DNA from: a bacterium
GTDB lineage: Bacteria > Patescibacteriota > Minisyncoccia > Phycocordibacterales > Phycocordibacteraceae
Reading direction: 5' to 3'
DNA: 37,703 nt
Assembly (NCBI GenBank): GCA_021778295.1
Contig: JAJYCP010000004.1
Location: forward strand, 1-37,703
Position numbers and translations under genes: made by a program. A model generated the notes under the pieces. That model saw only the letters and a list, made by a program, of their open reading frames with translations, searched no databases and was not told the DNA's origin. Below are positions 1 to 37,703 of this stretch, one piece after another; position 1 is the first letter of the stretch; every line of letters starts with the position of its first letter.

Positions 1-2
1 CC

Positions 3-407
3 GAAGGCACTGCCCTTCACATACACCAGCATCTCGATTTGCGTATCAATGGCAGTCCCGTTGCCGTTCCCGCGGGAATCGGAATAGACGAATCGGCCGG
101 GTTTATCTCGCCCGTTCACACGCACGACACCAGCGGCATCATCCATGTCGAATCGGACACCATCCGTAACTTCACGCTCGGAGAATTCTTCGACATCTGG
201 GGCGTGCGCTTTACAAAAGATTCTATCGGCGGCTATACGGCTTCCGCGACGACTACGCTCGCCGTCTATGCGAATGGTTCGCTTGTGACGGGCGATCCCC
301 GCAATCTCGTGCTTACCGAACACCAGGAAATCGTCATCGAGTATGGTACGAACAAAGAAATGCTTAAAACCGTACCCACGTCGTACACTTTCCCTCCCGG
401 TTATTAA
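3..407 (+). CDS. Hypothetical protein, 5'-truncated by window edge
   Basis: Open frame runs from the window edge (EGTALHIHQHLDLRINGSPVAVPAGIGI...HTHDTSGIIHVES...) to TAA at 405-407. Conserved-looking His-rich motifs; family not identified. Confidence 0.75.
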   Translation, partial: EGTALHIHQHLDLRINGSPVAVPAGIGIDESAGFISPVHTHDTSGIIHVESDTIRNFTLGEFFDIWGVRFTKDSIGGYTASATTTLAVYANGSLVTGDPRNLVLTEHQEIVIEYGTNKEMLKTVPTSYTFPPGY

Positions 408-621
408 AACCCACCTCAAACTCCCGCTCGGGTATGCGACAGAAAGGAGTACGCCGTCTTTTTGTGCTCTAAAAGCGGCTCGTACTCGTTCCCGTTACCA
501 CAGAGAGTACTTCCAAGTTTCTAATTCGCTTCGCTCATAAGAAACTTTAAGTCGCGCACTCCGTAAGCCTCTTTCTGCCGCATACCCCTCGCGGGGAGGC
601 GGGGGTTGAGGTGGGTTCTAG
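404..621. repeat. Interspersed ~220-bp element with imperfect terminal inverted repeats, copy 1
   Basis: Left end aacccacctcaaactcccgctcgggtatgcgacagaaagg is an imperfect inverted match of right end tctttctgccgcatacccctcgcggggaggcgggggttgaggtgggtt. Highly similar to 16350-16569. Confidence 0.85.
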
Positions 622-686
622 TGAAATATTTCCGCGCGGCGCGTGTATATCATATAATGGAAGACGGCGATACTTGGAGGACGAAC

Positions 687-1079
687 ATGCTAAACCCTAG
701 CCATAAAGACCGGCCTGAGATTTGGTTTCGGCCGAGTCCGAAAGTGCCCCTGGCAGTTCTTTCGGAGCTCATTGCCAATAAACGTGTCACGGCTACCCCT
801 CGCTTTGGTGCCCGAAACGGCGACCATCCGAAGGGCTACACGCGGGGAGGGATTGCGGTGCTTCGCGTATTTGATGATACGAATACCGAACATCTGAATC
901 GCACTGTACGCATTGAGACGATTGTCGTTTCGCCACTCCGGCAATTGACACCGATCGATCTGCGCAACACTCTCTCGTACAAAAACTGGAAGGAGGTGCA
1001 ACGCGAACTTTCTTTTTTCGAGAAACGCCCTGTAGGAGGCGACGAGGACGCGAGTATCATTGAGTTCTCATACCTTTAA
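687..1079 (+). CDS. Small conserved hypothetical protein, possibly ASCH/PUA-like
   Basis: ATG at 687 preceded by ggagga (ORF track opens at 606). Pattern VLSELIANKRVTATPRFG...GD... and C-terminal ELSFFEKR.....IIEFSYL loosely resembles ASCH/PUA-like proteins. Confidence 0.6.
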   Translation: MLNPSHKDRPEIWFRPSPKVPLAVLSELIANKRVTATPRFGARNGDHPKGYTRGGIAVLRVFDDTNTEHLNRTVRIETIVVSPLRQLTPIDLRNTLSYKNWKEVQRELSFFEKRPVGGDEDASIIEFSYL

Positions 1080-1096
1080 CCGACGTGGAGTACGAC

Positions 1097-2116
1097 ATGA
1101 CAATTAACGGCTTGCTACGTGAAGGGATTCTGAAGATTGCTTCGCTTCCTCCCGAAAATTGGCGGGACATCGACATCGAGGATGCGACGTCTCTCACCGT
1201 GCCGTTGATTGCCGAAGATTATCCGGCAAAAACGGCACTCATGTGGAATGCGGCATATGCGAAGTTCATGATGCCGGATCATAACAGCATGATGGTAGCC
1301 GACCCAAAGCACATCGTCCGCATCATGCAGGTGTTTCGAAGTGATGAACGGTATCGCGGCGGAGGCGCAGGTATCGGATTCAAGGAGGCGGTTATATCGT
1401 GTCTCGATGACATAACGCCTCTCGCCAAAGCGATGGGCGCCGTCAATATCATCAAAAAGATGCCTGATGGCAGCCTGGCCGGCGATAACACCGACGGTAC
1501 CGGCTATGTGCAAAGTCTTGAGAAAGAGTTTGCACTGCAGGGTCGAGAACTAAAAGGAGCGCAGGTACTCATACTCGGCGCTGGCGGTTCGGGGCGAGCG
1601 ATTTCTTTCGCTCTTGCGCAAAAGGGCGCGCGACTTATCATTTTGAATCGGACCGAGAAGAAAGCCGAAGAACTCGCGGAAGCTCTGAACACATACGAGG
1701 GATCGGCCATAGCGACGGGAGGAGGACGAGCGTTCATCCCCGAAGTGCTCCCCTCGCAAGATGCGGTGATTTCGGTTGTTGACGATGCACAGTCCCCGCT
1801 TGATGAGTACTCAGCCCTTGGCGACATGGAGTTTCCGGTGACACCGGACTCTATCAGGGAAAATCTTGACCGGACAGCGATGCTCTTTCGCAGGACAAAA
1901 CCGAATCTGATCGTCTCGGACATTCGCATCCGCAAAATGGAAACACCGATGCTCGCAGAGGCGCGGCGACAAGGAAAGCCGGTCCTTGACGGGATCCCCA
2001 TGGTGGTGAACCAAGGAGTCGCGGCATTCTGGTGGCTCTATCAGGAGGAGCTCGTAGGGCGCAGTATCGCGCGTGCAGATGTTGAGGACGTGATGCGGCG
2101 TGCCGTCGGAATGTAA
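1097..2116 (+). CDS. Shikimate 5-dehydrogenase-like NAD(P)-dependent oxidoreductase, divergent
   Basis: AroE-like motifs: GFKEAVISCLDDITPLAKAMGAVNII, GDNTDGTGY, Rossmann VLILGAGGSGRAISFAL, NRTEKKAEELAE. ATG at 1097 with gtggag upstream; ORF may start at GTG 1085. Confidence 0.8.
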   Translation: MTINGLLREGILKIASLPPENWRDIDIEDATSLTVPLIAEDYPAKTALMWNAAYAKFMMPDHNSMMVADPKHIVRIMQVFRSDERYRGGGAGIGFKEAVISCLDDITPLAKAMGAVNIIKKMPDGSLAGDNTDGTGYVQSLEKEFALQGRELKGAQVLILGAGGSGRAISFALAQKGARLIILNRTEKKAEELAEALNTYEGSAIATGGGRAFIPEVLPSQDAVISVVDDAQSPLDEYSALGDMEFPVTPDSIRENLDRTAMLFRRTKPNLIVSDIRIRKMETPMLAEARRQGKPVLDGIPMVVNQGVAAFWWLYQEELVGRSIARADVEDVMRRAVGM

Positions 2117-2143
2117 ACTGGACAGAATCTTCAATCGAATAAC

Positions 2144-2180
2144 AGAGCCCGCTTGGATAACCTCGCGGGCTCTTTTTATT
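2144..2180 (+). terminator. Rho-independent terminator after the aroE-like gene
   Basis: gagcccgc - ttggataacctc - gcgggctc followed by tttttatt. Confidence 0.85.
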
Positions 2181-2211
2181 CAACCGTGGAAGCGCAACTC
2201 TGCCATGTCCC

Positions 2212-2820
2212 TTAGAGTCGCACGGTGCGGAGTCGAGGGAAAATCTCAATCAGCAATTCATCTCCGTTCTCGTCTTTTATTGGGCCGAAAATAATGCGCA
2301 CGAACGGTACCTTGCTGTGCGCGCAAAAGTCCGCAAGCGCCTGCCAGTTAGGCGTGTGCACTTGCGGGGCAAGATTGATCGGAAGGTAGAGGCTCAGGTA
2401 CTGCGATGGTGTATAGCCTTTCGCGAAAATCTTTCCCAATTCTTGGGTAATGGTGCTATCGAAATCCCCGTTGAACTGACGGTCGGTGATCCGCTTCATC
2501 TGAAATACGTCACCGCTGACGCTGTCACGGAGAGTGGCACTGGAGTCAGCGGCATCGATGATCACAAAATCAACATCTGTGTTATCCTTGCGGAATTTCT
2601 TAATGGCACCGTTTTTGGAGATGGACCCCGAATTCAACTGCCGAAGTCCTTCTTGGGTGACAGGAATACCGATCAAAAACGGCTTCTTGAATTCCTTTTC
2701 GTAGAGCCGTTTAATCCTCACCGCCTCCGAAAGTTCGGTATCGCGGCTATCGCGACCCATTCCAAAATTGCGGAGATAATCAGCAATTTCTTCCTCGGTG
2801 CAGTAGACGAAATTTTCCAT
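2212..2820 (-). CDS. Hypothetical protein (202 aa)
   Basis: Long ORF between terminator and tRNA; no motif recognised. Confidence 0.65.
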   Translation of the reverse strand: MENFVYCTEEEIADYLRNFGMGRDSRDTELSEAVRIKRLYEKEFKKPFLIGIPVTQEGLRQLNSGSISKNGAIKKFRKDNTDVDFVIIDAADSSATLRDSVSGDVFQMKRITDRQFNGDFDSTITQELGKIFAKGYTPSQYLSLYLPINLAPQVHTPNWQALADFCAHSKVPFVRIIFGPIKDENGDELLIEIFPRLRTVRL

Positions 2821-2886
2821 AAGATGTTTGTGGGTCGCTACGAAGTTCCGAGTTCACTGAAACATATCTATACAAAGTTGTCAATG

Positions 2887-2972
2887 CGGAGGCGGTGAGA
2901 TTCGAACTCACGATACCTTGCGGTATACCGGTTTTCGAAACCGGCGCACTAGACCAACTATGCGACGCCTCC
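2887..2972 (-). tRNA. tRNA-Ser(CGA)
   Basis: Acceptor GGAGGCG/CGCCTCC, anticodon loop TTCGAAA within CCGGT/ACCGG, long variable arm, T-loop GTTCGAATC; CCA not encoded. Confidence 0.93.
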
Positions 2973-3023
2973 TGTGCTCGCCATCCTAGCATTTCATGCT
3001 GAAAATGATAAGGTTTCGATAAC

Positions 3024-3095
3024 GGCCCTATCGTCTAACGGTTAGGACAGCGCCCTTTCACGGCGTAAATCGGGGTTCGATTCCCCGTGGGGTCA
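3024..3095 (+). tRNA. tRNA-Glu(TTC)
   Basis: GGCCCTATCGTCTAACGGTTAGGAC...CCTTTCACGG...GGTTCGATTCCCCGTGGGGTCA; CCA not encoded. Confidence 0.93.
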
Positions 3096-3241
3096 CAGAG
3101 TGAAATTTCGGCAGGTGTGAACGAAGAAATGGTGCGCGCTCGGTATCGCCATTCAAATATAAGTCAACGAGCGCATCGAGCTTTCGCTCGATCTCCTTTC
3201 GATTGGTTTTCATCCGTTCGACGGATAGTATACTTGGCGAG

Positions 3242-5617
3242 ATGACCCAGGAGGAGCAGTCGCGAACAGGGCCTACCAATACTGAAGTACTTGCTTCGTC
3301 TGTTGGATTACAAAGTGATTCGATTGAACGGCTTCGTGCACAATATGGATATAATGAAGTCCCCGCGCATCGCGAGAATCTGGTGCTCTTGTATCTGAAG
3401 AACTTTTGGGGACCGTTGCCATGGGTCCTGGAAGTTACCATATTCATCACCTTTTTTATCGGGAAACAAGCAGAGGCCATTGCCATCATAGTTCTGTTCT
3501 TTATCAATGCGGGGATTAATATCTACCAACACCAATCAGCCGACGCAGCGCTCGAGCTACTACGAAAGAAGATCCAGATGTTCGCACGCGCGAAACGTGA
3601 TAACACGTGGGTAACATTGCCGGTACGAGAACTCTTGCCGGGAGACGTCGTCCATCTTCAGATGGGAGATATTGTGCCTGCAGACCTCATTATCAAAGAA
3701 GGGTCACTGAGTGTTGACTTCTCAATGCTTACAGGCGAATCGCTTCCCAAGGAGGTTGGGGCCGGCGAGGAGATCTTTTCAGGGGGAATCATCCGACGCG
3801 GCGAAACGGCTGCGCTCGTCGAGCGAATAGGTGCCAATACTCGTTTTGGCAAAACGACAGAGCTGCTTGAGACCTCGCATGCGCCAACACATATAGAACG
3901 CGTTATTTTCTCTGTTATAGAGTATTTCTTTTTCTTGAATATCGGGCTTATTGCGATCATAGCGACTTTCGGAATCTGGGCGCACGCGCCAAGCGGGCAA
4001 ATACTGAACTTCGTCGTCGTGCTTCTCTTAATGTCGGTCCCTGTCGCCTTTCCCGTGATGTTCGCGGTCGCGCAGAGTTATGGGGCACTGCAGCTGGGAG
4101 AGAGGGGTAGAGTAAAAGTCCTGGTCCGGCGGCTAGCTGCGGTACAGGACGGAGCGATGATGGACGTGTTGTGCAGTGATAAAACCGGAACGCTTACGAC
4201 AAATCACCTGAGTATAAACGAAGTGACTCGGTACGGGGCGGCAGACCAGACAAGAGTGCTCACGCTTGCCGGAATCTGTAGTGATAAGGCTGATAACAGC
4301 ACCATCGATGATGCGATTTTTGAGCGCATAGCGAGAGAAAATATAACACTTCCTGCGCGGGAGCATTTCGAGCCGTTCGATTCGATCTCAAAACGGACCC
4401 GAGCAGAGTTTATAGGAGAACATGGAGAGCTCGAAAAGATCAGCATGGGGTTGCCTGAGGCATTGCTTTCAAACGATGTCGCATACGCACCTGAAGCCCT
4501 ACAGGATGAAGAACGCTTTGCAGCAAAAGGGTTTCGCGTCCTCGCCCTCGTTTCTGAAGGGACGGCAGGAAAACGATGCGAGGGGTTGATCGCGCTGTCG
4601 GATCCGGTACGACCGGATGCGGCCCAACTTATACGAGACCTTCTTGCTGCCGGGATAAGGACCATCATGATCACGGGTGACGGACGAAGAACCGCACGGA
4701 CCGTTGCCGCTGAATTGGGTCTTACCGGAGATGTGTGTACGCCGAAAGACCTGCACCTCGATCCGAGTATTGCCTTGCGGGCGAGCGTCTTTGCGGAAGC
4801 ATATCCGGAAGACAAGATCTCCATCATTAAAGCGCTACAGAAAGCAGGTCATGTCGTTGGCATGACGGGCGACGGAGTCAACGACGCGCCCGCGCTTCAA
4901 CAAGCAGAAAATGGTATTGCGGTTGAGAGTGCAGTCGATGTGGCTAAGCAGTCAGCGAGTTTCATTCTTACTACCCCGGGGTTGGAAGGAATACTGCAGA
5001 TGGTGATAGTGAGTCGAGAAGTGTACTTCCGCTTGCGCACGTGGACACTGAATAAAATCGTAAAATCCATTGAAGTCATTATCTTCACTACCGGCATATT
5101 TTTTATAACTCGTTCGTATATACTCTCGCCTCTTTTTGCAGTGTTGTTGCTCTTTGCTAATGATTTCATTTCCATCTCCCTCGCGACGGATCGGACGGGA
5201 GTCATCGCTCGGCCCGTGCACTGGAATGTTGGGAGACTTATCCTGGGCTCAAGCATATTCGCGATGGCCCCGCTTCTGAGTCTGGTGCTCATCTACAGCA
5301 CCGTCCATCTCTTTACCGGGTATTCATTTAGTACATTACGAACCGTGACCTATGTTTCCCTTGTCTTCTATGGGATAACGACGTTACTGGCAATCAGAGC
5401 ATGGCCGAGCGGGTTTAGTGTGCGTCCAAGCAAAACACTCCTCTTAGCTATCCTTTTCTCGTTCGTATTTACCTCCACCATAGCGCTGTCAGGCTTCCTC
5501 ATTACCCCCTTGTCCTGGCCGGTTATGATGCTGATCATCGGAACGGCAATCCTGAACTTCTTTATCATTGAGCTCATAAAGCGATTCGTCGTGGTACGCA
5601 AACTCATCGGCATATAG
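3242..5617 (+). CDS. P-type (P3A-like, plasma-membrane H+-type) ATPase
   Basis: Motifs TGES, DVLCSDKTGTLT, MITGDGRRTA, GMTGDGVNDAPAL; N-terminal YGYNEVPAHRENLVLLYLKNFWGPLPWVLE as in P3A ATPases. ORF track opens at 3203; 3242 preferred. Confidence 0.92.
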   Translation: MTQEEQSRTGPTNTEVLASSVGLQSDSIERLRAQYGYNEVPAHRENLVLLYLKNFWGPLPWVLEVTIFITFFIGKQAEAIAIIVLFFINAGINIYQHQSADAALELLRKKIQMFARAKRDNTWVTLPVRELLPGDVVHLQMGDIVPADLIIKEGSLSVDFSMLTGESLPKEVGAGEEIFSGGIIRRGETAALVERIGANTRFGKTTELLETSHAPTHIERVIFSVIEYFFFLNIGLIAIIATFGIWAHAPSGQILNFVVVLLLMSVPVAFPVMFAVAQSYGALQLGERGRVKVLVRRLAAVQDGAMMDVLCSDKTGTLTTNHLSINEVTRYGAADQTRVLTLAGICSDKADNSTIDDAIFERIARENITLPAREHFEPFDSISKRTRAEFIGEHGELEKISMGLPEALLSNDVAYAPEALQDEERFAAKGFRVLALVSEGTAGKRCEGLIALSDPVRPDAAQLIRDLLAAGIRTIMITGDGRRTARTVAAELGLTGDVCTPKDLHLDPSIALRASVFAEAYPEDKISIIKALQKAGHVVGMTGDGVNDAPALQQAENGIAVESAVDVAKQSASFILTTPGLEGILQMVIVSREVYFRLRTWTLNKIVKSIEVIIFTTGIFFITRSYILSPLFAVLLLFANDFISISLATDRTGVIARPVHWNVGRLILGSSIFAMAPLLSLVLIYSTVHLFTGYSFSTLRTVTYVSLVFYGITTLLAIRAWPSGFSVRPSKTLLLAILFSFVFTSTIALSGFLITPLSWPVMMLIIGTAILNFFIIELIKRFVVVRKLIGI

Positions 5618-5659
5618 GTTTGATTTGAGACGATAGCGGCGTGCCTATGTTAGCATCCT

Positions 5660-7075
5660 ATGATGCAGACCTTGTTCGCGATAGTTCTGAGTGGCTCTCT
5701 CGCCACCTTTTCTTTTTTCGGCCATTCACTCCAGCCGATTATTACTTTTGTGGACGAACACTTGCCATCGTCATTTGGGGATGGCATGGGTGGAAACGAT
5801 GAGAATGCACCCGTGCCAGCGGCCACTTCAACAACACCCGCCGAAACGCAGCAGCAGCCGCAGAACATGACGGCGCTCGGCAGGTACAACGTACTCATTG
5901 CCGATCGGGGAAACAATCGAGTCATTGAAGTGACGCCTGACAAGAGAATAGTGTGGGAATACAACTTTGCACATCTGAAAAAAGGTTTTGGCGCCGACGA
6001 TGCATTCTTTGCCGACAACGGGAATACCGTCATGATGAGCCTTGAAAATTACAATCTCATCGAACAGGTCGACTATGCGACCCAAAAGATAGAGTGGCAG
6101 TACGGCACTCCGGGCGTCGCGGGGTTTCGCGCCGGACGTCTCCATACTCCCGATGATGCCTACAAGTTAGCGAATGGGGATGTTGTTGTGGCGGATATAC
6201 AGAATTGCCGCGTCATTGAGATTTCTCCGGAAGGAAAGATTGTCCGGCAATACGGGGTTACCAGACGTTGCGGGACCGCTCCCGGACTTCTCGATTCCCC
6301 CAATGGCGACACGCCGCTTCCAAATGGCGGCCTGCTCATAAGCGAAATCAAACCGCACGATATTGTCGAACTTAATAAAAACTGGAAGGAAATCGCGAGG
6401 TATCCCCTTCCAATCACCTACCCCTCCGATCCGCAACCGATGCAAAACGGCGATATTCTTGTTGCCAACTACCGCAACCCGGGTGCGCTCATCGAACTAA
6501 ATCCGTCGACGGGGAAAGTCGTGTGGCAATTTTCATATACAAGCGGCGACCGGCGCCTCAACAGACCGTCGCTCGCCATCGAAATGCCAAACGGCATCAT
6601 CCTTTGCAATGATGACTTGAATCACCGCGTCATCGCCATCGATAAAAATACGAACCAGATTGTCTGGCAGTACGGGGTAACCGGCAAACCCGGAGATGGT
6701 CCCGGTCAATTGAACATTCCCGACGGGATTTCCATAATCATGCGTGCGCCAAAAACAACATCAACGCCGCAGTCTTTGCACATGCCGGTATACACCATCG
6801 GTTATGTCATGCGCCATGCCGCTTATTTCTCCAACACAATGGTCGAGATGCACGGGTATGTCTTGAAGGATAACGGAGCCTACAGCATCGTATCGGATGA
6901 AAAGAACGGGGCCGTAACTGCGGGTGACCTGCCCATCGCGAGTACCGCGCTCGAAAAGCTTGCTCCGAGGACATCCTATCTTTTCAGAGGGACATTGGTG
7001 AAAGGCGGTCTTACGGCTTCAAACAGAAATCCGTACCATCTTGAACTGGCGAATGATCCTGTTCCGTATCCTTAG
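5660..7075 (+). CDS. Secreted NHL/PQQ-like beta-propeller protein with extra C-terminal domain
   Basis: N-terminal hydrophobic signal; repeated blades such as NNRVIEVTPDKRIVWEY, NCRVIEISPEGKIVRQYG, NHRVIAIDKNTNQIVWQYG. Confidence 0.85.
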   Translation: MMQTLFAIVLSGSLATFSFFGHSLQPIITFVDEHLPSSFGDGMGGNDENAPVPAATSTTPAETQQQPQNMTALGRYNVLIADRGNNRVIEVTPDKRIVWEYNFAHLKKGFGADDAFFADNGNTVMMSLENYNLIEQVDYATQKIEWQYGTPGVAGFRAGRLHTPDDAYKLANGDVVVADIQNCRVIEISPEGKIVRQYGVTRRCGTAPGLLDSPNGDTPLPNGGLLISEIKPHDIVELNKNWKEIARYPLPITYPSDPQPMQNGDILVANYRNPGALIELNPSTGKVVWQFSYTSGDRRLNRPSLAIEMPNGIILCNDDLNHRVIAIDKNTNQIVWQYGVTGKPGDGPGQLNIPDGISIIMRAPKTTSTPQSLHMPVYTIGYVMRHAAYFSNTMVEMHGYVLKDNGAYSIVSDEKNGAVTAGDLPIASTALEKLAPRTSYLFRGTLVKGGLTASNRNPYHLELANDPVPYP

Positions 7076-7131
7076 ATCGTTGCCCGCGTGCGCCTTTAGA
7101 TTGGAGATGCTCTGTGGTAAAGTACCCGCAC

Positions 7132-7207
7132 GCGCGGTTAGCTCAGTTGGTAGAGCATCTCATTGACGTTGAGAGGGTCAGGGGTTCGAGTCCCTTACCG
7201 CGCACCA
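7132..7207 (+). tRNA. tRNA-Val(GAC), CCA encoded
   Basis: GCGCGGTTAGCTCAGTTGGTAGAGC...TCTCATTGACGTTGAGA...GGTTCGAGTCCCTTACCGCGCACCA. Confidence 0.95.
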
Positions 7208-7288
7208 ATGCGGCCGAAACAACACGTCGGGAAATCTTATCGAGCTGGTTCTGCCAGAGGAAAAAACTCGTCTGCCGGAAAGGTATAC

Positions 7289-8035
7289 ATGTACGGCAAA
7301 CATGCTCTCATGGAGGCGCTCGCTGAAGGCGCCTTGCCGACCGGTACACAAGCGAAAGTCATTCGCAAGGTATTCCTCGCAGCTGATATGCGGGACGGAG
7401 AATTGCAGGCACTTTTAAAAAAGCACGCAATTGCGACGGCGACACTCGCCGCCGGCAAGGACAAAGAGCTCGTTGGAAGAGATGCGGCACATCAGGGCGT
7501 TATTGCGCTCATGGACCCGTCTGCCCTTTTTGTGCCCTTTGATGACTTTGTAGCGTCACTCGACCTGAAGAAAAATCCGGCGATAGCCATCCTCGGCGAG
7601 GTGCAGGACCCGCACAATGTCGGTGCCATTATCCGCTCCGCTGCTGCCTTCGGCCTCGCCGGCGTTTTTATTCCCGAACACAATCAAGCGCCCATCACCG
7701 GCGCGGTCGTAAAGGCATCAAGCGGCATGGTGTTCCGTGTCCCGCTCGTTTCCATAGGCAATGTAAACACTACGCTCAAGACGCTTAAAGAAAAGGGCTT
7801 TTGGGTCTACGGGCTCGCAATGATGGGAACGACGACGCTCGGTACGGAAGCATTCGATGCGCCAAGCGTATTTGTCATCGGGAACGAAGGCGCGGGAGTT
7901 CGAGAAAAAACGCTCGCCGCGTGTGATGTCACACTCTCAATCCCTATGCACCGGCGGACCGAATCATTGAACGCCGCCGTCTCCGCCGCGGTCGTCTTCT
8001 ACGAGTGGTCGAGGAAACATCCGGAAGCGTTATGA
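7289..8035 (+). CDS. TrmH/SpoU-family RNA 2'-O-methyltransferase (RlmB-like)
   Basis: SpoU motifs LGEVQDPHNVGAIIRSAAAFG, FVIGNEGAGVREKTLAACD, LSIPMHRRTESLNAAVSAAV. Upstream ORF extension overlaps the tRNA, so ATG 7289 is preferred. Confidence 0.92.
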   Translation: MYGKHALMEALAEGALPTGTQAKVIRKVFLAADMRDGELQALLKKHAIATATLAAGKDKELVGRDAAHQGVIALMDPSALFVPFDDFVASLDLKKNPAIAILGEVQDPHNVGAIIRSAAAFGLAGVFIPEHNQAPITGAVVKASSGMVFRVPLVSIGNVNTTLKTLKEKGFWVYGLAMMGTTTLGTEAFDAPSVFVIGNEGAGVREKTLAACDVTLSIPMHRRTESLNAAVSAAVVFYEWSRKHPEAL

Positions 8036-8907
8036 CGAAAAAATTAAATTGCGATCAGCACCTCCTTTCCCTTCCCTGGAGCGACTACGAACTTCTCGAT
8101 TCCGGCGATTCCATGAAGCTTGAGCGCTTCGGCGCTATCGTCGTCGCCCGCCCCGAAACACAAGCGCTCTGGAAAAAAGAGCGGCCCGAGCTTTGGGAGA
8201 AGGCGGACGCCGTGTTCGCGTTCCACGAGAAAAAGGGCGCGTGGGATATCAAGAAGTCCGTGCCCGAGTCCTGGGAACTCTCGTGGGGTCCTACGCGCTT
8301 CTCTGCACGCCTTACCGGCTTCAAACACACCGGCGTGTTTCCGGAACAAGAACCGAACTGGCTCTGGTCAAGAACACAGATCGAGAAGATCGAGAGGCCG
8401 AACATTCTGAATTTATTCGGATACACCGGCATCGCTTCTCTGGTCGCGGCGGGCGCAGGTGCATTCGTCACGCACGTCGACGCCTCGAAGCAGTCGCTTG
8501 ACTGGGCGTGCACAAACGCACGGCTCTCGAATATTCCCGAGGATAAAATTCGCTGGGTACTTGACGACGCCCTCGCGTTTGCAAAGCGTGAAGCGCGACG
8601 CGGCGCTTCCTACGATGGCATCATTCTCGATCCGCCTGCGTTTGGCCGCGGCGCAAAAGGCGAAGTCTGGAAGATAGAAGAAGATCTTCCGATCCTGCTT
8701 GAAACGCTGAAAGACCTGCTTTCAGACAAGCCCGGTTCTTTCTTCCTTATAAACGGCTATGCCGCCGGCTATGCGCCGCGCTCTTTTGCGCAGGCTCTCG
8801 AGAGCGTTTTCGGCAATGTACAGGGGGAATGCGGTGAATTGCATATCCAGGAGACGCAGTCGAAGCGCGTTATCCCTTCCGGTATCTACGTACGTTTCGT
8901 GCGGTAA
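8032..8907 (+). CDS. Class I SAM-dependent methyltransferase (RlmI/RlmL-like)
   Basis: LNLFGYTGIASLVAAGAGAFVTHVDAS (motif I), YDGIILDPPAFGRG (NPPY-like); start overlaps upstream stop (ATGA). Confidence 0.88.
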   Translation: MTKKLNCDQHLLSLPWSDYELLDSGDSMKLERFGAIVVARPETQALWKKERPELWEKADAVFAFHEKKGAWDIKKSVPESWELSWGPTRFSARLTGFKHTGVFPEQEPNWLWSRTQIEKIERPNILNLFGYTGIASLVAAGAGAFVTHVDASKQSLDWACTNARLSNIPEDKIRWVLDDALAFAKREARRGASYDGIILDPPAFGRGAKGEVWKIEEDLPILLETLKDLLSDKPGSFFLINGYAAGYAPRSFAQALESVFGNVQGECGELHIQETQSKRVIPSGIYVRFVR

Positions 8908-8916
8908 ACTGTCTCT

Positions 8917-9780
8917 ATGCACCACCAGCAGACCGTCATCCTCTATCACGGCAAATGCCCCGACGGTTTCGGCGGTGCCTATGCGGCATGGAAGAAGTTC
9001 GGCGACGCGGCTGAATACATTCCTATGCAGTATGGCAAGCCGATTCCGGAGCACATGGCCGGCCGCGATATCTACTTCATTGATTTCTGCTATGACCGAG
9101 AACGCATGAATCAGCTCGTGTCCATTGCTAAATCAATTACCGTGCTTGACCATCACGAAGGTGTCCGGGAAGTCGCAACTGCCTTCCCGGGAGTCTTTGA
9201 CCCGAGTCGTTCCGGTGCGGCCATCGCGTGGGAATATTTTCATCCGAATGTCCCGGGGCCTTTTCTTTTTGAATACATTGAAGATTATGATCTCTATCGT
9301 TTTTCGCTCCCCGACACGAAAGCGCTGAATGCCTACCTCACGCTCGAACCGTACGAATTCGAGCGCTGGGATGAGATCGTTTCCTCTCTTGAGGATCCGG
9401 AGCGGCGAGCCAAGATTATTGAACGGGGGAGAATATACGCTGAACATACCGATGCCCTCATTCAGCACATCGCCGCAAGCGCGGATTTGGTTGAGTTCGA
9501 AGGCCACACCTGTTACCTCTCGGGTACCGTACTCCAGGCGTTCACTGACTATCTCGGACATGAGCTTGCAAGAAAACAGCCGCCCTTTGCGCTCATGGTG
9601 CGTCCGGCTGCGGATGGGTTGCGCGTTTCTCTGCGGAGCGTCGATGATTTCGACGTCGCAGTGCTTGCGCGCAAATACGGCGGTAACGGACACCCGGCTG
9701 CTGCGGCATTTCGCATACCGTGGGGCGATCCGATTCCCTGGAAGCCGGTCGAGAAAAAAGATGAAGATCCTCGCGATTGA
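8917..9780 (+). CDS. DHH/DHHA1-family phosphoesterase
   Basis: ILYHGKCPDGFGGAYAAW, VLDHHEGV (DHH motif), C-terminal RKYGGNGHPAAAAF (DHHA1 GGGH-type). Confidence 0.9.
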   Translation: MHHQQTVILYHGKCPDGFGGAYAAWKKFGDAAEYIPMQYGKPIPEHMAGRDIYFIDFCYDRERMNQLVSIAKSITVLDHHEGVREVATAFPGVFDPSRSGAAIAWEYFHPNVPGPFLFEYIEDYDLYRFSLPDTKALNAYLTLEPYEFERWDEIVSSLEDPERRAKIIERGRIYAEHTDALIQHIAASADLVEFEGHTCYLSGTVLQAFTDYLGHELARKQPPFALMVRPAADGLRVSLRSVDDFDVAVLARKYGGNGHPAAAAFRIPWGDPIPWKPVEKKDEDPRD

Positions 9781-10963
9781 AACGAGCTGCGACGAGACGG
9801 CAATCGCCATACTAAAAGCCGAGGGCGATGAGAAGGCGGCGCAGTTCACCGTACTCGGGAACGCGCTCCTCTCGCAGATAGATATTCATCGGGAATACGG
9901 CGGCGTCTTCCCCGCTCTCGCCAAGCGCGAACACGCAAAGAATCTCGTGCCGATTCTCGAGGCGGCGCTTGAGGAAGCGGAACTCCTGCATGAAGATACG
10001 CAGGCGATACCGGAAGAAACGCGCGCCAAAATTTCAGAAATTTTGGCGCGCGAGAGCGGCCTCGCCGAAGCGTTTTTCGAATTCGTCGGCGAGTGCGAGC
10101 CGCCGCCCATTGACGCCATTGCGGTCACGTCGGGCCCCGGGCTTGAGCCGGCGCTCTGGGTCGGTATCAATTTCGCCAAAGCGCTTGCGCTTCTCTGGGA
10201 GAAACCGCTCGTCGCGGTCAATCATATGGAGGGGCATATTTTCACCGCACTTGCGGCAGAAAAGCGTCTGCAGGATGCGGAAGGCACTCCTCTGCATATC
10301 AAGGATGTTTCCATGCCGGTGCTTGCGCTCCTTATCTCAGGTGGACATACGGAACTTGTCGTCATGAAAAAGTGGCTCGAGTACGAACTCGTCGGGCAGA
10401 CGCGCGACGATGCGGTCGGCGAAGCGTTCGACAAAGTCGCTCGCATGCTCTCCCTCCCCTACCCGGGCGGGCCGGAGATATCGCGTCTTGCCGAATCTCT
10501 TCGTTCCTCACTTGGCGGTTTCACCGCCAAGTACTCGTTGCCACGACCGATGCTCAACGACGCGACGTGCGACTTTTCCTTTTCAGGATTGAAAACCGCC
10601 GTACTGTATCTCTTGAAGAAAAACCCCGCGATGAGCGAGCACGAGAAACAGCATCTCGCCCACGAATTCGAGAATGCGGTGACCGAAGTCCTCTGGGAAA
10701 AGACGTCGCGCGCGCTTGAAAAAACGCGGGCAAAAACACTCACTCTAGGCGGCGGCGTCTCGGCAAACAAACATATCCGCCGCACTTTTACGGAAAAAAT
10801 AAAAAACGAATATCCTGATGTGACGCTCCGCATCCCTTCCGCCGCACTCACCACCGACAACGCCATCATGATCGCGCTTGCCGGCTTCTATCGCACGCTC
10901 CGGGGCGACTTCCCCGGATTGGATGCCCTATCGGCAAACGGCAACCGTACGCTCGCCCCGTGA
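9761..10963 (+). CDS. tsaD: tRNA N6-adenosine threonylcarbamoyltransferase TsaD
   Basis: MKILAIETSCDETAIAIL, HMEGHI, LLISGGHTELV, LPYPGGPEISRL, FSFSGLKTAVLY, LGGGVSANKHIR. Start overlaps DHH gene by 20 bp (ORF track opens upstream at 9329). Confidence 0.96.
   Translation: MKILAIETSCDETAIAILKAEGDEKAAQFTVLGNALLSQIDIHREYGGVFPALAKREHAKNLVPILEAALEEAELLHEDTQAIPEETRAKISEILARESGLAEAFFEFVGECEPPPIDAIAVTSGPGLEPALWVGINFAKALALLWEKPLVAVNHMEGHIFTALAAEKRLQDAEGTPLHIKDVSMPVLALLISGGHTELVVMKKWLEYELVGQTRDDAVGEAFDKVARMLSLPYPGGPEISRLAESLRSSLGGFTAKYSLPRPMLNDATCDFSFSGLKTAVLYLLKKNPAMSEHEKQHLAHEFENAVTEVLWEKTSRALEKTRAKTLTLGGGVSANKHIRRTFTEKIKNEYPDVTLRIPSAALTTDNAIMIALAGFYRTLRGDFPGLDALSANGNRTLAP
10020..10052. repeat. Perfect inverted repeat inside tsaD (16-bp arms, 1-nt centre)
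   Basis: cgcgcgccaaaatttc-a-gaaattttggcgcgcg; encodes TRAKISEILARE in frame. Confidence 0.95.
10510..10532. repeat. Second perfect inverted repeat inside tsaD (10-bp arms, 3-nt loop)
   Basis: acttggcggt-ttc-accgccaagt; encodes LGGFTAK just before the conserved LPRPM segment. Confidence 0.93.
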
Positions 10964-11030
10964 GATACCCGCAGAGGTCTTCCTCGCGAGACGAGCAGAT
11001 CCGCCTTATTTTTGCTATATTTTACAGGCA

Positions 11031-13154
11031 ATGCCCGATAAGTTCTTAATCCCGTACGATCCGACCGCAACCGAAAAACGCTTGTATGAAGCGTGGGAAG
11101 CGAGCGGCTTTTTTAATCCGGACAACCTGCCGGACGACGGGAAGCCTTTTACCATCGTCATGCCGCCTCCGAACGCGAATGGATCGCTTCATGCCGGACA
11201 CGCACTTTTCATTACGCTTGAAGACATACTGATCCGTTTCAAGCGCATGCAGGGATATAAAGCGCTCTGGCTCCCCGGCGCCGACCATGCAGGCTTCGAG
11301 ACGCAGGTGGTATACGAGAAGAAGCTTGAAAAGGAAGGCCGCTCGCGCTTCCAGATGGAAGCGAAGGATCTCTATAACGAGATTTACGCGTTTACCCTAT
11401 CGAATAAAGCGCACATGGAGGGACAAATACGGCGGATGGGCGCTTCATGCGACTGGTCGCGCGAGAAATTCACGCTTGACGAGGCGGTCGTGCGCGAAGT
11501 GCAAAAAACATTTCTAAAAATGTTTGCGGACAATCTTGTCTATCGCGGGAACCGAATCGTGAATTGGTGTCCGAAACATCAGACATCGCTCTCGGACGTC
11601 GAGACGACGAGCATCGAAGAGACCGCGCCGCTTTACTATTTCAAATACGGGCCGTTTACCATCGCGACGGCGAGGCCGGAAACGAAATTCGGCGATAAGT
11701 ACGTCGTCATGCACCCGGATGATACGCGGTATGCGCAGTGGAAAGAGGGCGACACTCTCGAGGTGGAGTGGATTAACGGGCCTATTACCGCAACCGTCAT
11801 TAAAGACACCGCGATCGATATGGAATTCGGCACGGGCGTCATGACCATCACGCCCTGGCACGATGCGATCGACTTCGAAATCGCAAAACGACATGCGCTT
11901 CCGTACGAGCAGATCATCGACTGGCGGGGCAAGCTGCTCCCGGTCGCCGGAGAATTCGCCGGCATGAAGATACTCGATGCGCGTCCGAAGATCGTCGAAA
12001 AACTCGCGGCAAAAGGCCTGGTCGAAAAAATAGACGAGGCGTATCGGCATGTCGCAAAGCATTGTTACAAATGCAACGCATTTATCGAACCGCATGTACG
12101 AGATCAATGGTTCGTGAAGATGGCCCCGCTCGCACAGATGGCAATTGAAGCGGTAAATGCCGGCAGCGTACGGTTTGTTCCCGATAATTATGAGAAGATA
12201 TTCCGCTACTGGATGGAGAATACGCTTGACTGGAATATTTCACGGCAGATCGTATGGGGAATTCCCATTCCGGCATGGTTTCGCCATCGCGGCACCGCCA
12301 CCGAGGAGTCGGTCGTGTCACTTGAAAAACCGGAGGGCGAAGGATGGGAGCCGGACACCGATACGTTTGATACCTGGTTCTCCTCCGGACAATGGCCGCT
12401 CATTATGACGGGATTCCCGGACGGAAAGGATTACGCGACCTATTACCCTACGGATGTCATGGAAACCGGGCACGATCTTATCTTTAAATGGGTGCCGCGC
12501 ATGGTTATTTTCGGTCTGTATCTCGGGAAGAAGGTCCCGTTCCATACCGTTTACCTTCACGGACTCGTAAACGATTCTCAGGGGAAAAAGATGAGCAAGT
12601 CAAAAGGAAACGTCGTGAATCCACTCGATCTTACGGATAGATACGGGACTGATGCATTGCGTATGGCGCTTGTCGTCGGCAACACTCCCGGCACCAACCT
12701 TGCGCTTTCTGAAGACAAGGTACGGGGCTACAAACATTTTGCGAACAAGCTCTGGAACATCGCGCGCTTCGTGTTGGAGCATACGGGCGAAGCGGATATG
12801 AAGACACCGCTTGCGGCACCCGACGCGGCGCTGCGCAAAAAAGCGGAAGACCTCCTCGCGGAAGTAACGAAGGACATCGAGGAGTATCGCATCTACCTAG
12901 CGGCCGAAAAACTCTATCACTACGTTTGGCATGAGTTTGCCGACAAGATACTCGAGGACTCCAAAGAGATCCTCCAAAGCTCCGATGACGAAGCGAAAGC
13001 ATCGCGACGAGCGTTCCTCGTCCATACGCTTGACGCATTCCTGCGTGCGCTCCATCCTTTCATGCCCTTTCTCACCGAAGAAATCTGGCAATCCATGCCG
13101 ACTAAAGACGCCGAGTTCCTCATGGTGGCACACTGGCCCGAAACGACAGGGTGA
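11031..13154 (+). CDS. valS: Valyl-tRNA synthetase
   Basis: IVMPPPNANGSLHAGHAL (HIGH), WLPGADHAGFETQ, KMSKSKGNVVNPLDL (KMSKS), DTWFSSGQWP. ATG at 11031; ORF track opens at 10878. Confidence 0.96.
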   Translation: MPDKFLIPYDPTATEKRLYEAWEASGFFNPDNLPDDGKPFTIVMPPPNANGSLHAGHALFITLEDILIRFKRMQGYKALWLPGADHAGFETQVVYEKKLEKEGRSRFQMEAKDLYNEIYAFTLSNKAHMEGQIRRMGASCDWSREKFTLDEAVVREVQKTFLKMFADNLVYRGNRIVNWCPKHQTSLSDVETTSIEETAPLYYFKYGPFTIATARPETKFGDKYVVMHPDDTRYAQWKEGDTLEVEWINGPITATVIKDTAIDMEFGTGVMTITPWHDAIDFEIAKRHALPYEQIIDWRGKLLPVAGEFAGMKILDARPKIVEKLAAKGLVEKIDEAYRHVAKHCYKCNAFIEPHVRDQWFVKMAPLAQMAIEAVNAGSVRFVPDNYEKIFRYWMENTLDWNISRQIVWGIPIPAWFRHRGTATEESVVSLEKPEGEGWEPDTDTFDTWFSSGQWPLIMTGFPDGKDYATYYPTDVMETGHDLIFKWVPRMVIFGLYLGKKVPFHTVYLHGLVNDSQGKKMSKSKGNVVNPLDLTDRYGTDALRMALVVGNTPGTNLALSEDKVRGYKHFANKLWNIARFVLEHTGEADMKTPLAAPDAALRKKAEDLLAEVTKDIEEYRIYLAAEKLYHYVWHEFADKILEDSKEILQSSDDEAKASRRAFLVHTLDAFLRALHPFMPFLTEEIWQSMPTKDAEFLMVAHWPETTG

Positions 13155-13171
13155 TGGGGTAGAATGGAACG

Positions 13172-13876
13172 GTGACCCTCACCACGCTCGGCTATGCGTT
13201 TCTCGGCGGACTTTTGCCGTCCCTCATCTGGCTCTATTTTCTTCTCAAGGAGGATGCGCGCTGTCCGGAACCGCGTACGCTGATAGCACTTGCGTTTGTC
13301 GCGGGTATGGCGGCAGTACCGCTTGCGCTCCCCTTGGAACAATACGCGCTGACGCACCTGACCGGTGCTCTTTCGATTTATGTCGCCTGGGCGACCATCG
13401 AGGAACTGCTCAAATACGGCATGGCGGCTTCGTTCATTCTTTGGCGCCGCGCAGTCGACGAGGCGCCTGATTATGTCATATATATGATTACCGTAGCGCT
13501 TGGCTTTGCGGCCGCGGAAAACATGCTTTTCCTCCTTGCCCCGCTCTCGGGCGGGCATTTCACCGCCGGTCTGCGCACTGACGACCTACGTTTTCTCGGA
13601 TCAACGTTACTGCACGTCATTGCCTCCGCAGCGATCGGTTTTGCGCTTGCCTTCTCCGCCGCGAAAGGTCCGGGGGTACGGGTTGTGGCAGCGGCATCCG
13701 GACTTATCCTCGCCATCGCGTTGCACACCGCCTTTAACATGCTTATCATAAACGGAGGCGCTTCGACCGCACTTGCCGCCTTCTTCCTTGTCTGGATGGT
13801 TGCAGTCGTTTTCTTCGCGGCATTCGAGGTGCTAAAATATTTTCAGTACCGTAACACCCCTAATAATACTTGCTAA
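13172..13876 (+). CDS. PrsW-family intramembrane metalloprotease
   Basis: Multi-TM protein with ATIEELLKYG, LGFAAAENMLFL, LLHVIASAAIGFAL, ALHTAFNML motifs; GTG start. Confidence 0.88.
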   Translation: MTLTTLGYAFLGGLLPSLIWLYFLLKEDARCPEPRTLIALAFVAGMAAVPLALPLEQYALTHLTGALSIYVAWATIEELLKYGMAASFILWRRAVDEAPDYVIYMITVALGFAAAENMLFLLAPLSGGHFTAGLRTDDLRFLGSTLLHVIASAAIGFALAFSAAKGPGVRVVAAASGLILAIALHTAFNMLIINGGASTALAAFFLVWMVAVVFFAAFEVLKYFQYRNTPNNTC

Positions 13877-13879
13877 GAT

Positions 13880-14392
13880 ATGAACATGAAGCGTACGTTT
13901 TTTGAGCGTCTCTCCGGCGGCCCTCCGGTCGGGAATGATGCTTTCGATTCCTTTGATGATGAACTGCCCGGAGCGACGATACCGGCGCGCAAGGAGATAC
14001 GGATGCACACCAGCGGGGTATCGGCCGCTCCTTCGCCGCTTGATGACGATCGTCCGGAAGGGAAAGGGCAGCTTCCGGTCGACGTGCATCAGACTGCAAG
14101 CGATATCATCATCCGCGCCTTTGTCGCAGGCGTGCGTCCCGATGAACTCAATATTTCCATAAGCCGCGACATGGTTGAACTCGAGGGATCACGCATGGAA
14201 CGCGAGCAAGTCGCCGCTCCCGATTATTTCACCCGCGAGCTTTTTTGGGGCGCATTCTCGCGCACGATCCTCCTCCCGCAGGAAATAGACGTCGAAGCGT
14301 CCTCTGCGAGCGCCAAGGATGGCCTTTTGACCATTATTCTTCCGAAACTTGATAAAGCACGCCAAACGAAATTACGCGTAAAAGCCGGGTAG
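13880..14392 (+). CDS. Hsp20/alpha-crystallin small heat-shock protein
   Basis: Alpha-crystallin domain: PVDVHQTASDIIIRAFVAGVRPDELNISIS...LVELEG-like...GAFSRTILLPQEID...AKDGLLTIILPK. Confidence 0.9.
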   Translation: MNMKRTFFERLSGGPPVGNDAFDSFDDELPGATIPARKEIRMHTSGVSAAPSPLDDDRPEGKGQLPVDVHQTASDIIIRAFVAGVRPDELNISISRDMVELEGSRMEREQVAAPDYFTRELFWGAFSRTILLPQEIDVEASSASAKDGLLTIILPKLDKARQTKLRVKAG

Positions 14393-14396
14393 GAGC

Positions 14397-15482
14397 TTAT
14401 TTCAATGTGATAGTTTCGAGTGTGGGTGCGGATGTTTCCTGTGTGACTATAAAAGGTAGGTAGGCGATGAGGCGTCCGTCGGCGGTCTCTATGTTGACAC
14501 GCCACTTCCCCGCCGCAGCGATAGGTACTGTAGAATACCCGCGATAACCGCCATCGCGACCGCCGACAATCGGATAAGGGATGACCGCTTTCGTCACCCA
14601 TTGTCCCGTAGCCGGGTCATACCACTGCCAACGGTGCACGATGGTGGTGGTGAGCGTCGTTGGCGCAAAAACGGCGCTATACGCGTAGAGCGACTCGCCC
14701 AGAGTAATGTGCAAGGTCGGTGGAAAGCCGAGGAAACGTACTTGCCAGGGCTCTTGCTCGTCTGCGGCGAGATATGCGCCCGGGACGCGCCATACGGCAT
14801 GATAGATGCCTCCCGCCTCCGCAGAGAGCGGAAGCGGCGGCAGGATATTGGTGAAATACGATACGTTGATAATGATGATCACGAGAAGCGCACCGATGCG
14901 GATATGCCGCACATCGGCAAGATAACGCTCACGCCCGAGGATGCGGAGCAGAATGGTGAAAAACGCAAAGAGTACGATTGCAACGGCTCCGCTCTCGAGA
15001 AAAGTCAGCGTTCCCATGGTGCCGGTGTAAATCGGCACGGAAAATATCGCATAAGAATAGAGCGCAAAGAAGAAAAGGATGGTCGTGAAGACAAGTCGGT
15101 CATGGTAGTGGTGGAAATATTCGCTACCGATAAGGAGCGCGACGAGAAGAAGCATGAAAGGCCATGATGCGGGAAGAACTGCCGAGCGGCCATAAAAGAT
15201 GAAAAAACCGCTCCAGAAACCGCCGAGTGCGAATTGCGTCGCGATGGGGAGCAGTGCGCGGGCGCGTGGGCGCGGGATACCGCGCGCCGCGCGCGCTTCA
15301 ATCCAGTGCAGAAGCGGTATGGTGAAGAAACAAACGGCAGTGTAGACGGCGAAAACCGCTTGAGTTCGCCAGAGATCGACGCGGCCGAAGAACAGGTTAT
15401 CGACGATGAAACCGGCAACCATCGCGGCGGCCGAAAGATGACGCTCGTATTTTTGCATCCATGCAAAAGACTTCTGGAACAT
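14397..15482 (-). CDS. Multi-TM membrane protein with DUF2914-like C-terminal domain
   Basis: About 8 hydrophobic segments, then VVHRWQWYDPATGQWV-type / GGRDGGYRGYS...GKWRVNIETADGRLIAYLPFIV. Confidence 0.75.
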   Translation of the reverse strand: MFQKSFAWMQKYERHLSAAAMVAGFIVDNLFFGRVDLWRTQAVFAVYTAVCFFTIPLLHWIEARAARGIPRPRARALLPIATQFALGGFWSGFFIFYGRSAVLPASWPFMLLLVALLIGSEYFHHYHDRLVFTTILFFFALYSYAIFSVPIYTGTMGTLTFLESGAVAIVLFAFFTILLRILGRERYLADVRHIRIGALLVIIIINVSYFTNILPPLPLSAEAGGIYHAVWRVPGAYLAADEQEPWQVRFLGFPPTLHITLGESLYAYSAVFAPTTLTTTIVHRWQWYDPATGQWVTKAVIPYPIVGGRDGGYRGYSTVPIAAAGKWRVNIETADGRLIAYLPFIVTQETSAPTLETITLK

Positions 15483-15486
15483 GCGG

Positions 15487-15559
15487 TGCTTGGAGTCGGG
15501 CTCGAACCGACGACCCCCGCCTCTTCAGGGCGATGCTCTACCAACTGAGCTATCCAAGC
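15487..15559 (-). tRNA. tRNA-Phe(GAA)
   Basis: GCTTGGATAGCTCAGTTGGTAGAGCATCGCCCTGAAGAGGCG...GGTTCGAGCCCGACTCCAAGCA; full CCA not encoded. Confidence 0.94.
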
Positions 15560-15563
15560 GTTA

Positions 15564-15860
15564 TTAGAGGGCCGGCGACCCCGCTTTGAACGAGTTTATC
15601 AGCTTTTGGAGCTCAGCGGTAGTCGGGAGACCAAAAAGTCCGGAGGAGGTGGTGGTGCCGGGTGTTGCAGAAAATTTACTGACAATCGGCTGCAGATACT
15701 GCTGGTATAGGTAGAGCGGCAGAAGAAGCACGATGATCCAGATGATGATCTTCCCCACAAAACCGAACCATTGATCGCGTCGGATTGCGCGGAGTATGCG
15801 ATGGTTCTCTCTTGCAAGCGCATGCGTCTCTTCAAGCAGCCGTTTTAACTCCGGATCCAT
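15564..15860 (-). CDS. Small single-TM protein (98 aa), hypothetical
   Basis: MDPELKRLLEETHALARENHRILRAIRRDQWFGFVGKIIIWIIVLLLPLYLYQQYLQP...; heptad-like N-terminus plus one TM. Confidence 0.75.
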   Translation of the reverse strand: MDPELKRLLEETHALARENHRILRAIRRDQWFGFVGKIIIWIIVLLLPLYLYQQYLQPIVSKFSATPGTTTSSGLFGLPTTAELQKLINSFKAGSPAL

Positions 15861-15896
15861 ACTGCTCTAGTATAGCAAGTGCTGATTGCCCATGTG

Positions 15897-15968
15897 TGCC
15901 CCCTCCAGGAGTCGAACCTGAATCAGCTCGTTAGGAGTGAGCCGTTCTATCCATTGAACTAAGGGGGC
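15897..15968 (-). tRNA. tRNA-Arg(CCT)
   Basis: GCCCCCTTAGTTCAATGGATAGAACGGCTCACTCCTAACGAGC...CAGGTTCGACTCCTGGAGGGGGCA; CCA not encoded. Confidence 0.92.
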
Positions 15969-15985
15969 GATACGGAATGAGCGTA

Positions 15986-16020
15986 ACACAACGCGCGCGG
16001 CAGAGCCGCGCGCGTTGTGT
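15986..16020. repeat. Perfect GC-rich inverted repeat, 16-bp arms, 3-nt loop (possible transcript 3'-end hairpin)
   Basis: acacaacgcgcgcggc-aga-gccgcgcgcgttgtgt between glutaredoxin 3' end and tRNA-Arg 5' end; no obvious T-tract on either side. Confidence 0.9.
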
Positions 16021-16029
16021 ATTTGCACC

Positions 16030-16272
16030 TTATGCCGAAACGCCAAGCGTCGAAGCGATCCGCTCCTTATCGAAACCAATGATCATCTCGTTACCGATGA
16101 AAATGACCGGGACGCCCATTTGGCCGGACTTTTGGATCATCTCCTGGCGCTTGCCGAGATCGTGCGCAACGTCAAAATCGGTGTAGCTGATGCTCTTTTC
16201 CTTGAGAAAATCCTTGGTCATCTGGCAAAAATGACAAGTCGGCGTGCTGTAAATGGTGACGGTTTTATCCAT
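16030..16272 (-). CDS. Glutaredoxin-family protein
   Basis: MDKTVTIYSTPTCHFCQMTKDFLKEKSISYTDFDVAHD...MGVPVIFIGNEMIIGFDKERI; CxxC redox motif and TVP-like cis-Pro region. ORF track opens at 16347. Confidence 0.93.
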   Translation of the reverse strand: MDKTVTIYSTPTCHFCQMTKDFLKEKSISYTDFDVAHDLGKRQEMIQKSGQMGVPVIFIGNEMIIGFDKERIASTLGVSA

Positions 16273-16298
16273 ATTTATTTTTATTTCGTTATGGGAGC

Positions 16299-16309
16299 AA
16301 GTATACCAT
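16299..16309 (-). promoter_or_regulatory. Extended -10 promoter element for glutaredoxin gene
   Basis: Minus strand reads TGGTATACT, about 28 nt upstream of ATG 16272. Confidence 0.55.
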
Positions 16310-16349
16310 GCAAAGTTATCCACAGAAATATCTGTGCCTCTCCCCACCC

Positions 16350-16569
16350 CTAGAACCCGTCTTAAGCCCCCGCGAGGCGTATGCGGCAGAAAGGAGTACG
16401 CCGTCTTTTTCTGCTCAAAAAGCGGCTCGCGCTCGCGCCGTTACCACAGAGGGTACTTCCACGTTTCTAACTCGCTCCGCTCATAAGAAACTTTAGGTCG
16501 CGCGCTCCGTAAGCCTCTTTCTGCCGCATACGCCTCGCGGGGGAGGTGGGGGGTTTGAAATGGTTTTAG
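16350..16569. repeat. Interspersed ~220-bp element with imperfect terminal inverted repeats, copy 2
   Basis: ctagaacccgtcttaagcccccgcgaggcgtatgcggcagaaaggagtacgccgtc...agcctctttctgccgcatacgcctcgcgggggaggtggggggtttgaaatggttttag; near-colinear with 404-621. Confidence 0.88.
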
Positions 16570-16580
16570 TTGTGAACTAG

Positions 16581-16612
16581 AGCAAAACCGCCACGTATGT
16601 GGCGGTTTTGCT
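16581..16612. terminator. Rho-independent (possibly bidirectional) terminator
   Basis: agcaaaaccgccac-gtat-gtggcggttttgct, perfect 14-bp arms; 3' of the minus-strand gene ending at 16649. Confidence 0.82.
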
Positions 16613-16648
16613 TTGCGAACTCATTTCCCTCGATGCAAACAGAGAGAT

Positions 16649-16981
16649 TTAGCGCTCCGAAGTCGAATCCGTCCCCGCCGCGTCCTGATGTCCGCTCTGG
16701 ATATCCGGTGTGCCCGGCGCCTCCGGAGCATCCTTCGGTTCACTGCTCTTTGCTTCGATCGCGTCGGATCCCGTCCCCGCGGCATCCTGATATCCGGTTT
16801 GAACATTAAGGCCGCCCGGAGCCTCAAGCGTGCTTGTTTCAACACCGGTTATTTGAGCGGGAGCACTGACGATCGGAGCGGCCGGCGTCTGCGCAAATGC
16901 CTGCGCCCCGATGGAGGCAACGCCGCCGACAGCGACTGCGCCTCCGGTAAACAGAGCGAGTGCTTTTTTAGAGATATTCAT
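16649..16981 (-). CDS. Small secreted, low-complexity protein with duplicated module
   Basis: Signal peptide MNISKKALALFTGGAVAVGGVASIGAQAFAQ; repeats APGGLNVQTGYQDAAGTGSD and APGTPDIQSGHQDAAGTDST. Confidence 0.75.
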   Translation of the reverse strand: MNISKKALALFTGGAVAVGGVASIGAQAFAQTPAAPIVSAPAQITGVETSTLEAPGGLNVQTGYQDAAGTGSDAIEAKSSEPKDAPEAPGTPDIQSGHQDAAGTDSTSER

Positions 16982-17105
16982 GTTGTTTTTATTATGGATG
17001 AATAATGTGCCTCGCGAGTGTCACTGCTTTGCGTGAGCAAATAGGTTTTGTGACTCACCTGAGCGCGAGATAGGCGGAGCGTACATGCCGTGCATGAAAT
17101 GACGG

Positions 17106-18143
17106 TTAAGAAGCGCACGGGAGCAGGATGCGAACGGTTGTTCCCTTTCCAAGGGCGCTCTCGATGTGCAACTTCCCGCCGTGCGTTTCTATCGCCTCTT
17201 TCACGATGGCGAGGCCGAGGCCGGAGCCGCTCACGAGCGCCCGCGCGCTATCGGCGCGATAAAAGGGTTCGGTGACAAACAGGAGATCTTCAGGAGCTAT
17301 TCCGCAGCCGGTATCGGTAATGTTGATTTCGAACATAGTCCCTTTTCGCCCGAGTGTTACCGAAACTTTTCCTCCCGATCCCGTATATTTAATGGCATTC
17401 TCGATGCTGTTTGCGAATGCCCGCTCCAACGCTTCTTTCGTACCGTGAACCCGTTCCTTTTCGCTGCCCACTTCAAAAAAAGAACTGAGGGAAACGTCGC
17501 GAGCGAGCGCAAGCGGCGTAAGCTTGCGCACGACTTCGGTAAGCACTGCGGTTGGCGTGACAAGCGAATCGGGATTTTTATTATTTTTGACATGCATGAT
17601 ATCAAGCAACCCGTTCGCGATGCGTGCAAGCGCATCGACTTCGTCGATATTCTTTTTCAGAAGTTCTTTCGTATCGTCAATCGTTGCGGAATGATCCCGC
17701 AATAACACTTCGCTATCGGTCTTCATGATGGTGAGCGGCGTACGTAATTCATGCGCGGCATCCGCAAGGAAACGGCGCTCGCGCGCGCGAGATTCTCTGA
17801 GAGGGCGAAGCGTGAGGCTTGTGAGGAAAAATACTGCAACGACAACGACAAGAAGCACGATGCCGTCGAGAGTAAGCAGTTGGGTTTGGAGCACGTCTGC
17901 GACCTGTTTCAGTGCAATTTGCTGGGCGGCATCCGTTGCGAAGTTCCCTTCGAGGGAATTTGCGATGCCGTTCATGAGCACTCCGTAGAGCAGGTAGCTG
18001 AATAGTCCGAGAATGACACTGGCCGTCGCCGCATAGATACCCGTGAGCGCAAGGCGCGCGGAGAAGAACTCGTCACGCTTCCAGTTTGTAGCCAATGCCG
18101 CGAATCGTTTTGATGCCGGTATGTGCGTCATGTAGTTTCCCAC
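17106..18143 (-). CDS. Sensor histidine kinase (start uncertain)
   Basis: Two TM helices; H-box FLADAAHELRTPLTIM, N-box NSIENAIKYTGSG, G-boxes DTGCGIAPED and GSGLGLAIVKEAIE. The annotated start overlaps the response regulator 3' end. Confidence 0.93.
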   Translation of the reverse strand: MGNYMTHIPASKRFAALATNWKRDEFFSARLALTGIYAATASVILGLFSYLLYGVLMNGIANSLEGNFATDAAQQIALKQVADVLQTQLLTLDGIVLLVVVVAVFFLTSLTLRPLRESRARERRFLADAAHELRTPLTIMKTDSEVLLRDHSATIDDTKELLKKNIDEVDALARIANGLLDIMHVKNNKNPDSLVTPTAVLTEVVRKLTPLALARDVSLSSFFEVGSEKERVHGTKEALERAFANSIENAIKYTGSGGKVSVTLGRKGTMFEINITDTGCGIAPEDLLFVTEPFYRADSARALVSGSGLGLAIVKEAIETHGGKLHIESALGKGTTVRILLPCAS

Positions 18144-18756
18144 GAAGATTTTTTATATGCACATCGACCGTATTGCTAAAGGATGAGTCGGCAAAATCCC
18201 ACGCATGCGCATAGAGCGTATCACGGGTTACCGCTTCGCCCTCATGCCGCATGAGATACTCGAGCACCATGAACTCTTTTAACGTGAGGATAAGCGGCTG
18301 GCCGTTGAGCAGAATTACATGTCCCTGGATATCCAGGGTCAGATCCCCGACGCCCAGGGTAGACAGCTGCCGGGCCGGTTCGCGACGCAAGAGCGCGCGA
18401 ATGCGCGCAATGAGTTCATCAAATGCAAATGGTTTTGCAAGATAATCATCGGCGCCTGCGTTTAATCCTTCCACGGTTTCTTCGGTCATGCCGCGTGCGG
18501 TGAGCATGAGCACCGGCAAGTAAATCCCCTCCGCCCTCCACGCGCGGCACACCGCAGTGCCGTCTTTCCCGGGAAGCATGACGTCAAGCAGTACGAGGTC
18601 ATACTCCTGCCGATTGACACTGATCCGCCGCTCGGCCTCCCTGCCGTCATATACACAGTCAACCGCGTAGCCTTCCTGTTCAAGCCCTCGTTTGAGGCTT
18701 GTGGCGAGCTTTTGATTATCTTCGACGACAAGAATTTTCACTTGGATACGGTACAT
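18073..18756 (-). CDS. OmpR-family DNA-binding response regulator
   Basis: MYRIQVKILVVEDNQ..., DLVLLDVMLPGKDG, LMLTARG, DDYLAKPFAFDELIARIRAL, C-terminal winged helix DVHIKNLRGKL...IKTIRGIGYKLE. ORF track opens at 18912, overlapping the tRNA. Confidence 0.95.
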   Translation of the reverse strand: MYRIQVKILVVEDNQKLATSLKRGLEQEGYAVDCVYDGREAERRISVNRQEYDLVLLDVMLPGKDGTAVCRAWRAEGIYLPVLMLTARGMTEETVEGLNAGADDYLAKPFAFDELIARIRALLRREPARQLSTLGVGDLTLDIQGHVILLNGQPLILTLKEFMVLEYLMRHEGEAVTRDTLYAHAWDFADSSFSNTVDVHIKNLRGKLHDAHTGIKTIRGIGYKLEA

Positions 18757-18774
18757 CAATTGTATGAAGAAGTC

Positions 18775-18825
18775 ATGAAGTCCTTTCGTGCCACGCCCCT
18801 CGCGGGGGTTTGAGAAGGGTTCTAA
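18775..18825. repeat. Degenerate right-end relic of the interspersed element
   Basis: agtcctttcgtgccacgcccctcgcgggggtttgagaagggttctaa aligns with the right ends of copies 1 and 2. Confidence 0.6.
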
Positions 18826-18855
18826 TATGACGTCCTTTGCATGAGCACTAGAGGG

Positions 18856-18926
18856 TGCGGGTACCGGGAATCGAACCCGGGTCTCAACCTTGGGAAGGTC
18901 GCATTCTGCCACTAAACCATACCCGC
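18856..18926 (-). tRNA. tRNA-Gly(CCC)
   Basis: GCGGGTATGGTTTAGTGGCAGAATGCGACCTTCCCAAGGTTGAGACCCGGGTTCGATTCCCGGTACCCGCA; CCA not fully encoded (ACCC). Confidence 0.94.
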
Positions 18927-18936
18927 TCCTATTTCT

Positions 18937-19272
18937 TCAGAACCAGCTCCAGAAACGCTGCCACCAGGTCGGCGTCGCGGTCGGCGTCGCGGTCGGCGTC
19001 ACCACCACGATAACCTCTTCCCCGGGTCGCGCAACCCCGAATGCGGTTCGAATGGCCGCATCCTGTCCATGAGCTGTTTTAAGCGCGGCAAGATTCGCTT
19101 CGAGCGTCGTTTTCCGCTTTTCGAGTGCCTGATACTGCCACTGCACGTCGTGCGCTTGAGACACCGCAACTTGGGCTTTTTCGACGAGCCCCCAGATACT
19201 CGACAAAAGCCAAAAAATAACGAGTAAAAGCACCCCTATGATAATCCCTTGCCGCATTTGTCTTGCGCGCAT
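18937..19272 (-). CDS. Small membrane coiled-coil protein, FtsL/DivIC-like
   Basis: One TM near N-terminus, coiled coil (WQYQALEKRKTTLEANLAALKT), RTAFGVARPGEEVIVVV typical of septum formation initiator proteins; TPTATPTATPTW tail. Confidence 0.75.
   Translation of the reverse strand: MRARQMRQGIIIGVLLLVIFWLLSSIWGLVEKAQVAVSQAHDVQWQYQALEKRKTTLEANLAALKTAHGQDAAIRTAFGVARPGEEVIVVVTPTATPTATPTWWQRFWSWF
18967..19002. repeat. 12-bp tandem repeat x3
   Basis: ggtcggcgtcgc ggtcggcgtcgc ggtcggcgtcac, encoding TPTATPTATPT on the minus strand. Confidence 0.9.
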
Positions 19273-19312
19273 GGTTTCCAGTATAACGCAGCGGACAAGA
19301 GAGCGATAACCG

Positions 19313-21130
19313 CTACCGATCGCTCTCTTGCACCATCTTCATGAAGACTTCCTCGGGAATGTTTACCTTGCCTTTGCCGCGTTCGAGCATTTTCTTTTTC
19401 CCGCGTTTCTGCTTATCGAGAAGCTTGTTTTTACGCGATACGTCCCCGCCGTAGAGATAGCCCGTGACATCCTTTCGCATCGCCGAGAGCGTTCTGGACG
19501 CTATGATGCGTCCCTGCGATCTTGCCTGGATCTTAGTCACAAAAAGCTGTTTCGGCAGGATCGCATACAGCCGCTCCACCATCTTCTCGGCTTCTTCCTG
19601 GACTCTGCGCCGCGCGACAACACGCGCAAATGCCGGTACTGGCTCCTCGGCGACGAGCACATCGAGCCGTACGACGTCTGCCGGACGTTCGCTCATGAGT
19701 TCGTACGAGAGCGATGCGTAGCCCGAAGAAATATTTTTCAACGTATCGAAAAAACCGCGCATGAGCTCCCGGAGCGGCATCTCTACCATCATTTCGATGC
19801 GTCCGTCCTGATGGGTCTCGGTCGCGAGTGTCCGCGCCTCATGCTCGTACAGCACCTGGATGAGCGCGCTCAACGCGTCCGGCGGCGTAATGATAGTGAC
19901 TTTCGCCCACGGCTCCTCGATTTTCGCGATAGTGCCATGCTCGGGAAATTTTGCAGGCGTATAGACGATCTCGCGCGCGCCGCTTGTGCTGGTGACCGTA
20001 TAGGAAATGGTCGGGATGGTAACGATGAGCGAAAGGGCGAATTCGCGCTTCAGGCGCTCGGTGATTATCTCAAGATGCAAGAGCCCGAGGAAGCCGCACC
20101 GGAATCCTCTTCCCAGCACGCCGGAAGATTCCTCCTCGAAAGAAAGCGAGGAGTCGGAAAGGCGCAGGCGCAGGAGCGATTGCCGCAGGAGCGGAAGGTC
20201 ATCCTGGCTTTCCGGGTATAGTGAGGCCCAGACGACCGGGCGCGGACGCCCATAACCGGGTAATGCCGGCAGGCTCCCTCTTGCGGCCCCGATAGTGTCG
20301 CCGACCGCGACGATGCCCGGTTCTTTGATGCCCGTCACGACATAACCGATTTCTCCTTCCGAAAGCGAGTTGGTGGAAGTTTCTTCAGGCGCAAAGATGC
20401 CTGTTTCAAGCGCGGTGAAATTTTTCCCCGCAGCGCGAAACGTAAGCGGCTGGCCCTTTCTGAAGATACCGTCAAAGACGCGCAAAAATACCGTGACGCC
20501 GCGGTGCGTCGAATAGGAAAAATCGAAAATGAGGCCTCGCGGTTCCGTGCCGGAACCGGGCGCGAAACTGCGGGGTGCCGGTATGCGGCTCACGATCGCT
20601 TCAAGGAGCTCGTCAACGCCTGCGCCTGTCTTCCCCGACACGGCACATACTTCTTCTTTCGATACGTGGAGAAGATGTGCCAGCTCGCGGACGACTTCCT
20701 CCACGCGCGCGGCGGGAGAATCGATTTTTGAGACAACCGGAATGATCGCGCATTTCTGCGCCTGTGCCGCCGCGAGCGTCGTCAGCGTTTGCGCCTGTAC
20801 GCCTTGCGTTGAATCAACAAGAAGGAGTACTCCTTCGACCGCCTTCAGGGCCCGAGAAACTTCGTAGGAAAAATCGATGTGGCCCGGAGTATCAATGAGG
20901 TTCAGGACATATTCCGTCGATCCGTCTCGGGCGCGATAGTGCATGCGCACGGGCTGCATTTTTATAGTTATGCCGCGCTCTCGCTCGAGATCCATGCGAT
21001 CGAGCACCTGATCGCGCATCAAACGCGCCGGAATAGTCCCGGTGCGCTCGAGGAGTCGGTCTGCAAGCGTCGACTTCCCGTGGTCGACGTGCGCAATGAT
21101 GGAAAAATTACGGATATGTTCTGGGTTCAC
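19313..21130 (-). CDS. lepA: Elongation factor 4 (LepA)
   Basis: IIAHVDHGKSTLADRLL, DLERERGITIKMQPVRM, DTPGHIDFSYEVSRAL, CGFLGLLHLEI, C-terminal KNKLLDKQKRGKKKMLERGKGKVNIPEEVFMKMVQ. Confidence 0.97.
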   Translation of the reverse strand: MNPEHIRNFSIIAHVDHGKSTLADRLLERTGTIPARLMRDQVLDRMDLERERGITIKMQPVRMHYRARDGSTEYVLNLIDTPGHIDFSYEVSRALKAVEGVLLLVDSTQGVQAQTLTTLAAAQAQKCAIIPVVSKIDSPAARVEEVVRELAHLLHVSKEEVCAVSGKTGAGVDELLEAIVSRIPAPRSFAPGSGTEPRGLIFDFSYSTHRGVTVFLRVFDGIFRKGQPLTFRAAGKNFTALETGIFAPEETSTNSLSEGEIGYVVTGIKEPGIVAVGDTIGAARGSLPALPGYGRPRPVVWASLYPESQDDLPLLRQSLLRLRLSDSSLSFEEESSGVLGRGFRCGFLGLLHLEIITERLKREFALSLIVTIPTISYTVTSTSGAREIVYTPAKFPEHGTIAKIEEPWAKVTIITPPDALSALIQVLYEHEARTLATETHQDGRIEMMVEMPLRELMRGFFDTLKNISSGYASLSYELMSERPADVVRLDVLVAEEPVPAFARVVARRRVQEEAEKMVERLYAILPKQLFVTKIQARSQGRIIASRTLSAMRKDVTGYLYGGDVSRKNKLLDKQKRGKKKMLERGKGKVNIPEEVFMKMVQESDR

Positions 21131-22809
21131 GGTTGTGCCGGTTCGTCGGCGGAAGGTGCCAGAACAGCGACTCGTCCGCTCCTTGAGCGCACGAGCCTGT
21201 CCAACGCATTTACCATAACGCTAAATTCTTCGTTTTTCACGACGAGGAGCACAAGTGTCGCAACGGCAAGGCCCACCATACCCGCGATAAATCCTTGTGT
21301 TAGGACGGATGCAAGCGTCGTCAGAGGCGCGATACCGCCCTCAATCGCAAGAACGACGTGGGCCGCTGTACCGCCGAAAAGAGCTGCGGCGAACCCGTCT
21401 CGAAGCGGGCGCAAGAGCGTCCGCGAGAGCCCCGGAGCGACGCTATGAAGTGCATACAATGAGAGGATGGCGAGAAATATCTGGCCGAGCGTCGCGGCAA
21501 GGGCGAGAAGCAGAATATCGGTCCCGGGCACATTGCCGACACGCAAGAAAGTAGCGAGCATGGAAGGGAGTCCCGTTTTCGGCAAAAGGAGAAACCCGAT
21601 CGCGAGAAACGCGGTGAGTACGCCGCCGGCGAGCTGATAGAAAAGCGGCCGCCATGACTGCCGTACCGCATAGAGCGCACGCGAGAAAAGGAGGACGAGC
21701 CCTTGCGCGACCAATCCCACGGCAAGGATTGCCAGGAGCGCCGCAGTGAGACGCGTCGCACCCCAGTCAAATGCGCCGGTTCCAAGGATCACACGCACGA
21801 TATGCGCGCGCAGGACGATAATGAGCCCGAGAAACACTATCGACCAGAGGATGATGTGTCGTGCGCTTGCCGAGAGAATCCCGGTAAACTCGGCGCGGCG
21901 CTCAAGTGCCGATGCTTCGGAAAGCGCCGGGAATGCCGCTACGGCGTATGAACCGCCGATGAGCGCGAGCGGGACCGCTTCGAGATTGCCGGCGAGCGTG
22001 AAGACGGACACCGCGCCCGTGCCGAGCCGCGAAGCGAGTGCGGTAAGCACGAGCGCGGTAATCGAGCCCATACCAAGTGCGAGCGAACGCGGCACGGAAT
22101 CGCGCACGATTGGCACTATGCGCGCAAGAGTCGGCGGCCGCAGGCGCGGCATTACGCCCGCATGCATCACGACCGGAATATGCACCACGAGATACGCGAG
22201 CGCGCCCATGACGACACCTGCGCCGATTCCCGGGAGACCGAAACGCGGGTACAGGAAGAGTATGCCGAAGATGATGCCGAGATTGTAGAGCACGGGCGAG
22301 AGCGCGAAGATGAAGAATCGCCGGTGCACCTGCGTCACGCTCGCGAGTACGCCGGAAAGCCCGAGCAGTATGGGCTGCAGAAGCAGGATGCGCGCGAGCA
22401 GCACGAATTCCGCCTGATGCGCCGATGTGGCGAGATCCGGATACAGCAGCGCCAGCAGTTGCGGCATGAAGACCGCAAGTACCACGCAAATCGTGCCGCC
22501 GACACCGAGCAAGAATGATGCCGACTCAGAGAGAAGCTTCCGCGTCGTTTCCCTATCCATTCCCGTAATGCGGGGAATGATGACGTACGCGCTCACGAGC
22601 GAGGAAACGAGAGCGAACACGAGATCCGGAACGCGGAATGCCGCGTAATAGAGGTCGAGCACCGGCCCCGCTCCGAATGTGTGCGCGAAAGTACGATCGC
22701 GCAGGAGTGCGAGGGCTTGCGAGGCGAAGGTGAGCGCTGCGAGCAAATACGCGGCCTGGTGCAGGCCGCGTACTGGTGCCGCAATGCGATTAAGAAGCTT
22801 CCGAACCAT
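21127..22809 (-). CDS. murJ: Lipid II flippase MurJ/MviN-family
   Basis: About 14 TM; ALTFASQALALLRDRTFAHTFGAGPVLDLYYAAFRVPDLVF, SLALGMGSITALVLTALASRLGTGAVS; 4-bp overlap with lepA. Confidence 0.9.
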   Translation of the reverse strand: MVRKLLNRIAAPVRGLHQAAYLLAALTFASQALALLRDRTFAHTFGAGPVLDLYYAAFRVPDLVFALVSSLVSAYVIIPRITGMDRETTRKLLSESASFLLGVGGTICVVLAVFMPQLLALLYPDLATSAHQAEFVLLARILLLQPILLGLSGVLASVTQVHRRFFIFALSPVLYNLGIIFGILFLYPRFGLPGIGAGVVMGALAYLVVHIPVVMHAGVMPRLRPPTLARIVPIVRDSVPRSLALGMGSITALVLTALASRLGTGAVSVFTLAGNLEAVPLALIGGSYAVAAFPALSEASALERRAEFTGILSASARHIILWSIVFLGLIIVLRAHIVRVILGTGAFDWGATRLTAALLAILAVGLVAQGLVLLFSRALYAVRQSWRPLFYQLAGGVLTAFLAIGFLLLPKTGLPSMLATFLRVGNVPGTDILLLALAATLGQIFLAILSLYALHSVAPGLSRTLLRPLRDGFAAALFGGTAAHVVLAIEGGIAPLTTLASVLTQGFIAGMVGLAVATLVLLVVKNEEFSVMVNALDRLVRSRSGRVAVLAPSADEPAQP

Positions 22810-22832
22810 CCCTTATATGGTATCACCCCTGC

Positions 22833-25205
22833 TTACTTCACCGGTGTCGAGGATGCTGAGAGAAGATTCGCGGGGAATGGATCTTGGTTCTTTTGCAGTG
22901 CCGTGATCTGCGCCCCAACCGCTTTTGCATTGCTTGCTGAGAAATCCGCAATGGCCTGCAGCTGTGCGAGTGCATTTTTGTAATCGTTCTGTTTTGCATA
23001 CACGGCCGCAAGGAAGTAGCGCGCATTCGCAAACTGAGGATTTGCGGCGACCGCTCCCGAAAGTGCGGCGGTAGCGCCGGCGAGATCGCCCTCGGCGGCG
23101 CTCAAGATGCCGACCTGGAAGAGGATGTTCGGATTGTTCGGTGTGAAGTAGGCGGCAGCTTCTGCGGATGCGAGAGCGCCTTTCACGTTGCCGTCCTGAA
23201 CCTCAAGTTGCGAGAGGAGGAAAATTGCCGCTGTATAATCCTGCTTCAACGCAATGGCGGATTTCAAGTCGGTCTCGGCTGCGGCGGTGTCACCGTTTGC
23301 AATGTTGAGCTGCGCGATGATGTACGGTATCTGCGGATCCGTCGGATTGAGGGCCTGCGCTTTCTCATAGGCGGTGTTTGCGCTCGCGTAGGCGCCGGAA
23401 ATCTTCAAGGGTACCGCCTGTGCGTAAAGATTCCCGAGCATGAGCCAATTTCGGTAGTCGGAGGGCGCGAGATTTGCCGCAGTGAGAGCCGCATTGATGC
23501 CGGAGGAGAGTGATGCTTGGAATTGCTGTTGCGCGGCGGTTTTTGATATCGTTGAAGAAGCAACTATCTGTCCGAGGCGTGCGGTGGCGACGCCGGCTTC
23601 GATTTGATAAGCGGCCGCGCTCGGTGCGAACGAGATAGAGTTCTGTGCTGCCTGGTCGGCCGCATTGAGATTGCCGGCAGCAAACGCGTTCTCCGCTTTT
23701 GTAAGCTCAGTTGCGGCTATGTAGTGTCCGACGAGCGCATACGCGGCAACAACCGATGAGAGCAAGAGAAGCGTGAGGAAGAACACGATAACGAAACCGA
23801 GGCGAGGACTGCGTGCGAACAGCACTCCTCGCTGTCCGCTGCCAAGAGCGAAGCGTGTCGTCGACACGAAGAGACCCGCGAAGACGAAAGCGAGAACGAG
23901 AATCACCGTGTTTGGCAGACCGAACACCGCGGTGGTAAAGAGGTAGAGCATCGCGACAAACGACAGTATCGCGACGTAACGGGTAAAGGCATCCTGCGGC
24001 GCCCGCAAAATAAGCATGCGCAGACCGAATACGAGAAGCAGCCCAAAAAAGGCAATCCACGCAAAGGCCCCCACAAGGCCGGTCGTCACGAACGAGGTCG
24101 GGATGAATCCGATGCCGGAGGCGAAGTCGACGTTCCAAAAGACGGTCGAGTTGAGCGCCGCGTCACGATACTTGAGCCACTCGACGCCAAAGGTGCCCGG
24201 ACCGGAGCCGAAGATTGGAGCCGTGGCGTACACGTTATGCCCAACCGAGAGCGTTGACTGCAAAGACGGACGGACGGAGAGCAGGTTTACATGGAGCGCG
24301 TTTGCTAAAGCGTTCCCGAGCGTCCCTCCCACGAGGAAAAAGAGCGAGAGAGCGAGTACCGTAAGCGGAAGAACGAGCGGGCGATGGCCTGTGTCCGTGC
24401 CGGACGGCGCTTCGCTTATGACGACCGTCTCGTCGAGATCGGTATCTGCGGCTTCCGGACCGCGATGCATCACCGCCTCAACGAAGAGGCCGAGTGAAAC
24501 GAGGGCAATCAGGGTCCAGATGAATGAAGAGTTCGCAACCGCAAGCAGCGCGAGCGCGAGAACACCGCTGGCAAGAAGCGCTCGATGCGCGCGCTCCGGA
24601 AGCTCGAGGAAGCGGAGCGTGATGAGTATGGCGACGACGCCAAGTCCAAGCAGGAATGCGAGATCGCCGAAAGAACCGACTATCGAAAATGACGGAGCGA
24701 TGAAATTCGGCGCGAACTGTCCGACGACAAGAACGAGCATTTCAAGAACGACGATGATGCTGAACACGAAAAAACCAGTGGAAAGAAAAGAACGGTAGTG
24801 TTCGGGACGCCGCAGCACGAAAGCCGTCAAGGTGGCGAGAACAGTCGCCACGAGCATGAAGCCGAGCGTATCCGGCTCAAGCATGTTCCCCCAAAGGGCG
24901 CTCATAAATGAAACTCCTGAAAATACCGCCGAAAGCGCATAAGCGGCAACCGGAAGCCATAGCGCGCCAATAAGCGCAAAAGGCGGCACAATTATGTTGC
25001 CCTTCGAAAGACGAGCGAGGATATAGAGCGCAAGCGTCACCAGCGCACCCGCGGCAAGGATGAAAGTCTTCGTCGCCGTAAATGGTACCGATGCGGACGG
25101 GATAAAGACGAACAGCGCTGCGATAAGCGTAACGTTCAGAGCCCATATGCTGAGCGTCTCGAGCGAACGGGAACGCGGGACGACGGCTGATTGCTGTAAA
25201 GACAT
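22833..25205 (-). CDS. O-antigen ligase/polymerase-like membrane protein with C-terminal TPR repeats
   Basis: About 12 TM, APIFGSGPGTFGVEWLKYR loop, then TPR-like ALNPTDPQIPYIIAQLNIANGDTAAAETDL..., FTPNNPNILFQVGILSAAEGDLAGA.... Confidence 0.82.
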   Translation of the reverse strand: MSLQQSAVVPRSRSLETLSIWALNVTLIAALFVFIPSASVPFTATKTFILAAGALVTLALYILARLSKGNIIVPPFALIGALWLPVAAYALSAVFSGVSFMSALWGNMLEPDTLGFMLVATVLATLTAFVLRRPEHYRSFLSTGFFVFSIIVVLEMLVLVVGQFAPNFIAPSFSIVGSFGDLAFLLGLGVVAILITLRFLELPERAHRALLASGVLALALLAVANSSFIWTLIALVSLGLFVEAVMHRGPEAADTDLDETVVISEAPSGTDTGHRPLVLPLTVLALSLFFLVGGTLGNALANALHVNLLSVRPSLQSTLSVGHNVYATAPIFGSGPGTFGVEWLKYRDAALNSTVFWNVDFASGIGFIPTSFVTTGLVGAFAWIAFFGLLLVFGLRMLILRAPQDAFTRYVAILSFVAMLYLFTTAVFGLPNTVILVLAFVFAGLFVSTTRFALGSGQRGVLFARSPRLGFVIVFFLTLLLLSSVVAAYALVGHYIAATELTKAENAFAAGNLNAADQAAQNSISFAPSAAAYQIEAGVATARLGQIVASSTISKTAAQQQFQASLSSGINAALTAANLAPSDYRNWLMLGNLYAQAVPLKISGAYASANTAYEKAQALNPTDPQIPYIIAQLNIANGDTAAAETDLKSAIALKQDYTAAIFLLSQLEVQDGNVKGALASAEAAAYFTPNNPNILFQVGILSAAEGDLAGATAALSGAVAANPQFANARYFLAAVYAKQNDYKNALAQLQAIADFSASNAKAVGAQITALQKNQDPFPANLLSASSTPVK

Positions 25206-25295
25206 AGAATTCGTATTGAATTTATTCGGTGCTAATACCGTTCAGTATACCGTGTAGTCATACTTGTCTAGACACTCGTCCACAGAAATATAGTG

Positions 25296-25304
25296 TGGTA
25301 TAAT
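25296..25304 (+). promoter_or_regulatory. Extended -10 element (TGGTATAAT) for rnpB
   Basis: tggtataat 6-7 nt before the inferred RNA 5' end; no clear -35. Confidence 0.65.
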
Positions 25305-25308
25305 ATGG

Positions 25309-25672
25309 TCCGGCCGGGCCAGGTGATTGCCCCTAAAAAAATTGCGGGGAGGAAAGTCCGAACACGGCCCCGTCTTCAAGGCGGGGAGAACGGTAGCGGG
25401 TAACGCCCGCACGCCGTAAGGCGCGAGGTGCGAGCAGAGACGCTTCCGACGAAAGGCAGGAAGCGTCTTCCGGAGCGAAAGCTCCGGAAGACGAGTTCTC
25501 GAGGCGACTCGGGAGGTGAAACGGCTAAATCCTTACCTCCGTGCAAGGCCGTGTCCGTCCTTTGTGACGGAAGTGCCGCTTGAGGTTCCGAGCGATCGGG
25601 ATCCCAGATAAATAATCACCTCGGTTCTCTTCAGGGGAATCCAGACAGAATTCGGCTTATCGGCCCGGCCGA
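25309..25672 (+). ncRNA. rnpB: RNase P RNA (rnpB, bacterial type A)
   Basis: P1 pairing ccggccgggcc/ggcccggcc; CR-I gaggaaagtccgaacac; agagacgcttccg; ggaggtgaaacggctaaatcc; 3' acagaattcggcttat. Strong GAAA-capped hairpin cgtcttccggagc-gaaa-gctccggaagacg. Confidence 0.93.
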
Positions 25673-25673
25673 T

Positions 25674-25715
25674 CAAATGCGAAAACCCACGCTCCTGCGT
25701 GGGTTTTCGCATTTG
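25674..25715. terminator. Bidirectional terminator hairpin between rnpB and nrdJ
   Basis: caaatgcgaaaacccacgc-tcct-gcgtgggttttcgcatttg, perfect 19-bp arms, convergent neighbours. Confidence 0.85.
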
Positions 25716-25741
25716 CTGGTGTGAAGAAGCGCTGGAACGGC

Positions 25742-28135
25742 CTATAGTATCTCGCACGTACCTCCGGCGCACGCGAGCTCTTTTTTCATTTCCGTCTCAT
25801 CCTGACGCTCATAGGCGATGAGTTTTGAGTAATCGATCTTTGGAAAGCGAGACATGCGTTCTTCGTATTCTTCTTTAGTAATGGTCTCGTACGGCGCGAG
25901 GCGATAGACATGATTGGAACGCGGGAGGAATGAAAGCCCGCCGATGATATTCCAATTCTTTTGGACCCAATCGACAACGCCGATCCATTCATCCTCGCCG
26001 ACCGAGATTGTCGCCGAGGGGTTGTGCTCGGTATAGTTCAATTTCACGAGCCGCCAGTACTCGAGCTGGTCAATCGCCGAAAGATCGTCCTTGAACCGCG
26101 CTTCCTTTGAGTGGTCAGGCGACTTGACCGGGAATTCAAGCACATACGTGTTTGCCTCCTCCATCGATTGTCCGACTTCCGGATAGTACGGCACTCCTTG
26201 ATCGCGCATCATCTTGAAAAGCGAATCGGTGGCGCTGATGCGCACGCGGCGGATGTAGTACGGGGCATGGCGCGGATGAATGCCCGATGCGCAGTTGAAA
26301 GTCTGTGAGACCGTGCCGGATGGTTTTACAGCGGTAACCGCCATTGACCGTTCGACGCCGAAGCGCTTTGCGTAGGTGACGTTCGTTTTCACCGCGACAT
26401 CGCGGATTTTTTGCATCGTTGCAGCATTGCGCACCACCGGACTATCCCACTGTCCGGTTATCGATACTCCGAGGAGCCGTTCGGCGCGATTGTGATCGGT
26501 CCATTCCTGTGAAATATATCCGAATTTCGTAAGCGTTGACTGATAGGTGCCGATGATCGAAGCGAGACGGGCCTTGCGCACGAGCGAAGCTTCCGTATCA
26601 TGCGCACGCGCGATTATCTCCGAGAGATTACAGAATTGTTTCGATTGCAGGATAATTTCCGCGCACGGATTCGTACCGACCGACCCGCGTACTACGCCGT
26701 CCTCTCCGAGAAAACCGACTTTCCTGAAGTAGTCGGTGCGTCGCTTCGGCAGCGTCTGCGCAAGCGAACCGCGGTTGAAGATGCCGCGCTCGCCGGAACC
26801 GCTTTTCATAAGCGCGACCCATTCGTCCATAAGTTCGGTATTGGTCGGCTGCGTTTCATACACCGCGGAATTGTTCGCTACAGAGCGGTGAGGATCGGTC
26901 ATGTAGAACTGGCCCTTCTTGGCATCGCGCATCTCTACGTCGTCAAGGTCGGAAAGCGAGATCATCGCGGTACGTCGTACGCCGCCCGCGACGACGCATT
27001 CGCCGATCTTGCAGATGATGTCGTGCGCATCGATGGCGCGCAGTCGCCGGCCCTGGCGCGCGAGCACGCGCTCGCGCGAGAATGCGAGTAAAGAGCGCAG
27101 CGGCTCCGGACCGCTTGCTTTTCCTCCCATGGTTTTCAGACGCGCGCCCGCCGGGCGGATTTGAGAAAAATCAAAAGCGATATCCTTGCCGGAATACCAG
27201 GTCGTGAGGCCGAGCGTGAGCGCATCGCACCATCCTTCTTTTGAATCGCTGATGAGATGCGTCGGCAGTTTCTTCTGTCCCTTCTGCTTCATGATTTGCG
27301 GAAGCTGTTCGATGTTCTGGCTTTCGACTGCAAACCCGACGCCGCATCCCTGCATTGAGAGGTACATGATCTCGGCAAAATCTTCGAGTTTTGTCGGTGC
27401 CGTGAAGGTGCAGTTATACGCACAGGTGTTGCAGCGGCGCGCGGCTTCGCCCGCAAACTGCATAAGGCGCATCGAAGGCATCACCTCTTGTTTAAGGATG
27501 CCCATGCGCACTTCTGAATATTCTTTTTCGGTGAGTTTCGTCCCGAGGTTCTCACGCATGAAATGTATGTAGCGGTCGACGGTTTCTATCCAGGTCTCCC
27601 GCCGACCCTCCTCGGGAATCCATTTCGCATAGGTACGCAGATAGACGAACTCGCCAAGCGCATTGCCCTCAAAATATTTCTTGCTCTCCGCAACCAGTTT
27701 CTGCACATGCTCCGGGATGTCGACTTTTGTCGCGCGCAACTGGGAACGCTTGTCGCGGTACAGGATATACGTCTTTGCCGTCTTCACGTAATCATTGAGT
27801 ATGAGATATTTCTCGACTGAGTCTTGTATGCCCTCGACCGTCGGAAGAAAACTCTTGTATTTCTTTGAAAATCGTCCGAGTTCTCCGGCAACTTGATGCG
27901 CAACAAGGTTCGCATCGTCCTGACTGCCTTCTTCCGCCGCTGACATCGCTTTCCAAATCGCTGCTGCGATCTTATCAAAATCAAACGGTACAAGCCGTCC
28001 GTCACGCTTCTCGATTTTGGGAATCATTTCGCGATAACGGATCGTTTCTTTCGATATTTTCTCTTGCTCTGTCACATCGGCATTACTCGATACACGCGTT
28101 TTTGTACGAACCTGAGCTTTTGCGACTTTTGACAT
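25742..28135 (-). CDS. nrdJ: Adenosylcobalamin-dependent (class II) ribonucleotide reductase
   Basis: ATP-cone-like N-terminus (KRDGRLVPFDFDKIAAAI); RRCNTCAYNC, GCGVGFAVESQNIEQLP, GSVGTNPCAEIIL, C-terminal ACAGGTCEIL redox cysteines. Confidence 0.92.
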   Translation of the reverse strand: MSKVAKAQVRTKTRVSSNADVTEQEKISKETIRYREMIPKIEKRDGRLVPFDFDKIAAAIWKAMSAAEEGSQDDANLVAHQVAGELGRFSKKYKSFLPTVEGIQDSVEKYLILNDYVKTAKTYILYRDKRSQLRATKVDIPEHVQKLVAESKKYFEGNALGEFVYLRTYAKWIPEEGRRETWIETVDRYIHFMRENLGTKLTEKEYSEVRMGILKQEVMPSMRLMQFAGEAARRCNTCAYNCTFTAPTKLEDFAEIMYLSMQGCGVGFAVESQNIEQLPQIMKQKGQKKLPTHLISDSKEGWCDALTLGLTTWYSGKDIAFDFSQIRPAGARLKTMGGKASGPEPLRSLLAFSRERVLARQGRRLRAIDAHDIICKIGECVVAGGVRRTAMISLSDLDDVEMRDAKKGQFYMTDPHRSVANNSAVYETQPTNTELMDEWVALMKSGSGERGIFNRGSLAQTLPKRRTDYFRKVGFLGEDGVVRGSVGTNPCAEIILQSKQFCNLSEIIARAHDTEASLVRKARLASIIGTYQSTLTKFGYISQEWTDHNRAERLLGVSITGQWDSPVVRNAATMQKIRDVAVKTNVTYAKRFGVERSMAVTAVKPSGTVSQTFNCASGIHPRHAPYYIRRVRISATDSLFKMMRDQGVPYYPEVGQSMEEANTYVLEFPVKSPDHSKEARFKDDLSAIDQLEYWRLVKLNYTEHNPSATISVGEDEWIGVVDWVQKNWNIIGGLSFLPRSNHVYRLAPYETITKEEYEERMSRFPKIDYSKLIAYERQDETEMKKELACAGGTCEIL

Positions 28136-28252
28136 GAGCGAAGATTGCTAGGGATAATGGCGAGCGTTCGCTTTCTCCGATACCGGGGGTCTCGGACGCT
28201 TCGTAGGAGCTATTTTACTCCTCCGTGTGTGCGAAATGCCCTGTGGACAGTG

Positions 28253-28729
28253 TTACTCCGAAACGCTTGGCCAATTTTGCAATACGAACGGAGTGCCGGT
28301 TGCAATTCCATGCGCCTGCGCAAAGCCTGCGGCAGTCTCAAGGACATAACGCGCAGGCACTGACGGATAAAAGACTCCCGGGTAGGTCGATGTAGCGACA
28401 TTCTGAGCCATAGATACGACTTGTCCTTTATCGTCGAGCCAGAACATATCGAGCGGGATGAGCGTATCCTTCATCCAGAAACCGTAGTAACCGTCCCATG
28501 GGAATACGAAGAGCATCCCATAATCGTTCGGGATGCTCTTGCGACCGCCGAGCCCTTTCTCGCGCGCTGCGGTCGTCGTTGCGAATTCTATCCTCAAGGA
28601 CACCCCTCCGAACTCTCCTCTGGCATAGTATCCGATTCCCCGCGGTTCTGTCCTATAGAAAGACAGCGCGAGCAAAGCCGTAAGACCAATTCCGAGAAAT
28701 AAGAGACCGAAGTAAAAATATCGTGACAT
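28253..28729 (-). CDS. DUF192-family membrane-anchored protein
   Basis: N-terminal TM; REKGLGGRKSIPNDYGMLFVFPWDGYYGFWMKDTLIPLDMFWLD...ARYVLETAAGFAQAHGI. Confidence 0.9.
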   Translation of the reverse strand: MSRYFYFGLLFLGIGLTALLALSFYRTEPRGIGYYARGEFGGVSLRIEFATTTAAREKGLGGRKSIPNDYGMLFVFPWDGYYGFWMKDTLIPLDMFWLDDKGQVVSMAQNVATSTYPGVFYPSVPARYVLETAAGFAQAHGIATGTPFVLQNWPSVSE

Positions 28730-28739
28730 GCACAGCGAG

Positions 28740-28781
28740 TGTACAACAAAAGCGTCTCCGAGGAGACGCTTTTGTTGTACA
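28740..28781. terminator. Strong terminator-type inverted repeat, 20-bp perfect arms
   Basis: tgtacaacaaaagcgtctcc-ga-ggagacgcttttgttgtaca, directly 3' of the minus-strand gene ending at 28808. Confidence 0.85.
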
Positions 28782-28807
28782 GCTCTTGAACGTTCTATCG
28801 AACGCGC

Positions 28808-29509
28808 TTATCGCGGAATTGATACGTCGCGGAATACCGAAGCCGAGATCGTTGAACTCGCTACCGGCCCCCAGACTCGGACCGTATCGCCGTTGTGCAC
28901 CGTGCTGAAGTCAAGCGTTGCCCAGTTCCTTTGCAGCGTCTTCGCGCCGGAGACAAGCGAAACGGAGTAATTCGTACCGCTCCTCGCGGTCAGAGTGAAG
29001 GTTTCAGCCGATGCGTCGAGATTGCTCAACGTGCCCTCGACGACTCTCGGAGTTCCCGAACGCATTACTTCGCGGACCGCGCGAATATTTCTCGTAATCC
29101 CCTGCCGCGCCGTCATTCGTGCCGTCCAGTCGTGCACGATCTTCGCGTCAATGGTGAAGCCTGCGCTTTGATTTACCGTACCCAAAACACCTACAAAATC
29201 ACCTTGTCCGAAACCGGAGACCGCCGTACCGTGCGGCAACACTTCCGCACTGGCGGGGACCGTTATGGTCCAGCTTCCGCCCCAGCTTTTTACGGTAAGC
29301 GAATCCGCCGATGCGGATTCCACGGTACCGCGCAAAAGCACTCTTCCTGCGGCGCCGATCTCGAGCACCATCGGTTCCGTTCTCGGTTGTATAGTCGTCA
29401 CGGCCGATGACGCTACGGCGCTCCCTGTCGCAGTCGTTTGCGCCAGTGCGACTCCTGCAGTCGCGAGGAACCCGATCATCCCGAGCACTGCTAACATCTT
29501 TTTCGTCAT
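28808..29509 (-). CDS. Secreted beta-rich protein, DUF5666-like
   Basis: Signal peptide MTKKMLAVLGMIGFLATAGVALAQ; repeats LLRGTVESASADSLTVKSWGGSWTITVP and VVEGTLSNLDASAETFTLTARSGTNYSVSL. Confidence 0.75.
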   Translation of the reverse strand: MTKKMLAVLGMIGFLATAGVALAQTTATGSAVASSAVTTIQPRTEPMVLEIGAAGRVLLRGTVESASADSLTVKSWGGSWTITVPASAEVLPHGTAVSGFGQGDFVGVLGTVNQSAGFTIDAKIVHDWTARMTARQGITRNIRAVREVMRSGTPRVVEGTLSNLDASAETFTLTARSGTNYSVSLVSGAKTLQRNWATLDFSTVHNGDTVRVWGPVASSTISASVFRDVSIPR

Positions 29510-29571
29510 ATTCGTTTTATACTGACCTTATAATGCGAACCTTCACGAACCGCGTATAGTATAGCGCCCGC

Positions 29572-30438
29572 TTAGAACTTCTTTTCAAAAAGGGCTGTGG
29601 TCGTGGGGGCGTTCATAGCGCTGAGATCGTAGAGCCGATTCGCCGTCTGTTCTCCGCTGAAGTAGTCCCCCCGGGCGCTTGCGTAACCGGCTTTCTTTAC
29701 AAGAGTTTGTATGGCGGTGTTGTACGCTCCGAAGGGATAGGCGAATTCATTGATGGAAACGCCGAGCTGCTTCTCCAGTAGTTTTTTGCTGCCGTCTATT
29801 TCATTCCAAAGAACGGTCGAACTCGATATGCCGGTAAGATAAGGGTGCGAACGCGTATGATCGCCAATGGTCATACCGGCCGCGAGTAACTGGCGCAATT
29901 CGTTCCAGGAAAGGAACCCGCGATGGCCGATCGCATTCGTGAAAACAAAAAAGGTTGCCGTATAACCGTATGCTTTGAGAATCGGGAACGCATACGCGAA
30001 TTGATCGCTCCAACCATCATCGAAAGAAAGAATGATCGGTTTCGGCGGAAGCGGCGCGCCAGTTTTAAAATACGCCTCGAGATCGCCAAAATGCACGACA
30101 TGATACCCCGCCGTCCGTAAGTATTTCATCTCGGCACCAAACGTTTCGGGCGTAAGGGCGATGGCGCGCACCGCCCTGCTGTCGCCCGGGTAGCTCGGCC
30201 GGACGATGTGGTACACCAGAATAGGCAGATTGAGTTTTTCGACAGAAAAAGCGGGAGCGGCGGAGGTTTGTTGCGAGGTCGTCGATAGTTCCGCGTAGCG
30301 TGCCTGATTTTCGAGCGGAGTTCCCTGCAGTGGAAGCGGTCCGGAGATTCCGCTCTGGTCTTTCGCAAAGAAAATAACTCCGCTGGCAACGGACAGGCCG
30401 AGGACGAGGAGAACAATGGTGCGGATGTGAATCTGCAT
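29572..30438 (-). CDS. Polysaccharide deacetylase (NodB/CE4-type), membrane anchored
   Basis: PIILSFDDGWSDQFAYAFPILKAYGYTATFFV, GDHTRSHPYLTG, FAYPFGAYN; N-terminal TM. ORF track opens at 30450 (GTG). Confidence 0.93.
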   Translation of the reverse strand: MQIHIRTIVLLVLGLSVASGVIFFAKDQSGISGPLPLQGTPLENQARYAELSTTSQQTSAAPAFSVEKLNLPILVYHIVRPSYPGDSRAVRAIALTPETFGAEMKYLRTAGYHVVHFGDLEAYFKTGAPLPPKPIILSFDDGWSDQFAYAFPILKAYGYTATFFVFTNAIGHRGFLSWNELRQLLAAGMTIGDHTRSHPYLTGISSSTVLWNEIDGSKKLLEKQLGVSINEFAYPFGAYNTAIQTLVKKAGYASARGDYFSGEQTANRLYDLSAMNAPTTTALFEKKF

Positions 30439-30480
30439 ACGCCGGAGCACTACAGTATACCGATTATTCCAAAAGGCGGA

Positions 30481-31494
30481 TCAACGGATGAAACGGAGAT
30501 TGTTCAGAAAAGCGTCTGTAGAGTGATCCCACGAATACTCAAGTGCCTTGGTGCGGCAATCGGCGGACGAGAGAGTAAGGCAAGCAAGCGCAGCCGTACG
30601 CAGATCTTCGCTCAAACAGCCGTCCTTTCCGTCGGTGATGATGTCGCGCGGCCCCATGACAGCGTGCGCGGCGACGGGTATACCACACGAAAGCGCTTCA
30701 AGAATGACCAGACCGAATGTTTCGGTGCGGGACGGAAATACCAGCACGTGAGACAGCGACAGCCAGTCGACAAGCTCTTGTCCTTGTTTGTAGCCGACGA
30801 ACATATTCTCTTTGCCGTATTTTTTCTCCAGTTTTTGCCGGTCGGGACCGTCGCCTATGACGAGTTTGGTACCCGGCAGTGCGAGTTTCAGAAATTCTTC
30901 CGGACTTTTCTCCGGTGCAAGACGGCTGAAAAAAAGGAACACCGGAGCGGGAAGCGCCGGCAGAGGCGGTGCGGGATTGCGGACGAAGCGTTCGGTGTCG
31001 ACGCCGAGCGGCACCACAATTATATTTTTCTCAAAACCGGAGGCCTCGAGTTCGCTCTTGAGGCTCTCGGTCGAAACGAATGTCGCCGCCGCCCTTCGGT
31101 GAAATCGTTTCAGGTACCCGTACACCGGCCGCATGAATATGCCGATAGTGCGCGCACGCGTATAGAGCGCGAAATGCGTGTGGTAGGAAGAAGTGAAAGG
31201 AATGCATTGTGAGATACAGACCGCCCGCGCGGCAAACCCGAGCGGTCCTTCGGTCATGATATGCACCGCATCGGGCTGTGCTTTCTCAAGGATCCTCTTT
31301 ATGCGCGCACGCGGAAAGAGCGCGAGACGAATTTCCGGATATCCGGGCAGCGGAATGGTCGTGAATTGCCCCGGCTCGATGATACTGACTGCATAACCGC
31401 GCGCCGTAAGGGCCGCCGCAAGTACTGAAAGCGTTTGCACGACGCCGTTGACCTGCGGTACCCATGTATCGGTCACGAACACTATTTTTTTCAT
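30481..31494 (-). CDS. Glycosyltransferase family 4 (GT-B) protein
   Basis: FVTDTWVPQVNGVVQTLSVLAAAL, VPLGVDTERF, FFSRLAPEKSPEEFLKLA, FPSRTETFGLVILEALSCGIPV (EX7E). Confidence 0.94.
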   Translation of the reverse strand: MKKIVFVTDTWVPQVNGVVQTLSVLAAALTARGYAVSIIEPGQFTTIPLPGYPEIRLALFPRARIKRILEKAQPDAVHIMTEGPLGFAARAVCISQCIPFTSSYHTHFALYTRARTIGIFMRPVYGYLKRFHRRAAATFVSTESLKSELEASGFEKNIIVVPLGVDTERFVRNPAPPLPALPAPVFLFFSRLAPEKSPEEFLKLALPGTKLVIGDGPDRQKLEKKYGKENMFVGYKQGQELVDWLSLSHVLVFPSRTETFGLVILEALSCGIPVAAHAVMGPRDIITDGKDGCLSEDLRTAALACLTLSSADCRTKALEYSWDHSTDAFLNNLRFIR

Positions 31495-31496
31495 GA

Positions 31497-32387
31497 TTAC
31501 CGAGTCGGGTGCACGATAAAACGAGCGAAATAGTCGGACGCGCTCGTTGTCGCGGCTTTTGCCGTTACATCCACTTCCCCGGTCCCGTTAAATTCATAGT
31601 AGTACGACCAGCAGCCGGGATTGCCTTCGGTTCCAAATCCCTCGCCATACGGTCCGGCATTCGATACCCAGCCGGCCGTTGCGGTGCCGCTCACCGTTTT
31701 AAATTGGAGATTATGTTCTCTACTGGGATACGCGTCTTTGGGCAGGTTGATAAACAACCGCGTGGTTTCCGTTATGTTTTGCGTGGAGTCGTTTGGGATG
31801 CCGCCGCACAAGAGAATGTTCCCATTTACCGACGGAGTTCCCGAAGAAGGGAGCGGCGTAAGCGGTTTGCTTGCCAGAATCGTAGCAACCTCCTGGTATC
31901 CGGCCGGAAAAGCATAGTTATAGCGCGCAGGAAGGGCGAAGACATAGACGGCATTCGCGCCGAGCAAGCTCGGATTGATCGGTGCGGCGCTGACCGCAAA
32001 CTTGTTTCGCAACAGAGCGTCCCATTGTGAAAGCGTGAAGATCATGAGGGGAATATCCTGATACGGTTTCGCTGCGGTCCACGCCGGATTTCTGATTGAA
32101 ATCAAAGGGCCTTGTGCGACCGTGGTATCGCCTGCCGGTCCGGTATTTGCAAATCCTTTCCAGGTGCCCTTTACGATGGAGTACCCCTTCCAACTTTCCG
32201 GCAGTGAAAAATTGAAGCCGTAGCGCGCATTTTGATATACGACTGAACTGGTCGCTTGTGTCGCAAGGACCGGAGGAGTTTCAACCGGAGCTGGCGATTT
32301 TTTAGAAAGGAACGCGTACCCGCCGGCAATGAGAATCAGTGCACCGCCTATCGCCATGTATGTATTTGAAAATCTTCGCATGCGCAT
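31497..32387 (-). CDS. Secreted/membrane-anchored hypothetical protein
   Basis: N-terminal MRMRRFSNTYMAIGGALILIAGGYAFLSKK anchor; no catalytic motif recognised. ORF track opens at 32489. Confidence 0.75.
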   Translation of the reverse strand: MRMRRFSNTYMAIGGALILIAGGYAFLSKKSPAPVETPPVLATQATSSVVYQNARYGFNFSLPESWKGYSIVKGTWKGFANTGPAGDTTVAQGPLISIRNPAWTAAKPYQDIPLMIFTLSQWDALLRNKFAVSAAPINPSLLGANAVYVFALPARYNYAFPAGYQEVATILASKPLTPLPSSGTPSVNGNILLCGGIPNDSTQNITETTRLFINLPKDAYPSREHNLQFKTVSGTATAGWVSNAGPYGEGFGTEGNPGCWSYYYEFNGTGEVDVTAKAATTSASDYFARFIVHPTR

Positions 32388-32433
32388 GTTCCCTCTAAGG
32401 TAGACATGATACCACGCAGTAGTGTACGCGTCA

Positions 32434-32467
32434 TTGACAAACAGACAGAGATAGGTAAGTATCTTAC
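32434..32467 (+). promoter_or_regulatory. Promoter with overlapping operator-like palindrome upstream of marR-type gene
   Basis: TTGACA (32434-32439), 16-17 nt spacing to taagtat; inverted repeat gtaag-tat-cttac (32455-32467) overlaps the -10. Confidence 0.6.
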
Positions 32468-32473
32468 GTATAT

Positions 32474-32905
32474 ATGCTCGATCGCTCAAAACAGCTGCAA
32501 GAAATACTGGAGGGGTTTCATAAAATGAAACGGCACGCGGACATCAAGGGCTCCTGTACGCCCGGCGGCCTTGCCATCACTAATTCGCAATGGATGACCT
32601 TGAGCCTCATTTCGCGTATCGGAGCCGTATCGATCAAAGATATTCGCCTGGCATTCGGCATCACGAGCAGTGCGGCAACCCAGGTAGTGGGAGAACTTGT
32701 AAAAAAGCGCTACGCCATAAAAGCGACAAGCGATAGAGATAAACGCACGACCGTCATACGCCTCACGCCGAAAACGAAACAAGCCATGGCACGCGCGCGG
32801 CGCGCGGCGCACATGCATATGGTCCGCTTGTTCTCAGCGTTAACCGACAAAGAGTTTGTTGAGTACGCCAGGCTCAACAAAAAAATTATTAACAGCTTCC
32901 AATAA
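32474..32905 (+). CDS. MarR-family transcriptional regulator
   Basis: Winged helix: SQWMTLSLISRIGAVSIKDIRLAFGITSSAATQVVGELVKKRYAIKATSDRDKRTTVIRLTPKTKQ. Confidence 0.9.
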   Translation: MLDRSKQLQEILEGFHKMKRHADIKGSCTPGGLAITNSQWMTLSLISRIGAVSIKDIRLAFGITSSAATQVVGELVKKRYAIKATSDRDKRTTVIRLTPKTKQAMARARRAAHMHMVRLFSALTDKEFVEYARLNKKIINSFQ

Positions 32906-32918
32906 TCAATGAGTCTGT

Positions 32919-34535
32919 ATGTCGGCATTTTCTAAATTTCGCGCATTTCTTTCACGCCTGCCGAAACGCGCCGTAATCGTGGCGGCGGCGGCGCTTGTCA
33001 TAGGCATTCTCGGCATACACTGGCTCACACGACCCTCCGCTTCTTCCAGTGCCCAAGACACGGGAACGGCACACGTCAGCGTCGCGACTGTTGCGAGCCT
33101 GTCTTCCGCGACAAGCTCATTACCGGTTACCGGCGTGGTAACTTCCGTAAGCCAAGCGACTGTCCTTGCACAAACATCCGGCGAGATCGTCAGTCTCCGT
33201 CATTCCCTTGGCGACCGGGTAGCGGCGGGTACGGTCATTGCAGAATTTTCAAACGGTGCGCAGCGGGCGAACGTACTGCAGGCGCAAGGAGCCTATGAAG
33301 CGGCTCAGGCGGAACTTGCAAGCGCGCTCAATGCCGGAGGAACGGGCTCATCCATTTCGCTCACGCAAGCACAGCAGGGTGTTCAAAATACAAAAAACGC
33401 GCTGCAGAACGCGCTGCAGAGCACCTATGCCGCGCTCGATGATGCCGTACATGCAAAGGCAGATCAGCTTTTCTCAAATCCGAATACTTCGTCAGTACAG
33501 ATCATTCTTACCGTTCCGGACAATCAATTGGTATCCCAGTTGCTGCAAGAACGTATCCAATTGCAATCCATATTCGGCACCCTTCTTCCCTACACGAAGG
33601 ATTCCGCTTCCGCCTCCTTGGACGCTCACAGTACGGATATGATCACGGCGGTTGGAACTATCACTCAATTTTTGAACAACCTCGCAACCGCGGTTAACGA
33701 AACACCGCCGAGCCAAAACGCAAGCTCCGCGACACTGACAGGCTACGCCGCATCGCTTAGTGCGGCTCACACCGAAGTAACCGTTGCTTTGTCGAGCCTC
33801 ATCGCGGCAAAAAGCGCATACGATACGGCTCTTTCCGCTTCGCAAACCGCGGTGAATGCCGCCACAAACGGGGCGCCGAACAGCATTGCGCTTGCCGAAG
33901 CGCAAGTAAAACAAGCGCTCGGTGCGTACAACGCCGCGCGCTCCAACCTGGAAAATACGATCATCCGCAGTCCTGTAGACGGCGTGATCGTCAGCCTTCC
34001 TATCACACAAGGCGATTACGTATCTGCTTTTTCTCCTGTTGCTATCGTCTCAAATCCGCATGTGCTTTACGTCGACACATCAGTGACTTCTTCGGACGCC
34101 CGAACGCTCGCCGTAGGAAATCAGGCGCTTATAAACGGGAGCACGAGCGGCGATATAACATTCATCGCTCCCGCACTGAATCCGCTCACGGGTAAAATAG
34201 AGGTCAAGATAGGCATACCCGGGTCGACGACCTCTCTTGTTGACGGCGAAACCGTTTCGGTTGTGCTCGATCGAACGCTGCCTGCTCCAAACACTCCCGG
34301 GGTGCGCATTCCGCTTGCGCTGTCTATTCCGATTGCAGCCGTGAAAATGACCCCGAGCGGAGCGATCGTTTTTACCGTGAGCACGTCGAGTGCGGTCGTT
34401 GCTCATGCGGTTACGCTTGGAGCTATTACCGGCGATACGGTTGCCATTCTTTCCGGCGTCACGCCCGATCAGTACATCGTGACTGACGCGCGCGGACTTG
34501 CAAATGGACAAACAGTCATAGTGAACACTCCATAA
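32919..34535 (+). CDS. Efflux RND periplasmic adaptor / membrane-fusion protein (HlyD-like)
   Basis: N-terminal TM; lipoyl halves TSGEIVSLRHSLGDRVAAGTVIAEF and NTIIRSPVDGVIVSLPITQGDYVSAFSPVAIV; long Ala-rich helical region. Confidence 0.92.
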   Translation: MSAFSKFRAFLSRLPKRAVIVAAAALVIGILGIHWLTRPSASSSAQDTGTAHVSVATVASLSSATSSLPVTGVVTSVSQATVLAQTSGEIVSLRHSLGDRVAAGTVIAEFSNGAQRANVLQAQGAYEAAQAELASALNAGGTGSSISLTQAQQGVQNTKNALQNALQSTYAALDDAVHAKADQLFSNPNTSSVQIILTVPDNQLVSQLLQERIQLQSIFGTLLPYTKDSASASLDAHSTDMITAVGTITQFLNNLATAVNETPPSQNASSATLTGYAASLSAAHTEVTVALSSLIAAKSAYDTALSASQTAVNAATNGAPNSIALAEAQVKQALGAYNAARSNLENTIIRSPVDGVIVSLPITQGDYVSAFSPVAIVSNPHVLYVDTSVTSSDARTLAVGNQALINGSTSGDITFIAPALNPLTGKIEVKIGIPGSTTSLVDGETVSVVLDRTLPAPNTPGVRIPLALSIPIAAVKMTPSGAIVFTVSTSSAVVAHAVTLGAITGDTVAILSGVTPDQYIVTDARGLANGQTVIVNTP

Positions 34536-34538
34536 CAT

Positions 34539-37500
34539 ATGCTGTGGCTGTGGAATTTTTTTCTTGAGAAGCGGCAGTTTAGTTACGTACTTATTGCGAC
34601 CTTGGTAGTCGCCGGTTCTTTTTCGCTCTTACAAATCCCAAAAGAGGTTGAGCCGCCTATCAATATCCCGGAAGGGGTCGTCGTAACGACGCTTCCGGGC
34701 GCGTCTGCTGCAGATATTGAAACGTTGATCACCAACAAGCTGGAAGACCAGATATCCGGCATCAGCAATATAGATACGATGACGTCGGTCTCCAGTAACG
34801 GCGTTTCGCAGATCACTGTGCAATTTCTGGCGAACGCAGACATCACTCAGTCCATTCAAGATCTTCGCGATGCGGTAGCGAAAGTCGTCCCGAACCTGCC
34901 CGCTGACGCTTCAACTCCTTCGGTAACCAAGATCAGTTTCTCCAACACACCAATTCTTATCGCCTCCGTGTCTTCTGACGTGCCGCCGCTCACGCTTTCT
35001 ACAGTCGGACAAACGGTGTCGGATGCCTTGAAACGCATTTCCGGTGTCTCCGACGTAAGCGTCACCGGCGTTCCCGACAGACAGGTTGATGTCGTCGTTG
35101 ATAAGAAAGCGCTTCTGTTATACGGATTGCAGATCTCGGATGTCATTTCCGCCATACAAACAAGCAATGCGACGCTGCCCATCGGGTCTATTTCCATGGA
35201 CGGCATTTCCTATAACGTAAATTTTAAAGGGAGCATCACCAATCCCGACACCATTCAAAACATAGTGGTCGCAAACAAAAACGGCACGCTCATTTATCTT
35301 CGCGATGTTGCAACGGTTTTTAACGGCCTCGCACCGGCAACGACTTATTCCCGCCTATCCATTCTCGGCGCGCCAAGCCAGAACGCGATCACTTTTTCTG
35401 TATACAAGCAATCGGGCGCATCTACCCAGGGGGTGGCGGACGCAGTACGGCAGGCACTCATCTCAATGGAAAAAACAACGCTGACGGGTTTTAACGTCTA
35501 CATCTCGCCTTCCACGGACATGGGGGTGCAGGTCGGCAAACAGTTGGGAGAGCTCGCCAAGACCGGCGTTGAGACGGTTGCGCTGGTCATTCTCGTCCTC
35601 TTGATCACCATCGGTTGGCGCGAAGCGATCGTCGCCGCGGTCTCTATTCCGCTTTCGTTCCTCATTGCCTTTATAGGCCTGTACTTCACGGGTAATTCAT
35701 TGAATTTCATTACGTTGTTCGCTCTCATTTTGGCGGTGGGCATTTTGGTAGACTCGGGCATCGTCGTGACCGAAGCCATTCATGCGCGCATGCGCGGGAA
35801 CGGCGACGCACTTGCCGCCGCACAGAAAGCGCTTGCAGATTATGCGTGGCCGCTCATCGCGGGTACGATGGCGACCGTCGCGGTGTTTTTGCCGCTCTTT
35901 TTCATCACCGGCATTATCGGCAAATTCATCGCCGGCATTCCGTATACGCTTATATTCGTGCTCCTGGCGTCGATTTTCGTTTCGCTCGGGTTGGTACCGC
36001 TCATCGCCATTCTTTTCAGCACGAAACGGAAAAATAAATTGACGATGCTGCAGGAAGCATACACCGACCGATTTACTGCATGGTACAAACGACTGTTGCG
36101 CACCATACTGGAGCATCGCCATACGCAAAAAATCTTCCTGCTGTCCTTGGGAGGACTCTTTCTGCTCTCCATTTCCCTTCCGCTATTTGGCTTGATACAG
36201 ACGGTCTTCTTGCCGCAAAGCAATCAGGATTATGTTTTTATCAATGTGACCGAACCCCAGGGAACCACGCTTGCGGTTACCGACAATGCCGTACGCCAGG
36301 TCGAGACGGTGCTGCGGCACGATCCTGACATCTACTCTTTCCAAACAACCGTGGGCCAGAGTTCGGCATTCACCGATATGCTGAGCGGGGGCGCAAACGG
36401 AAGTAACGTCGCGAACATCACCGTCAATTTGCCGCTTGGCCACGCAAAGACGAGCACCCAGGTGGTGAATGATCTGCAAAAAAGACTCACGCCTATCACC
36501 GATGCCACGATTCAAGTGCTGCAGGCAAGCGGCGGACCGCCGAGCAGCGCTCCCATACAAATCCAATTTGAAGGAAATAACCTCAATGATCTCATCACTG
36601 CCGCCGATAAGGGCGAACAATTGCTCGCAACCATTCCCCACGTGACGAATCTCACCAGTAGCACGCAAAACAACGGGACCGAATTTGACCTCACTATCGA
36701 CCGCTCGAAAGCGGCGGCACTCGGCGTGAATACGCTTCAGGTCGCGCAGACGCTCCACAGCGCTCTGCAGGGCACCAAAGCGATCAGCATCACTCAGCCG
36801 AACAAAAATATCGATGTTGTCGTCATGATGAATCTCAATTCGGCTTATACGAAGCCGTCCAACACCAATCAAACGACCATTGAGAGCATCAAAAATCTCA
36901 CCATTGAGGGTTCTAACGGACCCGTGTTGCTTGGATCCATTCTCACCGACTCGCTCGCGCAAAGCAACGCGAGTATCGCGCATAAAGATAAAGTGCGCGT
37001 GGAGACTGTCTCCGCATATCCTGATAGCCATACGACGGCATCGGCGGTGGTGAGCGCTTTCCAGAACCGCCTGAGTTCCCTCTCCCTGCCGCCCGGCGTC
37101 TCGGTCTCCTACGGAGGCGACACACAGAACATCAACCAATCATTTTCGCAAATGTTCGTGGCGCTCATCGCCGGTCTTGTGCTCATGTTTATGATCCTTA
37201 TCGTCGCGTTCAATTCGTTCCGCTATACGTTCTATCTCATCATGATCGTACCGCTTTCACTCATCGGCGTACTCGATGGATTGGCGCTTGTGGGACAGCC
37301 TATTTCTTTCTCTTCGCTTCTCGGTGTCATCGCACTCGGCGGCGTCATCATCAACCATGCGATTATTTTGATGGATTCAATGATCCATCGTTTGCGTGCG
37401 GCGCCCGACCTCCCGCTCATTGATGTCGTCATCGACTCGGCGGCAACCCGCTTGCGCCCTATCGTGCTCACGACCATTACCACCGTCATCGGCATGATCC

Positions 37501-37643
37501 CGCTGTCGCTGAGCAATCCGACGTGGGGACCGCTTGCTTTCAGTATTATGTTCGGACTTTCCTTTGCTATCGTCCTCACCCTCATACTCGTGCCGGTCTT
37601 GTTCTACCGTGCTCCCCACAAGACGCAGGCAACGTCTGCGTAA
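34539..37643 (+). CDS. Efflux RND transporter permease (AcrB/HAE-like)
   Basis: 1034 aa with two RND halves; IPKEVEPPINIPEGVVVTTLPGASAADIETLITNKLED, LALILAVGILVDSGIVVTEAI, LGVIALGGVIINHAIILMD, ATRLRPIVLTTITTVIGMIPL. Confidence 0.95.
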   Translation: MLWLWNFFLEKRQFSYVLIATLVVAGSFSLLQIPKEVEPPINIPEGVVVTTLPGASAADIETLITNKLEDQISGISNIDTMTSVSSNGVSQITVQFLANADITQSIQDLRDAVAKVVPNLPADASTPSVTKISFSNTPILIASVSSDVPPLTLSTVGQTVSDALKRISGVSDVSVTGVPDRQVDVVVDKKALLLYGLQISDVISAIQTSNATLPIGSISMDGISYNVNFKGSITNPDTIQNIVVANKNGTLIYLRDVATVFNGLAPATTYSRLSILGAPSQNAITFSVYKQSGASTQGVADAVRQALISMEKTTLTGFNVYISPSTDMGVQVGKQLGELAKTGVETVALVILVLLITIGWREAIVAAVSIPLSFLIAFIGLYFTGNSLNFITLFALILAVGILVDSGIVVTEAIHARMRGNGDALAAAQKALADYAWPLIAGTMATVAVFLPLFFITGIIGKFIAGIPYTLIFVLLASIFVSLGLVPLIAILFSTKRKNKLTMLQEAYTDRFTAWYKRLLRTILEHRHTQKIFLLSLGGLFLLSISLPLFGLIQTVFLPQSNQDYVFINVTEPQGTTLAVTDNAVRQVETVLRHDPDIYSFQTTVGQSSAFTDMLSGGANGSNVANITVNLPLGHAKTSTQVVNDLQKRLTPITDATIQVLQASGGPPSSAPIQIQFEGNNLNDLITAADKGEQLLATIPHVTNLTSSTQNNGTEFDLTIDRSKAAALGVNTLQVAQTLHSALQGTKAISITQPNKNIDVVVMMNLNSAYTKPSNTNQTTIESIKNLTIEGSNGPVLLGSILTDSLAQSNASIAHKDKVRVETVSAYPDSHTTASAVVSAFQNRLSSLSLPPGVSVSYGGDTQNINQSFSQMFVALIAGLVLMFMILIVAFNSFRYTFYLIMIVPLSLIGVLDGLALVGQPISFSSLLGVIALGGVIINHAIILMDSMIHRLRAAPDLPLIDVVIDSAATRLRPIVLTTITTVIGMIPLSLSNPTWGPLAFSIMFGLSFAIVLTLILVPVLFYRAPHKTQATSA

Positions 37644-37703
37644 ATTGCATTCTTAAAATCCGCGCGGGACTCTCCTTGGAGATTATTTAATCTTCTGCAG
37701 TGT

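Follow-up and report, generated by a model that had tools for sequence, protein, structure and literature searches.

A MITE-like composite of nested palindromes in a patescibacterial genome

The composite element and its copies

The window, as the whole 37,703-nucleotide stretch of DNA analysed is called here, carries close to its left end a composite palindromic element that follows an open frame of 134 codons without any Pfam match (Table 1). A sequence-only reading had placed the element at 404–621 and described inverted ends, an internal agtttct/agaaact hairpin, a left end coinciding with the TAA of the upstream gene and the absence of an encoded transposase. All of these features are present: measured from TA to TA the bounds are 405–620, and a second pair of arms lies inside the inverted ends. 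The same reading regarded the element as a single unit, and in this respect it has to be revised: three palindromic units are nested in one another, outer (unit 1), middle (unit 2) and inner (unit 3), each of which is distributed separately. Dispersal, empty alleles and structural covariation, on which the reading had made its proposal depend, are all found. The stretch 405–620 folds 6.7 SD below dinucleotide shuffles on the plus strand and 7.9 SD below on the minus strand, a level reached by 0/200 shuffles. Raw folding energy was discarded as evidence for the element, as other tiles of the GC-rich window fold equally well.

Table 1. Coordinates of the composite element and related features in the window
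Feature	Position	Strand	Remark
Complete composite element, copy 1 (LONG form)	405..620	+	TA to TA, 216 bp
Left terminal inverted repeat TAAAACCCACCTCAAA	405..420	+	starts with the three bases of the upstream stop codon
Right terminal inverted repeat TAGAACCCACCTCAAC	605..620	-	
TAA stop codon of upstream open frame	405..407	+	supplied by element terminus
Inner palindrome P1, left arm	430..449	+	sequence GGGTATGCGACAGAAAGG
P2 hairpin of conserved core	453..477	+	
Inner REP-like hairpin repeat in P4 loop	496..554	+	missing at orthologous site in G087
Inner palindrome P1, right arm	568..587	+	sequence CCTCTTTCTGCCGCATACCC
Copy 2 (LONG form)	16351..16568	+	86% identical to copy 1
Solo terminal remnant	18798..18824	-	full SHORT element at same site in G087

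A DNA search of the 495-kb genome to which the window belongs (G000) reveals about 28 related loci: nine are of the LONG form, some of them cut by contig ends, 16 are of a SHORT form that lacks ∼60 bp in the middle, and three retain the middle part only. Several contigs terminate within copies, as repeats would lead one to expect. The orthologue of copy 2 in the related genome G087 stands in the opposite orientation. As the nearest relative of G000 is only 87–90% identical, recent transposition is not seen directly. The solo remnant lies just upstream of a tRNA gene in plus-strand coordinates.

Three nested units with separate distributions

Unit 1 is defined by ends of 16 bp, TAGAACCC(A/G)TTTCAAA, whose first and last bases are TA. 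In the relative G103, identical ends enclose interiors unlike the one found in G000, including a bare 60-bp unit; because these interiors are unrelated, the outer ends constitute an independent module. Many copies bear terminal inverted repeats ending in TA, as MITEs of the TA type (IS630/Tc1-like) do, and comparison of G000 with G087 uncovers precise empty sites: queries joining the flanks of four sites occupied in G087 find uninterrupted matches in G000. The TA target duplication can be read cleanly at both junctions of one site only (L197/L225), where the element measures 157 bp, the two alleles differ by 155 bp and a single TA is present when the site is empty and two when it is filled. 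At L213/L229 it is clean on the left only, the right end of L213 being lost, and the junctions of L195/L227 and L192/L231 are blurred. In four draft assemblies no such ends lie ∼1 kb apart, and the label 'MITE-like' is used because no full-length transposon sharing the ends was found there. The MITE-like, non-autonomous option offered by the sequence-only reading is upheld by the dispersal, the TA ends and the precise empty site with one TA. Additional palindromes are associated with this layer. At L329 (G087:C6:81500–82500) a second middle unit with different arms has seemingly entered a TA-ended element immediately 3′ of the stop codon of a helicase-like gene; at L314, L315 and L319 more unrelated palindromes (e.g. 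CTTTGAATTAGGAAACTCCATTTGCGAC...) are nested in or lie beside TA-ended elements.

Unit 2 is a palindrome of ∼100 bp, composed of long paired arms (P1), a hairpin P2 with the loop UGCU and a hairpin P4 with the loop CGUC. Searching 93 genomes of the genus with the SHORT form gives matches in 35, most of which extend across the core only; the arms in these matches differ in sequence yet pair, and pairing is also kept at orthologous positions. Over 25 sequences the named structure leaves 83.4% of cells paired, compared with 64.5% in shuffles, and the covariation amounts to 0.472, compared with 0.160 in shuffles, 0/500 of which reach the observed value. Changes on both sides are present in 21/21 arm pairs, and the covariation signal is lost when the partner is shifted by 1–3 columns. 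With a covariance model, unit 2 is detected in 55 of the 289 genomes that represent the class, with copy numbers that reach at least 12, the number scored per genome; the phylum sample adds 15 genomes from further classes. Nearly every locus inspected retains an intact core; the arms vary between almost all loci and within one genome are largely unrelated, with a mean identity of 0.36–0.43. Genome sizes range from 0.3 to 1.5 Mb throughout the sampled group, which agrees with the CPR membership assumed by the sequence-only reading. At one locus, L298 (G297:C4:54000–56300), two middle units are arranged head to head, a few bases apart.

Unit 3 is a hairpin repeat of ∼60 bp with the consensus ACCACAAGAGTACTTC - stem - TAAYTCGCTTCGCTCRTAA - stem - GTCG, represented by 27 copies with 14 different left stems. 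It occurs alone within the order, and LONG copies carry it within the P4 loop of the middle unit; the site orthologous to copy 1 in G087 harbours the SHORT form, that is, the element devoid of unit 3. A further copy lies inside the RNase P RNA gene of G004 (L095 1136–1178, G004:C14), which still passes the Rfam gathering score.

Stop codons and in-frame insertions

The most unusual trait of the family is a tendency of the outer unit to coincide precisely with gene stop codons. In the TA-ended subfamily, the longest frame that runs into the terminal TAA or TAG has it in phase, as its stop, at 40 termini and in another phase at five; for frames of at least 150 codons the figures are 29 and 0. 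When orthologous sites of G000 and G087 are merged, 26 of 33 independent loci have the in-phase stop of a frame of at least 100 codons at a terminus. The contact with a stop codon at copy 1, which could be taken for a local coincidence, is instead a rule of the family. In the same two genomes stop codons make up 80 of 897 harmless TA sites (8.9%) and 43 of 153 harmless YTAR sites (28%), so that the excess over random harmless sites has P = 1.2e-21 (TA) or 2.2e-9 (YTAR), a statistic that is based on mechanical frame calls from a pair of related genomes and does not separate targeting from survival. At both L197/L225 and L213/L229 the gene in the empty allele ends in a native TAA or TAG exactly where the element starts: one site reads '...ITILGS TAA' when empty and '...ITILGS TAG' running into the element when filled, and the other reads '...LLERAS TAG' in both alleles. 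The case of L195 is not an empty site with a native stop. Intergenic copies of unit 2 without TA ends, in other genomes, lie at a median of 8 bp from the 3′ ends of genes, with 35 of 53 within 20 bp; for 5′ ends the median is 24 bp.

Pure survivorship may account for this placement: insertion would occur at random TA sites, and only copies at stops or between genes would persist. Insertions elsewhere in dense genes would truncate them, and an element terminus supplies a stop of its own. Survival alone should, however, leave the majority of copies at other intergenic TA sites, and the small share of stops among harmless TA sites, and even among harmless YTAR sites, contrasts with their presence at most of the independent loci. 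This explanation is somewhat unlikely.

Palindromic insertions also reach into protein genes, most clearly dnaE, which was identified by Pfam DNA_pol3_alpha, DNA_pol3_finger and HHH_6 and compared across 92 genomes of the genus. In most of them one loop reads 'PPDVNESGTDFTVV-few residues-IRFGLSSIKNFG'. In the 24 genomes analysed this loop accommodates 45–261 extra bp, and all 24 inserts are multiples of three and free of stops. The unit 2 model matches the insert in 17 of the 24, twice over in two genomes. These copies are mostly antisense to the gene. They occupy all three phases, which led to the rejection of a conserved reading frame within unit 2 and suggests repeated insertion at a tolerant loop, the alternative being indels after one insertion. 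Several other inspected unit 2 loci are likewise spanned by long frames. The dnaE loop between PPDVNESGTDFTVV and IRFGLSSIKNFG is an insertion hotspot (L165–L189, ∼24 genomes); the inserts L180, L185 and L183 have no model match and may be other palindromes.

Mobility, maintenance of pairing and known repeats

The search for a mobilising transposase was directed at the Y1_Tnp family and found none that could be tied to the element. It bears on the proposal that an IS200/RAYT tyrosine transposase (Y1_Tnp) mobilises the middle palindrome, which would then be a repeat of the REP/BIME type. A GGAG/GCAG motif before the P4 stem on one strand is reminiscent of tagged REPs (PMC3733652, PMC2817692), and the inner 60-bp unit is REP-like and sits in hairpin loops. 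Association with Y1_Tnp genes is nevertheless lacking at both the neighbourhood and the genome level: apart from one chance-level match, the unit 2 model finds nothing beside 30 Y1_Tnp loci; Y1_Tnp is present in 38 of 55 element-bearing genomes and in 189 of 289 overall, and is thus no commoner in carriers; and G050, G153 and G363 contain 6–11 elements each and no Y1_Tnp. A REP near the Y1_Tnp locus L095 was rejected as evidence of linkage, since it lies in RNase P RNA. A RAYT-driven origin is unlikely on these grounds. Less probable still is a conserved structured RNA (a 3′ UTR hairpin, terminator or RNase III site) that is under selection for pairing and whose dispersal is secondary. Strong helix covariation, conserved loops, a position just 3′ of stop codons (median 8 bp) and pairing kept at orthologous positions despite diverged arms would all fit such an RNA. 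On the other side, both orientations occur, several reading phases are used in dnaE, one copy is inverted between relatives, and an Rfam search returns no known RNA family for the element. If pairing were selected in RNA, the transcribed strand should show greater tolerance of G-U than of A-C. In the strand transcribed together with the upstream gene, however, the arm cells comprise 451 Watson-Crick pairs, 23 G-U and 25 A-C, in a modest sample of 29 intergenic copies, each flanked by the 3′ end of a single gene. The structured RNA that the sequence-only reading had entertained is disfavoured by this lack of a G-U excess and of an Rfam match.

Because G-U and A-C are equally frequent, the pairing looks maintained as DNA rather than as RNA. 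In E. coli, quasipalindromes are known to mutate through template-switch correction (PMC7202029), and template switching of this kind could rewrite the arms without selection.

Taken as a whole, the family is best explained, and probably correctly, as a set of nested palindromes that together form a non-autonomous mobile element of DNA. The outer unit would act as a MITE: its inverted repeats, with their TA ends, would be joined to TA sites by a transposase encoded elsewhere, and the TA would be duplicated in the process. These target sites probably resemble YTAR; stop codons of the form TAA or TAG after a pyrimidine would be strongly favoured or retained because the TAG or TAA of the terminus replaces the stop and leaves the protein unchanged. 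The middle unit would be an older repeat, spread separately and carried by the outer one, that occupies the 3′ ends of genes and sometimes lies in frame within them, as Rickettsia palindromic elements (RPEs) do; into its loops the third, REP-like hairpin repeat would insert. Arm pairing would be preserved in the DNA itself, probably because template switching at the hairpin copies one arm onto the other and probably also because the hairpin is recognised as DNA, rather than through selection on an RNA structure. A more far-reaching version, speculative and rather unlikely to hold in its entirety, envisages a phylum-wide DNA-hairpin system in which an enzyme places the TA-ended unit on stops by direct preference and not by survival, smaller hairpins enter the loops of existing ones, and nested arms are rewritten by template switching.

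The family is best labelled a MITE-like composite, made up of nested palindromes and working in the manner of RPEs. The palindromic elements of Rickettsia and Wolbachia are repeats of ∼100–150 bp, with mobility not explained, which are found in intergenic positions, within RNase P RNA and, in frame, in the interior of conserved protein genes (PMC2229807, PMC10969869). The palindromic repeats described here share these habits: they lie between genes, in frame within conserved genes (dnaE in 17 genomes, and a few other frames) and in RNase P RNA, where unit 3, but not unit 2, was seen, in G004. As the likeness rests on habits and not on sequence homology, the element is not filed as an RPE. It differs in belonging to another phylum, in arms that diverge around a short conserved core, in the TA-ended outer nest and in the strong stop-codon placement. 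To our knowledge, the spread of small RPE-type palindromic repeats with no visible transposase has lacked an explanation since their first description.

Correia/NEMIS, RUP and ERIC, which are TA-ended MITEs, resemble the element as short non-coding units with inverted TA ends and TA duplication; RUP is mobilised by IS630-Spn1. In-place inversion, reported for Correia elements (PMC10969869), is shared by copy 2. The differences reside in the exact and repeated stop-codon placement, the separately distributed palindromic cargo and the lack of an IS partner among those sought here. REP/BIME repeats (GTAG and CGTC families) are likewise small hairpin repeats, both intergenic and intragenic, whereas the present element stands apart by its composite size, its branched core with two conserved hairpins and its long covarying arms. 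The CGTC REPs, which include RPE-4 and RPE-6, are also devoid of a transposase (PMC3733652). A literature search retrieved no report of such repeats in Patescibacteria or of insertion elements targeting stop codons, which is weak negative evidence.

The family provides a large comparative set, with dozens of genera, empty and filled alleles and a dnaE hotspot scored in 92 genomes. It offers a clear test of RNA versus DNA maintenance of pairing and a directly testable stop-codon rule, and it exemplifies how, in streamlined genomes, repeats can drive protein insertions into an essential replication enzyme.

Elsewhere in the window, the RNase P RNA gene of G000 (class A) is located at 25311–25675, where the scan flags no repeat insertion, and the longest inverted repeat is formed by two tRNA genes, at 7130–7206 and 15485–15561.
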